This document shows positions 1 to 64,000 of a DNA stretch of 64,000 nt, piece by piece. Every line of letters begins with the position of its first letter. Position 1 is the first letter of the stretch. The notes beneath the pieces were generated by a model, which saw only the letters and a program-made list of their open reading frames with translations, was not told the origin of the DNA and did no database searches. This DNA is from Stenotrophomonas sp. SAU14A_NAIMI4_8 (GTDB lineage Bacteria > Pseudomonadota > Gammaproteobacteria > Xanthomonadales > Xanthomonadaceae): NCBI RefSeq assembly GCF_003086695.1, contig NZ_CP025999.1, positions 1,228,820-1,292,819 of the forward strand. The letters are read 5' to 3'. The position numbers were made by a program, and so were the translations under genes.

Positions 1-812
1 TTGTTGCCGGTACGGCGCAGGGCCTTGATGCCATCGGAGAAGTAGGTGCCTGCGGCCAGGCCCGGGCGGTTGCCGTTGGTGGTCTGCTCGGTGGTCCACG
101 GTTCGTACAGACCCACCTGGTTTTCCTGGATCGGGTTGTCGCTGTGCGCGTAACCGATCGAGATGCCCAGGGTCTTGTCGAAGAACTGGTCGATGTAGCT
201 GGCGCTGAAGCGGTTGCCGAATTCATCGACGTTGGCCGCTTCACCCAGCGAGCTCTTCTGCAGGCGGCCGCTGACGGCGATCACGCGCTCGGGGAAGCTG
301 AGCGGGCGCACGGTCTGCATGTCGATGGTGCCGGACAGGCCCTGGCCGACCAGGGCCGCGTCCGGGGTCTTGTACACGGTCACGCCGTTCACCAGTTCCG
401 ACGGGTACTGGTCGAATTCAACGCTGCGGTTGTCGCCGGTGCTGACCACTTCACGGCCGTTGAGCAGGGTGGTGGCGAAGTCGGGCGACAAGCCGCGCAC
501 GCTGATGACCTGGGCACGGCCGGCCACGCGCTGGGCGGCCAGGCCGGGCAGGCGGCCCAGCGATTCGGCGATGCTGACATCGGGCAGCTTGCCGATGTCT
601 TCGGCGGAAATCGCTTCGACCACCGAAGTGGCGCTCTGCTTCACCGCAATGGCGTTTTCGATGCCGCGGCGGATGCCGGTTACCTGCACGGTGTCCAGGT
701 TGGTGGCGGACGGATCGGTGGCGGTGGCTTCGGTGGACTGCGCCGATGCCAGCGACGGCACCAGTACGACGGCCAGCGCCAGACTCAGCGCGCTGCGCTT
801 GTGGTTCAACAT
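1..812 (-). CDS. TonB-dependent outer-membrane receptor, N-terminal part (cut by window edge)
   Basis: The reverse strand reads from an ATG at 812 to the window edge (270 codons), so the C-terminal barrel lies outside. Residues 1-25 (MLNHKRSALSLALAVVLVPS...) form a Sec signal peptide. A plug domain follows, with the typical stretch SAEDIGKLPDVSIAESLGRL and then a VISVRGL segment. This resembles the large Caulobacter/Xanthomonas-type receptors that import oligosaccharides with TonB energy. A GGGAGGGG Shine-Dalgarno lies 3 nt before the ATG. The neighbouring alpha-glucosidase, amylase and sugar carrier, together with a shared operator, point to maltodextrin as substrate. The substrate is inferred; the family is clear. 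Confidence 0.9.
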   Translation of the reverse strand, partial: MLNHKRSALSLALAVVLVPSLASAQSTEATATDPSATNLDTVQVTGIRRGIENAIAVKQSATSVVEAISAEDIGKLPDVSIAESLGRLPGLAAQRVAGRAQVISVRGLSPDFATTLLNGREVVSTGDNRSVEFDQYPSELVNGVTVYKTPDAALVGQGLSGTIDMQTVRPLSFPERVIAVSGRLQKSSLGEAANVDEFGNRFSASYIDQFFDKTLGISIGYAHSDNPIQENQVGLYEPWTTEQTTNGNRPGLAAGTYFSDGIKALRRTGN

Positions 813-936
813 TTTCCCCTCCCAGGCAATGTTGTAGAGCATTTTGTGGTCGTCCCGGCGGGGCCGGAAACGTGCGACGCGGTGGCCGCTGTCGTCGCCG
901 CTATGGTAGGCAGCGCGTTGTTCGGCGGAATCACCC

Positions 937-950
937 TGCATACGTATTCA
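937..950. promoter_or_regulatory. Candidate LacI-type operator of the maltodextrin locus (copy 1)
   Basis: The 14-mer TGCATACGTATTCA, with palindromic core ATACGTAT, lies about 125 nt upstream of the TonB receptor start. Its exact reverse complement is found at 3163-3176 between the GH97 gene and the amylase operon. Two identical 14-mers at the two promoters of one sugar locus are best explained as operators of one repressor. The LacI-family gene at 14228-15259 is the nearest candidate. Binding is inferred. Confidence 0.6.
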
Positions 951-992
951 ATGGCGTTTGCAGCGTTGTAAACGATTCCAGTCTCCGCTCCC

Positions 993-1016
993 GGTAGCGC
1001 CGGGCCATGCCCGGCG
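993..1016. repeat. SMAG-type REP palindrome (GTAGCGCCGGGC type)
   Basis: GTAGCGCCGGGCCATGCCCG followed by GC lies between the receptor promoter and the 3' end of the GH97 gene. It is one of several copies of this subtype in the window and can fold into a short GC hairpin. Confidence 0.8.
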
Positions 1017-1034
1017 ATGCAGAAGTGCGGGTGT

Positions 1035-3089
1035 TCAGTGCACCGGCGTGAAGCGGATCGCCTGGCCACCGCCCGGTGCCAGCACCAGGGTCAGGGCATC
1101 GGCGCTGGTGACTTCACGCGTCTCGCGCTTGAACGCGAACGGGTTGCTGCGGAAGTCCGCACCGTCGCCGTCGCGGTAGATCTCGGCGCGGTAGCGCACG
1201 CCCGGTTCCAGGAAGCCCAGCGACACCGGCAGCACGCGGCCGTGTTCGTCGGTGATGCTGCCCAGGAACCAGTCGCGGCTGTTGCGGTCGCGGCGCACCA
1301 GGGTCACGTAGTCGCCCACCTCGCCATCCAGCACGCGGCTCTGTTCCCAGTCCACCGCCACGTCTTCGATGAAGCGGAACGCCTCGCGGTGCTGCAGGTA
1401 ATGCTCGGGCAGGTCGGCGGCCATCTGGATCGGGCTGTACAGCACCACGTACAGCGCCAGCTGGCGGGCCAGGGTGCTGGGAATGGCCTGGCCGTGGCGG
1501 CCCTTCAGGCTGAGGATGCCGGGGGTGTAATCCATCGGCCCGGACAGCATGCGGGTGAACACCAGGTTGACCTCATGTTCGGGCGGGTTCGGCGGCTGGC
1601 CCCAGGCGTTGTATTCCATGCCGCGCGCGCCTTCGCGCGAGATCCAGTTGGGGTAGGTGCGGCGCAGTCCGGTGTCCTTGATCGGCTCGTGCGGGTTCAC
1701 CGACAGGTGCCGCTGTGCGGCCTCCTGCACCACCTTCAGGTGGTGGCGGGCCATGAACTGGCCGTCATGCCACTCGCGCCACAGCGGGCCGCCGGCCGGG
1801 TTGCGGCGGTCCACCTGGCCGTCATCGCAGACGTAGCCGGTCTTGAACTGATCCACGCCCAGGCGCGCATACAGGTCCAGCGCGGCGTCCAGCTGGTCTT
1901 CGTAGTGTTCGATGGCGCAGCCGGTTTCGTGGTGGCCGATCAGGTGCACGCCCTTCTTCAGACCGTAGGCCGACAGCGCTTCGATATCGAAATCGGCGGT
2001 GGCGCGGGTGAAATCGAAGTCATAGCCATTGCCCACCCACATGCCGTCCCAGCCGGGGTTCCAGCCTTCCACCAGCACGCCACGGAAGCCGTGCGCGGCG
2101 GCGAAGTCGATTACCTTCTTCGTCTTGGCGGTGGTAGCGGCATGCTTCGGGCCGGTGGCCCAGCTTTCGTTGTCCAGGTGCATCGACCACCAGACGCCCA
2201 GGTACTTGGCCGGCTTCACCCAGCTCACATCACCCAGCGCGTTGGGTTCGTTGAGGTTGAGGATCAGGTCCGATTCGACCAGGCCGCCGGCGCGGTCGGC
2301 AATCTGCAGCGTGCGCCACGGCGTGGCGAAGGGCAGGCTGCGGCGCACCTTCCAGCCTTCGGCCGAAGGCGAAAGCTCGGCGCGCAGGCGCTGGCCTTCG
2401 GTACGGCGCAGCCACATGCCGGCGTAGTCCACCAGCGCAGCCTCGTGGATGGCCACGTGCAGGCCATCCACGCTGCGCAGGGTCATCGGCGTGTGCACCA
2501 GCGGCACCTCGCGCAGCGGCGTGCGCTGGTACAGGTACTCGTAGTGGATCGGCTCGCCGGCCGGAATCCACCACGCAGTGGAATCCGGCGCGATGGCGAA
2601 CTCGGTCACCTCGTCATCGATGATCGCTTCGCGCAGGTTGGGCTGTTCGGGGAACGCATAGCGGAAGCCCAGGCCGTCGTCGTAGACGCGGAACACCACG
2701 TCCACGCGGCGCTTGCTGCCGGTGCTCTCGGCCAGCTGCACGGTCAGTTCATTGAAGTGGTTGCGGGTGACGCGGCGCTCGCCCCAGGGCTGTTCCCAGG
2801 TCTCGTCCACGCTGCGCCGCTGTTCGCCCAGCTGGACGAAATCACGGTCCAGGCGGCCGTCGCGCAGCACGAAGCCCAGCTTGGAATCGTCCACCACGGG
2901 CGCGCCCAGGCGTTCCACCCGGTAGCGCGCGGTACCGCCATCGAGCACCAGGCTGACCGCCAGCACCTTGCCCGGCGATTCCACCCGGGTGACCTGCGGC
3001 GCGGCCTGGGCCACCACCGCCAGACCCAGCAGGGCCATGCCGAACACCGGCGCGAACATCGCGCGGACTGCAACAGAAAAAGCCGGCAT
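1035..3089 (-). CDS. Secreted glycoside hydrolase family 97 alpha-glucosidase
   Basis: The protein has 684 aa, close to the SusB/GH97 length. GH97 enzymes hydrolyse alpha-glucosidic bonds of malto-oligosaccharides. A signal peptide ends near QAA/PQV at about residue 30. The GH97 N-terminal beta-sandwich follows (ESPGKVLAVSLVLDGG...), then a TIM barrel with the motifs GHHETG, HEPIKDTG and EGARGMEYNAW that carry the conserved acidic residues, and a C-terminal beta domain. The start at 3089 follows a GGGAGGGG Shine-Dalgarno identical to that of the receptor gene. Reading further upstream would bury the signal peptide. The gene is transcribed away from the amylase operon across an operator-bearing spacer. 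The protein is probably periplasmic. Confidence 0.92.
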   Translation of the reverse strand: MPAFSVAVRAMFAPVFGMALLGLAVVAQAAPQVTRVESPGKVLAVSLVLDGGTARYRVERLGAPVVDDSKLGFVLRDGRLDRDFVQLGEQRRSVDETWEQPWGERRVTRNHFNELTVQLAESTGSKRRVDVVFRVYDDGLGFRYAFPEQPNLREAIIDDEVTEFAIAPDSTAWWIPAGEPIHYEYLYQRTPLREVPLVHTPMTLRSVDGLHVAIHEAALVDYAGMWLRRTEGQRLRAELSPSAEGWKVRRSLPFATPWRTLQIADRAGGLVESDLILNLNEPNALGDVSWVKPAKYLGVWWSMHLDNESWATGPKHAATTAKTKKVIDFAAAHGFRGVLVEGWNPGWDGMWVGNGYDFDFTRATADFDIEALSAYGLKKGVHLIGHHETGCAIEHYEDQLDAALDLYARLGVDQFKTGYVCDDGQVDRRNPAGGPLWREWHDGQFMARHHLKVVQEAAQRHLSVNPHEPIKDTGLRRTYPNWISREGARGMEYNAWGQPPNPPEHEVNLVFTRMLSGPMDYTPGILSLKGRHGQAIPSTLARQLALYVVLYSPIQMAADLPEHYLQHREAFRFIEDVAVDWEQSRVLDGEVGDYVTLVRRDRNSRDWFLGSITDEHGRVLPVSLGFLEPGVRYRAEIYRDGDGADFRSNPFAFKRETREVTSADALTLVLAPGGGQAIRFTPVH

Positions 3090-3162
3090 TTCCCCTCCCA
3101 AGGCGCCATTGGCAGACCCGGACCATAAGCCAGCACGGCGCCCGGTCTTCACGCGATGGCCA

Positions 3163-3176
3163 TGAATACGTATGCA
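3163..3176. promoter_or_regulatory. Candidate LacI-type operator of the maltodextrin locus (copy 2)
   Basis: TGAATACGTATGCA is the exact reverse complement of the site at 937-950. It sits in the 235-nt divergent spacer, 74 nt from the GH97 start and about 150 nt before the glycosidase-carrier-amylase operon, so one bound repressor could control both directions. Confidence 0.6.
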
Positions 3177-3324
3177 ACTGGACGCAGGCCACGGCGCCGC
3201 GTCTACCATGGGGCAAGGCACCTTGAGGGAGGGGCCGCGCCCGCGCACCGGTTCCGGTGGCGCGGACCCACAACGGTGCAGAGAGGGAGGGAGGTCGACG
3301 GGCGCAAGCCGGTCTGCCGCTTCG

Positions 3325-5517
3325 ATGCTGAAGATCATTTGCCTGACGGCTGCCCTGGGGGCAGCGCTGGGAACGACCGCGCACGCGGCCGACCTGGAAT
3401 TCAACGGCCGCCACGCGCGTGCCGAAACCGCTGCCAAGGGCAGCTTCGTGCTGCACGCGCCCAAGGGCGAGGTGCGCATTGCCGCCGCGCCCATGCGCAG
3501 CCAGACCGGCAGCGTGATGTTCGATGCGCTGTTCGCCCTGGCCCAGCAGGAAATGGACCAGGACCGCGTGGACGCGATCCGCGATCCGGCCTTCGATGAA
3601 GGCCGCCCGGTGCCCTGCGACTGCTTCCAGACCGGCGCGCGCTGGCCGTACGTGTGGACCCGCGATGTCAGCTTCGCCGCCGACCTGGCCCTGGCGAAAC
3701 TGGACCCGCAGCGCACCCGGCAGTCGCTGCAGTTCAAGTTGTCGGCGGCGCGCGATGGCCATACCCCTGGCCTGTTCGTGGCCCAGGACACCGGCTCGGG
3801 CGGCAGCTGGCCGATCAGCAGCGACCGGGTGGTGTGGTTCCTGGCCGCGCGCCATCTGCTGGATGATGCGGCCTTCGCCGATCAGGTCTGGCAGGCGCTG
3901 CAGGGCACGTTGGCGCAGGACCGGGCGATGGTGTTCGACCCGCAGATGGGCCTGTACCGCGGCGAGACTTCGTTCCTGGATTGGCGCGAGCAGACCTACC
4001 CGGATTGGACGCGGGAGAACGTGCGCTTCATCGGCGATTCCTACGCGCTGTCCACCAACGTGCTGCATTACCAGGCCCTGCGCCTGGGCCAGCAGATGGC
4101 CGCGCAGCTGGGCGATGAGCGCGCCGAGCAGTACAAGGCCTGGGCCGATGCGCTGGCGCTGCAGATCGATGCACGCTTCTGGCGCCAGGACATGGGCCAG
4201 TACATGAGCTACATCGGCGAAGCGGCGCACCCGGTGCCGTACGCCAAGGTGGACCTGCTGGGCCTGTCGCTGGGCATCCTGGCCGACGTGCTGCCCGCCG
4301 AGCGCGCACAGCGTGCGCTGGCCGCTTACCCGATGGGGCCGGCCGGCAGCCCGGTGGTGTGGCCGCAGGAAGCGCAGCAGCCGATCTACCACAACCGCGC
4401 CATCTGGCCGTTCGTCAGCGCCTATTCGCTGCGCGCCGCGCGCAAGCTGGACGATGCACCGCGCATCGCCGCCGAGATCCGCTCGCTGATGCAGGGCGCG
4501 GCGCTGGCCGGTTCCAACATGGAAAACTACGAACTGGTCAGCCAGGCCGTGCATGTGGACGAAGGCGCGCTGAGCGGGCCGGTGGTCAATTCCGAGCGCC
4601 AGCTGTGGTCGGTGGCCGGCTACCTGGCCATGGTCACCGAAGGGGTGTTTGGCGTGCAGGATGATGGCAGCGTGCAGCCCAAACTGCCGGCCAGCCTGGT
4701 GCCCGAACTATTCGGCAAGCAGCGCCGCATCACCCTGGACGCCAACGGCAAGCGCTACGTGCTGGAGCGCCCGAAGCAGGTGGGTGATGGCCTGCTGGTG
4801 GCCGGCAAGGTGAAGACGCGCGGCACCACCACCACGGTGCAGCTGGTGGCCGCGCCGTCGCGCGCGTTGCCCGCCAGCACCGCCGATGCCAACGCGCGCG
4901 CGCCGGCCACCCCGGCCGCACCGCAGGCGCGGCGCAGCGGCAAGGGCTGGACCGTACCGGTGGCCGAAGGCCAGGTGCTGTGGCAGGACGGTCGCGCGCT
5001 GACCGCGATCAGCAAGGGTGTGGCGCGCATCGGCGATGACGGCCTGCAGCACTGCCTGAGCCTGACCCGCCGCGACGGTGCGCTGGAATCGCTGCACAGC
5101 CCGATGCTGTGCGTGGGCCCGCAGCAGGTGCTGCGCGGCGCGCGCCAGTGGCAGTTCACGGCGGCCAAGGCCGGGCTGGTGCGGCTGCGGCTGCAGTACA
5201 CCAACCCCAATGGCCCGATCAACACCGGGGTGACCGCTGCGGTGAAGCAGCTGGCGGTGCAGTGCGCCGGCCAGCCCGCGCAGCGCCTGACGGTGACCCT
5301 GCCGCACAGCGTGGCCGCGCAGGATTCCACCGCCGCCACCTTCAGCGTGCCCAAGGAACGTTGCACGGTGAAGCTGGAAGAGGGCTTCAACATGAGCGCG
5401 CTGCAGCACTTCGCGCACTACACCGGCGGCAAGGGCGGGCGCGATGGCGTGCTCAACCAGGCCCAGGTGCAGGCGCTGAAGGTGGCGCCGGTGGCCGCAG
5501 TCGAGGGTAGCCGATGA
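3325..5517 (+). CDS. Secreted six-hairpin glycosidase-like protein
   Basis: The protein has 730 aa. The start at 3325 gives a clean signal peptide (MLKIICLTAALGAALGTTAHA); an upstream in-frame ATG would add about 50 low-complexity residues in front of it. The purine-rich GGGAGGGAGG lies some 30 nt upstream, so the exact start is not fully settled. The central part (about 90-420) has the alpha/alpha-barrel look of six-hairpin glycosidases: RWPYVWTRDVSFAADLAL, SSDRVVWFLAARHL, WRENVRFIGDSY-like helices and a WPFVSAYSLRAARKL segment. A beta-rich C-terminal domain follows, joined through an Ala/Pro linker near residue 525. It probably trims or debranches oligoglucosides in the periplasm. The exact activity is unknown. 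Its stop overlaps the next start (ATGA). Confidence 0.75.
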   Translation: MLKIICLTAALGAALGTTAHAADLEFNGRHARAETAAKGSFVLHAPKGEVRIAAAPMRSQTGSVMFDALFALAQQEMDQDRVDAIRDPAFDEGRPVPCDCFQTGARWPYVWTRDVSFAADLALAKLDPQRTRQSLQFKLSAARDGHTPGLFVAQDTGSGGSWPISSDRVVWFLAARHLLDDAAFADQVWQALQGTLAQDRAMVFDPQMGLYRGETSFLDWREQTYPDWTRENVRFIGDSYALSTNVLHYQALRLGQQMAAQLGDERAEQYKAWADALALQIDARFWRQDMGQYMSYIGEAAHPVPYAKVDLLGLSLGILADVLPAERAQRALAAYPMGPAGSPVVWPQEAQQPIYHNRAIWPFVSAYSLRAARKLDDAPRIAAEIRSLMQGAALAGSNMENYELVSQAVHVDEGALSGPVVNSERQLWSVAGYLAMVTEGVFGVQDDGSVQPKLPASLVPELFGKQRRITLDANGKRYVLERPKQVGDGLLVAGKVKTRGTTTTVQLVAAPSRALPASTADANARAPATPAAPQARRSGKGWTVPVAEGQVLWQDGRALTAISKGVARIGDDGLQHCLSLTRRDGALESLHSPMLCVGPQQVLRGARQWQFTAAKAGLVRLRLQYTNPNGPINTGVTAAVKQLAVQCAGQPAQRLTVTLPHSVAAQDSTAATFSVPKERCTVKLEEGFNMSALQHFAHYTGGKGGRDGVLNQAQVQALKVAPVAAVEGSR

Positions 5518-7001
5518 GCCGTCCTGCCAAACCGCAGTTGTCGTTCTGGCAGATCTGGAACATGTGCTTCGGCTTCCTCGGCATCCAGTTTGGTTTTGCC
5601 CTGCAGAATGCCAATGCCAGCCGCATCTTCGAAACGCTGGGTGCGGACATGGAGTCGGTGCCGGGGCTGTGGATCGCCGCGCCACTGACCGGTCTGCTGG
5701 TGCAGCCAGTGATCGGTTACCTGTCCGACCGCACCTGGACGCGTTGGGGGCGACGCCGGCCGTTCTTCATGATCGGCGCGGTGCTGACCACGCTGGCGCT
5801 GCTGGTGATGCCCAATTCGCCCACGCTGTGGATCGCCGCCGGCACGCTGTGGGTGCTCGATGCCTCCATCAACGTGTCGATGGAACCGTTCCGCGCGTTC
5901 GTGGGCGACCAGTTGGCACCGCGCCAGCGGCCGACCGGCTACGCCATGCAGAGCTTCTTCATTGGCGTGGGCGCGATCGTGGCCAGCTTCCTGCCGTTCA
6001 TCCTGGCCCACTTCGGCGTGGCCAATACGGCGGCCGCCGGCGAAGTGCCGGACACGGTGCGCTATGCGTTCTACTTCGGTGCCGTGGTGCTGCTGGCAGC
6101 GATCACCTGGACCGTGGTCAGCACGCGTGAGTATTCGCCCACCGAGCTGGCCGGCTTCGATGACGCCGAACCACCGGCACACCACGCCGCGGCCGCAGTG
6201 AACGGCCCCGCGCCGTGGTCGCAGGTGGCGCTGTGGCTGGGCGTGGGCCTGCTGCTGGCGGTGCTGATCGCCTGGCGCCAGGGCGACAAGATGCTGTACG
6301 TGCTGGCCGGCCTGTGTGCGGGCTACGGCCTGCTGCTGGCGGTGGCCCGCTCGCTGCCGGGCACCCACATGCTGGCGGCGATCGTCGACGATCTGCGCGC
6401 AATGCCCATCACCATGCGGCGCCTGGCCTGGGTGCAGTTCTTCTCGTGGTTCGCCTTGTTTGCCATGTGGATCTACACCACGGCCGCAGTGGCCGGCACC
6501 CACTTCGGCTCCACCGATCCGCAGTCGGCCGCCTACAACGAAGGTGCCAACTGGGTGGGCGTGCTGTTCGGCGCGTACAACGGCTTTGCCGCGCTGGCCG
6601 CGCTGGTCATCCCGTTGATGGTGCGTGCCGTGGGCCTGCGCTGGAGCCATCTGGTGAACCTGTGGCTGGGCGGCGCCGGCCTGATCTCGCTGATGTTCAT
6701 CCGCGATCCGCACTGGCTGCTGCTGTCGATGGTGGGCGTGGGCTTTGCCTGGGCGTCGATCCTGTCGCTGCCGTATGCCCTGCTGTCTGACAGCGTGCCG
6801 GCCAGGAAGATGGGTGTGTACATGGGCATCTTCAATTTCTTCATTGTGATCCCGCAGTTGGTCGCGGCCAGTGCGCTGGGCTTTGCCCTGCGCGCATGGC
6901 TGGGCGGCCAGCCGATGCACGTGCTGGTGCTGGGCGGCTGCAGCCTGCTGCTGGCAGGTGTGTGCGTGCTGCGGGTTCCGTCGCGTTCGGAGGTGGTGTG
7001 A
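5514..7001 (+). CDS. MFS sugar carrier, SLC45/maltose type
   Basis: The protein has 495 aa and 12 predicted membrane segments. It carries the SLC45-type loop signature GYLSDRTWTRWGRRRPFF near residues 68-85 and an aromatic start (SFWQIWNMCFGFLGIQFGFA). Members of this group, such as Caulobacter MalY, bring maltose or sucrose through the inner membrane with protons. The gene overlaps the preceding glycosidase gene by 4 nt (ATGA), and the amylase gene starts on its last base, so the three are translationally coupled. Its role here would be uptake of maltose or glucose released in the periplasm. Substrate choice is inferred from context. Confidence 0.88.
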   Translation: MSRPAKPQLSFWQIWNMCFGFLGIQFGFALQNANASRIFETLGADMESVPGLWIAAPLTGLLVQPVIGYLSDRTWTRWGRRRPFFMIGAVLTTLALLVMPNSPTLWIAAGTLWVLDASINVSMEPFRAFVGDQLAPRQRPTGYAMQSFFIGVGAIVASFLPFILAHFGVANTAAAGEVPDTVRYAFYFGAVVLLAAITWTVVSTREYSPTELAGFDDAEPPAHHAAAAVNGPAPWSQVALWLGVGLLLAVLIAWRQGDKMLYVLAGLCAGYGLLLAVARSLPGTHMLAAIVDDLRAMPITMRRLAWVQFFSWFALFAMWIYTTAAVAGTHFGSTDPQSAAYNEGANWVGVLFGAYNGFAALAALVIPLMVRAVGLRWSHLVNLWLGGAGLISLMFIRDPHWLLLSMVGVGFAWASILSLPYALLSDSVPARKMGVYMGIFNFFIVIPQLVAASALGFALRAWLGGQPMHVLVLGGCSLLLAGVCVLRVPSRSEVV

Positions 7002-8716
7002 TGCGTGCTGTGTTGCCTGTTGCTGTCTGTGTAGCCCTGTTTGCTGGCCAGGCCGTGGCCGCGCCGCGCCCGGCGTATGTCGGCACCACCGAGCCGTTCG
7101 CCAGCGATGCGGTGTACTTCGTGGTGACCGATCGCTTCGTCAATGGCGATCCATCCAACGACCACCGCGACCAGGGGGGCAAGCACCGCACCTTCGATAT
7201 TCCGGTGCCGTGCCCGGACAAGGTGGATGGCAACATCGGCTACCTGGGCGGTGACTTCCGCGGCGTGCTGGACAACGCGCAGTACATCCGCAACCTGGGC
7301 TTCGGTGCGGTGTGGATCACTCCCATCGTCGACAACCCCGACGAAGCCTTCACCGGCAGCAAGGCGATCAGCTGCACCAGCACGCTGACCGACCGCGGCA
7401 AGACCGGCTACCACGGCTACTGGGGCATCAACTTCTACAAGCTCGACGAGCACCTGCCCAGCAAGGATCTGGATTTCGCCGGCCTCAACAAGGGCCTGCA
7501 CGATGCCGGCCTGAAGGTGGTGCTGGACATCGTCGGCAACCATGGTTCGCCGGCCTGGACCATGCCCAAGCGGCAGCCGCAGTTCGGCCAGATCTTCGAC
7601 AAGGATGGGAAGCTGGTTGCCGACCACCAGAACCTGCCGCCGCAGAAGCTGGACCCGCAGCACAACCCGCTGCACGCCTTCTACAACAACATCGGCCCGG
7701 TCGACAGCAAGGACGGTTCGATCTTCGACGGCAACCTGGCCGAGCTGTCCGACTTCAACCAGAACAATCCGGCGGTGATGGATTATCTGGTGGGGGCGTA
7801 CCTGCAGTGGACCGCGCAGGGCGTGGATGCGCTGCGCATCGACACCATCGGCTGGCTGCCACACCCGTGGTGGCATGAATTCGTCAGCCGCATCCGGGCG
7901 CAGCACCCGGGCATGTTCATGTTCGGCGAAGCCTTCGATTACAACGCGGCCAGCATTGCCGAGCACACCTGGCCAGCCAATGCCAACGTCAGCGTGCTGG
8001 ATTTCCCACTGCGCGGCGCGATGGAGCAGACCTTCGGCACCGCCGGCAAGGGCTTTGAAACCCTGGCCGAACCGCTGCACCTGAGTGGCGGGCCGTATGC
8101 CAACCCGTACGAGCTGATGAGCTTCTACGACAACCACGACATGCCGCGCCTGCAGGCCAGCGACAACGGCTTCATCGACGCGCACAACTGGCTGTTCACC
8201 GCACGCGGCATTCCGGTGGTCTATTACGGTTCGGAAACCGGCTTCATGCGCGGCCGTGCCGAACATGCCGGCAACCGCGCCTACTTCGGCCAGCCGCGCG
8301 TGGACGCCGCGCCGCAGAGCCCGATCTTCGCGCCGCTGCAGCGCATCGCCAAGCTGCGCGAAGCCACCCCGGCCCTACAGCGCGGCTTGCAGGTGAACGA
8401 GCGCCTGCAGGGCGATGAAGCGGTGTTCCTGCGCGTGCTGCAGCACGGCGATGTGGCGCAGACGGCGCTCGTGCTGCTGAACAAGGGCGATGCGGCGAAG
8501 ACCTTCAGCGTGGAGCGCTACCTGCAGGCCGGCACCTGGCGCGAAGCGCTGGGCGGCGGCGAACTGAAGGTGAAGGGCCGGCTGCAGACCGAAGTACCCG
8601 CACACGGGGTGAAGGTCTACGTGCTGGATGCGCCGGTGAAGCAGCCGGCGCTGCAGGCCGAACTGGACAAGGCCATGGCCGACCAGCAGGCGCGGGACCA
8701 GCGGCTGGGGCGCTGA
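7001..8716 (+). CDS. Secreted GH13 alpha-amylase family protein
   Basis: The protein has 571 aa. The start is the ATG at 7001 (TGATG overlap with the carrier gene), which begins a signal peptide MRAVLPVAVCVALFAGQAVA. GH13 landmarks are in order: VYFVVTDRFVNGD near residue 40, a GNHG-type region II, nucleophile D281 in DALRIDTIGW, acid/base E310 in FMFGEAF and the transition-state Asp D380 in YDNHDM. All three catalytic acids are present. A beta-sandwich domain closes the protein. It hydrolyses alpha-1,4-glucans or maltodextrins in the periplasm or outside the cell, feeding the carrier encoded just upstream. Confidence 0.93.
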   Translation: MRAVLPVAVCVALFAGQAVAAPRPAYVGTTEPFASDAVYFVVTDRFVNGDPSNDHRDQGGKHRTFDIPVPCPDKVDGNIGYLGGDFRGVLDNAQYIRNLGFGAVWITPIVDNPDEAFTGSKAISCTSTLTDRGKTGYHGYWGINFYKLDEHLPSKDLDFAGLNKGLHDAGLKVVLDIVGNHGSPAWTMPKRQPQFGQIFDKDGKLVADHQNLPPQKLDPQHNPLHAFYNNIGPVDSKDGSIFDGNLAELSDFNQNNPAVMDYLVGAYLQWTAQGVDALRIDTIGWLPHPWWHEFVSRIRAQHPGMFMFGEAFDYNAASIAEHTWPANANVSVLDFPLRGAMEQTFGTAGKGFETLAEPLHLSGGPYANPYELMSFYDNHDMPRLQASDNGFIDAHNWLFTARGIPVVYYGSETGFMRGRAEHAGNRAYFGQPRVDAAPQSPIFAPLQRIAKLREATPALQRGLQVNERLQGDEAVFLRVLQHGDVAQTALVLLNKGDAAKTFSVERYLQAGTWREALGGGELKVKGRLQTEVPAHGVKVYVLDAPVKQPALQAELDKAMADQQARDQRLGR

Positions 8717-8722
8717 GGGCGC

Positions 8723-8877
8723 CGCCGGGCATGGCCCGGCGCTACCGTTTTGGTAGGTGCCAACCCTGGTTGGCATGCCCGCTCTGGTAGGTGCCAACCT
8801 TGGTTGGCACGCCCGCTCTGGTAGGTGCCAACCTTGGTTCGCACGCTCTTCGAGCAGTCGAGCAAGCTCGACTCTAC
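8723..8877. repeat. Cluster of five SMAG-type REP units of three subtypes
   Basis: The stretch between the amylase and the SseB-like gene holds an inverted GTAGCGCCGGGC-type unit (8723-8745), three tandem GTAGGTGCCAACC units starting at 8753, 8787 and 8821 (exact 34-nt spacing) and one inverted GTAGAGTCGAGC unit (8855-8877). Each unit folds into a short stem. It contains no gene. Confidence 0.85.
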
Positions 8878-8911
8878 AATGGGGGCCCCCCTGATTGCCT
8901 GCCGTACCGCC

Positions 8912-9292
8912 ATGACCGACCTTGCCCCGCAGACCCCGATTGAAACCCTGCTGAAGGCGGCCATGGACGGTGCCGTGCCGATCCGTGCCTTCATGGAAGC
9001 CTTCGTCGCCTCCGAGGTGGTGCTGCTGACTGGCAGCCTGGTCACCCCCGACGGCAGCGGCTTCGACCCGCTGCTGTTCGACAAGCAGGGCACCCTGCAC
9101 GTGGCGGTATTCACCGATCCTGCGCGGGTGGGCATCTACAGCCAGCAGGCGCCGCACCAGATCCGCTGGCGGATGCTGGACGTGCTGCGCCGCGTACCCG
9201 GCGGCTACGGCGTGGTGATCAACCCCGGCACCCCGCTGGGCTTCGAGGTTTCCCCGAGCGGCGTGGGCGAGATCCTGAAGGACTTCGCGTAG
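8912..9292 (+). CDS. SseB-family protein
   Basis: The protein has 126 aa and resembles the SseB N-terminal domain family: IETLLKAAMDGAVPIRAFMEAFVASEVVLLTG, later LPVFTD-type HVAVFTDPARVGIY and a VVINPGTPLGFEVSPSG ending. These are small soluble proteins of unclear role. The family is named after a Salmonella type III secretion component, but solitary members without a secretion system, as here, are common. An upstream in-frame extension would translate REP sequence, so the ATG at 8912 is preferred. The TAG stop is part of the GTAG that opens the next REP unit. Confidence 0.75.
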   Translation: MTDLAPQTPIETLLKAAMDGAVPIRAFMEAFVASEVVLLTGSLVTPDGSGFDPLLFDKQGTLHVAVFTDPARVGIYSQQAPHQIRWRMLDVLRRVPGGYGVVINPGTPLGFEVSPSGVGEILKDFA

Positions 9293-9464
9293 CGTCGAGC
9301 TTGCTCGACTGCTCTGGCTTTGCTTCGTAGAGTCGAGCTTGCTCGACTGCTCTGCGCAAAGCAGTCGAGCAAGCTCGACTCTACGGGTATGAGGCGCACA
9401 GCAGTCGAGCAAGCTCGACTCTACGGGCAGGAGGCGAACGGCAGTCGAGCAAGCTCGACTCTAC
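9289..9464. repeat. Five SMAG-type REP units (GTAGAGTCGAGC subtype)
   Basis: Units at 9289-9311 and 9327-9350 are in plus orientation. Units at 9361-9384, 9402-9424 and 9441-9464 are inverted (AGTCGAGCAAGCTCGACTCT then AC). The plus/minus arrangement lets neighbouring units pair into longer hairpins. The first unit supplies the stop codon of the SseB-like gene. Confidence 0.88.
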
Positions 9465-9479
9465 GGGTATCGGGGTGAC

Positions 9480-9507
9480 GGAGGTGCCGGTCGCTGCCGG
9501 CACCTCC
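9480..9507. terminator. Perfect 11-bp stem-loop 3' of the ABC-peptidase gene
   Basis: GGAGGTGCCGG, a 6-nt loop TCGCTG and CCGGCACCTCC form a perfect hairpin a few bases downstream of the minus-strand gene's stop at 9515. No T-run follows on either strand, so it may only block exonucleases or act with Rho. Confidence 0.5.
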
Positions 9508-9514
9508 GTGGTGA

Positions 9515-12500
9515 TCACATCGTGACCTTGCGCCGGTTGTCTTCGCTCACCCGGTCGATCAGCTTGTTGTACGGGTCGAACCCGGCTTCATCCGGCCTGG
9601 CGTCCACGGTCACCGTGATCGTCGGCGTTTCAGCGGTAATGTGGTGGCGCTGCAGGTACAGCACTTTTTCATCGCGCTCCTTGCCCGATGTCCCCTGCGC
9701 GAACACGCCGATCTCCATCCAGTCATCCATCGCCGCGGGGGTCTCCTTGCCTTGGCCGTCGGCATGGGACTTGGCTGCGTGCAGCTTCAGGGTCACCTCG
9801 TAGCGGCCGTCATCGCGCCGGCGCGCGGTGGCCGCCAGCAGACGGTTGTCGTACAGCGTGATCTTCTCGAACAGGTCGGTCACCACCTGTTGGCGGTCGG
9901 CAGGGGTTTCCTGGCGGATGTAGCCCAGCAGTTCGCGCGAGGTGGTGTAGGGCGGCTGCTGGTAGCCCTTGTCCTGCAGGAAGCGCTTCAAGGCACGGTT
10001 CAAGGCCTGCTCACCAATCTCCTCGCGCAGCCGGTAGAACGCCAGCGAGCCCTTGCGGTAGTGGATGTACTGCTGGTTCTCCACCCGTTCCAGCGGCAGC
10101 TCTTCGATACGCTCACCGCCACGGCCGGACAGATAGCTGTCCAGCTCGTCCTTCAGGAACTGGCGCATGTGCCCGCGACCGTATTCCTGTTCCATCACCA
10201 TCAGCGCCGAATACTGGGAAAGTGATTCGGACAGCACCGTAGCGCCCTGCACGTTGGCGCCGATCACCTGGTGTGCCCACCATTGGTGTGCAACTTCGTG
10301 AGCGGTGACATAGAACACGTAGTCCACTTTGTCCGGGTTGCGCAGGTCGGCGATGAAACCGATCGACTCGGAGTAGGGGATGGTGTTGGCAAAGGACTGG
10401 GCAAAGCTGGAATACCCCGGGAACTCGATGATGCGGACCTGGCGGTGCTGGTACGGGGTGAAGTTGGCCTCGTAGTACGCCAGCGACTTCTGCACGGCCT
10501 CGATCATGCGGTCCACGTTGTAGGCGTGGGCCGGGTCGAAATACACCTCAATCGGAATGTCCTTGTACATGCCTTTCTTTACCTGCCAGCGTGCGGACAG
10601 GTAGGCATAGAAGTTCAGCATCGGGCGATCCATCGCGTAGCTGAAGCAGCGGCGGCCATCGACCACGGCTTCATGCTTCAGATAGCCCGGTGCCAGTGCG
10701 ACCTGGTCGGGTGCAGTGCAGATGGTAGTGCGGAAGTCGAGCCAGTCAGCGTCATTGGAGACGTAGGTGTTGGCCCGTGCCGCTTCGTCTTCCAGCTTGG
10801 GCATGCGGGTTGGCTCGCCCAGCCCACGCTTGCGCCGTTCGTTGCGATCCTGCAGTTCGCTGTCCTGGTTGTAGCCGAACGACGGCAACAGGGTGCTGTT
10901 GAAGAACGTGCCGTTTTCCACGATCTGGCTCTGCGCCTGGCCTGAGGTGATGCCTGTGGGGTGCTGCTCGACGCGGAAGTGGAAGCGCCGTTCCTCGCCC
11001 GGCTGAAGGGGCGTGGCCAGGTGATAGATACGGTAGCCCAGGTCCTTGTCGTGGAAGCCAAGCGTCTGCCCGCCCAGGTCCACGCGCTGCAGATGGCGGT
11101 CATCGCCCATCGACAGGTGCACGTCACTGATCGGCGTGGCGTGGGTGTTGCGCACGGTCCAGTCGGCATCGATAGTGACCGACTGCGTTTCAGGGTGCAG
11201 GTCAACCCGATTGTCCACCGCCACGATGCGCGGTTGTGGCAGGCTGCGGTACCTGGACAGCTCACGCTCGTAGCGAGCACGAAGGTCGCGCTCCTGGTCC
11301 GGCGAGCGGAAGTCGTTGCGGATGTTGGTGCTCCAGTACAGCCAGCCACCCAAGGCAACGAACGCCAGCAGCGAGGCGGCCAGCCCCGCACCGGTGGGCC
11401 CGCGCAGACGGCGCCCGGCCAGGGCCAGGCGATCACGCAGGCTGGCGCCGACACCGCGCACCCAGAAGGCAGAGGCCAGGCACAGCAATGCCACCAGCAG
11501 CAGTGCCCAGTACGCCTGGAATGCGAGCTGCCCGGGCAGGAAGTGGCCGAAGCCGTTCATCGCCGAATAGGGCGCATTGGGCCAGCTGCCGAAGTTGTAC
11601 AGGTTCTGCGTGTAATCCAGCATGGCCAGCGCGACCTGCGCGACCATCACCACGATCAGCAAGGCATAGCCGAAGAACTTGTTGTTGGTCAGCACCTGCA
11701 GCACCAGCGCCATGCCGCCCATCAGCACGTAGAACACCGAGCCGAGGGCCAGCGTCTTCAGGTACAGCAGTGGTTCCAGGTGGGTGTAGCCCTGGGCCAG
11801 CTGCAGCACCATGGAAACGAGCGCGCCGATGGCCTGGAAGCAGGCGATGACCACGATCAGCGTGCTGAACCGGGCCAGCAGCGGCACCCAGTTCGGTACC
11901 GGCATGGCATCTGTCACCTCGTTCAGGCGTGCGCTGCGTTCTTTCCAGACCAGCTCACCGGAGTAGAACAGCACGATGATGACCAGCAGCCAGCTGTAGG
12001 CGCCCTGCAGGGCCGCCAGCATCTCCGGGGTGACCGGCCAGATGGGCGTGCCATACATGGTGCTCTGGTTCAATGCGCCGGGGATGAAGTTGGCCATGCC
12101 CAACACCAGCAACACGATGAAGGGAACCCCGCGCAGCACGCCCCATGTGTCAAAGCGCACCTGGCGCAGGTACTGGTGCCAGGCGGTCAGCGCGCCGAAG
12201 CCGGGGCGGACGCGCGGTGCCACGATCCGCGCCGGGCGGTGGTCGCTGCTGGCAATGACCGCCTTGCGACCCCAGCGCTTGCGGCCGCTGCCGCTGCGTT
12301 CGGTGCGGAACAGAGCGAAGGTGGCGGCGAACAGGGCGATGGCCACGCCCAGCCACAACGCCCGGTTGGCCAGCAGGTAGCTGCCCACCTCGGGCAGCTG
12401 TGTGTTGCTCTGCTCGGCTGCCCAGTAGCGCACCGTGCGCCCGAGCGCACGCATGCCCAGCGGCTCGGACAGCACGGCAATCCACGTATTGTCGATGTCG

Positions 12501-13090
12501 CGCAGCAGCGATGCGCTGACCCCGTACAGCACCAGGTAGCACACCAGGCCAATGTAGACCCACAGGATCGAGCGGGTCAGTGCTGCCAGCAGTGCCAGCA
12601 GGGCGGTGGTGAACACCACGTTGGGCAGCACGATCCAGGTGAACGCCCAGGCATAGCTTGCCAGGGAAACCGGCCCGACCCGGGCCTGGTCCACCCACGG
12701 CATGAACGGTGCCAGGAAGATGCCCAGCGCAATGATGGCGTACACCAGCAGGCTGGCACAGAGCGCTGCCAGCAGGCGCCCGGCCAGATAGTCGCGGCGC
12801 TTGATCGGGCTGGCAAAGATCAGCTCGGCGGTGCCGAGGTCGAAATCGCGCAGCAGTGCGGTGCTGACGAACAGCGTGGACACGAGCATGCACAACATGG
12901 TGAAAATGCCCATGAAGCGGGCAATGACGATGGGGGCGTTGCGGTGCACGTTGCCCAGGCTGCCGCCGATCTGCACGGCTTCGGACGAAGCGGCGGCAAA
13001 GGCCAGGGCGGCGAACAGCAGTGCCAGCAGCCACAGCAGTGGCGAACGCAGCTGCTCGCGCAGCTCGAAGCGGAAGAAGGTCAGGATCAT
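9515..13090 (-). CDS. ABC transporter permease fused to an M1-like metallopeptidase
   Basis: The protein has 1191 aa. Its first ~570 residues hold two sets of membrane segments typical of ABC-2 permeases (MILTFFRFELREQLRSPLLW at the start, a second block near 310-540). The C-terminal half is a periplasmic M1-type (gluzincin) domain with zinc motif H931-E-V-A-H935. The next Glu is E955, 19 residues after H935, one more than in classical M1 enzymes. I found no GxMEN exopeptidase motif. Such fusions are known in Xanthomonadales, but their substrate is unknown. The ATPase gene lies 12 nt upstream, so the two make one transporter. It may export a peptide and process it. Confidence 0.88.
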   Translation of the reverse strand: MILTFFRFELREQLRSPLLWLLALLFAALAFAAASSEAVQIGGSLGNVHRNAPIVIARFMGIFTMLCMLVSTLFVSTALLRDFDLGTAELIFASPIKRRDYLAGRLLAALCASLLVYAIIALGIFLAPFMPWVDQARVGPVSLASYAWAFTWIVLPNVVFTTALLALLAALTRSILWVYIGLVCYLVLYGVSASLLRDIDNTWIAVLSEPLGMRALGRTVRYWAAEQSNTQLPEVGSYLLANRALWLGVAIALFAATFALFRTERSGSGRKRWGRKAVIASSDHRPARIVAPRVRPGFGALTAWHQYLRQVRFDTWGVLRGVPFIVLLVLGMANFIPGALNQSTMYGTPIWPVTPEMLAALQGAYSWLLVIIVLFYSGELVWKERSARLNEVTDAMPVPNWVPLLARFSTLIVVIACFQAIGALVSMVLQLAQGYTHLEPLLYLKTLALGSVFYVLMGGMALVLQVLTNNKFFGYALLIVVMVAQVALAMLDYTQNLYNFGSWPNAPYSAMNGFGHFLPGQLAFQAYWALLLVALLCLASAFWVRGVGASLRDRLALAGRRLRGPTGAGLAASLLAFVALGGWLYWSTNIRNDFRSPDQERDLRARYERELSRYRSLPQPRIVAVDNRVDLHPETQSVTIDADWTVRNTHATPISDVHLSMGDDRHLQRVDLGGQTLGFHDKDLGYRIYHLATPLQPGEERRFHFRVEQHPTGITSGQAQSQIVENGTFFNSTLLPSFGYNQDSELQDRNERRKRGLGEPTRMPKLEDEAARANTYVSNDADWLDFRTTICTAPDQVALAPGYLKHEAVVDGRRCFSYAMDRPMLNFYAYLSARWQVKKGMYKDIPIEVYFDPAHAYNVDRMIEAVQKSLAYYEANFTPYQHRQVRIIEFPGYSSFAQSFANTIPYSESIGFIADLRNPDKVDYVFYVTAHEVAHQWWAHQVIGANVQGATVLSESLSQYSALMVMEQEYGRGHMRQFLKDELDSYLSGRGGERIEELPLERVENQQYIHYRKGSLAFYRLREEIGEQALNRALKRFLQDKGYQQPPYTTSRELLGYIRQETPADRQQVVTDLFEKITLYDNRLLAATARRRDDGRYEVTLKLHAAKSHADGQGKETPAAMDDWMEIGVFAQGTSGKERDEKVLYLQRHHITAETPTITVTVDARPDEAGFDPYNKLIDRVSEDNRRKVTM

Positions 13091-13102
13091 GGTCTACTCC
13101 GC

Positions 13103-14002
13103 TCAGGCCGCGCGGGCACGCGCCTGCAGGCGCAGGCGCTGGAAGTAGACATCCTCAAGATCGGGGGCCACTGCACTGAAGCCGTCGCCGGGGTCGCTGG
13201 CGCTGTGCACATGGATCACCGGGCGCCCGCCCACCAGGCGCGAGGACAGCACCACATGGCGCGCCTCGTGGTCGGCCAGTTCGGAAGGATCCACCTGCTT
13301 GCGCCAGACCTGGTGCTGCAGGGCATCGATGGCATCGACAGGGCGCCCTGTCAGCAGCACCTGGCCTTTGTTCATGATCGCCATGGTCGGGCACAGATCG
13401 GTGACATCTTCCACGATGTGGGTGGACAGGATCACCGCTACGTTCTCGCCGATGGCCGCCAGCAGATTCAGGAAGCGGTTGCGCTCTTCAGGGTCCAGGC
13501 CAGCGGTGGGCTCATCCACGATGACCAGGCGCGGATCACCCAGCAGTGCCTGGGCAATGCCGAAGCGCTGGCGCATGCCGCCGGAGTAGGTGCCCAGCTT
13601 GCGCTTGCGTGCGTCCCACAGGTTCACCTGCTGCAGCAGGCCGTCCACCACCTCGCGGCGCTGGGCGCGCTGGGTCAGGCCCTTCAGAACCGCGAAATGA
13701 TCCAGCAGGTCCAGCGCGCTTACTTTCGGGTACACGCCGAAATCCTGCGGCAGATAGCCCAGGCGGCGGCGCACGGCGTCCTTGTCGCGCAGCACATCAA
13801 TGGGGGATTCGCCGGGAATGCTGAGGGTGGCCGATCCGCTGTCAGCTTCCTGCAGCGTGGCCAGGGTGCGCATCAGCGATGACTTTCCCGCACCATTGGG
13901 GCCCAGCAGCCCGAACATACCGCGCGGAATGTCCAGCGACACGGCATTGAGGGCGTGCACGCCATTGGCGTACGTCTTGGACAGCGAATCGATCTTCAGC
14001 AT
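13103..14002 (-). CDS. ABC transporter ATP-binding protein
   Basis: The protein has 299 aa. It contains Walker A GPNGAGKSS near residue 37, signature YSGGMRQRFGIAQAL near 138, Walker B RLVIVDEPTAGLDP and the H-loop STHIVED. The start at 14002 gives the usual MLKIDSLSKTYANGVHAL opening; an alternative ATG 15 nt upstream has no suitably spaced Shine-Dalgarno, and longer extensions run into REP sequence. It energises the permease-peptidase fusion encoded 12 nt downstream. Confidence 0.92.
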   Translation of the reverse strand: MLKIDSLSKTYANGVHALNAVSLDIPRGMFGLLGPNGAGKSSLMRTLATLQEADSGSATLSIPGESPIDVLRDKDAVRRRLGYLPQDFGVYPKVSALDLLDHFAVLKGLTQRAQRREVVDGLLQQVNLWDARKRKLGTYSGGMRQRFGIAQALLGDPRLVIVDEPTAGLDPEERNRFLNLLAAIGENVAVILSTHIVEDVTDLCPTMAIMNKGQVLLTGRPVDAIDALQHQVWRKQVDPSELADHEARHVVLSSRLVGGRPVIHVHSASDPGDGFSAVAPDLEDVYFQRLRLQARARAA

Positions 14003-14100
14003 GCGACGTACACCCATTCCTTGTGTATGAACGTCGTTTATCGCGCTGAATGGGTGCGGGGGGAATCCCCCGTTGGTCATGGGTGGCCCGTAGCCGGGGG

Positions 14101-14224
14101 CGTCCAGCTTGCTCGACTGCCCTGGCCTGGGCTTTGTAGAGTCGAGCTTGCTCGACTGCGCTGCGCACGACAGTCGAGCAAGCTCGACTCTACCAAGGGG
14201 CCAGTCGACCAAGCTCGACTCTAC
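14101..14224. repeat. Four SMAG-type REP units
   Basis: Units lie at 14101-14120 (degenerate), 14136-14159, 14171-14193 (inverted) and 14201-14224 (inverted, one changed base in the loop). They fill the gap between the ABC ATPase gene promoter region and the end of the LacI gene. Confidence 0.85.
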
Positions 14225-14227
14225 CGG

Positions 14228-15259
14228 TTACCGGTGCAGCGAGGATTCGCGCGCGACCAGCTTCACCGGAATGCTCAGGCCATCGACCGGCTGGCCGTTG
14301 ATCAGCGCCAGCAGTTTTTCCACCAGCAGCTGCCCGGCCTGCTTGGTGTCCTGCTGCACGGTGGTCAGCGGCGGCGATACCGAGGCTGCCAGCGGAATAT
14401 CGTCGAAGCCGGTCACCGCCACGTCCTGCGGCACGCGCAGGCCGCGTTCGCGCAGGGCACGCAGCGCGCCAATGGCGATCAGGTCGCTGGCCGCGCAGAT
14501 GGCATCGATCGGGCCGCCGCTGCCCAGCAGCTGCAGGCAGGCCTCGTAGCCGGAGGCTTCGGTGGTGATCGCATCGTGCTGCAGGCCGGGCTCGGCCGTC
14601 AGGCCGCGTGCCTGCAGCGCCGCCACGTGGCCGCGATAGCGCTCTTCGAATTCGGGGTAATGGCTGGACGCGTGGCCGAGGAAGGCGATGCGGCGGCAGC
14701 CCTGGTCCAGCAGATGGGCGGTGATGTCATGCCCGCCCTGGAAGTTGTCGCTGCCGATCGATACCCCGGGCTGGCCGGGCAGGGCCGCGCCCCAGCGCAC
14801 GAAATGGGTGCCTTGTTCCACCAGCCGCTGCAGGCGGTCGCGCGACTGGTGGTAATCGCCGTAGCCCAGCAGGATGATGCCGTCAGCCTTGTTGCTGTCT
14901 TCGTAGTCGGCCTGCCAGTCGGTGGACAGCTGCTGGAAGGACACCAGCAGGTCCTGCCCGTGCAGGGCGCAGGCGCGGGTGATCGAGCCCAGCATGGAAT
15001 GGAAGAACGGGTTGATCAGCGAGTCATCGTTGGTGGGATCTTCGAAGAACAGCAACGCCAGCGTGCCGGCATTGCGCAGGCGCAGGCTGGAGGCGTTCTT
15101 GTCGACCTTGTAATTCAGCTCGCGGGCGATGCGCAGGATGCGCTCGCGGGTTTCCGCATTCACCATTGGGCTGCCACGCAGGGCGCGCGACACCGTGGGC
15201 TGGGACACCCCGGCCAGGTGGGCGATGTCCAGGGAAGTGGCTTTGCCTTTGATCGTCAT
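14228..15259 (-). CDS. LacI/GalR-family transcriptional regulator, candidate maltodextrin repressor
   Basis: The protein has 343 aa, the usual length. The N-terminal helix-turn-helix (SLDIAHLAGVSQPTVSRALR, residues 9-28) with its hinge is followed by a periplasmic-binding-like sugar domain ending ...LVARESSLHR. The start at 15259 gives MTIKGKATSLDIA. The nearest sites with LacI-type symmetry that are not claimed by the other LacI gene (25153) are the two ATACGTAT sites of the maltodextrin locus, so it is a candidate MalR. It is 5 kb away from that locus, and the link is inference only. Confidence 0.88.
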   Translation of the reverse strand: MTIKGKATSLDIAHLAGVSQPTVSRALRGSPMVNAETRERILRIARELNYKVDKNASSLRLRNAGTLALLFFEDPTNDDSLINPFFHSMLGSITRACALHGQDLLVSFQQLSTDWQADYEDSNKADGIILLGYGDYHQSRDRLQRLVEQGTHFVRWGAALPGQPGVSIGSDNFQGGHDITAHLLDQGCRRIAFLGHASSHYPEFEERYRGHVAALQARGLTAEPGLQHDAITTEASGYEACLQLLGSGGPIDAICAASDLIAIGALRALRERGLRVPQDVAVTGFDDIPLAASVSPPLTTVQQDTKQAGQLLVEKLLALINGQPVDGLSIPVKLVARESSLHR

Positions 15260-15667
15260 TGTCCGGGTGGGGAAGAACGGGCGGTGCAGGACGCATGATG
15301 CCATGCGGTGGGCCCGGCCGAGACAGGCGTTGGCCCGGTCGTGACCGTGCCGCATCTGCCATGGCCGTGGCGCAGCTCGCGCGCTGCGCCGCTGTCTCCA
15401 TCGAACCGGGCCGATTGCGCGCTGGGCAGGTCACGGCGGCCCGGAGAATGCCCGCTCTTTCGCCGCAAACCATTGCCCTGCAACGATTTTCCAGGGTTCC
15501 GCCCGGCCGCGCCGGTCGTCGCAGGGCAGGCGCTGGCCGGTGGCGATGTTAAGATGTACCGTTCTTGCATCCCCCAAATTTCACCAAGGGTGGCCCCGGC
15601 CACGGCATGCCCGGTCACGGCGTGCTATCACTGGCGGCCTGCCCTTGGACAACGGACGAAGGTACCT
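15260..15667. other. Spacer without a gene, divergent promoters of lacI-type gene and ssb
   Basis: These 408 nt have no convincing coding frame; the open frame upstream of ssb has the composition of untranslated sequence. A TTAAGAT element near 15548-15555 could be the -10 of the ssb promoter. No strong repeat or operator was seen. Confidence 0.6.
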
Positions 15668-16270
15668 ATGGCGCGCGGCATCAACAAAGTCATCCTGGTC
15701 GGCAATCTCGGCAACGACCCGGACGTGAAGTACACCCAGGGCGGCATGGCGATCACCCGCATCAGCCTGGCCACCACCAGCGTCCGCAAGGACAAGGACG
15801 GCAACCAGCAGGAACGCACCGAATGGCACCGCGTGGTGTTCTTCGGCAAGCTGGGCGAGATCGCTGGCGAGTACCTGCGCAAGGGCAGCTCGGTCTACGT
15901 CGAAGGCAGCCTGCGCTATGACAAGTACACCGGTCAGGATGGCGTGGAGAAGTACTCCACCGACATCATTGCCGATGAAATGCAGATGCTGGGCGGCCGC
16001 GGTGACGGCGGCGGTGGCGGCAACTACGGCGGCGACCGTCCGCAGCGCCAGCAGGCCCCGCGCCAGGAGTACGGCGGCGGTGGCGGTGGCCAGCGTGGCG
16101 GCCAGGGCGGTGGTTACGGCAACCAGGGCGGTGGCAACCAGGGTGGCGGCTACGGCAACCAGGGCGGCAACCAGGGCGGCGGCTATGGCAACCAGGGTGG
16201 CAACCAGCGCCCGCAGCCGCAGCAGGCACCGCCGATGGACGACTTCGCTGACGACGATATTCCGTTCTGA
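15668..16270 (+). CDS. ssb: Single-stranded DNA-binding protein
   Basis: The protein has 200 aa. Residues 1-110 form the OB fold, with the typical [20 protein letters not shown] start and [22 protein letters not shown] Gly/Gln/Asn-rich linker (about 113-185) is built from repeats of GGGYGNQGG type, and the last residues [10 protein letters not shown] are the acidic tip that docks replication and repair proteins. SSB protects single-stranded DNA in replication, repair and recombination. A GGTACCT stretch precedes the ATG; no strong Shine-Dalgarno is present. A clear terminator follows. Confidence 0.97.
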
Positions 16271-16290
16271 TCGAACGCGCGTCAGCAGCA

Positions 16291-16327
16291 GAAAAGAAAG
16301 CCCCGCTCATGCGGGGCTTTTCTTTTT
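16291..16327 (+). terminator. Rho-independent terminator of ssb
   Basis: AAAGCCCCGC, loop TCAT and GCGGGGCTTT form a perfect stem followed by TCTTTTT. A-rich sequence ahead of the stem makes it usable on both strands. Confidence 0.93.
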
Positions 16328-16409
16328 CCGCGATGTCATCGCAGTGGTGCCCCGCAGCATGCGTTTTCGTGCACCGCGTCTTGCAAAAAAAATACGTCCT
16401 CCCGTATGG

Positions 16410-16423
16410 TGCAATCGATTGCA
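16410..16423. promoter_or_regulatory. LacI-type operator TGCAATCGATTGCA (copy 1)
   Basis: A perfect 14-bp palindrome lies 49 nt upstream of the first gene of the GMC-dehydrogenase operon. The identical palindrome occurs at 25074-25087, beside the LacI-family gene at 25153 and the minus-strand arm of the same locus. A central CG with symmetrical arms is the classic LacI-family operator form. Confidence 0.75.
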
Positions 16424-16472
16424 TTGCAGTGAATCGTTTGCGTTTGCTACCGGTTGGGAGGCCGGTAAGTGG

Positions 16473-17375
16473 ATGGCCATTCATTCAAGCGGACCGGCAC
16501 CGGCGCCGGGCTTCACACGCCGGGACGCATTGCGTGTCGCACTTGCCGGGGGGGTGGGACTGGGTGTTGCCGCTGCAGGCGCGTTGCCCGTCCCCGCCGA
16601 TGCTGCACCCCTCAAAGGCCGCCTGAAGCACGCTGTCGCTCGCTGGACCTTCCCGCAGTTGTCGGTCGCCCAGCTCTGCCAGACCGTGAAGGGCCTCGGC
16701 TTTGCCGCCATCGACCTGGTTGGCCCGGAGGACTGGCCCACCCTGAAGGCACATGGCGTGGACAGCTCGATGTGCAACGGCGCGGAGCTGGGCCTGACCA
16801 AGGGCTTCGCCGGCCGCGAATTCCACGATGAACTGGTGGCGCGCTACACGCGGCACATCGACCTGGTAGCCGATGCCGGCTATCGCAACCTCATCTGTTT
16901 TTCCGGCAACCGCAATGGCATGGACCCGCAGCAGGGCATGGCCAACGCCGAAGCCGGCCTCAAGCGCATCCTCGGCCACGCCGAGAAACGCGGCGTCGTA
17001 CTGGTGATGGAACTGCTGAACTCCCGCGTGGACCATCGAGACTATCTGTGCGACCACTCGGCCTGGGGCGTGGAGCTGTGCAAGCGGCTCGGCTCGGACA
17101 ATTTCGGCCTGCTCTACGACATCTACCACATGCAGATCATGGAAGGCGACATCATCGCCACCATCGGTCGGGACCACGCGTACTTCAAGCACTACCACAC
17201 CGCAGGCGTGCCTGGCCGGCACGAGATCGGCGACCAGCAGGAACTGAACTATCCGGCCATTTGTCGCGCGATCGGCGACACCGGTTTTGATGGGTATCTG
17301 GCACAGGAATTCATGCCTGCGTTGCCCGATCCCATTGGCTCATTGCGCGAGGCGATCCGTCTCTGCGACGTCTGA
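16473..17375 (+). CDS. Tat-exported TIM-barrel sugar isomerase/epimerase-like protein (hydroxypyruvate isomerase-like)
   Basis: The protein has 300 aa. A twin-arginine signal FTRRDALRVALAGGVGLGVA (residues 14-33) indicates folded export. The mature part is an AP-endonuclease-2-type TIM barrel with the metal-site segments VVLVMELLNSR, LLYDIYHMQIMEGD and YFKHYHTAGVPGRHE, which resemble hydroxypyruvate isomerase. A location in the periplasm and the neighbouring glycoside dehydrogenase argue against a central-metabolism role. It more likely acts on an oxidised sugar (isomerisation or beta-elimination). A GGGAGG lies about 12 nt before the ATG. It is the first gene of the plus-strand arm of the regulon, 27 nt before the GMC gene. 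Confidence 0.82.
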   Translation: MAIHSSGPAPAPGFTRRDALRVALAGGVGLGVAAAGALPVPADAAPLKGRLKHAVARWTFPQLSVAQLCQTVKGLGFAAIDLVGPEDWPTLKAHGVDSSMCNGAELGLTKGFAGREFHDELVARYTRHIDLVADAGYRNLICFSGNRNGMDPQQGMANAEAGLKRILGHAEKRGVVLVMELLNSRVDHRDYLCDHSAWGVELCKRLGSDNFGLLYDIYHMQIMEGDIIATIGRDHAYFKHYHTAGVPGRHEIGDQQELNYPAICRAIGDTGFDGYLAQEFMPALPDPIGSLREAIRLCDV

Positions 17376-17402
17376 AACGATATCCACCCAGGTGATAGAC
17401 CC

Positions 17403-19088
17403 ATGGCAGATAATCATTACGACGCCATCGTTGTTGGCTCGGGAATCAGTGGCGGTTGGGCAGCGAAGGAACTGACCGAGAAAGGTCTGAAGGTGCTGAT
17501 GCTCGAACGCGGGCGCAACATCGAGCACGTGAAGGACTACGTCAATGCGATGAAGGAGCCGTGGGATTTCCCGCATCGCAACCGGCCGACCCAGGCGATG
17601 AAGGCGGCCTTCCCGGTGCTGATGCGCGACTATGCGCTGGCCGAGAACCTGGAGGGCATGTGGGCCGACGAACAGGACTCGCCCTACATTGAAACGAAGC
17701 GCTTCGACTGGTTCCGCGGCTACCACGTCGGTGGCCGTTCGCTGATGTGGGGGCGGCAGAGCTATCGCTTCTCCGATCTGGATTTCGAAGCGAACCTCAA
17801 GGACGGCATCGCCACCGACTGGCCGATCCGCTATGCCGACATCGCGCCGTGGTACGACCACGTGGAGAAGTTCGCTGGCATCGCCGGCACGCGCGAGGGG
17901 TTGGACGTTCTGCCTGATGGTGAGTTCCTGCCGCCGATCCCGCTGAACATCGTCGAGAAGGACGTGGCCGCGCGCATCCAGAAAGCCTTTGGCGGCACGC
18001 GCCACATGATCCATTCGCGCACCGCCAACATCACAAAGCCGATGCCCGAGCAGGGCCGGGTCAACTGCCAGTACCGCAACAAATGCATCCTCGGCTGCCC
18101 GTTTGGCGCCTACTTTTCCACCCAGGCAGCGACGCTGCCGGCGGCGATGAAGACCGGCAACCTGACACTGCGTCCGTTCTCGATCGTCAAGGAAGTGCTC
18201 TACGACAAGGACCGCAAGCGCGCGCGTGGCGTGCAGGTCCTCGACGCCGAGACCGGCCAGACCTACGAGTACACGGCCAAGGTCATCTTCCTCAATGCCT
18301 CGTCGTTCAATTCGACCTGGCTGCTGATGAACTCGGCAACCGATGTCTGGGAAGGGGGCCTGGGGTCCTCGTCCGGCGAGCTGGGGCACAACGTGATGGA
18401 CCATCACTTCGGTGCGGGCGCGTCGGGGCGCGTTGAGGGCTACGACGACAAGTACTACTTCGGCCGCCGCCCCTGCGGGTTCTATATTCCGCGCTTCCGC
18501 AACGTGGCGTCAGACAAGCGTGGCTATCTGCGCGGGTTCGGTTACCAGGGCGGCGCCAGTCGCAACGGCTGGTCGCGCGAGATTGCCGAGCTGAACATCG
18601 GCGCCGACCTGAAGGAGGCGTTGAGCCTGCCGGGTGACTGGCGCATCGGCATGACCGGCTTCGGCGAAATGCTGCCGCACCACGACAACACGATCCGCCT
18701 GGACCACGAGCACAAGGACAAGTGGGGGCTGCCGGTGCTGGCGATGGACGTGGCGATGCGCGAGAACGAAAAGGCGATGCGCAAGGACATGGCCGCCGAT
18801 GCGGCCGAGATGCTGGAAGCGGCCGGGGTCAAGGACGTGGAGATGCACGACAACGACTACGCGCCGGGCAAGGGCATCCACGAAATGGGCACCGCGCGCA
18901 TGGGGCGCGACCGCAGGACGTCGGTACTGAACGCGCACAACCAGGTCTGGGATGCGCCCAACGTCTATGTCACCGACGGTGCGTGCATGACCTCCAGTGC
19001 CTGCGTGAACCCGTCGCTGACCTACATGGCGCTGACCGCGCGGGCGGCCGATCACGCGGTACGCGAACTGAAAGCGGGGAATCTGTGA
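17403..19088 (+). CDS. GMC-family FAD dehydrogenase, candidate glycoside 3-dehydrogenase large subunit
   Basis: The protein has 561 aa. The FAD-binding GSGISGG motif is at residues 12-18, and the active-site pair is H493 (HEMGTARMG) and N536 (CVNPSLT). Cysteines C222, C228 and C232 (NCQYRNKCILGCPFG) are placed like the cluster that holds a 3Fe-4S centre in bacterial FAD-glucose dehydrogenase. No signal peptide is present; the partner small subunit encoded next (1-nt overlap) has a Tat signal, so the pair is probably exported together. It would oxidise the C3 hydroxyl of glycosides and pass electrons to a c-type cytochrome such as the one at 20422. Substrate and regiochemistry are inferred from context. 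Confidence 0.88.
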   Translation: MADNHYDAIVVGSGISGGWAAKELTEKGLKVLMLERGRNIEHVKDYVNAMKEPWDFPHRNRPTQAMKAAFPVLMRDYALAENLEGMWADEQDSPYIETKRFDWFRGYHVGGRSLMWGRQSYRFSDLDFEANLKDGIATDWPIRYADIAPWYDHVEKFAGIAGTREGLDVLPDGEFLPPIPLNIVEKDVAARIQKAFGGTRHMIHSRTANITKPMPEQGRVNCQYRNKCILGCPFGAYFSTQAATLPAAMKTGNLTLRPFSIVKEVLYDKDRKRARGVQVLDAETGQTYEYTAKVIFLNASSFNSTWLLMNSATDVWEGGLGSSSGELGHNVMDHHFGAGASGRVEGYDDKYYFGRRPCGFYIPRFRNVASDKRGYLRGFGYQGGASRNGWSREIAELNIGADLKEALSLPGDWRIGMTGFGEMLPHHDNTIRLDHEHKDKWGLPVLAMDVAMRENEKAMRKDMAADAAEMLEAAGVKDVEMHDNDYAPGKGIHEMGTARMGRDRRTSVLNAHNQVWDAPNVYVTDGACMTSSACVNPSLTYMALTARAADHAVRELKAGNL

Positions 19089-19663
19089 TGGACCGCCGTG
19101 AACTGTTGAAGATGATTGTCGCCGCCACCGGCGCGGCCATGGTCGGCCTGCCTGCGCTGGCCAGCGGCAAGCTGCCAGCGGCCGCGGCGGGCCTGCCCTT
19201 CACCGACGCCGAGATTGCCACGCTGGATGAGATCGCCGAGACCATCCTGCCACGCACGCAGACGCCGGGTGCGAAGGACGCAGCCACGGGCGCCTTCATG
19301 GCGCGGTTCGTGACCGACTGCTACACCGCGAGGCAGCAGGCCACGTTCCGTGCCGGCCTGGCCGACATCGAAAAGCGTGCGGGCGGCAGCTTCGTCGCCC
19401 TTGCAGCCGAGGCGCGCACCGATCTGCTGCGCACGCTGGATGCCGAAGCCCGCAGGCGCACAGTGGACGTGAGCGAGACCGGTACCGCCGAGACGGCGAA
19501 GGCGATGCCGCATCCGTTCACCATGATCAAGCAGTTGGCCATCTTCGGCTTCTTCACCTCAAAACAGGGAGCGACCGAAGTACTGCACTACGTCGCCGTG
19601 CCGGGACGCTACGATGGCGACATGGCCTACGCGCCAGGCACGCCGGCCTGGGCCACCAGCTGA
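19088..19663 (+). CDS. Gluconate 2-dehydrogenase subunit 3-type small subunit with Tat signal
   Basis: The protein has 191 aa. The start MDRRELLKMIVAATGAAMVG is a twin-arginine signal. The mature part has the family pattern FTDAEIATLDEIAETILPRTQTPGAKDA and later FGFFTSKQGATEVLHY. Such gamma subunits chaperone and export the GMC partner. The ATG overlaps the GMC stop codon (TGATG), indicating coupled synthesis. It probably forms the periplasmic dehydrogenase with the 17403 product. Confidence 0.88.
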   Translation: MDRRELLKMIVAATGAAMVGLPALASGKLPAAAAGLPFTDAEIATLDEIAETILPRTQTPGAKDAATGAFMARFVTDCYTARQQATFRAGLADIEKRAGGSFVALAAEARTDLLRTLDAEARRRTVDVSETGTAETAKAMPHPFTMIKQLAIFGFFTSKQGATEVLHYVAVPGRYDGDMAYAPGTPAWATS

Positions 19664-19677
19664 TGGAGCATGACAGG

Positions 19678-20412
19678 ATGATCAGATCTTTCTTGATGGC
19701 CGCAGGCGTGCTGGCGGCGGTGCCGGTGTTCGCGCAGGCCGGCGCCGAGCGCGACTCGACAAAGACCGAGGTATGGGCAGCGGTGCCTGCCGTCGCAACA
19801 CCAACTGGCGCGGCGCCGTCCGATGCGATCGTGTTGTTCGATGGCAAGGATGTGTCCGCCTGGGAGGCCGAGCAGGGTGGCCGCGTGCCGTGGACAGTGG
19901 CCAACGGTGCGATGACCGTGGTGCCGGGCAGCAAGGGCATCCGCACCCGGCAGCATTTCTGCGACATGCAATTGCACGTCGAGTGGCGCAGCCCCACCGA
20001 AACGAAGGGCTTCCAGGGCCAGGACCGTGGCAACAGCGGCATCTTCCTGCAGGAGCGCTACGAGCTGCAGGTGCTCGACAGCCACGACAATCCGACCTAC
20101 GCCAACGGCCAGGCCGGGTCGATCTACAAGCAGGCCATGCCGCTGGTGAATGCCTCGCGCGCGCCGGGCCAGTGGCAGGTGTACGACATCATCTGGAAGG
20201 CGCCGCGCTTCTCGGCCGGTGGTGGGCTGACCTCGCCGGCGCGCATCACCGTGCTGCATAACGGCGTGCTGGTGCAGAACGACACGGTGCTTGCAGGCCT
20301 GACCGAATACATCGGTGCGCCGTCGTACTCGCCACATGGATGCGCGCCGCTGTATCTGCAGGAACACGCATCCAAGGTCAGCTACCGCAACATCTGGGTG
20401 CGCGAGCTGTAA
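19678..20412 (+). CDS. DUF1080 (3-keto-disaccharide hydrolase-type) secreted protein
   Basis: The protein has 244 aa. The start at 19678 is chosen because GGAG lies 9 nt ahead and the signal peptide MIRSFLMAAGVLAAVPVFAQ begins cleanly; an ATG at 19663 overlapping the previous stop is possible. The mature part is the jelly-roll DUF1080 domain: IVLFDGKDVSAWE, then DMQLHVEWRSP, GNSGIFLQERYELQVLDS and a C-terminal SYRNIWVREL. Characterised family members cleave 3-keto-glycosides. This fits a role directly after the GMC dehydrogenase. It is the last gene of the plus arm and meets the cytochrome gene head-on with a 9-nt gap. Confidence 0.87.
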   Translation: MIRSFLMAAGVLAAVPVFAQAGAERDSTKTEVWAAVPAVATPTGAAPSDAIVLFDGKDVSAWEAEQGGRVPWTVANGAMTVVPGSKGIRTRQHFCDMQLHVEWRSPTETKGFQGQDRGNSGIFLQERYELQVLDSHDNPTYANGQAGSIYKQAMPLVNASRAPGQWQVYDIIWKAPRFSAGGGLTSPARITVLHNGVLVQNDTVLAGLTEYIGAPSYSPHGCAPLYLQEHASKVSYRNIWVREL

Positions 20413-20421
20413 CGGCCGCGC

Positions 20422-20718
20422 CTACTTCGCCAGGAAGCTGGCGATGTCATCGATCTCCTGCGCGGACAGGTGCGGGAAGGGCGGCATCAGCCCGCCGCCC
20501 TTGCTGATCTTTTCCTTGATCTGTGCAGGCGGCAGCCGCTTGCCGATGTCGGTCAGCGCAGGGAACGCGCCGGGCATGCCCGCACGGTCCGCGCCGTGGC
20601 AGGCCACGCAGTTGGTCGCGTACAGCTTGGCACCGGCAGCGGGATCTTCCTTGCACCAGGCGGGGAGCGCAGCGGCCGCCGTGCACAGGGTCAGGGCCAG
20701 GGTCAGGACAGTTTTCAA
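20422..20718 (-). CDS. Small periplasmic c-type cytochrome
   Basis: The protein has 98 aa. A signal peptide (MKTVLTLALTLCTAAAALPA) is followed by a heme-binding C37-V-A-C40-H41 motif and a probable axial Met M78 in GGGLMPPFP. It is a single-heme class I cytochrome. Its place in the regulon makes it the likely electron acceptor of the GMC dehydrogenase, linking glycoside oxidation to the respiratory chain. It is followed by no obvious terminator and ends 9 nt from the opposing DUF1080 gene. Confidence 0.9.
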   Translation of the reverse strand: MKTVLTLALTLCTAAAALPAWCKEDPAAGAKLYATNCVACHGADRAGMPGAFPALTDIGKRLPPAQIKEKISKGGGLMPPFPHLSAQEIDDIASFLAK

Positions 20719-20736
20719 ACGAAGCTCCTTGGCGGG

Positions 20737-21603
20737 CTAGCGCGATGCGCGGGCGGGCAGGCTGACAGTGAGGTGTTTGCGCAGGTAGTCGGCGCCGGTC
20801 TGGATCACCTTGGCCGGATCGCGGGGCTGGTCGTGCTCGACGATGTACCACTTCACGCCCGCGTCGGCCGCGGCCGGCAGGATCGCGTTCCAGTCCAGCA
20901 CGCCCTGGCCGACGGCGGCGAATCCGCCTTCGTCTTCGGCCTGGCCTTTGGCGGCGTTGTCCTTGGCGTGTACCGCGAACAGGCGGCCGCGGAACTTGCC
21001 CAGCATCACCGCCGGGTCATGGCCCGAACGCGCCACCCAGGCCAGGTCCAGCTCGGTCTGCAGGTCGGGGCCGGCAGCGTCGAACAACAGTTCCAGACCG
21101 GTACGGCCGTCGAAGTCGACCAGCTCGAAATCATGGTTGTGGTAGGCCAGGCGCATGCCCTGGGCCTGCACCTGTTTGGCGATGCGCCCCAGTTCCTGGC
21201 CCAGCGCGGTCCAGCCTGCGGCATCGCGCGGGCGGTCCTTGCTGTCCAGGTAGGGCACCACCAGCGTGGTATTGCCGATGGCGCGGTTGAAGGCCACCAC
21301 GTTGTCCAGGTCATTGCGCAGGTCGGCCAGCGCCGTGTGCGAGGAGATCGCCTTGATTCCATACTTGTCGAGCAGCTGCTTCAGTTCGGCGGCGCTGACA
21401 TTCTGCGTGCCGACCGTTTCCACCGCCTGCACGCCCGCGTCGTGGACAATCTTCAGTTGCTGGTCGAGCGCGCCGGCGTTGCGCAGCGTGTACATCTGCA
21501 CCGCGATGGGCTTTTCAGGGCTGCGGGTTTCCGCGGCGAACGCGGGCAGGGCGATGAGCAGCAGCAGTGCCACGGTCGCGATCCTTCCTGTTGATGCCTT
21601 CAT
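20737..21603 (-). CDS. Sec-exported TIM-barrel sugar isomerase/epimerase-like protein
   Basis: The protein has 288 aa. The start at 21603 follows CAGGAG and gives a Sec signal MKASTGRIATVALLLLIALP ending at AFA/AET. The mature part is an AP-endonuclease-2-type barrel: VQMYTLRNAGALDQQLKIV, MRLAYHNHDFEL, LDLAWVARSGHDP and WYIVEHDQPRDP carry the usual metal-binding Glu/Asp/His positions. This is the second exported TIM barrel of the locus. It may isomerise, epimerise or eliminate an oxidised sugar in the periplasm; the reaction is not known. It lies 18 nt before the cytochrome gene. Confidence 0.85.
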   Translation of the reverse strand: MKASTGRIATVALLLLIALPAFAAETRSPEKPIAVQMYTLRNAGALDQQLKIVHDAGVQAVETVGTQNVSAAELKQLLDKYGIKAISSHTALADLRNDLDNVVAFNRAIGNTTLVVPYLDSKDRPRDAAGWTALGQELGRIAKQVQAQGMRLAYHNHDFELVDFDGRTGLELLFDAAGPDLQTELDLAWVARSGHDPAVMLGKFRGRLFAVHAKDNAAKGQAEDEGGFAAVGQGVLDWNAILPAAADAGVKWYIVEHDQPRDPAKVIQTGADYLRKHLTVSLPARASR

Positions 21604-21622
21604 CGGTGCATGCTCCTGGGGG

Positions 21623-22747
21623 TCATTCAATGGTGGCCCAGGCGCGCGACCTGGCCGATGCGATGACGCGTTCGACGATCAGTGCCGAGCGCAGGCCGTC
21701 TTCGAAGGTGGGCAGGCCCTGCGGCCGCTCGCCATCGATGGCGCGATAGGTGTCGGCGACGAACGCCTCGAAGCACTGGGCGTAGCCCTGCGCATGGCCG
21801 GGCGGCAAGGCCGACAGCCGGCGCTGCTCGGCGCTGCCGGCGCCGGGGCCGCGCACGAAGGTCTCCTCGCGCTGGTCGGGCCGGCCGATCCACAGCCGCT
21901 CGGGATCTTCCTGGTTGAAGGCTACGCTGGCGTTGGCGCCGTCGATCTCGAACCAGAGGCGGTTGTGGCGCCCCGCCGACACCTGGCTGACGGTCAGCGA
22001 CGCCAGCGTGCCTGCACCGGTCCGGAACATCGCCGTGGCCACGTCCTCGCTGGACACCGCCTGCGTCGCGCCGCCTGCCGCCGGTGTGCTGAAGCTCTTT
22101 GCGCCGCCGGCGCTGCGCTCGGCGATGACCGTTGCGAAGGCCGTGCTGACTTCGGCGAAGCGCTCGCCGCTGACCCATTCCACCAGATCGCACCAGTGCG
22201 AGCCGATGTCGGCGAACACGCGCGAGGTGCCGCCCAGCACCGGGTCGACGCGCCAGTTGTTGCTGGCCGGGTCGAGCAGCCAATCCTGCAGGTAGCTGCC
22301 GTGGATGAGATGCAGGGGGCCGATGTCGCCGGCGGCGATGCGCGCGCGGGCTTCCCTCACCACCGGGTGGTAGCGATAGACGAACGGCACCGTGGCCACC
22401 AAGCCGCTGGACGCAGCCTGCGCGGCCAGCGCCTGCGCATCGGCCAGGGTGGTGGCCAGCGGCTTTTCGCAGACCACGTGCTTGCCGGCGGCCAGTGCGG
22501 CCTGCGCCATGGGCCGGTGCAGGTGGTTGGGCGTGCACACGTGCACGACCTGCACCTGCGGATCGGCAACCACGTCGTCGATATCGCGGTAGGCGCGCGC
22601 AACATTCCACGCCTGCGCGACATCGCGTGCGCGCTGTGGCGTGGATGCCGCTACGCCGCGCACGTCGGCACCGGCCAGCAGGGCGGCGCGGCGGTGCACC
22701 GCTGCGATCATGCCGGTGCCGACGATGGCGATTCCAAGCTTGGGCAT
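21623..22747 (-). CDS. Gfo/Idh/MocA-family NAD(P)-dependent oxidoreductase
   Basis: The protein has 374 aa. The N-terminal Rossmann fold has GTGMIA at 10-15, and the family's CEKPLA motif has its catalytic Lys at residue 95. The C-terminal alpha/beta domain includes GGTSRVFADIGSHWCDLVEW. It has no signal peptide, so it works in the cytoplasm. In related loci these enzymes reduce 3-keto-glucose back to glucose or oxidise glycosides at C3. Here, with a periplasmic dehydrogenase present, reduction of the imported keto-sugar is the simplest reading. The gene is part of the minus-strand operon. Confidence 0.9.
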   Translation of the reverse strand: MPKLGIAIVGTGMIAAVHRRAALLAGADVRGVAASTPQRARDVAQAWNVARAYRDIDDVVADPQVQVVHVCTPNHLHRPMAQAALAAGKHVVCEKPLATTLADAQALAAQAASSGLVATVPFVYRYHPVVREARARIAAGDIGPLHLIHGSYLQDWLLDPASNNWRVDPVLGGTSRVFADIGSHWCDLVEWVSGERFAEVSTAFATVIAERSAGGAKSFSTPAAGGATQAVSSEDVATAMFRTGAGTLASLTVSQVSAGRHNRLWFEIDGANASVAFNQEDPERLWIGRPDQREETFVRGPGAGSAEQRRLSALPPGHAQGYAQCFEAFVADTYRAIDGERPQGLPTFEDGLRSALIVERVIASARSRAWATIE

Positions 22748-22759
22748 CGACAGCGGTCC

Positions 22760-23977
22760 TCAGTTCGTGGTGGGCGCCGCCGCAACGGCGGGGCGGTCGC
22801 GGAACAGCAGCAGGAAGGCAATCAGCACGACCAGTGCAACGCCGGCGGGGAACAGCCAGATCTGCTGCCAGTCGGGCCCTGCGGCCGTGGTGTAGTGCTC
22901 CACCACCGCGCCGGACAGGAACGTACCGATCAACATGCCCACGCCGTAGGTGGCCAGGGTGATGAAGCCCTGCGCGCTGCTGCGCGCGGCGGGGCCGGCG
23001 TGTGCATCCGTATAGATCTGCCCGGTGACGAAGAAGAAGTCGTAGCAGATGCCGTGCAGCACGATGCCGATGACCAGCAGGGAGAAGCCGCTGCCGGCAT
23101 CGCCGAAGGCAAACAGCGCATAGCGCAGCACCCAGGCGGCCATGCCCACCGCCAGCATGGTCTTCACCCCCATCCGCACGAACAGGAACGGCATCGCCAG
23201 CATCAGCAGCACTTCGGACACCTGGCCCAGCGATTGCAGCCCAGCCGCGCCGTGCACGCCCAGATCGTTGAGATAGGGGTTGGTGAAGTTGTAATAGAAC
23301 GACAACGGAATGCAGATGGCGATGGAGGCCAGGAAGAACACCAGGTAGGCGCGCGATTTCAGCAGGCGCAGCGAATCCAGGCCGAGGATCTGCCCGAGCC
23401 CGGCATCGGGCTGCTGCGCCAGCGGCGGCGTGTGCGGCAGGGTGAAGGCGTACAGGCCCAGCACCAGCGATGCCACTGCTGCCATCCGGAACGTCAGTTC
23501 AAGCCGGTGCGCCTGCTCCCAGCCCAGCCAGCCGATCAGCACGCCGGCGATGATCCAGCCGATGCTGCCGGCCACCCGCACCAGCGGGAACTGCTTTTCC
23601 GGCGACTGCATGTGCCGCATCGCCACGCTGTTGGCCAGCGCCAGCGTCGGCATGAACAGCAGCATGTAACCCATCACGCAGGCGGAGAACATGCCGAAGC
23701 TGGTGGCCGTGGAGGCCAGCCACATCAGCACCGCGCCGGCCAGGTGCAGCACCGCCAGGATGCGCTGCGCGGCGAAGTAGCGATCGGCGATCAGGCCGAC
23801 CAGGAAGGGGGCGACGATCGCACCGATGGACTGGCTGAGAAATGCGGTGGCCACCTGGCTGGCGCTGGCCTGCAGCGGCCCCTGCACCAGGTAGGTGCCG
23901 AGGGTCACGAACCACGCTCCCCAGATGAAGAACTGCAGAAACATCATCGCGCCCAAGCGCGACATGGCGTGCGTCAT
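22760..23977 (-). CDS. MFS carrier of the nucleoside:H+ symporter (NupG/XapB-like) type
   Basis: The protein has 405 aa and about 12 membrane segments. It opens with the NHS-type MTHAMSRLGAMMFLQFFIWGAWFVTLGTYL pattern (first residues only are diagnostic) and has the loop LIADRYFAAQRIL. Although named after nucleoside carriers, this subgroup often sits in sugar loci with Gfo/Idh and TIM-barrel genes. It probably imports the keto-sugar or glycoside made in the periplasm. It lies 12 nt before the oxidoreductase gene. Confidence 0.85.
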   Translation of the reverse strand: MTHAMSRLGAMMFLQFFIWGAWFVTLGTYLVQGPLQASASQVATAFLSQSIGAIVAPFLVGLIADRYFAAQRILAVLHLAGAVLMWLASTATSFGMFSACVMGYMLLFMPTLALANSVAMRHMQSPEKQFPLVRVAGSIGWIIAGVLIGWLGWEQAHRLELTFRMAAVASLVLGLYAFTLPHTPPLAQQPDAGLGQILGLDSLRLLKSRAYLVFFLASIAICIPLSFYYNFTNPYLNDLGVHGAAGLQSLGQVSEVLLMLAMPFLFVRMGVKTMLAVGMAAWVLRYALFAFGDAGSGFSLLVIGIVLHGICYDFFFVTGQIYTDAHAGPAARSSAQGFITLATYGVGMLIGTFLSGAVVEHYTTAAGPDWQQIWLFPAGVALVVLIAFLLLFRDRPAVAAAPTTN

Positions 23978-24004
23978 GGCTTGCCCTCCCGGGGCGGTGT
24001 CGGC

Positions 24005-25057
24005 TCAGATTCCCAGCATGCGGTGCAGTGATGCGGCGTCGGTGCCGCTGTCAGCGAAGTCATCGAAGGCGCGCTCGGTCACCCGGATGATGTGGTCGCG
24101 GATGAAGGCGGCGCCCTCCCGTGCGCCGTCCTCGGGGTGCTTCAGGCAGCACTCCCATTCCAGTACCGCCCAGCCGGGGAAGTCGTACTGCGCGAATTTG
24201 GAGAAGATGCCCTTGAAGTCCACCTGTCCATCGCCGAGCGAGCGGAACCTGCCCGGGCGATCGATCCAGTCCTGGTAGCCGCCATACACGCCGCTGCGGG
24301 CACTGGCGTGGTATTCGGCGTCTTTCACGTGGAAGATGCCGATGCGCGCGTGGTAGCGGTCGATGAAGCCCAGGTAGTCCATCTGCTGCAGCAGCAGGTG
24401 GCTGGGGTCGTACAGGATCTTCGCGCGGGGGTGGTGGTCGACCACGTCGAGGAAGCGCTCGAAAGTTGCCCCGTCGTGCAGGTCTTCGCCCGGATGGATC
24501 TCGAAACACAGGTCCACGCCGCAGGCATCGAAGGCATCCAGGATCGGGCGCCAGCGGCGGCCCAGTTCGGCGAAGGCTGCGTCTACCAGACCGGCCGGGC
24601 GCTGGGGCCAGGGATACAGGTAGGGCCAGGCCAGCGCGCCGGAGAAGGTGGCGTGTGCGGTCAGCCCCAGGCGCTGGCTGGCCTGCGCCGCCAGCAACAG
24701 CTGATCAACGGCCCAGGCCTGGCGGGCGGCAGGATCGTCGCGCTGCGCGGGCGGTGCGAACCCGTCAAACAGACTGTCATAGCCGGGGTGGACGGCGACC
24801 AGCTGGCCCTGCAGGTGGGTCGACAGTTCGGTGATCTGCAGACCGTGCCCGGCCAGCATGGCGGCGACATCGTCGCAGTAGGCCTGGCTGCGCGCCGCCT
24901 CGGCCAGATCGAACAGGTGGGGCGCGGTGGTGGGCACTTGTACGCCAGAATAGCCCAGGCCCGCGGCCCATCCGGCCAGCGTGTCCAGCCGATCAAAAGG
25001 AGCGTTGTCGCCGATGAACTGCGCCAGGAAAAGCGCCGGACCCTTGAGCGTCTTCAA
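24005..25057 (-). CDS. Cytoplasmic TIM-barrel sugar phosphate isomerase/epimerase-family protein
   Basis: The protein has 350 aa when started at the TTG at 25057, which gives MKTLKGPALFLAQFIGDNAP, the usual opening of this subgroup. A TTG at 25078 is also open, but it lies inside the operator palindrome. Metal-site segments are VDLCFEIHPGEDLHDG, AKILYDPSHLLLQQMDY, IGIFHVKDAEYH and WAVLEWECCLKHPEDG. No signal peptide is present. This is the first gene of the minus arm, so it is directly controlled by the adjoining operator. Its exact reaction is unknown; a role on a keto-sugar after uptake is inferred. Confidence 0.85.
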   Translation of the reverse strand: MKTLKGPALFLAQFIGDNAPFDRLDTLAGWAAGLGYSGVQVPTTAPHLFDLAEAARSQAYCDDVAAMLAGHGLQITELSTHLQGQLVAVHPGYDSLFDGFAPPAQRDDPAARQAWAVDQLLLAAQASQRLGLTAHATFSGALAWPYLYPWPQRPAGLVDAAFAELGRRWRPILDAFDACGVDLCFEIHPGEDLHDGATFERFLDVVDHHPRAKILYDPSHLLLQQMDYLGFIDRYHARIGIFHVKDAEYHASARSGVYGGYQDWIDRPGRFRSLGDGQVDFKGIFSKFAQYDFPGWAVLEWECCLKHPEDGAREGAAFIRDHIIRVTERAFDDFADSGTDAASLHRMLGI

Positions 25058-25072
25058 GGTGATTCGCCCTAG

Positions 25073-25088
25073 ATGCAATCGATTGCAT
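25073..25088. promoter_or_regulatory. LacI-type operator (copy 2), 16-bp perfect palindrome
   Basis: ATGCAATCGATTGCAT extends the 14-mer seen at 16410-16423 by one symmetrical base pair on each side. It lies 16 nt before the TTG start of the minus-strand operon and 65 nt before the lacI-type gene, so it can control both and give autoregulation. Confidence 0.78.
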
Positions 25089-25152
25089 TACCCTAGCATG
25101 GGCTTTCCGCAGACCCGTTGTGCAGTGCACAGCCGCAACCAGAGCTGACTCC

Positions 25153-26160
25153 ATGGCCACCATCTACGACATCGCAAAACACGTAGGCGTGTCGGCCGGC
25201 ACGGTGTCGCGGGCCTTGTCGCGGCCGGACAAAGTGCTGCCCGCCACACGGGCGCGCATCGAACAGGCCGCCGCCAAGCTGGGCTACGTGCCCAACACGG
25301 TGGCTCGAACGCTGAAGACCCAGCGCAGTGGCAAGATCCTGGTCACCGTGCCGGACATCGCCAATCCGTTCTTCGCGCAGATCCTGCAGGGTGCCGAAGA
25401 TGCGGCACAGGCCGCCGGCTACGCCGTGCTGCTGGGTGATACCCAGCACCAGCCCGATCGCGAGGAGCGCTATGCGCAGATGCTCCGGCGCAACGAGGCC
25501 GACGGCCTGATCGTGCTCGGCCATCGCCTGCCGCCCACTGCGCGCGAGATCGTGCAAGCGCTGGGCGTGGCCGCGCCGGTGGTCAATGGCTGCGAATTCG
25601 ATCCCGCGCTGGGCATTCCCAGCGTGCATATCGACAATGCCGCCGCTGCGCGCGCGGTAATGGAACACCTGTATGCCCTCGGCCATGAGCGCATTGCCGT
25701 GGTCGGCGGCCCGCCCGACAACCCGTTGCACCAGCAGCGGCTGGAAGGCGTGCGCGCGGCCGGCAAGGCGCACGGCCGGCTGCGCGGCCTGAGTGTTGTC
25801 CCCGGTGATTTTTCGCTGGAGTCCGGCCATGCGGCGGCCACGGCACTGCTCGCGCGCCCGCTCGCGCCGACCGCGGTGTTCTGCTTCAGCGACCAGATGG
25901 CGCTGGGTGCGCTCTCGGCATGCCGCGATCTGGGCATCCGCGTGCCGGACCAGGTGTCCATCGTCGGCTTCGACGACCTGGCCTCGTCGCGCTTCCTGAC
26001 GCCGCCGCTGACCACCATCCGCCAGCCGATGCGGGACATTGGGGCGCGTGCGGTCAGCCTGCTGCTGGCCATCATCGAGCGCGTCGATGTTCCCCTGCAG
26101 CAGACGCTGGATTTCAGCCTGATGCTGCGCGGGTCGACGGCCGCCCCGGCCAACGGCTGA
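25153..26160 (+). CDS. LacI/GalR-family regulator of the glycoside-oxidation locus
   Basis: The protein has 335 aa. The opening MATIYDIAKHVGVSAGTVSRALSRPD is a classic LacI helix-turn-helix and hinge; the effector-binding domain follows (ILVTVPDIANPFFAQILQGAEDA) and ends at ...LMLRGSTAAPANG. It is divergent from the minus-strand operon across a 95-nt spacer holding the palindrome, and the same palindrome precedes the plus-strand operon. It is therefore the natural repressor of both arms, probably released by a sugar or keto-sugar. The inducer is unknown. Confidence 0.92.
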   Translation: MATIYDIAKHVGVSAGTVSRALSRPDKVLPATRARIEQAAAKLGYVPNTVARTLKTQRSGKILVTVPDIANPFFAQILQGAEDAAQAAGYAVLLGDTQHQPDREERYAQMLRRNEADGLIVLGHRLPPTAREIVQALGVAAPVVNGCEFDPALGIPSVHIDNAAAARAVMEHLYALGHERIAVVGGPPDNPLHQQRLEGVRAAGKAHGRLRGLSVVPGDFSLESGHAAATALLARPLAPTAVFCFSDQMALGALSACRDLGIRVPDQVSIVGFDDLASSRFLTPPLTTIRQPMRDIGARAVSLLLAIIERVDVPLQQTLDFSLMLRGSTAAPANG

Positions 26161-26202
26161 GCGGCGGCCGCAGAGCAGGGCGTGCGACTACTTCAGGTGC
26201 GC

Positions 26203-26604
26203 TTATTTCAGGTGCGCCTGTGCGCAGGCCAGCACGTGGTTGTAGTCGCTGGACATGCACTGGTAGAAATCGCGCTGGCCATCGCTTGCACCTTCGCAGT
26301 CGGCTTCGGTGATCTGCGGCAGCAGTTCGCGCATCGGCGCGGCCATGGCCTCGTACTTCGCCGCATCGATGTAGCCGCCGGCGGCGTTCTTCGCCCCCAC
26401 CTCCAGCATGGTTTCCAGGCCGTAGCGCGCGTTCTCCACCGCCTTCGGGCAGGAGAGCTCGACGTCGCTGCGCTGCACCTTCAGCAGTTCGCGGGCGATG
26501 GCTTCCACGTCGGCCTGCACCTGCGGCGGCACGGGCGTGGTGTCGGCGGCGAAGCTGCTGCCGGCGGCGAGCGCAAGCAGGGGGATGCACAGCAGGCGGT
26601 ACAT
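26203..26604 (-). CDS. Hypothetical exported protein
   Basis: The protein has 133 aa with signal peptide MYRLLCIPLLALAAGSSFAA. Three Cys remain in the mature part (SCPKAVENA, ADCEGASDGQ, FYQCMSSDY...ACAQAHLK region), suggesting disulfides. It is mostly helical. I do not recognise a family. It converges with the LacI gene. The last codons coincide with a short direct repeat (TTCAGGTGCGC twice at about 26190-26217). Confidence 0.7.
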   Translation of the reverse strand: MYRLLCIPLLALAAGSSFAADTTPVPPQVQADVEAIARELLKVQRSDVELSCPKAVENARYGLETMLEVGAKNAAGGYIDAAKYEAMAAPMRELLPQITEADCEGASDGQRDFYQCMSSDYNHVLACAQAHLK

Positions 26605-26696
26605 GGGGCGTCCTTGCGGCAGGGGGGGGCGCCAGTGTGCGCCGGCCGTGCCCGCACAATCCACTACCATGGGCCACCCCGCCGGAATGCACCGCC

Positions 26697-27722
26697 ATGA
26701 ACGACGCCGTCCTTGCCCTGCCCAAGCCCCCCGCCGCGCGCATCGCCGCCTGGCTGCTGATGCTGCTGGGCATGTGGCTGGCACTGAAGCTGGGCCTGGT
26801 GGTCACCCTGCTGTCGGGCCTGCTGGTGTTCCAGCTGACCCACGTGCTGGCCAATACCGTGGAAGGCAAGCTGCCGCCGGGCCGCGCACGCGCCTTCGCG
26901 GTCATCCTGCTGTCGGCGGTCATCATCGGTGCGCTGGTGCTGGCCGGCATCGGCGTGGCCTCGTTCTTCCGCAACGAGACCGGTGGCCCGGACGTGCTGC
27001 TGGCGCGGCTGATGGACATCCTCAACACCTCGCGCCACCAGGTGCCTGCGCTGCTGCAGCCCTACATTCCCGAAGACCTGACCCGGCTGCGCGAGGCGCT
27101 GAACGAATGGGCCGCCGAACACCAGCGGCAGCTGGGCGTGGCCGGTACGTCGGTGGTGCAGGTGGGCGTGCGCGTGCTGATCGGCATGGTGCTGGGCGCG
27201 ATGATCGCCCTGTACGACGAACTGCCGCTGCCCAAGATGGGCCCGCTGGCGCAGGAGCTGGTCGGCCGCACCACGCGCCTGGCGGTGGCCTTCCGCCAGG
27301 TGGTGTTCGCCCAGGTGAAGATTTCGCTGCTCAACACCGTGTTCACCGCGGTGTTCCTGCTGGGCGTGCTGCCGCTGTTCGGCGTGCACCTGCCGCTGTC
27401 CAAGACGCTGGTGCTGATCACCTTCCTGGCCGGCCTGCTGCCGGTGGTGGGCAACATCATTTCCAACACCGTCATCACCATTGTGGCGCTGTCGGTGTCG
27501 TTCTACGTGGCGGTGGCGGCGCTGCTGTACCTGATCGTCATCCACAAGCTGGAGTATTTCCTCAACGCGCGCATCGTCGGCGGTGAGATCCAGGCACGTG
27601 CGTGGGAACTGCTGCTGGCGATGCTGGTGATGGAAGCGGCCTTCGGCCTGGCTGGGCTGGTGGCCGCACCGGTGTTCTACGCCTACGTGAAGCGGGAGCT
27701 GCTGGACCAGCGTTGGATCTGA
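26697..27722 (+). CDS. AI-2E family (PerM-like) transporter
   Basis: The protein has 341 aa. It has the AI-2E/PerM layout: two to three N-terminal membrane segments, a soluble middle region (about 95-150) and further segments with FLAGLLPVVGNIISNTVITI and the C-terminal HKLEYFLNARIVGGEIQARAWE-like motif. Family members are homologous to TqsA and Na+/H+ antiporter-type proteins; the cargo is uncertain. The start at 26697 is the first ATG with a plausible N-terminus. It seems monocistronic. Confidence 0.85.
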   Translation: MNDAVLALPKPPAARIAAWLLMLLGMWLALKLGLVVTLLSGLLVFQLTHVLANTVEGKLPPGRARAFAVILLSAVIIGALVLAGIGVASFFRNETGGPDVLLARLMDILNTSRHQVPALLQPYIPEDLTRLREALNEWAAEHQRQLGVAGTSVVQVGVRVLIGMVLGAMIALYDELPLPKMGPLAQELVGRTTRLAVAFRQVVFAQVKISLLNTVFTAVFLLGVLPLFGVHLPLSKTLVLITFLAGLLPVVGNIISNTVITIVALSVSFYVAVAALLYLIVIHKLEYFLNARIVGGEIQARAWELLLAMLVMEAAFGLAGLVAAPVFYAYVKRELLDQRWI

Positions 27723-27821
27723 TCCGGGCCTGGCGCGCGCGTGAAATCCGCCGCGACGGACCTGCACGCCCGCCTTACCTGCGCGGGTGGACGCTGGCCG
27801 CACGCCCCCGGAGACCGAACC

Positions 27822-28253
27822 ATGACCACGCTGACCCTGCCCGAACTGGCGAAGAAAATGGCTGGCATCGATTTTGCGATGCTGCAGACCCATGCCGCCG
27901 GCGAGATCGATGGCCGCCCGATGAGCAGTAACGGCGACGTGGACTACGACGGCGACAGCTGGTTCTTCGCGCTGGAAAGCACGGACATGGTGCGCCAGAT
28001 CGAAACCGACCCGAAGGTCGCGCTGGGTTTCACCGGCAGCAAGTCACTGCTGGGAAAGCCGCCGCTGTTCGTGCACGTGAAAGGCCGTGCCTCCATCATC
28101 CGCGAACGCGCGGTGCTGGCCGAACACTGGGTGAAAGACCTGGAGCGCTGGTTCGAGCAGGGCGTGGACACGCCGGGACTGGTGCTGATCCACGTGCATG
28201 CGCAGCGCATCCACTACTGGGACGGCGAAGACCAGGGCGAGCTGGTGGTCTGA
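27822..28253 (+). CDS. Pyridoxamine 5'-phosphate oxidase-like general stress protein
   Basis: The protein has 143 aa with a split-barrel flavin-binding fold: LAKKMAGIDFAMLQTHAAGE, then DSWFFALESTDMVRQIETDPKVALGF and a C-terminal VHAQRIHYWDG. This matches the stress-associated subgroup of the family that binds FMN or F420. No nearby gene suggests a specific substrate. The ATG at 27822 is 4 nt after GAGACCG, a weak ribosome site. A REP unit follows the stop. Confidence 0.8.
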   Translation: MTTLTLPELAKKMAGIDFAMLQTHAAGEIDGRPMSSNGDVDYDGDSWFFALESTDMVRQIETDPKVALGFTGSKSLLGKPPLFVHVKGRASIIRERAVLAEHWVKDLERWFEQGVDTPGLVLIHVHAQRIHYWDGEDQGELVV

Positions 28254-28263
28254 ACGCCCGCGG

Positions 28264-28286
28264 GTAGCGCCGGGCCATGCCCGGCG
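28264..28286. repeat. SMAG-type REP palindrome between convergent genes
   Basis: GTAGCGCCGGGCCATGCCCG plus GCG fills the space between the stops at 28253 and 28289, where it may help end both transcripts. Confidence 0.8.
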
Positions 28287-28288
28287 GC

Positions 28289-29680
28289 TCAGCCCGCCAC
28301 CGGCGCGCCCCCATCCACCCAGTCCGCCAGCTCCGGCGCCAGCGCATGTTCCACTGCACGGCGCAGCAGGGCCGGCGCGATGTAGTGGCGGTGCACGCTG
28401 TCGATCAGCGCCATGTACAGGCGCCCGAACCGATTGTAGGTCTGCACGCGCGAGCCCAGGCTGACCTCCACGCTGCCATCGTCGGCCAGCTGCACGCGCA
28501 CGCTGCTGCGGAAACGCAGGTGGCGATCATCCGCACCCAGCAGCACTTCGGCGCTGCGGTCCTGCGCATGCACCGTTGCATCCAGCACCGGGAAGCGGCC
28601 GGCGAAGAGTCGGCTGCGATCGGCGGACAACAGCGACGACACCGGGCAACCCAGCGGCGAGGTACGCAGGCGCAGCGGCGCCACCAGCCGATTGCGCAGG
28701 GCCATCAACCGGCCCACGCCGCCCGGAGGATTGCGCAGGAAGCCGTCCAGTACATCGGCCAGCAGGGTCGATGCCGAGCGTCCCGCACATTGTTCGGGGC
28801 GCAGCTGCAGCACGGTCAGGTCGTGGTAATCGCTATGGGGCAGGGCGCGGTACAGCATGCCCTGCGTTGCCGGCGCGGCATGCTGCACCGGATAGCGCGG
28901 TGTGCTGCGTTCGACGAACCCCCGCAGCGGGCGCAGGTTGACCCGGCGCATCGGCCCCAGCAGCGCACGGGTCTGCGCGCACAGCCGCGCGCACACGCTG
29001 GGCGGCGCGGCCTGCAGGGACAACTGCAGCAGGGGCGCGCTGGCCAGTGTCGCGGCGCTGGGCCAGCACGCCTGCGGCAATACGTCGGTCAGGCTGGGGA
29101 TGTCGGCCTGGTTGGCCTGCACCTGGGCGCGGGTGGCATCGCTCATCGCGCCGGCCAGTTCATTGCTGTGGCACGACAGCGCGAACAGTGCCGGGTGTGC
29201 CCGGTGGCTGGACGCGAACTGGTGCCAGGTGCCGCCACCGAAGCGCACGGTGAACAGGCAATCGGGTGGAATGCGGATGCGCCGCAGGCTGCGCTGGAAG
29301 CTGGCCGGATCGGCGGCGATCTGCGCATCGCTGGCGGTGGCAAAGCGCAGCTCCGCGCCAGCGCTGCCGGCAATGGCGGTGAACATGCGCGGGCCGGCAT
29401 GGCGGTGGAACGGGTGGCCGCCGGCACCCACCACGAAGCTGTACAGCGATGACGCATCGCCATGCTGCAGGTGCATGCCGCCCAGCCGCGCCGACGGTTC
29501 ATCCAGCGCATCGATGAAGGCCGGATGGTGGCGCTGGCGTTGCCCGGCGTCGTTCACCAGCGCATCGCCGGCACCGATGCCGAGCTGGGCGATCAGCATC
29601 ACCTCGATCGGGCCGGCGCCGTCCTGGGCGGGCAGCTGGACACCTGGAAACGAGCGGCTGTTGCGGGTCGAACCAGGCAT
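28289..29680 (-). CDS. Two-domain protein with C-terminal DUF2867-like region
   Basis: The protein has 463 aa. The first ~200 residues (HLQHGDASSLYSFVVGAGGHPFHRH, RIPPDCLFTVRFGGGTWHQF) look like a beta-sandwich/cupin-type region with several His. Residues about 265-455 (HSDYHDLTVLQ, FAGRFPVLDATVHAQDRSAEVLLGADDRH, NRFGRLYMALIDSVHRHYIAPALLRRA) resemble DUF2867, an SRPBCC-like domain of unknown function. No signal peptide is seen. The ArsR-type regulator gene ends 13 nt upstream, so both are probably one operon. Function is unknown. Confidence 0.7.
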   Translation of the reverse strand: MPGSTRNSRSFPGVQLPAQDGAGPIEVMLIAQLGIGAGDALVNDAGQRQRHHPAFIDALDEPSARLGGMHLQHGDASSLYSFVVGAGGHPFHRHAGPRMFTAIAGSAGAELRFATASDAQIAADPASFQRSLRRIRIPPDCLFTVRFGGGTWHQFASSHRAHPALFALSCHSNELAGAMSDATRAQVQANQADIPSLTDVLPQACWPSAATLASAPLLQLSLQAAPPSVCARLCAQTRALLGPMRRVNLRPLRGFVERSTPRYPVQHAAPATQGMLYRALPHSDYHDLTVLQLRPEQCAGRSASTLLADVLDGFLRNPPGGVGRLMALRNRLVAPLRLRTSPLGCPVSSLLSADRSRLFAGRFPVLDATVHAQDRSAEVLLGADDRHLRFRSSVRVQLADDGSVEVSLGSRVQTYNRFGRLYMALIDSVHRHYIAPALLRRAVEHALAPELADWVDGGAPVAG

Positions 29681-29693
29681 CGTCGTGCTCCTA

Positions 29694-30005
29694 TCAGCGG
29701 GCAGGGGACTTGCGGCGTGCGCGGGCTTCGCGCTTCAGCGGGCCACCGACCGGACACACTTCGGCCGCCCAGGAAAACAGGGTGTTGGCCAGGCGCTCGG
29801 GCACCTGGCTGAAGTACACGAACTGCCCGCGCTTCTCGCGTTCGATCAGGCCGGCGTCTTCCAGGATGCGCAGGTGGCTGGACAGCGCCGGCTTGCTGAA
29901 ATCGAAGCGCTCGGCCAGCTCGCCCGCGGTCAGTTCGCCGGCACTGAGGTAGGCCAGGATCTGCCGGCGGGGGCCGGAGGCGAGGGCTTCGAAGATGCGG
30001 TCCAT
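29694..30005 (-). CDS. ArsR/SmtB-family winged-helix regulator (SdpR-like, no metal site)
   Basis: The protein has 103 aa. A winged helix-turn-helix is clear: IFEALASGPRRQILAYLSAGELTAGELAERFDFSKPALSSHLRILEDAGLIEREKRGQFVYFSQ. The Cys-x-Cys-type metal motif of ArsR sensors is absent (one Cys only, near residue 84), so it belongs with SdpR-like autorepressors. A perfect inverted repeat lies immediately upstream of the start codon. It presumably represses itself and the DUF2867-like gene. Confidence 0.88.
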   Translation of the reverse strand: MDRIFEALASGPRRQILAYLSAGELTAGELAERFDFSKPALSSHLRILEDAGLIEREKRGQFVYFSQVPERLANTLFSWAAEVCPVGGPLKREARARRKSPAR

Positions 30006-30013
30006 AGGGCGTT

Positions 30014-30033
30014 AATTAACTAATTCGTTAATT
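30014..30033. promoter_or_regulatory. Inverted repeat, candidate autoregulatory operator of the ArsR-type gene
   Basis: AATTAAC, 6 nt, GTTAATT is a perfect AT-rich inverted repeat in very GC-rich surroundings, 9 nt ahead of the regulator's start codon. Confidence 0.65.
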
Positions 30034-30135
30034 GATGATCCTGCGCGGCCGCGGCGGTGTCAAGCCTGCGCTGGCATTGCACTGCGCCCCCGGCTTTTGC
30101 CATCCTCCCCGCAGTTTTCCCATGATGGAGTTGCG

Positions 30136-30729
30136 ATGCGCCCGGTGCCCTGGTTGATGGCGGGTCTGTTGTTGCCCGCGCTGGCCGCGGCGCAGCCGGC
30201 GCGCGCGCCGAAGGAGGCGGCGGCCACCCAGGACCCCTTCAGCGAACTGTTCGACACGGCCTGCATGCAGCACATCGGCGCGCCGGCCCGGCTGCAGGCG
30301 CTGATGGATGCCAACGGCCTGAGCCCGCTGCCGCCGGCCGAGGCCGCCACGCTGCTGCAGGGGCAGGGCGGGGTGGCCTGGATGGTGCCGCTGGCCAGTG
30401 GCCGCTACGCGGTCAGCTGGGCCGACGATGGCACCTGCACGGTGTATGCGGAGAAGGCCGAACCGGCGGTGGTGCAGAAGGGCTTCGCACGGCTGATGCA
30501 GGCCGCGCCGAAGCCGCTGCAGGTGCGCTCGCTGCCCGGCCGCGGGCCGCTGTCGGCCGACCAGGTGGCGATCCAGTACGGCTGGGCCACGCCCGGGGAA
30601 AGCGCATTGCGGGTGCGCTTCCGCCTGGTCACCCGGCAGGCGGCCGAAGCCGGCGTGCAGGCCATGGCCTCGGCCACGCCGGGCGAGGCCATGCGCCAGG
30701 ACACAACGCCGCCAGCGGTCGCCAAGTAG
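30136..30729 (+). CDS. Hypothetical exported protein
   Basis: The protein has 197 aa. The start at 30136 has GGAG 5 nt upstream and gives signal peptide MRPVPWLMAGLLLPALAAAQ. The mature part begins with DPFSELFDTACMQHIGAPARLQ and contains WADDGTCTVYAEKAEP, with two conserved-looking Cys. It may belong to a small Xanthomonadaceae/Neisseria family of exported proteins without known function. I cannot assign a role. It is divergent from the ArsR-type gene. Confidence 0.7.
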   Translation: MRPVPWLMAGLLLPALAAAQPARAPKEAAATQDPFSELFDTACMQHIGAPARLQALMDANGLSPLPPAEAATLLQGQGGVAWMVPLASGRYAVSWADDGTCTVYAEKAEPAVVQKGFARLMQAAPKPLQVRSLPGRGPLSADQVAIQYGWATPGESALRVRFRLVTRQAAEAGVQAMASATPGEAMRQDTTPPAVAK

Positions 30730-30764
30730 CGGTTCAGCCACCCTGGCCCGGATGTGGTATATCG

Positions 30765-30776
30765 TTTATCGATAAA
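30765..30776. promoter_or_regulatory. Palindrome TTTATCGATAAA ahead of the DUF2975/HTH pair
   Basis: A perfect 12-bp AT-rich palindrome, overlapped by TATCG-N5-CGATA (30760-30774), lies 38 nt before the DUF2975 gene. It is a candidate operator for the HTH protein encoded by the second gene of the pair. Confidence 0.55.
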
Positions 30777-30814
30777 TCCACCGGGCAGGTGATCTGCCCC
30801 ATGCCGGAGGCTGC

Positions 30815-31363
30815 TTGACCGCTCGTTCTGCCCGCGCCCGACCTGCGCGCGGTGTGTTCACCCTGGCCCAGACCGCCGTGCAGGCGGTGCGGGCGATGTG
30901 CTGGCTGGGCATCCTGGCCGCGCTGCTGGCGGTGCCGCTGGTCGCCTACGACCGCCGCTGGCTGATGGATACCGTGCACGACGCCACGGCGGCCGCGCTG
31001 CATGGCAACGACCTGTTCCTGCATTTCTGCCTGGGCCTGGGCACCATCGTGGCGCTGCTGGTGCTGTGCCTGGTGTTCCTGCGGCACCTGGCGCGGCTGC
31101 TGCGTTCGGCCGCGCGTGAGCGCCCGTTCAACCACGCCAACGCGCTGCGCCTGCACCGCATGGCCTGGATGATGCTGGCCATGGAAACCCTGTCGATCAT
31201 CATCGGCATCTACGCCAGCTGGATGGGGCCGGATTTCGCCTGGATGGAAGTGGGCGGTGGCATGTCCATCACCGGCCTGCTGGCGGTGCTGATGCTGTTC
31301 GTGCTGGCGCGCGTGTTCGCCGTGGGTGCGGCCATGCGCGATGACCTGGACAGCGTGATCTGA
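30815..31363 (+). CDS. DUF2975 membrane protein
   Basis: The protein has 182 aa and about four membrane segments (around 27-47, 68-90, 115-135 and 145-167) in the DUF2975 pattern. Translation starts at a TTG 6 nt after GGAGG; no ATG fits. DUF2975 proteins are typically encoded right before a small YozG-like Cro/C1 HTH protein, as here (13-nt gap), and may control it at the membrane. Function is otherwise unknown. Confidence 0.82.
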   Translation: MTARSARARPARGVFTLAQTAVQAVRAMCWLGILAALLAVPLVAYDRRWLMDTVHDATAAALHGNDLFLHFCLGLGTIVALLVLCLVFLRHLARLLRSAARERPFNHANALRLHRMAWMMLAMETLSIIIGIYASWMGPDFAWMEVGGGMSITGLLAVLMLFVLARVFAVGAAMRDDLDSVI

Positions 31364-31376
31364 TGGGCGCGCACTG

Positions 31377-31601
31377 ATGGCGATCATCATCACCCTGGAC
31401 CGCATGCTGCAGGCGCGCGGCATGACCCTGTCCGAGCTGGCCGGGCGCATCGACATCACCCTGGCCAACCTGTCCATCCTGAAGACCGGCAAGGCCCGCG
31501 CCATCCGCTTTTCCACCCTGGATGCGATCTGCCGCGAGCTGCAGTGCACGCCGGGTGACCTGCTGGGGCACGACCCCAGCCAGGCCCAGCAGGACGACTG
31601 A
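31377..31601 (+). CDS. Small Cro/C1-type HTH regulator (YozG-like)
   Basis: The protein has 74 aa and is almost entirely an XRE helix-turn-helix: ITLDRMLQARGMTLSELAGRIDITLANLSILKTGKARAIRFSTLDAICRELQCTPGDLL. This matches the YozG/YdaS-like partners of DUF2975. It probably acts on its own promoter, where a perfect palindrome is seen, and perhaps elsewhere. Confidence 0.88.
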   Translation: MAIIITLDRMLQARGMTLSELAGRIDITLANLSILKTGKARAIRFSTLDAICRELQCTPGDLLGHDPSQAQQDD

Positions 31602-31644
31602 GCGCTGATGTTTCTTCCCCTACTACTGAACAAACGGAACTGAA

Positions 31645-33180
31645 ATGGAATGGTTGGCTGACCCCTCGATCTGGATGGGCCTTGCAACCCTGATCGTGCT
31701 GGAAATCGTGCTGGGCATCGACAACCTGGTGTTCATCGCGATCCTGGCCGACAAGCTGCCCCCGCACCAGCGCGACCGCGCACGGGTGATCGGCCTGGCC
31801 CTGGCCCTGCTGATGCGCCTGGTGCTGCTGGCGGCACTGTCGTGGATCATGAAGCTGACCGAGCCGCTGCTGGTGCTGTTCGAGCACAGCTTCTCCGGCC
31901 GTGACCTGATCCTGCTGGGCGGTGGCCTGTTCCTGCTGTTCAAGGGCACCATGGAACTGCACGAGCGGCTGGAAGGCCGCCAGCACCACGACGATGGCAA
32001 GAAGGTCTACGCCAGTTTCGCCATGGTGGTGGCGCAGATCGTGGTGCTCGATGCGGTGTTCTCGCTGGATTCGGTGATCACCGCCGTCGGCATGGTCGAC
32101 AACCTGGGCGTGATGTACGCCGCGGTGACCATTGCCATGGCGCTGATGCTGCTGGCCAGCAAGCCGCTCACCCGCTTCGTCAACAAGCACCCGACCGTGG
32201 TGGTGCTGTGCCTGGGCTTCCTGCTGATGATCGGCTTCAGCCTGGTGGCCGAAGGCCTGGGTTACAAGATTCCGAAGGGCTATCTGTACGCAGCCATCGC
32301 GTTCTCGATCCTGGTGGAAGCCTTCAACCAGTGGGTGCGCTTCAACCGTGAGCGCAACGAGCGCCGCCAGCCGTTCCGCCAGCGTACCGCCGACGCCGTG
32401 CTGCGCATGCTGGGGGCACGCCCGGCCAACGGCCACGACGATGGCCACGGCGAGGAAGAACATGCAGATGAGGAGCGCCTGCAGCCGGCCGAGCACGAGA
32501 TGATCCGCAGCGTGCTGGGCCTGGCCGATCGGCCGGTGTCCAGCGTGATGACCGTACGTGCCGATGTGCAGTGGATCGACCTGGCCCGTGGCCATGAGGA
32601 TGTGGTGGCGCGCCTGGTGGCATCGCCGCATACACGACTGCTGGTGGGCGAGGGCGACCTGGACAGCCTGCGGGGCGTGGTGCAGAGCCGCGACCTGCTG
32701 GCCGACCTGCTGCAGGGCCGTCCCTTGCAGCTGGAGGCCAACCTGCGCGCGCCGCAGTACGTGCTGTCCAGCGCCAGTGCCTTGCAGGCGCTGGAACTGA
32801 TCCGCCAGCACCCGGTGCCGCTGGCGGTGGCGGTGGACGAGTACGGCAGCGTGGAAGGCCTGGTGACCGCCAATGACCTGCTGGCGGCCATTGCCGGTGA
32901 CCTTGCCGACACCCAGGACGAGCGCTACGGCGTGGTGGCACAGGGCGATGACGAATGGGAGGCCGATGGCGCGCTGACCCTGGATGACCTGCAGCGGATG
33001 ACTGGCGTGGCCCTGCCGCGCAGCGCCGACTACATGACCATTTCCGGCCTGGTGCTGGATCAGCTGGGGCGCCTGCCCGACGCGGGCGACAGCGTGGACG
33101 TGGCCGGTTTCCGCATCACCGTGCTGGCCATGGAAACCCGCCGCATCGCCCGCCTGCGCGTGCAGCGTCTGGCGTCGTAA
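31645..33180 (+). CDS. TerC-family membrane protein with CBS pair and CorC/HlyC domain
   Basis: The protein has 511 aa. Residues 1-240 form the TerC domain with seven or so helices and acidic motifs [14 protein letters not shown] and [16 protein letters not shown], which in relatives serve metal (Mn) export. CBS domains follow at about 290-415 ([38 protein letters not shown]), and a CorC/HlyC transporter-associated domain ends the protein ([19 protein letters not shown]). This is the YegH/YoaE layout. It may handle divalent metals or protect the membrane. A His/Glu-rich linker lies near residues 265-275. Confidence 0.92.
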
Positions 33181-33211
33181 CGCGCGGAAATTTCTCCTAC
33201 CTTTTGCAACC

Positions 33212-34408
33212 TTGGTCGGTCACCATGGCCGCCCCACGTTCTGGATTCACGTTGTGCTGAGTACTGTTGGATTGTTGATGGGCCTGTACGTGGCCTGGCG
33301 CCTGTTCTGGCCGCTGCGGCTGCCGCTCTGGGCCAAGGCGCTGTTGTCGCTGCTGCTGGTGGCGTTGGCGGTGCAGCTGCGCATTGTTGCCACCTTCTGG
33401 GGCACGATGGCCTCGCCGGAAATTCCCAAGCTGGCCATCGCCGTGCTGGCCACCGGTTCCACCGCCGTGCTGCTGCTGGCGCTGGCCCTGCTGGTGATGG
33501 ATGCGGGCCTGCTGCTGTCGCGCCTGCTGCGCTGGCCGCGCGTGGTGACAGCGCTGCGCGCCCGTATGCTGCGGCCGCTGGCGGCTGGATTGGCCCTGCT
33601 GCTCAGTGGTTACGGTGTCAGCCAGGGCATGGCGGTACCGCAGGTGCGGCAGATCGAAGTGAACATGGCCGGGCTGCCGGCGGCGTTCGACGGCTACCGC
33701 GTACTGCAACTCACCGACATCCACGCCAGCCGCTTGCTGACCGGCGACTGGGTGCGCCGGGTCGTGGCGGAAAGCAATGCGCTGAAGCCGGACCTGATCG
33801 TGATCACTGGCGACCTGATCGATGGCACCGTGGCCGCGCGTCGCGATGATTTCCGGCCCCTGGGTGAACTGCAGGCCGCCGACGGGGTGATCGCCATCAC
33901 CGGCAACCACGAGTACTACGCGCAGTACCGCGAATGGATGCAGGCGTTCCGCGCGCTGCACATGCAGGTGCTGGAAAACAGTCATACCCAGGTGCGTCGT
34001 GGCGATGCGGCGATCACCATCGCCGGTGTCACCGATCCGGTCGCGGCCCGCTACGGCCTGCCGCTTCCCGATCTGGACGCCGCCCTGGCCGGTGCCGACC
34101 CGGCCGCGCCGGTGATCCTGCTGGACCACCGCCCGCGCAACGCGCGCGAAGCGGCCGAGCGCGGCGTGCAGCTGCAGTTGTCCGGGCATACCCATGGCGG
34201 CCAGATCATCGGCATGGACCAGCTGGTGAAGCGCGCCAATGGTGGTTACGTGTCCGGCCGCTACGCGGTCAATGACATGACCCTGTACGTCAGCAACGGC
34301 GCCGGCCTGTGGGCGGGCTTCCCCGCGCGGATCGGCGTACCCTCGGAGATCACCCTGATCACCCTGCGCCCGGGGTCGGACCCCTTGGCCAAAGGCCAAG
34401 GGCTCTGA
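33212..34408 (+). CDS. Membrane-anchored metallophosphoesterase
   Basis: The protein has about 398 aa. Four predicted N-terminal membrane helices (to residue ~140) precede a calcineurin-like phosphoesterase domain with the motif series LQLTDIHASR, VITGDLIDG, ITGNHEYY and LSGHTHGGQ, all metal ligands present. Relatives such as YkuE hydrolyse phospholipid-like phosphodiesters. The start is uncertain: the TTG at 33212 is the longest option and lacks a good Shine-Dalgarno. The last 12 or so residues (PGSDPLAKGQGL) are read from the palindromic GGGGTC repeat at 34372-34411, which also supplies the stop codon. Confidence 0.87.
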   Translation: MVGHHGRPTFWIHVVLSTVGLLMGLYVAWRLFWPLRLPLWAKALLSLLLVALAVQLRIVATFWGTMASPEIPKLAIAVLATGSTAVLLLALALLVMDAGLLLSRLLRWPRVVTALRARMLRPLAAGLALLLSGYGVSQGMAVPQVRQIEVNMAGLPAAFDGYRVLQLTDIHASRLLTGDWVRRVVAESNALKPDLIVITGDLIDGTVAARRDDFRPLGELQAADGVIAITGNHEYYAQYREWMQAFRALHMQVLENSHTQVRRGDAAITIAGVTDPVAARYGLPLPDLDAALAGADPAAPVILLDHRPRNAREAAERGVQLQLSGHTHGGQIIGMDQLVKRANGGYVSGRYAVNDMTLYVSNGAGLWAGFPARIGVPSEITLITLRPGSDPLAKGQGL

Positions 34409-34465
34409 CCCACCGCCAGCCAACCCGGGGTCGGATCCCTTGGCAACGCCAAGGGCTCTGACCCC
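34372..34465. repeat. Two copies of a ~40-bp GGGGTC...GACCCC palindrome
   Basis: Copies at 34372-34411 and 34427-34465 have the form GGGGTCGGATCCCTTGG, variable loop and CCAAGGGCTCTGACCCC. The first copy contains the end and TGA stop of the metallophosphoesterase gene. The arms are GC-rich, and the whole element can fold into a long hairpin. Confidence 0.85.
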
Positions 34466-34489
34466 AAGGACCCGCACACCACGGCAACC

Positions 34490-34915
34490 ATGGCCCACCC
34501 CCGCGCCCCGCTGGAACGACTGATCCGCGGCAACGCCGATGAAATCAACCGGCTGCAGCGACTCATCCACGAGACGGCGGCGCTGCGCTGGCGTGGGCCG
34601 GAAGAGAAGCAGCGCCATGCCGAGGCCTGTGCGCAGTTCCACCAACGGTATGCGGAGCTGGCGTTTCCCGGTGGCTATGCACACGCCCTGCAGCAGTTGG
34701 CCGCGCACGATCCCAACATCGTCGATGGTGTGCTGACGTTCCTGGAAGTGCGTCCGTACTTCTTCCGCTCCGGTTACATGTGGAACACCCTGTACAAGCG
34801 CGTGCAGCGGGTGCCGATGGGAGTGAACCAGCAGGCGCGCCTGCAGGTGATCGTCGCGGCGTACAAGGCCTATCGCGAGGGGTCAGATCCCTTTGCCACC
34901 GGCAAAGGGCTCTGA
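34490..34915 (+). CDS. Hypothetical protein with repeat-encoded C-terminus
   Basis: The protein has 141 aa and no signal peptide or membrane segment. It is largely helical (ERLIRGNADEINRLQRLIHETAALRW, then FPGGYAHALQQLAAHDPNIVDGVLTFLEVRPYFFRSGYMWNTL). I do not recognise a family. The last 11 residues GSDPFATGKGL and the stop come from the palindromic repeat at 34879-34919, just as in the upstream gene. The true ancestral end was probably near YKAYRE. Confidence 0.7.
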   Translation: MAHPRAPLERLIRGNADEINRLQRLIHETAALRWRGPEEKQRHAEACAQFHQRYAELAFPGGYAHALQQLAAHDPNIVDGVLTFLEVRPYFFRSGYMWNTLYKRVQRVPMGVNQQARLQVIVAAYKAYREGSDPFATGKGL

Positions 34916-34919
34916 CCCC
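34879..34919. repeat. GGGGTC...GACCCC palindrome overlapping a gene end
   Basis: GGGGTCAGATCCCTTTGCC, ACC, then GGCAAAGGGCTCTGACCCC. It encodes the C-terminal tail of the hypothetical protein and lies 7 nt from the stop of the opposing membrane-protein gene, so it may serve as a two-way terminator. Confidence 0.87.
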
Positions 34920-34926
34920 CAGTCCG

Positions 34927-35562
34927 TCACGCCGCCCGCAACGGGCGCGTACGCGCACTGCGCTTCAGTGACTGCCCACGCTTGGCGATGGCGCGTACCA
35001 CGAAGGCAGTGAACAGCAGCGCCGACGGCACGGCGTACCAGAAGTTGGCCGGTACGCGCTTGAAGTACGAATAGGTGAACACCGCGGCGATGATCCACAT
35101 GCCGGTGGTGTGCAGGCGTCGCCATGCCGTGGGCCCCATGCGCAGGGCGATGCCGCGCTGCGAGGTGATCGCCAGCGCCAGGATCGCCACGTAGCCCACC
35201 GTGCCGGGCAGGTTGGCCAGGGCCGAGCGCGCCGGCCAGAACGCCGGGTTCAGAATGCCGAACGTGGTGATCGCCACGGCATGCAGCAGGTGCGAGAACG
35301 CGAACGACAGGCCGATGATGCGGCGCTCGCGCAGCAGGAAGTGGGTGGTTGGCCCGGGCAGCAGACTGGCGAACGATGACGCGGTGAACGCGGCCAGGAA
35401 CAGCACGAACGAGGTGCGTGCGGTCACCCGGATGGCCGCGCGGCTGCCCTCCACCACGTCGGGTTGCAGAGCGAATGCGGCCATTGCGAAGGCGATCAGC
35501 ACCACGGCGATGGCCACGAACAGACGCCAGCCGTGCAGGAAGGAAGGGGTTGAAGCAGCCAT
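34927..35562 (-). CDS. Ferric reductase-like transmembrane protein
   Basis: The protein has 211 aa and six or so membrane helices. His residues in the helices (PTTHFLLRERRIIGLSFAFSHLLHAVAI and RRLHTTGMW) match the heme b ligands of the ferric-reductase-like transmembrane domain. No flavin/NAD domain is fused, so it would work with a separate electron donor. It follows the DUF2063 gene by 51 nt on the same strand and may close the RiPP operon, giving a redox link to metal handling. A GAGGTC motif precedes the ATG at 35562. Confidence 0.82.
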   Translation of the reverse strand: MAASTPSFLHGWRLFVAIAVVLIAFAMAAFALQPDVVEGSRAAIRVTARTSFVLFLAAFTASSFASLLPGPTTHFLLRERRIIGLSFAFSHLLHAVAITTFGILNPAFWPARSALANLPGTVGYVAILALAITSQRGIALRMGPTAWRRLHTTGMWIIAAVFTYSYFKRVPANFWYAVPSALLFTAFVVRAIAKRGQSLKRSARTRPLRAA

Positions 35563-35613
35563 GGTCAGACCTCGATGAAGGAAGAAGGGAAGGGCGGCCG
35601 GTGGCCGCAGGGT

Positions 35614-36348
35614 TCAGGCGCTGCGCGCTGCGACCAGCACGCCGGCTGCGCACAGGTGGGCGAGCAGCGGTGCGGTGGCGGCCTGCAGTTCGCCGCGGTC
35701 GACACCGTGAGCGTCGGCCAGCAGCTGCAGCGCCTCATCCACGCGCGCGCCGTCATTGCCCAGTGCGGTCAGCAGGGCGTAGGCCAGCGGTGCCAGCACC
35801 TGCGTGTGCAGGCTGAAATCGGCGTGGCGATGCAGCAACAGCAAAGTCGGCGCCGCCTCGGGCCGCGTGGTCAGCACCTCGTCCTGGTGCACCGGCCACT
35901 GGTAGCCCAGCACACGCACGTGTGTGGACAGTGCCAGCACATGCGTGCCCGTTGCGGCCTGTTCGAGCGCCTGCCCGGGATCGCGTGCCTCGATATGCAG
36001 CGCCTGCTGCGTGCTTTCGTAGTGCGCAAGTTCTGCGGCCCAGCCTGGCAGTGCCAGCGTGTCCTGCATTGCCAGCCAGGCGGCGAACTCGCCGGCAATC
36101 TGCGGGAACATCGGGGTATGGCAGGCATGGCGGGCGTAGTAATGCTCGACCATGCCGCGCCAGCGTGGCCCGCCCAGGTGCTGCTGCAGGCGCGGCAGGC
36201 TGCCGGCCAGCAGGCTGTCCAGGCTGTCGATGCACAGGCGGCGATAGACCGCCAGCCGCCGCGCGTCGATGCCCGCCGGTGCCGGCGTGGACGGGTCACG
36301 CACATGCCCGGCCCAACGCTGCTGCAGGGTGGCCAGTGTCTCAGCCAT
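35614..36348 (-). CDS. DUF2063-type partner protein of the DUF692 RiPP maturase
   Basis: The protein has 244 aa. The N-terminal part is the DUF2063 DNA-binding-like domain ([47 protein letters not shown]), which in MbnC/HvfC/BufC-type partners binds the precursor leader and supports the maturase. The C-terminal region is variable. The start at 36348 overlaps the DUF692 gene by 8 nt, so the two are translated together. Its role in precursor recognition is taken from characterised relatives; no experimental link exists for this sequence. Confidence 0.87.
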
Positions 36349-37186
36349 GGGCCACCTCGGGCTGCAGCACATCGATCTGGGCCTGGCGGATCTGCTCCAC
36401 CTCGGCCAGCAGCTCGGCCAGCGGCGGAAAATTGAAATCGCGTTCCAGCAGGGTGGGTCGCACGCCAACACGCGCATAGGCCTCGCGCAGCAGCGCCCAC
36501 ACCACGCCTTTCACCGGCGCGCCATGGGTGTCGATCTTGAAGCCGTCGTCTTCGTCGAAGTGCCCAGCTACATGCAGCGACGCCACGCGGTGGGCCGGTA
36601 CACGGGCGAGGAAATCGAAGGCGTCGTAGCCGTTGTTGCAGGCGTTGACGAAAACGTTGTTCACGTCCAGCAGCAGGTCACAGTCGGCTTCGTCCAGCAC
36701 GGCATTGATGAAGTCGATCTCGCTCATGTCCGCGCCAGGCACGGCGTAGTAGGAAATGTTTTCCACCGCGATGCGCCGCCCCAGCATGTCCTGCACCTGG
36801 GCGATGCGACCGGCGACGTGGTGTACCGCTTCGGCAGTGAAGGGCAGCGGCAGCAGGTCGTAAACATGGCCGCCGGCGGCGCAGTAGCTCAGGTGTTCGC
36901 TGTACAGCTGCACCTGGTGCAGATCGAGGAAGGCGCGGGTCTGCGCCAGCAGGGTCTGGTCCAACGGGTCCGGCCCACCCAGCGACAACGACAGGCCATG
37001 GCAGGTCAGGCGATGGCGTTCGCTCAGCTGGCGCAGCGCGGCACCGTGGGCGCCGCCCACGCCAATCCAGTTGTCCGGCGAGACTTCCAGGAAATCGATG
37101 GCATCGGCCGGCATGGCCAGCAGTTCATCGATCAGGCCGCGGCGCAGGCCAAGACCGGCGCTGGCAGGGGGCAGGGGCGTGTGCAT
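36341..37186 (-). CDS. DUF692 (MNIO) multinuclear iron-dependent oxidase, RiPP maturase
   Basis: The protein has 281 aa when started at the ATG 37186 (TGGAG Shine-Dalgarno), giving the typical [16 protein letters not shown] opening. Probable iron ligands are all visible: H63 ([10 protein letters not shown]), H98 (YSEHLSY), E142 (AVENISYY), D174 with N176/N177 (LDVNN), H205 and H209 (LHVAGH), D219 and H221, E249 (LLERD). Family members (MbnB, HvfB, BufB) use iron and oxygen to turn precursor cysteines into oxazolone/thioamide or thiooxazole groups. The neighbouring EGKCG peptide is the expected substrate. Confidence 0.93.
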
Positions 37187-37205
37187 GCGCTTACTCCAGG
37201 GCAAG

Positions 37206-37228
37206 GGCGCCGCCGTTGCGGCGGCGCC
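37206..37228 (-). promoter_or_regulatory. Strong GC hairpin between precursor and maturase genes
   Basis: GGCGCCGCCG, a 3-nt loop and CGGCGGCGCC form a perfect 10-bp stem between the precursor stop (37241) and the maturase start (37186). No T-run follows. It could be a partial terminator or RNA-stabilising structure that raises precursor over maturase output. Confidence 0.6.
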
Positions 37229-37240
37229 GGGTGGGGGCAA

Positions 37241-37717
37241 TCAGTCGTTGACGCGGGAGAACAGACCCTTCGGCATCGGCTTGCCGTGGGCGGTGTAGAC
37301 GCTGCGCAGGTAGTCGTGTGCTTCCTGTTCGCTGATGTAGCCATCGTGGTTGGTGTCGATGCGATCGAACTCGGCGGCGCGCTCGCCGGCCACGGCGTTG
37401 AACTCGGCCCGCGAGACGCGGCCGTCGTGGTCACGGTCGGTGCGGGCAAACGAGGCATCGCCACACTTGCCTTCACCGCACTGGCCTTCGGCCACCTTGG
37501 CCTTGCCGGCGGGTTTGCTGGTGCTGGCCTTGTTGGCGCCGCACTTGCCTTCACCGCACTTGCCTTCGGCGGCGGCGCTCATGGATACCGCGCTGATTGC
37601 CAACGGTTGGATCGCAGCGGCCTGGCCGGCCAGCAGCAGGCCACCGGCCAGGGCGATGCCAATGGCGCCGATGCGCGGCAGGCGGGAAGCAGAGGTGTTC
37701 TTGGTCGAGACGGACAT
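37241..37717 (-). CDS. Cys-rich RiPP precursor (bufferin/HvfA-like) with two EF-hands
   Basis: The protein has 158 aa. The N-terminal region (residues 1-36) holds a signal-type hydrophobic segment IGAIGIALAGGLLLAGQAAA. Two Cys pairs follow in EGKCGEGKCG (C54, C59) and EGQCGEGKCG (C80, C85), joined by a Lys/Ala/Ser linker. EGKCG is the motif modified in oxazolin/bufferin-type peptides. The rest carries two canonical EF-hand loops, D94-E105 (DRDHDGRVSRAE) and D121-E132 (DTNHDGYISEQE). AAGGAG precedes the ATG at 37717. Copper or other metal binding outside the cytoplasm is inferred from the family; the EF-hand fusion suggests calcium or a second metal. Confidence 0.85.
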   Translation of the reverse strand: MSVSTKNTSASRLPRIGAIGIALAGGLLLAGQAAAIQPLAISAVSMSAAAEGKCGEGKCGANKASTSKPAGKAKVAEGQCGEGKCGDASFARTDRDHDGRVSRAEFNAVAGERAAEFDRIDTNHDGYISEQEAHDYLRSVYTAHGKPMPKGLFSRVND

Positions 37718-37811
37718 GGTGGTGACTCCTTGGGATTGCACGCAGGGCGTGCGGGATGGACGCCGCATGGCGCGACGGAAAGCGAAAGGGATGCGCAGTG
37801 AGTGCGCTGGA

Positions 37812-38456
37812 TCAGGCGCTGCGGCGACGGCGCAGCGCGTAGGCCAGCAGCAGGACCCCGCCGAGCGCGGCGCCGCCGAAACCGATGCCGGGCAGCAGCG
37901 CGGCGACGGGCAGCAGCAGGGCGATCAGGCTGACGCCCCAGCCCAGGCCGTCATCGCCAACCGTGGCGCGCTGTCGGCCGGCCAGCAGCTGGTCCAGGCT
38001 GAGTGCGCCGCCGCCGTTGAGGATCAGCGGCAGCAACATGGCCAGGAACAGCAGCGGCAGCTTGAAGTTGCCGTAGCCCTGGTCGGTGATCGCATAGCCC
38101 TGCCAGAGTTCGCCCAGGCCGTTCCACTGGTCGGGCCAATGCACGGCGGCAATGGCGACGATGGTCAGCACCCAGAAGATGTAGGCCACCGAACGCGTGG
38201 CCAGGCCCAGCAGCAACAGCACTGCACCGACCAGCTCCAGCCAGGTGGCCAACTGCCAGTTCAGCGATGCCGGCAGGGTGGAGAACGGGAACGGGAAGCG
38301 CCCGTCCAGATCGGCGAACCAGTTCTGCCCGCCCAGCTTCTCGCGGCCGGATTCGAAGAATTCCCAGGCCAGCAGTGCACGCAGGGCCAGCGGCGAGAGC
38401 CAGCGGCCAACGGCATTCAGGCGGGGGGTATAGCGCGAAGCGGCGGTGCTGATCAT
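37812..38456 (-). CDS. DoxX-family membrane protein of the RiPP operon
   Basis: The protein has 214 aa. It has four or more membrane helices with the DoxX pattern [44 protein letters not shown] and a small extra C-terminal helix pair ending in RRRRSA. DoxX proteins accompany DUF692 maturases in many metal-stress RiPP operons (the HvfD position). It is the first gene of this operon, 94 nt before the precursor. Its role may be quinone-linked redox chemistry or disulfide maintenance; unproven. Confidence 0.87.
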
Positions 38457-38798
38457 GGAGGTGTCCTGCGGGCCAGTGGTCGATGGAGACCATTTCGAGC
38501 CACGCAGGTATCGGCAACGTGTGCCGTTGCCCGGGGTTTTGTCAGCCACTGTGGCCGCGGCAGGGGTTTCGTACAGTCCGATACAAAGACGCCGGGTCGC
38601 GTGTTCGCCGGGCGCGGCCCGGTGCTACCGGGTGGTAAAGGTTCCCCGCACGTACGCGCGAGGATGCCCGGCGGCCGAATGTATCCCACTGTAGGAACCC
38701 GCCACCGCCCTACAGTCCGGTACAACTCGGCCCCGCAGCGAAACAGCGCCGATACACCCGCAGGCGGAAATGGCCACTCCCAACCCTGGAGTGCTCCC
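38457..38798. other. Divergent spacer with paired 15-mers and a REP unit
   Basis: These 342 nt separate the RiPP operon from the alpha/beta hydrolase gene. TACAGTCCGATACAA (38572-38586) and TACAGTCCGGTACAA (38711-38725) are near-identical direct copies 139 nt apart and are candidate regulator sites. A SMAG-type unit in inverted orientation lies at 38606-38628. No credible gene is present. Confidence 0.6.
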
Positions 38799-39593
38799 AT
38801 GATCCGCACCACCCTGCTTGCCGCCACCCTGGCTCTGGCCGGCGCCGCCACCCCCGCCTTCGCCGCGCAGGCCGATGCCGGCGCGCCGCCCACCGTCATC
38901 CTGGTGCACGGCGCCTTCGCCGATGGCTCCAGCTGGAACAAGGTCATCAGCACGCTGCACGATTGGAAGGTACCGGCAGTGGCGGTGCAGAACCCGCTCA
39001 CGTCGCTGGCCGACGATGTCGCGGCCACCCGTCGTGCGATCGCTGCGGCGCCCGGCAAGGTGGTGCTGGTCGGCCACAGCTGGGGTGGCACGGTCATCAC
39101 CGAAGCGGGCAACGATCCCAAGGTGCAGGCGCTGGTCTACGTGGCCGCCTTCGCACCCGATGTCGGCCAATCGTCGGCACAGCAGGGCGAGGGGTTCCCG
39201 GTGGGCCCGGGCCTGACCCGCCTGCAGGACCGCGATGGCTACCTGAGCCTGCCGGCCGATGCCATCGCCCAGGACTTCGCGCCGGACGTGATGAAGAAGA
39301 CCGCAGCGCTGCTGTACAGCACCCAGGTGCCGCTGAAGGCCAGCGCCCTTGGCGAAGCCGTCACCACCGCCGCCTGGCGTGGCAAGCCGAGCTGGTACGT
39401 GCTCAGTCGCGACGACCGCATGCTGTCGCCGCAACTGCAGGCCGCCACTGCAAAGCGCATCGGTGCACAGCTGCAGTCGGTCGGCAGCAGCCACGTGTCG
39501 CTGCTCTCGCACCCGGCGCAGGTGGCCGACACCATCCTGGAAGCGGCGGGGGTGAAGCCGGCCGAGCTGCCGCTGGCCGAGCAGGGGGGCTGA
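38799..39593 (+). CDS. Secreted alpha/beta-hydrolase
   Basis: The protein has 264 aa with signal peptide MIRTTLLAATLALAGAATPAFA. It has oxyanion-type motif VILVHGAFADGSSWN, nucleophile motif LVGHSWGGTV (catalytic Ser), and a C-terminal SSHVSLLSHP with the likely catalytic His. It belongs to the esterase/haloperoxidase-like group frequently annotated in exported form. Substrate is unknown. TGGAG lies 8 nt before the ATG. It is followed by the thioredoxin-like gene after 3 nt, so they form an operon. Confidence 0.85.
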   Translation: MIRTTLLAATLALAGAATPAFAAQADAGAPPTVILVHGAFADGSSWNKVISTLHDWKVPAVAVQNPLTSLADDVAATRRAIAAAPGKVVLVGHSWGGTVITEAGNDPKVQALVYVAAFAPDVGQSSAQQGEGFPVGPGLTRLQDRDGYLSLPADAIAQDFAPDVMKKTAALLYSTQVPLKASALGEAVTTAAWRGKPSWYVLSRDDRMLSPQLQAATAKRIGAQLQSVGSSHVSLLSHPAQVADTILEAAGVKPAELPLAEQGG

Positions 39594-39596
39594 GCG

Positions 39597-40142
39597 ATGG
39601 CCACGCTGCGCACCTACGCCCTGCCGTTGCTGCTGGCCCTGATCGGTGGCGCGGCACTGCTGCTGGTCTGGCCCAGCCCCGCCGCGGACGCGCAACCGGC
39701 CGAGCCCGTTGCCGCGGCCGGTTTCGACGGCGGCGGACCCTGGCACAACAGCCCGCCGCTGCGCCTGGAGCAGTTGCGCGGGCAGGTGGTGCTGGTCGAG
39801 TTCTGGACCTATGCCTGCAGCAACTGCCTGAACGTGGCGCCTTACGTGCACCAGTGGCACGCACGCTACGCACCGAAGGGCCTGCGCGTGGTGGGCGTGC
39901 ACACGCCCGAGTTCGCCTATGAGGGACTGCAGGGCAACGTGCGCCACGCGATCCGTCGCCTGGATATCACCTGGCCGGTGGTGCAGGACAACCAGTACCG
40001 GATCTGGAACGCATGGGGCAACCGCTTCTGGCCGGCGCTGTACCTGGTCGACCGGCAGGGCCGGGTGGTCTACCGGCACTACGGCGAAGGTGACTACGCG
40101 CGTACCGAAAGCGAAATCCAGCGCCTGCTGGCCAGTCCCTGA
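39597..40142 (+). CDS. Membrane-anchored thioredoxin-like protein (TlpA/DipZ C-terminal-like)
   Basis: The protein has 181 aa. One N-terminal membrane anchor (residues 8-25) precedes a thioredoxin fold with active site C74-S-N-C77 in WTYACSNCLNV, and WPVVQDNQYRIWNAWGNRFWPALYLVD later with the cis-Pro. The WTYxCxNC form is that of the thioredoxin domain in DipZ-like proteins. It would reduce or exchange disulfides in the periplasm. It is coupled with the exported hydrolase gene. Confidence 0.85.
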   Translation: MATLRTYALPLLLALIGGAALLLVWPSPAADAQPAEPVAAAGFDGGGPWHNSPPLRLEQLRGQVVLVEFWTYACSNCLNVAPYVHQWHARYAPKGLRVVGVHTPEFAYEGLQGNVRHAIRRLDITWPVVQDNQYRIWNAWGNRFWPALYLVDRQGRVVYRHYGEGDYARTESEIQRLLASP

Positions 40143-40197
40143 GCCGCGCTACCATGGCCGCGCCGCGCGGCCTTTCCCTGTCTTCATCGAGAACGCC

Positions 40198-40938
40198 ATG
40201 AACCACGTACCGCACATTCTTGTCGTCGACGATGACAGTGACATCCGGCAGATGCTGGCCGACTACCTGCAGCGCAACGGCTTGCGCGTCAGCCAGGCCG
40301 ACGGCGGCCGGGCCATGCGCGCGCTGATGGATACCCACGCGGTGGACCTGGTGGTGCTGGACGTGATGATGCCCGGCGAGGACGGCCTGAGCCTGTGCCG
40401 CAACCTGCGTGCGGGCAAGCATCGTGCGGTGCCGGTGGTGCTGCTGACCGCGCGCGATGATGAAACCGATCGCATCATCGGCCTGGAAATGGGCGCCGAT
40501 GATTACGTGACCAAGCCGTTCTCCTCGCGCGAGCTTCTGGCGCGCATCAATGCGGTGATCCGCCGCACGCAGATGCTGCCGCCGAACCTGCAGGTGAGTG
40601 AAGCGGGGCGCCAGTTGGCGTTCGGCGAATGGCGGCTGGATACCACCGCACGCCATCTGCTGGATGCGCAGGACACCGCCTATCCGCTCAGTGGTGCCGA
40701 ATTCCGCCTGCTGCGCGTGTTCCTGGACCATGCCAACCGCGTGCTCAGCCGCGACCAGCTGCTCAGCCTCACCCAGGGTCGCGATGCCGAACTGTTCGAC
40801 CGTTCCATCGACCTGCTGGTCAGCCGCGTGCGCCAGCGCCTGGGCGATGATGCGCGCGAGCCGACCTACATCAAGACGGTGCGCAGCGAAGGCTATGTGT
40901 TCAGCGTACCGGTGCAGTTGCTGGGGCCGCAGGAATGA
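40198..40938 (+). CDS. OmpR-family response regulator
   Basis: The protein has 246 aa. The receiver domain has acidic pocket D11-D12-D13, phosphorylation site D55 (VVLDVMMPGEDG), T84 region LLTARDDE and K106 (YVTKPFSSRE). The C-terminal winged helix ends ...YIKTVRSEGYVFSVPVQL. The stop overlaps the kinase gene by 4 nt. Targets are unknown; the two 15-mers at 38572 and 38711 are possible nearby sites. Confidence 0.95.
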   Translation: MNHVPHILVVDDDSDIRQMLADYLQRNGLRVSQADGGRAMRALMDTHAVDLVVLDVMMPGEDGLSLCRNLRAGKHRAVPVVLLTARDDETDRIIGLEMGADDYVTKPFSSRELLARINAVIRRTQMLPPNLQVSEAGRQLAFGEWRLDTTARHLLDAQDTAYPLSGAEFRLLRVFLDHANRVLSRDQLLSLTQGRDAELFDRSIDLLVSRVRQRLGDDAREPTYIKTVRSEGYVFSVPVQLLGPQE

Positions 40939-42248
40939 AGGCCGTCGCGCGCCGCCTGCCGTGGCCGCGCACGTTGTCCGCGCGCCTGCTGCTGTTGTTG
41001 CTGGGCGGGCTGACCCTGGCGCACGCGCTGTCCTTCGGCCTGTTGTTCTTCGAGCGCTACCAGGCCACCCGCAGCATGATGCTGCGCAACCTGGACGAAG
41101 ACGTGGCGGTGAGCGTGGCCCTGCTGGAGCACCTGCCGGCCCGTGAGCGCGCGGCCTGGGTGCCGCGGCTGGAGAGGCGCACGTATCGCTACCTGCTGCG
41201 CCCGGCGGCAGCGGGGCCGGCGCTTGAAACCGAGCGTGCGCGCCAGGTCACCGCGATCATCGATGACAGCCTGGAACACCGCTATCCGCTGCAGGCGCGC
41301 CAGGTTGCGCGCCTTCCGGAGCGCTTCGAAGTGGAGCTGAAGCTGCACGACGGTACGCCGTTGACCATCGAAGTGACCCCTTCGGGGCTGCCGCTGGCGC
41401 GCTGGTTGCCGGCGGTGCTGCTGCTGCAGCTGGCCCTGTTGCTGGCGTGCGCGTGGTTGGCGGTGCGCCTGGCCATGAAGCCGCTGGCGCGTCTGTCGCA
41501 GGCGGTTGAACAACTGCAGCCGGGCAGTGATGCCGCGCCGCTGGCAGAGGATGGGCCGGCCGAAGTCGGCGCCGCGGCCGCGGCGCTCAATGGCCTGCAG
41601 ACACGCATCCGTGGCCATGTCAGCGAGCGCCTGCAGATTCTGGCGGCCATCTCGCACGATCTGCAGACGCCGATCACGCGCATGAAGCTGCGCGTGGAAA
41701 CACTGCCGGAAGATGCCACCCAGCAGCGCCTACTGGATGACCTGGACCACCTGGGGCAACTGGTGCGCGAAGGCGTGGCCTATGCACGCAGCAGCCATGT
41801 GGCCAGCGGCGCGCCGGTGGCGATGGATCTGGGCGCGTTCCTGGCCAGTGTGGTGGGCGACTATGAAGACATGGGCAAGCCGGTTACGGGGGGTGCGGCC
41901 GCGGGCCTGACCGTGCAGACCTGGCCGCAGCCGCTGCGGCGGGTGGTCGGCAACCTGGTCGACAACGCAGTGCGCTACGCCGGCAGCGCCGAGATCGAGG
42001 CGGGGCGCGATGCGGCGGGCAGGGTGTGGATCGCCGTGTCCGACCGCGGCCCCGGCATTCCCGAGGCCGAGCTGCAGGCGGTACTGGCGCCGTTCCATCG
42101 CCTGGAACAATCGCGCAACCGCGATACCGGCGGCACCGGGCTGGGGTTGGCCATCGCCGTGCAGCTGGCGCAGTCGCTGGGCGGTTCGCTGCAGCTGCGC
42201 AACCGCGACGGTGGCGGCCTGCAGGCGCGGCTGCAGCTGCCGGGGTGA
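40935..42248 (+). CDS. Membrane sensor histidine kinase
   Basis: The protein has 437 aa. Membrane segments at about 16-40 and 157-178 flank a small periplasmic sensor (about 115 residues). A HAMP linker follows, then the phospho-acceptor H241 in ISHDLQTPITRMKLRVE, N-box NLVDNAVRYAG and G-boxes DRGPGIPEAEL and DTGGTGLGLAIAVQLAQS. It partners the OmpR-type regulator encoded just upstream. The signal is unknown. A palindromic GGGGTC repeat begins 7 nt after the stop. Confidence 0.95.
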   Translation: MKAVARRLPWPRTLSARLLLLLLGGLTLAHALSFGLLFFERYQATRSMMLRNLDEDVAVSVALLEHLPARERAAWVPRLERRTYRYLLRPAAAGPALETERARQVTAIIDDSLEHRYPLQARQVARLPERFEVELKLHDGTPLTIEVTPSGLPLARWLPAVLLLQLALLLACAWLAVRLAMKPLARLSQAVEQLQPGSDAAPLAEDGPAEVGAAAAALNGLQTRIRGHVSERLQILAAISHDLQTPITRMKLRVETLPEDATQQRLLDDLDHLGQLVREGVAYARSSHVASGAPVAMDLGAFLASVVGDYEDMGKPVTGGAAAGLTVQTWPQPLRRVVGNLVDNAVRYAGSAEIEAGRDAAGRVWIAVSDRGPGIPEAELQAVLAPFHRLEQSRNRDTGGTGLGLAIAVQLAQSLGGSLQLRNRDGGGLQARLQLPG

Positions 42249-42255
42249 AGAGCAA

Positions 42256-42350
42256 GGGGTCAGATCCCTTTGCCATGGCAAAGGGCTCTGACCCCACAAT
42301 CGCCCGCGTGGGGTCAGAGCCCGTTTCCTGTGGAAACGGGATCCGACCCC
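42256..42350. repeat. Two GGGGTC...GACCCC palindromes after the kinase gene
   Basis: Copies at 42256-42295 and 42310-42350 are in opposite orientation (the first ends GGGCTCTGACCCC, the second starts GGGGTCAGAGCCC). The position 7 nt behind a stop codon and ahead of the next gene suggests a terminator role. Confidence 0.85.
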
Positions 42351-42391
42351 GATGCACTGCGCCGTCACTGCGCGCGTGACACCCTGCCGCC

Positions 42392-43660
42392 ATGAATGAG
42401 ATGACGGCGGCGCGGCAGCGTTCGATGTGGGTGGCTGGCCTGTCCACCGTGGTGGAGTGGTACGACTTCACCCTGTACCTGTACTTCGCCACCGTGCTGT
42501 CACGGGTGTTTTTTGGTGGCGGTGAGCAGGCCATGCTGGTCACCCTGGCCGGCTTCGCGGTCTCCTATCTGATGCGTCCGCTGGGCGCCTTGTGCTTCGG
42601 CCACCTGGGCGATCGTCTTGGCCGGCGCTGGATGCTGCTGGCCTCGATGGCATTGATGGCCGCGGCGATGCTGGCTACCGCACTGCTGCCCACGGCTGCC
42701 ACCGCAGGCGCTACGGCTGGCGTGCTGTTGCTGCTCCTGCGCTGCGTGATGGCGTTCTCGGTAGGTGGCGAATACACCGGCGTGGTGGCCTACCTACTGG
42801 AAAGCGCACCGGCGCGGCGGCGCGGCCTGGTCACCTCGTTGGCGTCGGCCGCCAGTGAGGTCGGCGCGCTGCTGGCGGTGGCGATTTCCGCGGTGACGGT
42901 GGCGCTGCTCACGCCGGCACAGCTGGATGGCTGGGGCTGGCGCATTCCGTTCTTCGTTGGCGCCGCGCTGGCGCTGGTGATCCTGATTGCACGCTCGGGC
43001 ATGCACGAGTCCCCCGAATTCGAGCGGCAGCGGCGCGAGGGCAGCATTCCGGCCACGCCGCTGCGGCACGTGCTGCGCCACCATCCTGGCGCAGTGGCGC
43101 GTACGTTCGCGATTTCCGCGCTCGGGTCGATCACCTACTACGTGGGCATCACCTATGTGCCGGCGTTCCTGCATGCGCAGGGCCACGATGAGGGCGATGC
43201 GCTGTGGTTGTCCACGGTTGCGGCGGTGGCCGTGATTGCGATCACGCCGCTGTGCGGTGCGCTGTCCGACCGTTTCGGGCGGCGTCCGCTGTTGCTGGTA
43301 CTCACCGCGCTGGCGGCGCTGCTGCCGCTGTCGATGTTCGGCGCGATGGCGCAGGCCTCGCCGCTGGGCATGGCGCTGGCGGCGGTGGTGCTGGCCTGCG
43401 TGGCCGGCGGAGTGAGCGCGGTAGCCGCACCGGCCACGGCCGAGCAGTTTCCCGGCGAGGGCCGGGTGAGCGGGCTGGCCTTGGGCGTGACCATGGCCAC
43501 GGCGGTGTTCGGCGGGGCCACACCCTGGTTGGCGCAGTGGTGGGTGGAACGCAGCGGCTGGGCGGCGGCGCCGGGCGCAATGATCGCGCTGGTGGCCGTG
43601 CTGGTGCTGCCGGTGCTGTGGACCCTGCCCGAGACAACCCCGGGCAGGGCCAGACGCTAG
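42392..43660 (+). CDS. MFS carrier of the metabolite:H+ symporter (MHS) type
   Basis: The protein has 422 aa and 12 membrane segments. It has the MHS family pattern STVVEWYDFTLYLYFATVLSRVFF at the start, GHLGDRLGRRWMLL in the 2-3 loop and YLLESAPARRRG later. Relatives import proline/betaine, citrate, shikimate or 2-oxoglutarate with protons. Substrate here is unknown. It converges on the nucleoside hydrolase gene with only 4 nt between stops. Confidence 0.88.
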   Translation: MNEMTAARQRSMWVAGLSTVVEWYDFTLYLYFATVLSRVFFGGGEQAMLVTLAGFAVSYLMRPLGALCFGHLGDRLGRRWMLLASMALMAAAMLATALLPTAATAGATAGVLLLLLRCVMAFSVGGEYTGVVAYLLESAPARRRGLVTSLASAASEVGALLAVAISAVTVALLTPAQLDGWGWRIPFFVGAALALVILIARSGMHESPEFERQRREGSIPATPLRHVLRHHPGAVARTFAISALGSITYYVGITYVPAFLHAQGHDEGDALWLSTVAAVAVIAITPLCGALSDRFGRRPLLLVLTALAALLPLSMFGAMAQASPLGMALAAVVLACVAGGVSAVAAPATAEQFPGEGRVSGLALGVTMATAVFGGATPWLAQWWVERSGWAAAPGAMIALVAVLVLPVLWTLPETTPGRARR

Positions 43661-43664
43661 GCGA

Positions 43665-44612
43665 TCAGACCTTCAGGGTCTGCGCGATATCGTCCAGTAC
43701 GGCCGCCGCATCCACGCCGATGGCGATCGACTGCAGCACGTGGCCATCCCACTCGCTGGGGCCGAAGGCCAGGCCTTCCGGCTTGGGAATGGTCATGCCG
43801 CGGGCCACGCCGTCGGTGGCCACGCGCACGCTGGCGCGTTCGAACTGGAACAGCTCCGGGCGGGTCAGCGCGATGCAGGCGCAGCAGTCGTGCACCACCA
43901 TGCCCTTGTGCCCGGCCTGCAGGTAGAAGTCCACGTAGTCCTGCGACAACGCGCGCACCAGTTCGGCGTCGGCACCGCCGATGGCGGCCAGCTGGTCCAG
44001 GCCATCGCGGTCCATTTCCACGCAGGTGGTGACATCCAGGCCGATGGCGGTCACCGGCCACTGCGCGGTGAACACGATGTCGGCCGCTTCGGCGTCGCCC
44101 CAGATGTTGGCTTCAGCCGCCGGGGTGATGTTGCCGTTCACGTGGAAGGCGCCGCCCATCAGCACCACACCGCGCACCAGGCCGGCGATATCCGGTGCCT
44201 GCTGCAGGGCCAGGGCCAGGTTGGTCATGCGGCCCACGGCCACCAGGGTCACTTCGCCCGGGTGCGCGCGCACCAGGTCGATGATCAGCTGGTGCGCCGG
44301 GCGCGCATCGGCGGCCACGTCCAGCGTGGCGGGCACCGGGTGGTTGCCCAGCCCATTGTGGCCGTGGATGTGCACCGGCCAGGCTTCCGGGGTGGCCTCG
44401 GGCTGCAGCGGGCCGCCTGCGCCACGCGCGACCGGGGCGGCAAAGCCCCAGGCCTGCTTCAGGTACAGCGCGTTGTGGGTGGTCGATTCCACCGAGGCGT
44501 TGCCGAAGGTGGTGGTCACGCCCACCAGGTCGATCTGCGGGTGCTTGTGCAGGTACAGCAGGGCCAGGGCGTCATCCACGCCCGGGTCGGTATCGAAAAT
44601 GACTTTCAGCAT
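43665..44612 (-). CDS. Inosine-uridine-type nucleoside hydrolase
   Basis: The protein has 315 aa. The calcium/ribose-binding motif DTDPGVDDALAL lies near residues 7-18, and the later segments (PVARGAGGPL, GHNGLGNHPVP, VAVGRMTNLALALQQAPDI, EANIWGDAEAADIVF) match the IunH/RihA fold. It hydrolyses ribonucleosides to base and ribose in the cytoplasm. It stands alone on this strand. Confidence 0.92.
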   Translation of the reverse strand: MLKVIFDTDPGVDDALALLYLHKHPQIDLVGVTTTFGNASVESTTHNALYLKQAWGFAAPVARGAGGPLQPEATPEAWPVHIHGHNGLGNHPVPATLDVAADARPAHQLIIDLVRAHPGEVTLVAVGRMTNLALALQQAPDIAGLVRGVVLMGGAFHVNGNITPAAEANIWGDAEAADIVFTAQWPVTAIGLDVTTCVEMDRDGLDQLAAIGGADAELVRALSQDYVDFYLQAGHKGMVVHDCCACIALTRPELFQFERASVRVATDGVARGMTIPKPEGLAFGPSEWDGHVLQSIAIGVDAAAVLDDIAQTLKV

Positions 44613-44765
44613 GTTGTTGTTCTTCTTCTTCCGTGTGGTGCAAGGGGGCCGGCGGACCCACAGGGCCGGGCCGGCGCGCCCTACATTGTCCCATCTTCAT
44701 GACAGGCAGGGCGAACCGGCGCGGCGGTGCTATCGTCAGCGGGCATCCAGGGACGGAGTACCGCC

Positions 44766-45221
44766 ATGAAATCCCCCGCGATCCTGCTGGCTGGGCTGCT
44801 GTGCCTGGGCGCGGCCATGCCGGCACTGGCCACCTCGCTGGCGCCCAAGCCGTTGCAGGACATGGTTGCCGAGGCCGACCAGATTGTCCGGGCCACGGTG
44901 GTGGCGGTGGAAATGGTCGATGGCAGGGGGCGGCCACTGACCGATCCAGACGCCCCTACGGGGCCGGGCGTGAGCAATGAAATCCGCCTGGTGCTGCAGG
45001 TGCAGGACGTGCTGCGCTCGCCTGGCAAGGTCCCGGGCACGATCCGGGTGCCGCTGTGGACGATGTGGCATGACAGCCTGGGTCGCGCCCGTGGCGCCTA
45101 TCTGCACAGCGAAGGCATCTTCCTCCTGAAAAGCGAGCGCCATGCGCCGGTGTATCCGATGGATTTCCAGCGGCCGCTGGAGGAGCGCGCGCGGATCCAG
45201 GCACTGATGGGTGCACCATGA
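44766..45221 (+). CDS. Hypothetical exported protein
   Basis: The protein has 151 aa with signal peptide MKSPAILLAGLLCLGAAMPALA. The mature domain starts SLAPKPLQDMVAEADQIVRATVVAVEMV and continues as beta-strands (NEIRLVLQVQDVLRSPG, TIRVPLWTMWHDSLGRARG, IFLLKSERHAPVYPMDFQRPLEERARI). This looks like a small OB-like exported beta domain seen in Xanthomonadaceae. No function is known to me. Confidence 0.72.
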   Translation: MKSPAILLAGLLCLGAAMPALATSLAPKPLQDMVAEADQIVRATVVAVEMVDGRGRPLTDPDAPTGPGVSNEIRLVLQVQDVLRSPGKVPGTIRVPLWTMWHDSLGRARGAYLHSEGIFLLKSERHAPVYPMDFQRPLEERARIQALMGAP

Positions 45222-45252
45222 CCGGACCAGTTCCCCCTTACGGAGACACAGC

Positions 45253-45567
45253 ATGCTGGTGGTAACCCTGATCCTGGTCGCCCTGGTGTTGGGCTTGAAC
45301 CTCGTCGCCACCTTCGTGGTACTGGGGCGCGAAGAGGTGTCGGCCGGTGGGCGGGCGGTGCAGCTGCTGCTGGTCTGGCTGCTGCCGTTGGTGGGGGCGA
45401 TCCTGTGTATGGCCGCGGCCACGGCCGACGGGTCCAGCAGCCGGGCCGATGGCAGTGGCGGTGGCAGCTACGATTCCTCGGGCAGCTATTCCAGTGACAG
45501 CCACAGCAGCCACAGCCACGGCGGATCGGACTGCAGCAGTGACAGCGGTGGCAGCTGCAGCGATTGA
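45253..45567 (+). CDS. Small membrane protein with Ser/His-rich tail
   Basis: The protein has 104 aa. Two membrane helices (about 2-22 and 33-55, LLLVWLLPLVGAILCMAAAT) resemble the short phospholipase-D-nuclease N-terminal type hairpin. The last 45 residues are a low-complexity Ser/Gly/Asp/His tail ending GSDCSSDSGGSCSD, with two late Cys. A CGGAG lies 8 nt before the ATG. Function is unknown. Confidence 0.7.
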   Translation: MLVVTLILVALVLGLNLVATFVVLGREEVSAGGRAVQLLLVWLLPLVGAILCMAAATADGSSSRADGSGGGSYDSSGSYSSDSHSSHSHGGSDCSSDSGGSCSD

Positions 45568-45581
45568 GGCGCAGGCATTTT

Positions 45582-45798
45582 GTAGAGTCGAGCTTGCTCG
45601 ACTGCTTCTGCCGTTCGTAGAGTCGAGCTTGCTCGACTGCTTCACGCAACAGCAGTCGAGCAAGCTCGACTCTACCAAGCTGCGGTCAGCCGTCGTTTGT
45701 CGTGGCGGCCACAGAACAGCGGTCAGCCGCCGTCAGCCGCCATCGGTGGGGTGGGAACGGGGTCAGACGCCCGTGGTAGCGCCGGGCCATGCCCGGCA
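45582..45798. repeat. Four SMAG-type REP units in a gene-free spacer
   Basis: Units at 45582-45605, 45617-45640 and 45653-45675 (inverted) are of the GTAGAGTCGAGC subtype. One at 45776-45798 is of the GTAGCGCCGGGC subtype and abuts the 3' end of the mdc regulator gene. The rest of the spacer shows nothing recognisable. Confidence 0.85.
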
Positions 45799-45812
45799 GC
45801 GCAACCGCCCAG

Positions 45813-46532
45813 TCAGCCGCCGCCTTCGGTCGGCAACGGCGCGGGCACGTTCAGCAGCCCGCCGCTGGCCACGTAGGCGGCCAGTGCCTGGCCCTGGCTC
45901 AGCAGGTGGCGTTCCATGGTGCGCTCGGCCGCGGCCGCATCGCGGCGGCGGAAGCATTCCATCAGCTCACGGTGTTCGGCCAGCGACTGCGCGGTGCGGC
46001 CGGGGGCCAGCAACTGGCGCCCGCGGTGCATCTTCAGGATGCGGTGCAGATCGTGGGTGATGCGGATCAGCCACGGGTTGCCGGCGTAGTGCTGCACGGT
46101 TTCGTGGATCAGGTAGTTGTTGCGGTAGTACTCGGCAATGTTGCCTTCGGCGGCTGCTCCTTCCATCGCCGCATGCAGCGCTTCCAGGTGCTGCACGCCG
46201 GCATCGTCGATGTGCTTCACCGCCTCATGCGCGCAGCGGCCTTCCAGCATCGCCATCACCGGGAACAACTGGTTCAGGTCTTCCAGGGTCAGCCGGGTGA
46301 CCCGCGCGCCACGGCCGGCATCGATCTGCACCAGACCTTCGGCGGCCAGCAGCTTCAGCGCCTCGCGCAGCGGCGTGCGGCTGATCCCCAGTTCCTCGCA
46401 CAGCGCGGGCTCGTCGATCCACTCACCGGGCGGCAGACGGTAATCGTAGATGCGCTCGCGCACATGTTCGGCCACCTCTTCATACAGAGGTGCGCGCTTC
46501 TTCGGTGAACGCGGAGCAGGAGCGATGGCCAT
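45813..46532 (-). CDS. GntR-family regulator, candidate malonate-operon regulator
   Basis: The protein has 239 aa. A winged helix (LYEEVAEHVRERIYDYRLPPGEWIDEPALCEELGISRTPLREALKLLAAEGLV) is followed by an all-helical FCD effector domain with the usual metal/ligand His positions. This matches MdcY/MdcR-type regulators of malonate decarboxylase. Placement directly behind the mdc operon and carrier gene supports that, and the inverted repeat at 54263-54281 ahead of mdcA is its likely operator. Malonate or malonyl-CoA would be the inducer; inferred. Confidence 0.85.
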   Translation of the reverse strand: MAIAPAPRSPKKRAPLYEEVAEHVRERIYDYRLPPGEWIDEPALCEELGISRTPLREALKLLAAEGLVQIDAGRGARVTRLTLEDLNQLFPVMAMLEGRCAHEAVKHIDDAGVQHLEALHAAMEGAAAEGNIAEYYRNNYLIHETVQHYAGNPWLIRITHDLHRILKMHRGRQLLAPGRTAQSLAEHRELMECFRRRDAAAAERTMERHLLSQGQALAAYVASGGLLNVPAPLPTEGGG

Positions 46533-46613
46533 GGTGGAAAGTGTACTGCCTCCCTGCGTGGAACCTGTAACGCGATACGACCGACCCGGAAACCGACTGG
46601 CAAAACCGACGGG

Positions 46614-46701
46614 GTAGAGTCGACTGTCAGTCGACTATCGCGCGAAGCGCGGGGTTCTCCGGCATCAATGCGAGGAGCAGTCGACCAACGGTCGACTCTA
46701 C
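46614..46701. repeat. Pair of SMAG-type REP units (GTAGAGTCGACTG subtype)
   Basis: GTAGAGTCGACTGTCAGTCG at 46614 and an inverted unit (AGTCGACCAACGGTCGACTC then TAC) ending at 46701 lie in the gap between the regulator and carrier genes. Confidence 0.8.
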
Positions 46702-46772
46702 CCGTCGAACCCATCCCGCCGAACCCATCCGGCAGGAGGGCGCCGGAACGGTCCGGCGCCCCACGCACTTAC

Positions 46773-48140
46773 TCACATCCAGCCCGGCACCACGAACACC
46801 AGCCAGGCCAGCAGTGGGCCAAACACCACCACCAGGCCGCTATAGACCAGGAAGCGGCGGAACAGGGTTTCGCGTTCTTCCTTCGCGGCCGAGGCCACCA
46901 CCAGTGCGCCATTGGTCGAGAACGGGCTGACATCGACGATGGTGGACGACACTGCCAGCGCGCAGATCACGCCCGCCGCACCCAGATGGCCCTGCATCAG
47001 GAATGGCACCGCCAGCGGAATGGTCGCGCCCAGCACCGCGGCCGACGAAGCGAAGGCCGACACGATGCCGCCCACGTAGCAGACCAGCAGCGCGCCCAGC
47101 AGCGGAATGCCGATGCTGGAAACCCCATGGCCGATGAAGTCCACCGCGCCGGCATGTTCCAGCACGCCGATGTAGGTCACCACGCCGCAGATCAGCAGCA
47201 CGGTGGACCAGCTGATGCCATCGACCGCGCCCTTCTGGCTCTGCGGCGACAGCAGCGCCAGCGCCACGGCCACGGTGATCGACACAAGGCCGACGTTGAG
47301 GTTGTAGATCAGCGCGGCCACGCCCAGGCCCAGCAGGCCGATCAGGGTGAAGAGGCGTTCGCGGGTGAAGCCCACGGCTTCCAGCGCCACCGGATCGTTG
47401 GACAGCGTGCCACCGCCGGCGGCCACCAGTGCGCCATGGCCTTCAATGGCGAACTGCCGCGACGAGGCCTGCGGTCCACCGGCCATCGCCAGTTCCGCCG
47501 TACCCACGCCGCCGGTGGCCGTGATCGAGCCGCGGCGCAGCAGGGCGATGCCGCCGAATGCCACGAAGCAGATGATGGCCATCATGAAGTTGAAGCCCAG
47601 GCTGGTCAGGAACACCGCCATTTCGGTCACTTCCAGGCCGGCCTTCTGCACCACGCCGTTGGTGATGCTGCCGTACACGCTGATGGGCGAAAAGCCGCCG
47701 GCCTGCGCGCCATGGATCACCAGCAGGCCCATCATCAACGGGTTGATGTTGTACTGCTTGGCAAAGCGCAGTGCGACCGGGCCAATGATCGCCACCGCAG
47801 CCGGGCCCAGCGCACCGAAGGCGGTCAGCACGGCGGTGATGACGAACATCACCCACGGAATGGCCACGATATGGCCGCGCACCGCTTTCACTGCCCAATG
47901 CACCAGTAGATCGATGGTGCCGTTCTTCTGCGCGATCGCGAACAGGTAGGTGATGCCGACCAGGGTCAGGAACAGGTCGCCGGGGAAGCCGGCAAGCACT
48001 TCCTTGCCGCCCATGTCGACCCAGAGACCGCCGATGATGAAAGCCAGCGCGAAGGCCACGGCGCCCATGTTGATCGGCATGGCGGTGGCGACGATGAACA
48101 TGATCACCAGGCCGATGATCGTTGCGATTTGTGGACTCAT
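46773..48140 (-). CDS. MatC-type malonate/dicarboxylate carrier
   Basis: The protein has 455 aa with 11-13 membrane segments. The N-terminal block (IATIIGLVIMFIVATAMPINMG, LVGITYLFAIAQKNGTIDLLVHWAVKAV) is the MatC N-terminal domain; the C-terminal half is of SLC13-like form (GISWSTVLLICGVVTYIGVLEHAGAV, SSTIVDVSPFSTNGALVV). Rhizobial MatC carries malonate, fitting the mdc genes upstream on the same strand. It takes the place of the MdcL/M or MdcF carriers used elsewhere. It lies 108 nt behind mdcH. Confidence 0.87.
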   Translation of the reverse strand: MSPQIATIIGLVIMFIVATAMPINMGAVAFALAFIIGGLWVDMGGKEVLAGFPGDLFLTLVGITYLFAIAQKNGTIDLLVHWAVKAVRGHIVAIPWVMFVITAVLTAFGALGPAAVAIIGPVALRFAKQYNINPLMMGLLVIHGAQAGGFSPISVYGSITNGVVQKAGLEVTEMAVFLTSLGFNFMMAIICFVAFGGIALLRRGSITATGGVGTAELAMAGGPQASSRQFAIEGHGALVAAGGGTLSNDPVALEAVGFTRERLFTLIGLLGLGVAALIYNLNVGLVSITVAVALALLSPQSQKGAVDGISWSTVLLICGVVTYIGVLEHAGAVDFIGHGVSSIGIPLLGALLVCYVGGIVSAFASSAAVLGATIPLAVPFLMQGHLGAAGVICALAVSSTIVDVSPFSTNGALVVASAAKEERETLFRRFLVYSGLVVVFGPLLAWLVFVVPGWM

Positions 48141-48248
48141 GCGCCCTCCCAGACACGTGACTCGCGGTACAGCTCGGATGGAGACCCGCCATCCCGGGGT
48201 AAGGCGTCGTACTGCATGCTGCGTGCTACGTACTGCTCGAACCCGTTA

Positions 48249-49166
48249 CTACTGCCGGTCCAGCGCGTTGCGGACCCATGCCGCTGCGCCGTCCAGGCCC
48301 TGGAACTCTTCCACCGCGCGCACCTGGCAGCAGGGGTAGGACGCGGCCACCATGCGCGCCAGTGCCGTGCCCGGCCCCAGCTGCAGGAATACCCGCGCGC
48401 CACGCTCGAAGGCCTGGCGCATCACCTGTGCCCATTCGATGGTCTGTGCCAGCTGTGCCGACAAGGTGTGGATCACCGCCGCGCGATCACGCACCGGGCG
48501 CGCATCGATGCCGGCCAGCACCGGTAGCGTTGGCGCGCGCACCGCCGCCGCCTCCAGCGCCGTGGCGAACGGTGCGACAGCGACCGCAAGCAGCGGCGTG
48601 TGCGCGGCCACATGCACCGGCAGCACGCGCACCTCTGCACCCTGCGCGCGCGCGACAACGGCCAGAGTGTGCAGTGACGCCTGCGTGCCGCCCACGACGA
48701 AGTGATCGGCGCCGTTGGCGATGGCGATGTGCACGGCGTGTGCATCGCACAGTGCCTGCAGCGTTTGCCGCTGCAAGCCCAGCACCGCCAGCAGGCCGCT
48801 GTCGGCCGGGCTGGCAGCGTCCATCAGCTGCGCGCGGCGGGCCGCCAGCTGCAGGCAGGCGCGGGCATCCAGGCTGTCGGCCACCGCATGCGCGGCCAGC
48901 TCGCCGATGCTGTAGCCGGCCACCAGGACCGGCGCCGGCAGCGCATCGCGCAGGCCCTGCCAGTGCGCCAGCGTGGCCGCACACAGCAGCGGCTGCGCCA
49001 GTGCGTTGTCGAAGCGTGCCTCATCGGCGGCGGCCGCAACGACATCGCGGCCCAGCACCGCCTGCGCGGCATCCAGCACGTCACCGGCGGCAGGCAGGTC
49101 GCGCACGCGATCAAACATCGCCGCGTGCTGCGCGCCTTGTCCGGGACAGAGCAGGGCCAGGCTCAT
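48249..49166 (-). CDS. mdcH: Malonate decarboxylase malonyl-CoA:ACP transacylase subunit
   Basis: The protein has 305 aa in the FabD-like acyltransferase fold: CPGQGAQ at 8-13, nucleophile S86 in AGYSIGELAAH, and downstream conserved Arg/His positions (VGGTQASLHT, HVAAHTPLL). MdcH loads the first malonyl group on the acyl carrier protein of the decarboxylase. The start overlaps the mdcB stop by 4 nt. The motif GYSIG replaces the commoner GHSIG. Confidence 0.9.
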   Translation of the reverse strand: MSLALLCPGQGAQHAAMFDRVRDLPAAGDVLDAAQAVLGRDVVAAAADEARFDNALAQPLLCAATLAHWQGLRDALPAPVLVAGYSIGELAAHAVADSLDARACLQLAARRAQLMDAASPADSGLLAVLGLQRQTLQALCDAHAVHIAIANGADHFVVGGTQASLHTLAVVARAQGAEVRVLPVHVAAHTPLLAVAVAPFATALEAAAVRAPTLPVLAGIDARPVRDRAAVIHTLSAQLAQTIEWAQVMRQAFERGARVFLQLGPGTALARMVAASYPCCQVRAVEEFQGLDGAAAWVRNALDRQ

Positions 49167-50020
49167 GCGTCCTCCTGCTGCAGCAGGAACCAGCTGCAGG
49201 CCAGCAGATCGGCACTGCCACCAGGGCTCAGGCGACGCGCCACGAAACCCTCGCCGATGCGGTGCAGGCGTGCCTGCCAGCCAGCGGCGAACGCACCGCC
49301 GCCATCAACAAAACCGCGTGCCTGCTGCTGTGCCCAGGCCAGGCCGTCGGCACCGCCGCGGTGCAGCAGGTTCAGGTCATCCACGCGTGCAACCAGCTGC
49401 ATCAGGGTCTGGCACAGCGCTGCATCGCGCGGCAGGCCCGCGTGCAGGGCGTGGCGCAGGGTGGGCACGGCCAGCTCGCGCAGCAGCGGGTAACCGGCGG
49501 CGGCCTGTTCGCGCACGCCCGGCACGCCATGGCGCAGGCGCGCGCGCTGGCCGGGGCTGCCGGCATCCAGCGGCGCAGCGGCAAGATCGCTGGCCCAGTG
49601 CTGTACCGCCAGGCAGACCTGCGCGGCGGGCGCGGCGTGGCCGTGCTGGCGGCGGCAGCGTGCCGCAGCGGCCACCAGCAGGCCCAGGCTGAAGATGGCA
49701 CCGCGATGGGTGTTGATGCCGCCGGTGGCATGCAGCATGGCCGCTTCCGCGCCGATGCCGAGCGTGCGCAAGCGTGCAAACGGCGCATCGTCCGCGCCCG
49801 CGCGGGCAATGTCGGTGAAGTAGTGGCGCAGCGCGAACAGGCTGCGCAGGAACGTGCCGGCATCCATGTCGTCATGGCTGCCGGTGCTGAAGGGGGTCAC
49901 CAGGCCCGGCTTGGGCGCGCACGCCAGTTCGGCGTGCAGGCTGGCGATGGCCAGGCGGCCCAAGCGCGCGCTGTCGACATCGCGCGCAGCAGGTGGCAGC
50001 ACGTGGGCCAGGGCGCTCAT
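49163..50020 (-). CDS. mdcB: Triphosphoribosyl-dephospho-CoA synthase
   Basis: The protein has 285 aa and is all-helical, with the CitG/MdcB signature: LAIASLHAELACAPKPGLVTPFSTGSHDDMD near residues 23-52 (the conserved PKPGLV and GSHxDM), and ATGGINTHRGAIFSLG. It makes the 2'-(5-triphosphoribosyl)-3'-dephospho-CoA precursor of the ACP prosthetic group from ATP and dephospho-CoA. It overlaps mdcG and mdcH by 4 nt each. Confidence 0.93.
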   Translation of the reverse strand: MSALAHVLPPAARDVDSARLGRLAIASLHAELACAPKPGLVTPFSTGSHDDMDAGTFLRSLFALRHYFTDIARAGADDAPFARLRTLGIGAEAAMLHATGGINTHRGAIFSLGLLVAAAARCRRQHGHAAPAAQVCLAVQHWASDLAAAPLDAGSPGQRARLRHGVPGVREQAAAGYPLLRELAVPTLRHALHAGLPRDAALCQTLMQLVARVDDLNLLHRGGADGLAWAQQQARGFVDGGGAFAAGWQARLHRIGEGFVARRLSPGGSADLLACSWFLLQQEDA

Positions 50021-50658
50021 GCGGCCACTCCGGTGGCAACGAACAGGCGCTCGCGCGGTTCCAGTGCGGCGCCGTGCAGGCGCTTGACCAGCACCTGGCG
50101 GCTGCCACCGGCGTACTCGCGCCAGTTCACTGCGCCGCCGTCGGCCAGGCACAGTTCGCCATCCACCCGGCGGCCCTGTGCGCGTTCCCACGCTTGCAGC
50201 TGATCGACCAGGGTCTCGGCCTGCGCGCTCACATCCACCTGCCACAGCAGATCGATGTCCGAGCCGGCATGCACGTAGGGCAGACCGCTCAGATGCTGCC
50301 AGGCGAAGGCGCCAAACACGCGTGCCGGCGCGATCTCTGCCAGCGCCAGCACGGCGTGTTTCCACTTGGCGGGCACGCCAGCGACCAGAAGTTCATCCAG
50401 CGCCGGCGGTGCCTGCATGCGCTGCACGTCCTGCAGCGGTACGCGCAGCGCCAGCCGCTGCTTGCCCTCGCTGGGCGGCAGCGGCACGCCCAGCCGCAGC
50501 CGCGGGTCGGGGTCGTCCACCGCACGCCGCGCCACCATCGCCGGCAGCCCCTGCGCGAACCACGCCGCCAGGCGCGGCTCGTACGCGGCCACGTCGGCCC
50601 GCCAATCGGCGTGCGCCGACAGCCAGACCAGCGTGTGGCGGGCGGGCCGGTCAGGCAT
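50017..50658 (-). CDS. mdcG: Malonate decarboxylase holo-ACP synthase
   Basis: The protein has 213 aa. It contains the nucleotidyltransferase-like acidic motif HAGSDIDLLWQ near residue 136, and WQHLSGLPYV ahead of it, as in MdcG. The enzyme transfers the phosphoribosyl-dephospho-CoA group to a Ser of MdcC. The start at 50658 overlaps mdcE by 8 nt and gives MPDRPARHTLVWLSAHADWR, with the typical RHxLVWL opening. Confidence 0.93.
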   Translation of the reverse strand: MPDRPARHTLVWLSAHADWRADVAAYEPRLAAWFAQGLPAMVARRAVDDPDPRLRLGVPLPPSEGKQRLALRVPLQDVQRMQAPPALDELLVAGVPAKWKHAVLALAEIAPARVFGAFAWQHLSGLPYVHAGSDIDLLWQVDVSAQAETLVDQLQAWERAQGRRVDGELCLADGGAVNWREYAGGSRQVLVKRLHGAALEPRERLFVATGVAA

Positions 50659-51361
50659 CGCCGCGGGCCACCGCAATGGATACATCGGCGGCCAGTGCAC
50701 GGCCGCCACGCTGCGCACCCAGCGCTGCGCGCCGGTCGCCGTCGGCAGGCGTACGCAGGGCCTGCAGCAGGTGCTGGGCCAGGTCACCGTCCCACAGCGA
50801 TTGCACCGCGCCCATCGCCACGTAGTTACCCACGCCCGGTGCGAACACCGGCGAGCTCTGGCTGAGCGCCTGCAGTTTTTCCAGCGGCTGCTTGGTCACC
50901 CGCGCCATCGCGCGCAGGTCCATCACCCGTACCTGCGCGTCGGGTAGGGCATGGATGTGATCGGCCATCAGGCCAAAGGACAGGAAGCCGCCACTGACCG
51001 ATTCGCCGTAGACCAGGGTCACCAGGCGCGCACCGCGCCGGCGTGCCAGGTCCAGCGTCTGCGCCAGATGGGCGAAGTAGCCGTTGATGCCCAGCATTTC
51101 ATCGCGACGGGCCAGGCGCTGGCCAGCGGTATCGGCCAGCATCACGATCGGCCGCTGCGGGTGGGCGGCGGTACTGGCCAGTACCGTGTCGGCCAGCGCC
51201 AGCGCGTGGTCAACGCCCACTTCGATGCGGTCAGTGGTGCCGATCACGGTCACCTCGCCATCGTCGGTGGTGGCGCTGCCGGCAAGCACCGAATCGTGCA
51301 CGGCAACGGCATGGCCGCGCGGGAACAGGGCATCGAGCAGGGTGTTCAGCGGCGGGGTCAT
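50651..51361 (-). CDS. mdcE: Malonate decarboxylase gamma subunit
   Basis: The protein has 236 aa with the carboxyltransferase/crotonase-like fold of MdcE: GEVTVIGTTDRIEVGVDHALALAD, PIVMLADTAGQRLARRDEMLGI and VYGESVSGGFLSFGLMAD. It forms the decarboxylase with MdcD, releasing CO2 from malonyl-S-ACP. The C-terminal part (from about 200) is Arg/Ala-rich. It overlaps mdcD by 4 nt. Confidence 0.95.
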   Translation of the reverse strand: MTPPLNTLLDALFPRGHAVAVHDSVLAGSATTDDGEVTVIGTTDRIEVGVDHALALADTVLASTAAHPQRPIVMLADTAGQRLARRDEMLGINGYFAHLAQTLDLARRRGARLVTLVYGESVSGGFLSFGLMADHIHALPDAQVRVMDLRAMARVTKQPLEKLQALSQSSPVFAPGVGNYVAMGAVQSLWDGDLAQHLLQALRTPADGDRRAALGAQRGGRALAADVSIAVARGDA

Positions 51362-52266
51362 GGCAGTCTCCGCTGGGCGGTGGCGGCAAGGAAGTCGGCG
51401 GTGTCCAGCAGCGGCAGACGCTCGGGTTCGGCAATGCCCTGCCGGGCCCAGACCTGCAGGCCATCGTTGCACTCGCCCCACGCCTGCACGCGTGCCTTCA
51501 ACGCGGCGTGGCGTGCCTGCAGCGCGCTCAACGCGGTGTCGGTGTCGGCGCTTACGGTGTCGGCCTGCAGCGCATCCACGGCGGCCTGCGCGAAGGCCTG
51601 CAGGGAATCGGCTACCAGCACCTGGGCCTGGTCGATCAGGTAACGGTGCTTGCCGCCGGTCACCCGCCACACCAGGGCGCGGTCGCGTGCGTCGAACTCT
51701 TCCACGCCGCGTACGGTTTCAATCACTTCCGGTCCGGACAGCGACAACCGGCCTTCTTCGGACATGACCACCGTCGTGCAGCAGCGGGCGACGATGCCCA
51801 TGCCGCCAAACGCGCCGTTGCCGCTGCCGATCAATGCGATCACCGGTACCCCTGCCGCACGCGCGTCCAGGGTGGCGCGCATGATTTCGGAAATGGCGAT
51901 CAGCCCGGCGTTGGCCTCATGCAGGCGTACGCCGCCGGTGTCGAGCAGCAACAGCACGCCGTCCGGGCGGGTCTGCGCTGCGCGCCGCAGCAGTCCGGTC
52001 AGCTTGGCGCCGTGCACTTCGCCCACGCCGCCGCCCATGAATTCGCCCTGCTGCGCGGCCAGCAGCACGCGCTTGCCCTGCAGCGTGGCTTCGCCCACCA
52101 CGATGCCATCGTCGAAGGCGGCCGGCTGGTCGAGCTGGGCCAGGTGCGGGCTCATCACCCGCCGGGTGGGGCCCAGGAATTCGTGGAAGGAACCGGCATC
52201 GACCAGGCCGGCAATCCGCCCGCGCGCATCGGCTTCGTAATAGCTGTGGCGTTGCAACGGGATCAT
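51358..52266 (-). CDS. mdcD: Malonate decarboxylase beta subunit
   Basis: The protein has 302 aa. It opens YYEADARGRIAGLVDAGSF and has GVGEVHGAKLTGLLRRA, LLLDTGGVRLHEANAGLIAI and GNGAFGGMGIVARCC, all typical of MdcD carboxyltransferase-like subunits. It partners MdcE in decarboxylation. It overlaps mdcC and mdcE by 4 nt each, showing tight coupling. Confidence 0.95.
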   Translation of the reverse strand: MIPLQRHSYYEADARGRIAGLVDAGSFHEFLGPTRRVMSPHLAQLDQPAAFDDGIVVGEATLQGKRVLLAAQQGEFMGGGVGEVHGAKLTGLLRRAAQTRPDGVLLLLDTGGVRLHEANAGLIAISEIMRATLDARAAGVPVIALIGSGNGAFGGMGIVARCCTTVVMSEEGRLSLSGPEVIETVRGVEEFDARDRALVWRVTGGKHRYLIDQAQVLVADSLQAFAQAAVDALQADTVSADTDTALSALQARHAALKARVQAWGECNDGLQVWARQGIAEPERLPLLDTADFLAATAQRRLP

Positions 52267-52583
52267 GGCGTGCCTCCGCCCAGCAGGGTTTCCACTGCCT
52301 GGTCCAGGCGCAGGCTGACCACCGCAGGGGTCGCGCCGGCATCGTTGATGGACACCCGCACGTCACTCAGCGGATGGCGCTGGGCGAAATCGGCGATCAC
52401 CGCCTGCCAGATGGTGCCAAAGCCCTGCGCTGCGGTGATGACGCGCACGGTCAGCGCGCCGTCCTGTGCTGCCGGTTCCAGCAGGATTTCCAGATTGCCC
52501 GAGGCCAGTACGCCCACCAGCACCGCATCGTGCGGGAACTGCACCGGCCGGCTGCCGTCGAATCGATAGTCGAGGGTTTCCAT
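52263..52583 (-). CDS. mdcC: Malonate decarboxylase acyl-carrier subunit
   Basis: The protein has 106 aa. The segment VLVGVLASGNLEILLEP places Ser28 where the phosphoribosyl-dephospho-CoA arm is attached in characterised MdcC proteins. The C-terminal part (SDVRVSINDAGATPAVVSLRLDQAVE) is also typical. It lies 10 nt behind mdcA. Confidence 0.93.
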   Translation of the reverse strand: METLDYRFDGSRPVQFPHDAVLVGVLASGNLEILLEPAAQDGALTVRVITAAQGFGTIWQAVIADFAQRHPLSDVRVSINDAGATPAVVSLRLDQAVETLLGGGTP

Positions 52584-52593
52584 GCTCTGTCCC

Positions 52594-54237
52594 TTACCAG
52601 TTGCGGAAGCGCTTGGGCGGGTCGTACAGGCCGCCGGACCAGCGCACCAGATCCTTCACCGAACGCGCCGCCAACAGGTCGCGGCTGGCATCGCGCACGT
52701 TGATGCCCAGGTCATCCGGGCGCTGGATCACGCCACGGTCGCGCAGGTTTTCCACCATCGCGCGGTCGCGGCCCAGGCCTACGGCGGTGTAGCCGGCCAC
52801 GCCGCGGATCGCCTGTTCGCGTTCCTCCGGCGTGCGGCACAGCAGCAGGTTGGCAATGCCTTCTTCGGTCAGCACGTGGCTGACATCGTCGCCGTAGATC
52901 ATCACCGGCGGCAGCGGCATCTGCGCGCGCTCGGCCAGTTCCCAGGCATCCAGGCGATCAACGAAGGCCGGCGCCATGTGTTCGCGGAAGGTTTCCACCA
53001 TCTGCACCACCAGCTTGCGACCGCGCGGCATTTCGCCGGGCCGTGCGGCCTGCTGGCCGGCCTTGATCCAGGCATCGCTGGCATGGCGGCGGCCACGTGC
53101 ATCCGACCCCATGTTCGGCGCACCGCCGAAGCCGGCAATGCGGTCGCGGGTGGCGGTGGAACTGTTGCCCTGCAGGTCGACCTGCAGGGTCGAACCGATG
53201 AACATGTCACACGCGTACAGGCCGGCGGTCTGCGAGAACGCGCGGTTGGAGCGCATCGAGCCGTCGGCACCGGTGAAGAACACATCGCCACGGGCGGCGA
53301 TGTACTTCTCCATGCCCAGTTCCGAACCGAACGAATGCACCGATTTGACGAAGCCCGATTCAATGGCCGGAATCAGTGCCGGATGGGGGTTCAGTGCCCA
53401 GTGCTGGCAGATCTTTCCTTTCAGCCCCAGTGATTCGGCATAGGTGGGCAGCAGCAGCTCGATGGCGGCCGTATCGAAGCCGATGCCGTGGTTGAGGCGG
53501 TTCACCCCGTACTCGGCGTAGATGCCCTTGATGGCCATCATCGCCATCAGCACCTGGATTTCGGAAATCTGCGCCGGATCGCGGGTGAACAGCGGCTCGA
53601 TGTGGTTCGGCCGCGGTGCCTGCACCACGAAGTTGACCCAGTCAGCGGGGATATCGACGCGGGGGAGGGTGTCGACGATTTCGTTGACCTGGGCGATCAC
53701 GATGCCGCCGCCGAATGCGGTGGCTTCCACGATCACCGGGGTGTCTTCGGTGTTCGGGCCGGTGTACAGGTTGCCGTGGCGGTCGGCGGCCTGCGCGGCC
53801 ACCAGGGCCACGCGCGGGGTCAGGTCGATGAAGTAGCGGCCGAACAGTTCCAGGTAGGTGTGGATCGCACCGATCTGGATGCGCCCTTCGGCCACCAGGT
53901 TGGCCAGCCGCACCGACTGCGGGCCGGAGAACGAGAAGTCCAGTTTCGAGGCGATGCCGCGCTCGAACACATCCAGGTGCGAGGGCAGGGACAGCACCGA
54001 CTGCACCATGTGCAGGTCGTGCACCCGCGCCGGGTCCAGGTCGGCCAGCGCCTGGGCCAGGAAATCGGCCTGCTTCTGGTTGTTGCCCTCCAGGCAGACC
54101 TTGTCGCCCGGTTCCAGCAGGGCATGCAGCAGGTCGGCGACATCGGCGGCGGCGACCTGGCGGCCCCGTGCCCAGGGCGCGGCCCGTTCCAGGCGGGCCT
54201 GGCGGCTGCGTTGCAACGTGTCCCAGCTCGGGTTCAT
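52594..54237 (-). CDS. mdcA: Malonate decarboxylase alpha subunit (acetyl-S-ACP:malonate ACP transferase)
   Basis: The protein has 547 aa. It shows the CoA-transferase-like MdcA sequence throughout: GDKVCLEGNNQKQADFLAQAL near residues 47-67, RIQIGAIHTYLELFGRYF, GGGIVIAQVNEIVDTLPRVDIP, NRLNHGIGFDTAAIELLLPTY and the ending GLYDPPKRFRNW. It exchanges acetyl for malonyl on MdcC in each cycle. It is the first gene of the seven-gene operon. The ATG at 54237 is 25 nt from the inverted-repeat operator; reading further upstream would run through repeat sequence. Confidence 0.96.
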   Translation of the reverse strand: MNPSWDTLQRSRQARLERAAPWARGRQVAAADVADLLHALLEPGDKVCLEGNNQKQADFLAQALADLDPARVHDLHMVQSVLSLPSHLDVFERGIASKLDFSFSGPQSVRLANLVAEGRIQIGAIHTYLELFGRYFIDLTPRVALVAAQAADRHGNLYTGPNTEDTPVIVEATAFGGGIVIAQVNEIVDTLPRVDIPADWVNFVVQAPRPNHIEPLFTRDPAQISEIQVLMAMMAIKGIYAEYGVNRLNHGIGFDTAAIELLLPTYAESLGLKGKICQHWALNPHPALIPAIESGFVKSVHSFGSELGMEKYIAARGDVFFTGADGSMRSNRAFSQTAGLYACDMFIGSTLQVDLQGNSSTATRDRIAGFGGAPNMGSDARGRRHASDAWIKAGQQAARPGEMPRGRKLVVQMVETFREHMAPAFVDRLDAWELAERAQMPLPPVMIYGDDVSHVLTEEGIANLLLCRTPEEREQAIRGVAGYTAVGLGRDRAMVENLRDRGVIQRPDDLGINVRDASRDLLAARSVKDLVRWSGGLYDPPKRFRNW

Positions 54238-54262
54238 CGACCGGCTTCCGATTGGCGTTGGA

Positions 54263-54281
54263 ATAATTACGCCATAATTAT
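54263..54281. promoter_or_regulatory. Inverted repeat ahead of mdcA, candidate GntR operator
   Basis: ATAATTA, CGCCA, TAATTAT is a perfect 7-bp inverted repeat in GC-rich surroundings, 25 nt before the mdcA start. Its size suits an FCD-type GntR dimer such as the product at 45813. It could also overlap the -10 region. Confidence 0.68.
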
Positions 54282-54306
54282 GAAGTGGCCCGCAACTCGC
54301 AGTGCA

Positions 54307-54339
54307 GCAAAAGAGAAGGGCCCGCACGCAGGCGGGCCC
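54307..54339 (-). terminator. Rho-independent terminator at the end of the receptor region
   Basis: On the minus strand GGGCCCGC, 6 nt, GCGGGCCC is followed by TTCTCTTTT. A second copy of the hairpin at 54547-54568 lost the T-rich tail because the duplication joins it to receptor sequence. Confidence 0.8.
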
Positions 54340-54762
54340 ATTCAGGTCGTGGCGCGTGTGCCGACCAACGGTCGGCACCCACAGTAGATCCACGCCATGC
54401 GTGGATGGGCCCCGCGATGGGGTCAGAGCCCTTTCCTGCGGAAAGGGATCCGACCCCGCTGCCTGGCTTAGAACTTCCAGCGCAGGCTGGCGGCCACGAA
54501 GCGCGGTTCGCCGTAGTTGTTGTAGTCCAGGTTGGCCCAGAACGAAGGGCCCGCACGCAGGCGGGCCCATTCAGGTCGTGTGCCGACCAGCGGTCGGCAT
54601 CCACAGTAGATCCACGCCATGCGTGGATGGGCCCCGCGATGGGGTCAGAGCCCTTTCCTGCGGAAAGGGATCCGACCCCGCTGCCTGGCTTAGAACTTCC
54701 AGCGCAGGCTGGCGGCCACGAAGCGCGGTTCGCCGTAGTTGTTGTAGTCCAGGTTGGCCCAG
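54315..54762. repeat. Tandem duplication (~220 bp) of receptor gene 3' end plus terminator hairpin
   Basis: 54315-54540 and 54544-54762 are near-identical. They differ by a 7-nt insertion near 54351 and a few substitutions around 54366-54380. Each copy contains the last codons of the receptor gene, the stop, a GGGGTC palindrome (54419-54457; 54641-54679), a GTAGATCCACGCC-type palindrome and the GGGCCCGC hairpin. The spacer between mdcA and the receptor gene (54238-54689) contains nothing else apart from the mdcA promoter. Confidence 0.92.
54468..54540 (-). pseudogene. Duplicated 3' fragment of the TonB receptor gene
   Basis: These 73 nt repeat the last 24 codons including the stop of the gene at 54690-56879 (protein end LDYNNYGEPRFVAASLRWKF). 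There is no start signal, so this is a dead copy left by the tandem duplication. Confidence 0.88.
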
Positions 54763-56879
54763 TAGGTCTTGTCCAGCGCGTTGCGCACGCTCAGCGTGGC
54801 CGTCCAGTTGTCGCTGATGCGGTAGTTCGCGTTGAACTGCACCAGTGCGTAGGCCGGCTGGTTCACCGTGACCGTGCCACCCAGCGGGTAGGGAATGTTG
54901 TAGCCCTGCACCTTGCTCTGCCACTGCACGCCGGCACCCACGCTCAGGCGTTCCAAGGCGCCGCGCAGGCGCAGCTGGGTGTTGATCTGCAGCAGGTCTT
55001 CGGCGGGGTTGGCGTACAGCAGGTCGGTGGCCGCGCGGGTCACCTTCACGTGGGTAAAGCCGGCGTTGACGGTCCAGCCCGGCAGGATCTCGCCGTTCAC
55101 GTCCATTTCCCAGCCACGCGCCTTGGTGCCGTTCACGCCGATGTAGGCCGAGCTGCCATCGCTGAGCGAGTTGTCCGGCACACTCATGTCGCGCACCGCG
55201 TAGTTGTCCTGCTTGGCCTCGAACACCGCGGCATTGGCGGTCAGGCGGCCGTCGAACCACTGGGTCTTCAGGCCCGCTTCCAGGTTCGAACCCTGCACCG
55301 GTGCCAGCAGGTTCTCGTTCTTGTCCTTGTAGTTCTGCGGATTGAAGATTTCGGTGTAGCTGGCATACGCAGAGACATTCGGGGTGATGTCGAAGACCAG
55401 GCCCACGTACGGGGTCACTTCATCGCTCACCTTGTAGGCGCCGCTGGTGCCGGTGTAGGTGCCGGCCGCGTTGAACGCGCGGGTACGGGTTTCCCAGCGG
55501 CTCAGGCGTGCGCCGGCGATCAGCGAAAGCGGCTCGGCCAGGTGCAGGCGCGCGGCCAGGTACACGCCGCTCTGCGTGGTCTTGGCCACGCGGCGCGCAC
55601 CGGTACGGGTGTAGGTCACCTCGGAAATATCACCGTTCCAGTCGTACACGTTGGGAATGTAGTAGCAGCGTTCGCTGCCGCAGCGTGCCCAGTCGGTCGG
55701 GAAGTTCAGCGTGGTGGTGTTGGTGGTCGCTTCCAGGTCGGCCCACTGCGCGCCGAAGGTCAGGTCGTGCTGCTGGTTGAACAGCTCGAACGTGCCGGTC
55801 AGGTAGGCATCGATGTTGCGGCGGGTGTCTTCGGCATCGCCGGCGGCGGCGCGCAGGAAGATGCCCGAGCCGGTGGTCGGGTTCGGGTTGCCGGTGCCAT
55901 ACAGACGCACGTTCTGCACGTTGCCGCGGGTGTAGGCGGTGTTGACCTTCAGCAGCCAGTCGTCGCCGAAACGCTGTTCCAGGTTGGCGAACACGGTGCT
56001 GGTCTCGCGCTGCCAGTAGCTCCACTTCGGCGACAGGTTGGTCGAGCGCGGCAGGTGGGCGAAGTTGCCCTGGCTGTCGAAGAACGGCACGGTGCCCCAG
56101 GTGGAACCCACCGGGTTGTTGTCCTGGGTCTGGTAGCCCAGGGTGACCGTGGTGCTGTCGGTCACATCGCCTTCCAGCACGGCCATGCCGGCCATCTTGT
56201 TTTCTTTGTAGCGGTCGTAATAGAAATCACGATCGGTGTAGGCGGCCACCACGCGGCTGCGGAAGCGGCCGTCGCTGGTCAGCGGCGCGTTCACGTCCGC
56301 CTCCATACGGCGGTAGTCCCAGCTGCCGGCACTGACTGCGAACGAGGCATCGAACTCCTTGCCCGGGCGCTTGCGCAGCAGGTTCACCGTGGCCGAGGGC
56401 ACACCGGCGCCACTGAGCAGGCCGTTGGCACCGCGGATCACTTCCACGCGGTCGTAGAAGGCGGTGTCGTATTCCTGGTTGGTCGAGCCGCTGTAGGTCA
56501 GAATGCCATCGACCTGGAAGTCGGTGATGGCGAAACCACGCGCGTAGTACAGCGGGCGCTGGGTGTCATAGAAGGACACGCTGACGCCGGTCACGTTGCG
56601 CATCACGTCGTTGATGCTGAACAGCGATTCGTCCTGCAGGCGCTGCAGGCCGATCACGGTGGACGACTGCGGGGTTTCCTGCAGGGTGATCGGCAGGCGC
56701 GTGGTGCTGGCCGGCGCGGCCTTGTCGGCGCGCACGCTCACCTTGTCCAGGGTCTTGGCGTCGGACGCATCGGCGGCGGCTTCGACGGCGAACGCCGAGG
56801 GAGCCGACAGGATCAGGACGGACAGCAGCGCGGCCGACAGCGGCGCGCGGCGGGGCAGGCGGGAAGCGTAGAGGGACAT
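54690..56879 (-). CDS. TonB-dependent siderophore receptor
   Basis: The protein has 729 aa. The ATG at 56879 gives signal peptide MSLYASRLPRRAPLSAALLS...AFA; an in-frame ATG at 56924 is possible. After an N-terminal stretch the plug has ITLQETPQSSTVIGLQRLQDES and VEVIRGANGLLSGAGVPSATVNLLRKRP, typical of the ferrichrome/FoxA/FhuE-type group. The barrel ends in ...ASLRWKF with the terminal Phe needed for assembly. It would import a ferric siderophore. The upstream sequence TGCAAATGTAAATCGTTCTT (about 56998) is AT-rich and could be a poor Fur site. The 3' end is duplicated downstream. Confidence 0.93.
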   Translation of the reverse strand: MSLYASRLPRRAPLSAALLSVLILSAPSAFAVEAAADASDAKTLDKVSVRADKAAPASTTRLPITLQETPQSSTVIGLQRLQDESLFSINDVMRNVTGVSVSFYDTQRPLYYARGFAITDFQVDGILTYSGSTNQEYDTAFYDRVEVIRGANGLLSGAGVPSATVNLLRKRPGKEFDASFAVSAGSWDYRRMEADVNAPLTSDGRFRSRVVAAYTDRDFYYDRYKENKMAGMAVLEGDVTDSTTVTLGYQTQDNNPVGSTWGTVPFFDSQGNFAHLPRSTNLSPKWSYWQRETSTVFANLEQRFGDDWLLKVNTAYTRGNVQNVRLYGTGNPNPTTGSGIFLRAAAGDAEDTRRNIDAYLTGTFELFNQQHDLTFGAQWADLEATTNTTTLNFPTDWARCGSERCYYIPNVYDWNGDISEVTYTRTGARRVAKTTQSGVYLAARLHLAEPLSLIAGARLSRWETRTRAFNAAGTYTGTSGAYKVSDEVTPYVGLVFDITPNVSAYASYTEIFNPQNYKDKNENLLAPVQGSNLEAGLKTQWFDGRLTANAAVFEAKQDNYAVRDMSVPDNSLSDGSSAYIGVNGTKARGWEMDVNGEILPGWTVNAGFTHVKVTRAATDLLYANPAEDLLQINTQLRLRGALERLSVGAGVQWQSKVQGYNIPYPLGGTVTVNQPAYALVQFNANYRISDNWTATLSVRNALDKTYWANLDYNNYGEPRFVAASLRWKF

Positions 56880-57054
56880 GGAGGGCTCGGGGCGGGAAGG
56901 GAAAGGGTGGGCGGCAACAGTCATCCGGCACCCGAGCGGCGGCGTCGGGCGGGGTCAGGTCCATCTGCGGGAGGGCGCAGGTCAGTTGCGCGGGGTGCAA
57001 ATGTAAATCGTTCTTAACAACATTACAATTCGTGACAATGATCGGGCCCTCGGC

Positions 57055-57134
57055 GGGGTCAGAGCCCTGCGCCTGCGCCGCCGGGATCCGACCCCGGGAT
57101 CAGAGCCCTTTGCCCCGGGCAAAGGGCTCTGACC
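57055..57134. repeat. Two adjoining GGGGTC...GACCC palindromes
   Basis: 57055-57095 has arms GGGGTCAGAGCCC and GGGATCCGACCCC with a GCGCCTGCGCCG-type loop. 57096-57134 follows at once and ends CAAAGGGCTCTGACCC. Confidence 0.82.
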
Positions 57135-57147
57135 CTTCCCGGCCCAC

Positions 57148-57177
57148 AAACGCGAACGGCCACCCGAAGGTGGCCGT
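57148..57177 (-). terminator. Hairpin behind mqo
   Basis: ACGGCCACC, loop, GGTGGCCGT is a perfect 9-bp stem with a 4-nt loop, 30 nt from the mqo stop. Short T-containing tails occur on both sides (CGTTTCT on plus, CGCGTTTG on minus). Confidence 0.65.
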
Positions 57178-57206
57178 CCGTTTCTACTGCGTGGGAAACC
57201 CCAGGC

Positions 57207-58904
57207 TTACAGCGCCTGCAGTTCCTCGTTGGCATTGCGCTTTTCCTTCGCCGCCGCCGGGGCCGGCGTGGCCGCCGGCACGGCTGCTGGGGCGGCCGCA
57301 GCATCGGCCGGCACTTCCAGGTAGGGAAGGTGCAGGGTCTGGCTGGTCAGCGTGCGGATCTCGTTGGTCAGCGCGGCGCTTTCATTCAACTTGCGGCCGT
57401 ACGACGGCACGATCTCGCGCAGGCGGGCTTCCCAGCCAGCCTTCATCTGTTCCGGGAAGGCCTTGGCCATCAGGTCCAGCATGATCGGCGGCGAGGTCGA
57501 CGCGCCCGGCGAAGCACCCAGCAGCGCGGCGATGGTGTGGTCCTTGTCGGTCACGATCTCGGTACCGAACTGCAGCACCGGGCCCTTCAACGGGTCGCGC
57601 TTGATGATCTGCACGCGCTGGCCAGCGGTGATCAGCTTCCAGTCGCCCGGCTTGGCGTTGGGGAAGTACTTCACCAGCTCGGCCTGGCGATCGGCGTCGT
57701 TCAGGCGTGCCTGGGCCATCAGGTACTGCACCAGGTCCAGGTTGTCCTTGCCCACTTCCAGCATCGGGCCGACGTTGTTGTGGTTCACCGACGAATACAG
57801 GTCCCACCACGAGCCGTGCTTCAGGAACTTGGTGCTGTACAGCGCGAACGGTCCAAACAGCACCACCGGCTTGCCATCCAGTTTCCGCGCATCCAGGTGC
57901 GGCACCGACATCGGCGGCGAACCGGTTTCGGCCATGCCGTAGGCCTTCACGCCGTGGCGCGAGGTCACGTCCTGGCCCTGGAAGGCCAGGAACTGGCCGC
58001 CCACCGGGAAGCCGGCGTAATCCTTCGATTCGGGAATGCCGGACATCTGCAGCAGCTTCAGCGCGGCGCCACCGGCACCGATGAAGACGAAGCGGGCATG
58101 GGTGGTGGTTTCGGTGTTGGCCTTCAGGTCCTTCACCGTCACGTTCCAGCTCTTGTCGGCGTTCTGCCGCAGCGCGCTCACTTCATGGTTCAGGTGCAGC
58201 GTGAAGTTCGGGCTGCGCTGCAGGCCGGCGGTCAGCTGGCGGGTGATCACGCCGAAGTTGACGTCGGTGCCCAGCGGCATCCAGGTGGCGGCCACCTTCT
58301 GCTTCGGGTCGCGGCCTTCCATCAGCAGCGGGGCCCACTGCTTGATCTGCGCCGGATCTTCCGAGTACTGCATGCCGTAGAACAGCGGGTTCTTCACCAG
58401 CGCCTGCTGGCGCTTGTGCAGGTAGGCAATGTTGTCATCGCCCCAGACGAAGCTCATGTGCGGGGTCGGGTTGATGAAGTCGCTGGGCTGGCTCAGCCGC
58501 CCTTCCTTCACCTGGTGCGACCAGAACTGGCGCGAGACCTCGAAGCTTTCGGCAATGCCGACCGCGCGCTTGGTCTCGATGCTGCCATCGGGCAGTTCCG
58601 GGGTGTAGTTCAGTTCGGCGAAGGCCGAATGGCCGGTGCCGGCGTTGTTCCAGCCGTCCGAGCTTTCGTTGGCCACGCCGTCCAGGCGTTCATAGACCTG
58701 GATGTTCCAGTCCGGCTGCAGTTCCTGCAGGTAGGTGGCCAGGGTAATGCTCATGATGCCGCCGCCGACCAGGACGACGTCGACGGGTTTGTCGTTGCTC
58801 GCCGCCGGCACCGAGCGCTGGGTCAGCGGCCAGTACAGGAACAGCGCGGCTACCAGCAACAGCAGCACGAGCAGGGCGAGAAGGGCCTTGCCAAATTTCT
58901 TCAT
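57207..58904 (-). CDS. mqo: Malate:quinone oxidoreductase
   Basis: The protein has 565 aa. FAD-binding [19 protein letters not shown] is near residues 43-61, followed by the Mqo pattern [32 protein letters not shown] and, late, [20 protein letters not shown]. The enzyme oxidises malate to oxaloacetate and passes electrons to the quinone pool, replacing or backing NAD malate dehydrogenase. Two unusual ends: an N-terminal membrane segment (about 7-27) and an Ala/Pro-rich C-terminal tail of about 35 residues ending [13 protein letters not shown]. It stands alone with its own hairpin terminator. Confidence 0.96.
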
Positions 58905-59056
58905 GGGGGTGACTTATGGCGTGGGGAAGGGGTTCAGGATGCGCGCCGGGTAGGGAAAGGGCGTGAAGAAACAACGCCTTGCAGCATCCAAGGGGCGGAT
59001 TCTAACCCTTTCGGGTCCGGATTTGGTGCAACGCAGCATCCGGCCGCCCTGGCGCG

Positions 59057-59077
59057 GTAGCGCCGGGCCACGCCCCT
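59057..59077. repeat. Degenerate SMAG-type REP unit
   Basis: GTAGCGCCGGGCCACGCCCC overlaps the very end of the acetyltransferase gene; its right arm is imperfect. Confidence 0.65.
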
Positions 59078-59523
59078 CAGACCAGCTCCAGAATCTCGTC
59101 CCCGGCCTCGTCCACCTCGCCGGTGGCTCGCCAGCCCAGGTGACGGTAGAACCCGTAGGAGCGCGAGCGGGGATCGGCCGAACAGGCCAGGAACAGCCGG
59201 CCGTGCCCGGCAGCGCGGGCGAGTTCGATTACTTCCTGCAGCAATCGCTGGCCGATGCCGCGGCCTTCGTAGTCCGGCAGCAGGGCCAGCACCAGCACTT
59301 CGCCGCTGTCACGGTCGGCAAAGCCATAGCCGACCATAGTGCCGTTGTCCTCGGCGATGCGGCCGATGAAGTCGCCCTGTGCAATGCCCTCGGCCCAGCT
59401 CTCGGCGGTGATGCCCAGCTCGGCCAGTTGCGCCGCACCGAAGGCGTTCTCGCGGGTACGCCCGCGCAGATCGATGCAGGCGGCCGCATCATCGGGCCGG
59501 GCAGGGCGGTAGTGGATCGTCAT
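59077..59523 (-). CDS. GNAT-family N-acetyltransferase
   Basis: The protein has 148 aa. The acetyl-CoA loop is at YEGRGIGQRLLQEVIELARAAGHGRLFLACSAD (about residues 85-117), and the C-terminal SYGFYRHLGWRATGEVD is the usual strand-helix end. Substrate is unknown. REP units lie on both sides. Confidence 0.9.
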   Translation of the reverse strand: MTIHYRPARPDDAAACIDLRGRTRENAFGAAQLAELGITAESWAEGIAQGDFIGRIAEDNGTMVGYGFADRDSGEVLVLALLPDYEGRGIGQRLLQEVIELARAAGHGRLFLACSADPRSRSYGFYRHLGWRATGEVDEAGDEILELV

Positions 59524-59536
59524 GCATGTTCCTTTG

Positions 59537-59602
59537 GTAGCGCCGGGCCATGCCCAGCGGAGGCATCAGCCACGAACGGTAGCGCCAGGCCATGCCTGGC
59601 GG
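59537..59602. repeat. Two SMAG-type REP units
   Basis: 59537-59559 (GTAGCGCCGGGCCATGCCCA) and 59579-59602 (GTAGCGCCAGGCCATGCCTG) fill the gap between the acetyltransferase promoter and the membrane-protein gene. In the second, a base change in one arm is compensated in the other. Confidence 0.8.
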
Positions 59603-59608
59603 GCCCCT

Positions 59609-60193
59609 TCAATCGCTGCCAATGGTGAAGTATTCCGCCGCGAAATAGACCACCTGGTAAACCAACGCCACCGCAGCCAGCAGCACGTGCGAGCGCGCGC
59701 TGCGCAGGTTCCAGCCCAGCACGCAGACCACCAGCATCAGCGCCGAATGCAGTGGATAGGCCTCGCCCAGCAACTGCCAGCGGCTGCGCCCCTTGATCGC
59801 CGTGTCCACCAGATCCAGCAGCGTCAGCACCGCGATCACGCCGAAGATCCAGCGCCGGCGCTGCAACAGGTAGTGGCCGTAGCTGCCGTAGTCGCGCAGG
59901 TCGTCGGGAAACAGCAGCGCGCACAGCAGGAACCAGGTGGCGCTGTAGGCGATCACGAACAGGTAGGTTTCAAACGTCCAGCGGTGCACTTCGATCAGGC
60001 GGAATTCCCACCACCAGAACGTGACCAGCGACACCAGGGTCCACGCCACCCAGCACAGGTGCAGGGCCGAACAGCCGCGCCGCTGCGGGTGCTCGATGAT
60101 CTGCGCCAGCCCCTTCAGCAGGGTGGTGATCGACAGGCCCAGGATGATGCCCATCACCACGCGGATATGCAGGAACAGCGGATCGGTCCCCAT
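59609..60193 (-). CDS. Hypothetical membrane protein with five or six helices
   Basis: The protein has 194 aa. Segments such as VVMGIILGLSITTLLKGLAQII, LCWVAWTLVSLVTFWWWEFRL, YLFVIAYSATWFLLCALLFP, IFGVIAVLTLLDLVDTAIKG and VLLAAVALVYQVVYFAAEYF cross the membrane. I do not recognise a named family. The ATG at 60193 is preferred; a longer reading would translate repeat sequence. Confidence 0.75.
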   Translation of the reverse strand: MGTDPLFLHIRVVMGIILGLSITTLLKGLAQIIEHPQRRGCSALHLCWVAWTLVSLVTFWWWEFRLIEVHRWTFETYLFVIAYSATWFLLCALLFPDDLRDYGSYGHYLLQRRRWIFGVIAVLTLLDLVDTAIKGRSRWQLLGEAYPLHSALMLVVCVLGWNLRSARSHVLLAAVALVYQVVYFAAEYFTIGSD

Positions 60194-60258
60194 CGCCCAG
60201 CCTCTCAAGGTCGGTTGCGGCGATGCTGGCACAGATTCGTCCTGTTTTCCGTGGCCGC

Positions 60259-60350
60259 GTATCCACCCATGGGGTGGATCTACTGGGTACGCGCGCATCC
60301 GCACATCGGGTGGCTCAACCCGGTGGTAGATCCACCCCATGGGTGGATAC
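60259..60350. repeat. Perfect 25-bp inverted pair of SMAG-like units
   Basis: 60259-60283 (GTATCCACCCATGGGGTGGA then TCTAC) is the exact reverse complement of 60326-60350. The spacer is 42 nt. Each arm is itself a near-palindrome around CCCATGGGG. It lies between the starts of two genes' flanks (membrane protein upstream, ArgP-type gene 3' end). Confidence 0.88.
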
Positions 60351-60364
60351 GACCCCGGGCCGCC

Positions 60365-61270
60365 TCAGCGCTTCCGCCGTACCAGTGCGGTCGATGCCTC
60401 CAGCACGGCGCGGGTCAGCAGAGCCATGGTCTGCACATCGCCCTTCCAGTGCTGCCAGTACAGCGGCACGTCTTCCCAGGCGCGCTGGCGCACGTAGACC
60501 AGGCGGCCGGCATCCAGGTGCCGCTTCACCAGCGGCAGTGGGTTCATCGTCCAGCCCAGACCGCCCAGGTTGGCCTGCACGAACGCGCGGGTGGAGGGAA
60601 TCCACCAGGTCGGCGCGGTGCTGGGCAGCTCGTCGCCGGCCATGCGCCGGGCGAACCGGGCCTGCATGTCGTCCTTGCGGTTGAACACCAGCACCGGCGC
60701 CTGCGCCAGCGCCTGCGCGGTCACGCCCTTGGCGAAGTGCTGGTCGCGGAATTCCGGGGTGCAGGTGGCGGCGTAGCGGATGCTGCCCAGCGCATGGATC
60801 TGGCAGCCCTGCACCGGCTCGTCCAGGGTGGTCACCGCGCCCAGCACCGTGCCCTGGCGCAGCAGCTCCACGGTGTGGTCCTGGTCTTCCACGCGCAGGT
60901 CCAGGGTGGTGCCGGTGCCCTGGGCAAAGGCGTGCGCAGCCTGCGGAAACCAGGTTTCCAGGCTGTCATGGTTCACCGCCACCGGAATGCTGGCCTGCGG
61001 CAGGTCCTCGTCGGCCAGGCCCATGCGGTGCAGCGCGTCGTGCTCCAGCAGGGCGGTCTGCTCGGCCAGCTGCACCAGCAACTGGCCTTCGGCGGTAGCG
61101 GTGGCCGGGGTGCCGCGCTTCACCAGCAGGCGGCCGATGCGGTCTTCCAGCGCCTTGACCCGCTGCGAGATGGCCGATGGGGTGACATTGAGCGCCTGCG
61201 CGGCGCGGTCGAAGCTGCCTTCGCGGATCACCGCGGCCAAGGCTCGCAGCTGGGCGTGATCGATGCGCAT
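60365..61270 (-). CDS. argP: ArgP/LysG-type LysR-family regulator
   Basis: The protein has 301 aa. The N-terminal helix-turn-helix is at LRALAAVIREGSFDRAAQALNVTPSAISQRVKALEDRIGRLLV. The effector domain has the ArgP-like NHDSLETWFPQA and QARFARRMAG. ArgP/LysG proteins sense arginine or lysine and switch on LysE/ArgO exporter genes. The divergent neighbour at 61408 is such an exporter, which supports the call. Confidence 0.9.
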   Translation of the reverse strand: MRIDHAQLRALAAVIREGSFDRAAQALNVTPSAISQRVKALEDRIGRLLVKRGTPATATAEGQLLVQLAEQTALLEHDALHRMGLADEDLPQASIPVAVNHDSLETWFPQAAHAFAQGTGTTLDLRVEDQDHTVELLRQGTVLGAVTTLDEPVQGCQIHALGSIRYAATCTPEFRDQHFAKGVTAQALAQAPVLVFNRKDDMQARFARRMAGDELPSTAPTWWIPSTRAFVQANLGGLGWTMNPLPLVKRHLDAGRLVYVRQRAWEDVPLYWQHWKGDVQTMALLTRAVLEASTALVRRKR

Positions 61271-61407
61271 CCGATTAAGCTCCGCTAATGTTGGTTTAGT
61301 AAGTTTAGCTCGTCTTCTTAATGTTGCGGCGCGACAATAGCGTCCATTCCGGTGCTGTCCGCCTTCGCGAGGCACCGTCCCCCCAGCAAGACAAGGCAGT
61401 GAATCCC
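61271..61407. promoter_or_regulatory. Shared control region of the ArgP-type regulator and exporter
   Basis: This is a 137-nt divergent spacer with an AT-rich core around 61275-61322 (CTAATGTTGGTTTAGTAAGT) in a GC-rich genome, where a LysR-type regulator would bind. No exact operator could be defined by eye. Confidence 0.45.
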
Positions 61408-62043
61408 ATGTTCTCGGTCATCTCCGCCAGCACCGGCCTCGGTGCCTGGTTCTCTGGTGCAGCTACCGGCATCGGCCTGTTCGCCGTGGTCGGTGCCCAG
61501 AGCGCCTTCATCCTGCGCCAGGGCATCCTGCGCAAGCACATCGTGCCGGTGGTCGCCACCTGCGCGGCCATCGATGCGTTCTTCATCTTCGCCAGCGTGG
61601 CTGGCCTGCGCACGCTCACCACGGCGCTGCCGTGGCTGACCACCGCGGTGCTGTGGACCGGCGTGGCCTTCCTGGCCTGGTATGCCATGAAGTCCGCGCG
61701 CCGTGCCTTTGCCGGTGGCGGTGGCATGGGCGAGGCCGACAGTGACGACGGCAGCCGCCGTGCGGTGCTGATGGCGGCGGTCGGCTTTTCGCTGATCAAT
61801 CCCCACTTCTGGCTGGACATGATGGTGATCGGTTCGATTGCCGAAAACTTCGGCAATGCACGCATGGCCTTCGCCGCCGGCGTGGTCACCGCCAGCTGCC
61901 TGTGGCTGACCGCGCAGGGCCTGGGCGCGCGCCTGCTGGCGCCGTTGTTCACCAAGCCCAGCACCTGGCGCGTGCTGGACGGCACCATCGCGGTGATCCT
62001 CAGCATCCTGGCCCTGACCCTGGCGGTGCGCGGGGTCCACTGA
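61408..62043 (+). CDS. LysE/ArgO-family basic amino acid exporter
   Basis: The protein has 211 aa with six membrane helices. It has the LysE pattern GIGLFAVVGAQSAFILRQGILRKHI near the start and VGFSLINPHFWLDMMVIGSIA in the middle. It exports lysine and/or arginine when internal levels rise. Control by the divergent ArgP-type gene is the known arrangement of this pair. A strong terminator follows. Confidence 0.92.
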   Translation: MFSVISASTGLGAWFSGAATGIGLFAVVGAQSAFILRQGILRKHIVPVVATCAAIDAFFIFASVAGLRTLTTALPWLTTAVLWTGVAFLAWYAMKSARRAFAGGGGMGEADSDDGSRRAVLMAAVGFSLINPHFWLDMMVIGSIAENFGNARMAFAAGVVTASCLWLTAQGLGARLLAPLFTKPSTWRVLDGTIAVILSILALTLAVRGVH

Positions 62044-62101
62044 CCCACTGCGCACGCCCCCCGAACCCACGTCCTGACTCTCTCTCCAAGGTAGTGGCCA
62101 T

Positions 62102-62133
62102 GACGGCACCGGCAACGGTGCCGTCTTTTTTTT
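62102..62133 (+). terminator. Rho-independent terminator of the exporter gene
   Basis: GACGGCACCG, loop GCAA, CGGTGCCGTC forms a perfect 10-bp stem followed by eight T. Confidence 0.95.
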
Positions 62134-62215
62134 GTCGCCGCCAGCACTGGCGGGCGGCAATCGGCCGTGCCTAGAATCGGCGATGCGGACAGGGTGTCCG
62201 CTTCAAGGGGGAAGG

Positions 62216-64000
62216 ATGCGCAAGTGCCTGCTGGCTGCCCTGGTGGCGGCCGTGCTGTTGCCGGGGAAGGCAATGGCAGTCGATGTGGATGCGTTCGTGC
62301 GCCAGGAGGCGTTCGGCGATCTGAAGATTTCACCCAGTGGCCAGTACTACGCCACCACCGTGCCGGGCGAGGATTTCACCGCGCTGGCGATCCTGCGGTC
62401 ATCGGACAATTCCGTGGTCAGCAGCATGCGGCCACCGAGCAAGAACCACGCCACCGATTTCCACTGGGTCAACGACTCCCGCCTGCTGATCGGCGTGGCC
62501 GAAAAGTTCGGCAGCCTGGACGAGCCGTCGCCCACTGGCGAGCTGCTGTCGATGAACGCCGAAAGCGGCCGTACCGAACTGCTGGTGGGCTACCGGGTAA
62601 CCAGCAACGGGCCGGGCACGCGCATCCAGCCGAAGAAGGTGGAGGCCATCGCCGCCTTCCTGTCCGACGACCTGCCGGACGACGACCGCAACGTGGTGAT
62701 CGCGGTGTGGCCCTTCAGCGAAGATCCCTACACCCGCGCCGAGCGCCTGGATGTGCAGAGCGGCAAGCGCGCCACGGTGGCCCGTTCGCCGGTGCGCCGC
62801 GCCGATTTCACCACCGATGCGCAGGGCCAGGTGCGTTTTGCCCACGGCGCGGGCACGGACAACGTCAACAAGCTGTACTACCGCGCGGCCAACGGAACCG
62901 ACTGGGCGCTGGTGAACGATGAGAGTGTGTCCGCACGCATCGAAACCGCGATTGGCTTTTCCGAAGATGGGCAGCTGGCCTATCTGAAGAGCGAGCAGTC
63001 CAGCGGTCCCGATGCCATCGTCAGCTGGAACCCGCAGACACGTGAGCGCAAGACCGTGCTGCGCGACGAGGTGGTCGATCCGTACCGCATCATCGTCCGC
63101 CCCGGTACCCGCATTCCGGTGGGCGCGCTGTACCTGGGCGACACCCCGCGCACCCGTTTCTTCGACGAGACGTCGGCCGATGCGCGGCTGTACCGCAGCC
63201 TGGAGGCGGCGTTCCCCGGCCAGGCGGTCTTCATCACCTCCAGCACCCGCGACGGCAACAAGGTACTGGTACGCGTCTGGTCCGGTTCCAACCCCGGCGA
63301 CTTCTATGTCTACGATATTGCCGCGCGCAAGGCCGATTACCTGATCAGCCGCAGCGACTGGATCAACGTGGAAAAGACTGCGACGGTCAAGCCGTTCAAG
63401 CTGCAGGCCCGCGACGGCCTGCCGCTGCATGGCTACCTGACCGTGCCGCATGGCAGCGACGGCCGTAACCTGCCGATGGTGGTCATGCCCCATGGCGGGC
63501 CGCTTGGCATTTACGACGATGGCAGCTACGACCGCGAAGCGCAGATGCTGGCCGCGGCCGGCTATGCGGTGCTGCAGGTCAATTTCCGTGGCTCGGGCAA
63601 CTACGGCCGTGCCCACGGTCAGGCGGCCGCCGAGCAGTGGGGCAAGGCCATGCAGGACGACGTGACCGATGCCACCCGCTGGGCGATCAGCCAGGGTGTG
63701 GCCAACAAGGACCGCATCTGCATCTACGGCGCCAGCTACGGCGCCTATTCGGCCATGATGGGCGCCGTCCGCGAACCCGGTCTGTACCAGTGCGCGGCTG
63801 GCTACGTGGGGGTGTACGACCTGCCCATGATGTTCAACCGCGGCGACGTGCAGGACCGCAAGTCGGGCATGACCTACCTGCGCGAATGGCTGGGCGATCC
63901 GGCCAAGCTCGGCGCGGTATCGCCGGTCAACCTGGCCGCGCAGATCAAGGTGCCGGTGTTCCTGGCCGCCGGTGGCGAGGACAAGCGCGCACCGATCCAG
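62216..64000 (+). CDS. S9-family (prolyl oligopeptidase-like) peptidase, cut by window edge
   Basis: The frame is open for 595 codons to the window end. Signal peptide MRKCLLAALVAAVLLPGKAMA is followed by a beta-propeller-like region (about 25-400), then the alpha/beta-hydrolase domain with VVMPHGGP (oxyanion hole) and nucleophile S507 in IYGASYGAYSAM. The Asp and His of the triad lie near or beyond the edge. It would cleave peptides in the periplasm, like other exported S9 enzymes of Xanthomonads. GGGGGAAGG precedes the ATG. Confidence 0.93.
   Translation, partial: MRKCLLAALVAAVLLPGKAMAVDVDAFVRQEAFGDLKISPSGQYYATTVPGEDFTALAILRSSDNSVVSSMRPPSKNHATDFHWVNDSRLLIGVAEKFGSLDEPSPTGELLSMNAESGRTELLVGYRVTSNGPGTRIQPKKVEAIAAFLSDDLPDDDRNVVIAVWPFSEDPYTRAERLDVQSGKRATVARSPVRRADFTTDAQGQVRFAHGAGTDNVNKLYYRAANGTDWALVNDESVSARIETAIGFSEDGQLAYLKSEQSSGPDAIVSWNPQTRERKTVLRDEVVDPYRIIVRPGTRIPVGALYLGDTPRTRFFDETSADARLYRSLEAAFPGQAVFITSSTRDGNKVLVRVWSGSNPGDFYVYDIAARKADYLISRSDWINVEKTATVKPFKLQARDGLPLHGYLTVPHGSDGRNLPMVVMPHGGPLGIYDDGSYDREAQMLAAAGYAVLQVNFRGSGNYGRAHGQAAAEQWGKAMQDDVTDATRWAISQGVANKDRICIYGASYGAYSAMMGAVREPGLYQCAAGYVGVYDLPMMFNRGDVQDRKSGMTYLREWLGDPAKLGAVSPVNLAAQIKVPVFLAAGGEDKRAPIQ

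Follow-up and report, generated by a model that had tools for sequence, protein, structure and literature searches.

Several known systems are close to the locus reported here. The 'captophorins' HvfABCX (oxazolin, Haemophilus influenzae) and FonABC (fontiphorin) share with it EGKCG motifs, an MNIO, a DUF2063 partner and a DoxX protein. Six Cys are modified in HvfA and seven in FonA, whereas our precursor has four candidate Cys. The term 'EF-hand' is absent from the available text of one captophorin paper (PMC13097082) and 'two-component' from another (PMC13419390). EGKCG precursors fused to EF-hands were published in 2025, together with a small number of clusters of this kind that carry ferric-reductase genes (PMC12452194). 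These Buf_EGKC|EF-hand_5 proteins consist of a short EGKCG region and two C-terminal EF-hands, exactly the architecture of our precursor; the available text on them describes the C-terminal EF-hands alone and contains no occurrence of BfmR. A further close system is found in Pseudomonas aeruginosa. There, the EfhP operon PA4107-PA4106-PA4105 encodes EGKCG repeats with two EF-hands and DUF692 and DUF2063 neighbours, and PA4103-PA4104 and bfmRS (PA4101-PA4102) provide a ferric-reductase-like protein (PA4103), a two-component system and the same type of box (PMC4053335, PMC4148453, PMC8025907). BfmR binds the efhP promoter (PMC4148453); its top three peaks are bfmR, pa4103 and pa4107, and its most activated gene is efhP (PMC8025907). 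One 2025 paper gives EfhP as an example of EF-hand fusions and a 2024 paper notes its EGKCG repeats.

We analysed a window of 64,000 nucleotides (the whole stretch of DNA under study) from Stenotrophomonas sp. SAU14A_NAIMI4_8, in which positions 34927-38456 of the minus strand encode, in this order, a DoxX protein, the precursor, an MNIO (DUF692), a DUF2063 partner and a heme-type membrane protein. All five genes are open frames that begin with ATG and run without an internal stop, and the single direction given in a preliminary description is borne out. The DoxX and precursor genes lie 94 bp apart and the precursor and MNIO genes 54 bp; the MNIO and DUF2063 partner genes overlap by 8 bp, and 51 bp separate the last two genes. 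The first gene (37812..38456, start checked) encodes a DoxX/HvfX-type membrane protein of 214 aa (PF07681, E 3.2e-18; NF050144 HvfX, 137.8 bits against a cut-off of 80). The MNIO (281 aa, 36341..37186) is of HvfB type, scoring 412.7 bits with NF003818 (cut-off 360) and matching PDB 3bww at E 2.3e-71. With NF050167, the BufB-type maturase model of the bufferins (Buf1/Buf2), it reached just 270.5 bits, under the cut-off of 310. The DUF2063 partner (244 aa, 35614..36348) is of HvfC type (NF050145, 197.7 bits against a cut-off of 142; PDB 3dee, E 2e-5).

The precursor itself (158 aa, 37241..37717, minus strand) has a signal-type N-terminus, judged by eye, and is predicted from its sequence to be secreted. 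Its Cys lie at positions 54, 59, 80 and 85 and are followed by two intact 12-residue EF loops, DRDHDGRVSRAE at residues 94-105 and DTNHDGYISEQE at residues 121-132, all positions agreeing with the preliminary description. That description had also named a DUF692 RiPP operon with EGKCG modification sites: the operon type and the likely sites are right, but EGQCG takes the place of EGKCG in one motif of the four. The KCGExKCG domain (NF050137) was recognised at E 3.6e-9 (36.2 bits, cut-off 19.5) and EF-hand_5 at E 6.5e-10, neither match being due to chance. The full-length HvfA equivalog NF050188 gave 30.1 bits against a cut-off of 95, and the protein is therefore not HvfA itself. An AlphaFold2 model shows the C-terminal EF pair, with block pLDDT of 73-88 in the EF lobe and 36-46 in the repeat region. 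The best Foldseek matches are EF-hand proteins, every one of them sub-threshold (E > 0.001), and a PDB sequence search with the precursor returned nothing useful. At E <= 0.001 there are 2246 related proteins, and several such EF-hand/EGKCG proteins already bear the name 'HvfA family' in NCBI or UniRef. Together with the same architecture in PMC12452194, this means that the combination is not unusual, contrary to what had been supposed, and we rejected the notion that the EF-hand fusion is new. EfhP (PA4107) of P. aeruginosa is a member of these EF-hand-fused EGKCG precursors.

For comparison we used three sets of loci, with architecture classes set by pattern rather than manually. Set A comprises 80 named loci found by a query of the window architecture and is hence biased towards it. 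Set B comprises 100 fetched Xanthomonadaceae regions, from 93 matching genomes of 149, plus the window; the model used to draw it was one of the window architecture, so that other architectures are under-sampled, and six further places lie outside it (G306:C1:92419, G333:C23, G366:C302, G372:C196, G377:C181 and G377:C182). Set C contains 19 loci from 19 of 20 matching Pseudomonas genomes (the remaining genome, G421, is already in set A as L014); two of the 19 lie on short stretches (L267, 5.4 kb; L283, 12.5 kb). Some genomes are common to sets A and B (e.g. L012 and L151), and counts of sequences drawn from them, among them those of box orientation, of the heme-protein and kinase alignments and of Cys-to-loop spacing, therefore include repeats of near-identical loci. 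Seventeen aligned relatives show no variation at any of the four Cys, nor, in either EF loop, at the first Asp, the Gly or the closing Glu. Among 159 distinct precursor sequences, 85 have a loop following the last Cys, and in 81 of these, near-identical repeats included, the first recognised loop Asp lies 9 residues on from that Cys. EF-hands are absent from 24/101 family loci. Across the class, an MNIO match was present in 165/276 genomes and a match to the precursor model in 42/276.

The last gene of the operon (34927..35562, minus strand) encodes an MsrQ/ferric-reductase-like membrane protein with a single match in the genome, which may bind heme. Its likeness to MsrQ and ferric-reductase-like heme proteins consists of a weak profile match and invariant His; it differs in having only 211 aa, in scoring 31.8 bits with the NCBI MsrQ equivalog, far under the cut-off of 130, and in lacking any Pfam match at E <= 1. 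A PDB search with it gave nothing useful. H91, H94 and H151 are invariant in 30/30 aligned sequences, some of which come from overlapping loci. A gene of this kind had been thought unusual at the end of such an operon, but an orthologue shares the fetched stretch with the precursor in 12/19 Pseudomonas loci, 11 of these also holding regulator and kinase, and in P. aeruginosa PA4103 ranks among the top targets of BfmR (PMC8025907).

Upstream of the operon a divergent unit runs on the plus strand. It opens with an alpha/beta hydrolase-like protein (38799..39593, start checked; NCBIfam matches weak), followed by a thioredoxin-like protein with a CSNC motif (39597..40142; PF08534, PF00578), an OmpR-family, BfmR-like response regulator (40198..40938) and a BfmS-like sensor histidine kinase (40935..42248). 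Regulator and kinase are 72% and 54% identical, respectively, to those of the Pseudomonas locus L265, where the regulator lies beside an EfhP gene whose product shares 95% identity with a P. aeruginosa entry; the reference for these two identities is L265 and not P. aeruginosa BfmR. Orthologues were set apart by clear score gaps (regulator: 28 at >= 432 bits, next 285; kinase: 28 at >= 681 bits, next 110). A thioredoxin-like orthologue occurs in 12/12 set B loci that carry the regulator. The kinase's periplasmic portion, compared across 40 sequences, has no Cys, His or Met that is conserved in >= 80% of them, which speaks against direct copper sensing, and an invariant metal site there was rejected. 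The arrangement differs from that of P. aeruginosa: the two target units are separate there, whereas here a single operon with DoxX as its first gene takes in both, and the regulator genes belong to the divergent unit, after the hydrolase and thioredoxin-like genes. In L265, precursor-MNIO-partner faces DoxX-heme protein-kinase-regulator, and from this order we infer that PA4104 is the DoxX gene.

The 342-bp region between the two units contains three TACA-N6-TACA boxes, all three of those present in the 64 kb. The first, TACAGTCCGATACA (38572..38585, plus strand), is 115 bp upstream of the DoxX start; TACAGTGGGATACA (38680..38693, minus strand) and TACAGTCCGGTACA (38711..38724, plus strand) are 105 bp and 74 bp upstream of the hydrolase start. 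The P. aeruginosa BfmR ChIP motif is TACAA-N3-GATACA (PMC8025907). None of the three boxes matches it in full: they fit it at 10, 10 and 9 of its 11 fixed positions, respectively. Where the published motif has A, at position 5, every box has G, and the third box reads GGTACA. Three boxes were observed in 64 kb against 0.06 expected, an expectation formed after the fact, since the pattern was picked by eye from the 342-bp region when the shorter published motif GATACAnnGC was known. Genome-wide (4.48 Mb) there are nine boxes, three of them in this region, compared with 13 for a reversed control pattern. As the control is the commoner, the clustering of the boxes alone is unusual. A promoter scan of 38400-38850 found no sigma-70-like promoter.

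Among the 19 Pseudomonas loci, boxes number 43 against 2 for the reversed control pattern. A box lies 154-212 bp upstream of the precursor in 17/19, with the same orientation in 17/17, and the exact box is absent there in two, including L265, where it has one mismatch. The L265 box ahead of the heme-protein gene extends as GATACATAAC, equal to the published PA4103 footprint GATACAnnAC (PMC4148453). Boxes of the same pattern also stand ahead of Pseudomonas precursors with no regulator in the fetched stretch (e.g. L019, L021 and L024). In sets A and B combined, 48/74 boxes are antisense to the nearest gene, a count that is weak because nearest-gene assignment is crude in divergent regions and that includes near-identical loci; the Pseudomonas orientation is cleaner.

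Regulator, boxes, DoxX and heme protein recur beside relatives of the precursor in several genera. In the Xanthomonadaceae loci (n=101), the regulator accompanies 12/17 precursors of the window architecture and 0/84 others (the latter including L247, a fetched region without a precursor), and is not nearby in the remaining 5/17. However, the architecture needs 4 changes on the MNIO tree and an independent-pairs test of architecture against regulator, for which just 3 pairs could be drawn, gave no significant association. The 12/17 is thus phylogenetically clumped and does not represent 17 independent events. In set A, the regulator occurs with 13/53 loci of the window architecture and 3/27 others (p 0.24), the three being Pseudomonas L067, L071 and L074. 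We rejected the idea that it accompanies all EF-hand EGKCG precursors, as 61/73 Xanthomonadaceae loci with EF-hand and MNIO are without it.

Taken together, these data are best read as a copper-buffering protein of thiooxazole type that carries a calcium-binding lobe and is driven by BfmRS, an explanation that we consider probable. By analogy with HvfABC and FonABC, the MNIO and DUF2063 partner would likely convert the four EGKCG/EGQCG Cys to 5-thiooxazole rings, and the ringed precursor would be a periplasmic copper-buffering protein. Its EF lobe would bind calcium as does that of EfhP, and the BfmRS-like system would turn on the operon through the three boxes, direct activation being suggested by the case of P. 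aeruginosa. More speculatively, the heme and thioredoxin-like proteins might pass periplasmic electrons such that thiols or copper stay reduced, and calcium might tune the copper site, given the 9 residues from the last Cys to the first EF loop.

A competing explanation, which we regard as doubtful, is that the module answers periplasmic oxidant stress and not copper, with DoxX, heme and thioredoxin-like proteins and a thiol-rich precursor acting as a redox buffer. The heme-type and thioredoxin-like partners do recur, oxidative stress, like copper and gold, induces such clusters (PMC13097082), and efhP deletion lowers resistance to oxidative stress (PMC4053335). On the other hand, characterised EGKCG products bind copper (PMC13097082), and the heme protein is missing from 4/12 set B loci holding the regulator. 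It is less likely again that the precursor is mainly a calcium sensor that signals to other pathways, the role put forward for EfhP, with its Cys used for other sensing, e.g. of iron, and rings, if any, secondary. Recombinant EfhP binds Ca2+ with a Kd of 13.7 µM and changes conformation (PMC9132961), and deletion of efhP hinders calcium regulation, including that of iron-uptake genes, with Fe sensing by the EGKCG repeats having been proposed (PMC11559002). But the EfhP used for calcium binding was expressed in E. coli from efhP alone (PMC9132961), and our precursor shares its operon with an MNIO and partner. Moreover, copies with a single EGKCGEGKCG pair still hold it beside the EF lobe. Where the precursor is not near an MNIO gene, an MNIO was found elsewhere in 28/28 genomes checked (28 of 32 such set A loci), arguing against this explanation and leading us to reject stand-alone EF-hand precursors without any maturase. 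An ordinary captophorin operon, with the EF lobe as a mere folding or retention tag and the two-component system as a chance neighbour, would suit the many relatives without EF-hands and the lack of support from the tree-aware test, but is the least likely of all given the same boxes before Pseudomonas precursors even with no regulator nearby and the binding of BfmR to the efhP promoter.

Returning to the copper-buffering protein, we tentatively take this reading further, at a strength well short of probable. BfmRS may be the dedicated switch of an EF-hand captophorin system, with regulator, modified copper-binding EfhP-type protein, DoxX and heme electron carrier forming one conserved periplasmic module. 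Calcium may gate ring-held copper beside the first EF loop, and a modified protein that handles metals may lie behind EfhP's calcium and iron phenotypes in P. aeruginosa. What is added here to the prior literature, and was missed by the preliminary description, is the control logic, namely the two-component system, the candidate boxes and the link to EfhP. In the open-licence PMC literature we found no co-mention of BfmR with MNIO or with DUF692. The finding joins two literatures, that on calcium signalling and BfmRS in Pseudomonas and that on MNIO copper peptides. If it is true, the gene reported to respond most strongly to activation by BfmR specifies a modified protein that binds copper, the EfhP used for the binding data in print was produced in the absence of its maturation enzymes, and the calcium affinity in print would be that of unmodified EfhP.

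The operon comprises DoxX, the EGKCG precursor, the MNIO (DUF692), its DUF2063 partner and a heme-type membrane protein, five genes all on the minus strand (38456-34927); the Cys and EF-loop positions agreed with the preliminary description on recheck, where starts and gaps were checked too. The genome is a single contig of 4.48 Mb, and at this locus its closest named relatives belong to Stenotrophomonas, the MNIO sharing 96% identity with that of S. geniculata. The window proteins exceed the NCBI family cut-offs for HvfX, HvfB, HvfC and the repeated-KCG domain, and the precursor does not reach that for full-length HvfA. An AlphaFold2 model of the precursor (17 sequences, mean pLDDT 59.5) contains a C-terminal EF-hand pair (block pLDDT 73-88), the repeat region being modelled with low confidence; its top Foldseek matches were EF-hand proteins, every one at E > 0.001. 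Around 34367-34915 there are recurring short repeats, noted by eye, that are palindrome-like (GGGTC...CCAAGGGCTCTGACCC) and perhaps REP-type elements.

A protein search returned 2246 precursor relatives at E <= 0.001, and the best 120 of these include HvfA-family-named proteins from Stenotrophomonas, Lysobacter, Pseudomonas, Cupriavidus and Bordetella. The four Cys and key EF positions are invariant across an alignment of 17. This gene combination was initially thought unusual, a view that the literature does not bear out: Antoine et al. 2025 (PMC12452194) report EGKCG precursors with two C-terminal EF-hands, name EfhP as an example of such fusions and find ferric-reductase genes in small numbers of such clusters. 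Characterised EGKCG products show 5-thiooxazole chemistry and bind copper (PMC13097082). At its core the window operon is an ordinary captophorin system, and its EF-hand subtype is already in the literature. The system is patchy within the genus, since the EF-hand precursor model matched nothing in three of the six same-genus genomes drawn, own genome counted (G147, G384, G403). The same genome holds a second MNIO operon (L002, G000:C1:1530360-1531142) with an EGKCG precursor lacking EF-hands, a DUF2063 partner and DoxX; a whole-genome scan found no TACA-N6-TACA box near it.

Upstream of the operon lies a divergent unit in which hydrolase-like and thioredoxin-like genes (38799-40142) precede an OmpR-family regulator and a kinase. 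Three TACA-N6-TACA boxes lie in the 342-bp region between the two, and the 64-kb window has no others (0.06 expected; at least 3 in 0/100 shuffles). The preliminary description, sound on the operon itself, had overlooked this two-component control region and its boxes. Genome-wide there are nine boxes, including these three, against 13 matches to a backward-read control pattern, and therefore it is the clustering and not the total that stands out. The pattern was picked by eye, after the shorter published BfmR motif GATACAnnGC was known to us and before the P. aeruginosa BfmR ChIP-seq motif, TACAA-N3-GATACA (PMC8025907), was; the three boxes match 10/11, 10/11 and 9/11 of the fixed positions of the latter. 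In that study the top three ChIP-seq peaks were bfmR, pa4103 and pa4107, and efhP was the gene most activated by BfmR.

We compared the window with a Pseudomonas locus (L265) whose EfhP shares 95% identity with a P. aeruginosa entry. Here EfhP, MNIO and partner are followed, in facing orientation, by DoxX, heme protein, kinase and regulator, in line with the gene numbering in PMC4148453: PA4107-PA4106-PA4105, PA4103-PA4104 (PA4103 being ferric-reductase-like) and bfmRS, PA4101-PA4102. Identities to the window are 72% (regulator), 72% (MNIO), 60% (precursor), 60% (DoxX), 54% (kinase) and 52% (heme protein). The box ahead of the heme gene continues as GATACATAAC, which fits the PA4103 footprint pattern GATACAnnAC (PMC4148453), and the best box upstream of EfhP has one mismatch. 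Judged by the gene order, identities and boxes of L265, the window operon looks like two BfmR-driven Pseudomonas units merged into one. The DUF692 and DUF2063 neighbours of efhP were pointed out in 2014 (PMC4053335), and a 2024 mBio paper describes four EGKCG repeats in EfhP, puts forward a role in iron sensing and also refers to BfmRS (PMC11559002). Among the open-licence papers searched, none mentions BfmR together with MNIO or DUF692. For the EfhP protein studied in PMC9132961, the efhP gene minus its signal region was expressed in E. coli, so modified EfhP falls outside the scope of the work described there.

The Pseudomonas survey yielded 19 loci, from 19 of 20 matching genomes (25 drawn). 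A box lies 154-212 bp upstream of the precursor in 17/19, in a single orientation in all 17; boxes total 43 compared with 2 control-pattern matches, regulator and kinase occur in 11/19 and the heme protein in 12/19. In Rheinheimera (L020), Steroidobacter (L033) and Lysobacter (L060, L064), too, the regulator sits next to precursors of this kind. Across the Xanthomonadaceae, 93/149 genomes matched the precursor model. Among 101 regions from this family, 17 have the window architecture, 57 an EF pair between EGKCG motifs, 24 no EF-hand, 2 the EF-hands first and 1 no precursor. Within the 17, the regulator is found at 12 loci, a box at 14 and the heme protein at 8, and none of the three occurs in the other 84; the 12 regulator-holding loci span five genera, and all 12 have thioredoxin-like orthologues. 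The contrast is weaker among the 80 named loci (window type versus others: regulator 13/53 versus 3/27; box 34/53 versus 4/27). A tree of 152 MNIO sequences requires 4 changes for architecture and 16 for regulator presence, and a paired test on it, with too few pairs, did not show an association of regulator with architecture. The counts therefore reflect a conserved neighbourhood and not gains made independently several times.

The precursors carry from 2 repeats upward. The last Cys is 9 residues from the first loop Asp in 81 of 85 distinct precursors, namely those of 159 with a recognised EF loop after the last Cys, and even where a stand-alone copy has a single EGKCGEGKCG pair, that pair sits at the same place next to the EF lobe. 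From this fixed spacing and the retained pair, we would guess at cross-talk between the Cys-derived site and calcium. Such single-pair stand-alone precursors occur in Pseudomonas (L036, L038-L041, L044-L048 and others), where the stretches fetched contain neither an MNIO nor the regulator nor a box. An MNIO is present elsewhere in 28/28 checked genomes with stand-alone copies (28 of 32 such named loci), most genomes of these Pseudomonas loci among them. The second EF-hand architecture, with EGKCG motifs on both sides of the EF pair (57/101; L172, L174, L164, L077 and others), differs from the C-terminal EF-hands described in PMC12452194. In one locus (L061) a single MNIO/partner pair is flanked by two EF-hand precursors of the window architecture.

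In summary, the sequence evidence clearly predicts a link between the operon and a BfmRS-like switch, and this link is testable. In this organism the precursor is probably modified and would bind copper and calcium, the regulator would bind at the operon, and the heme protein may, as a guess, supply electrons.
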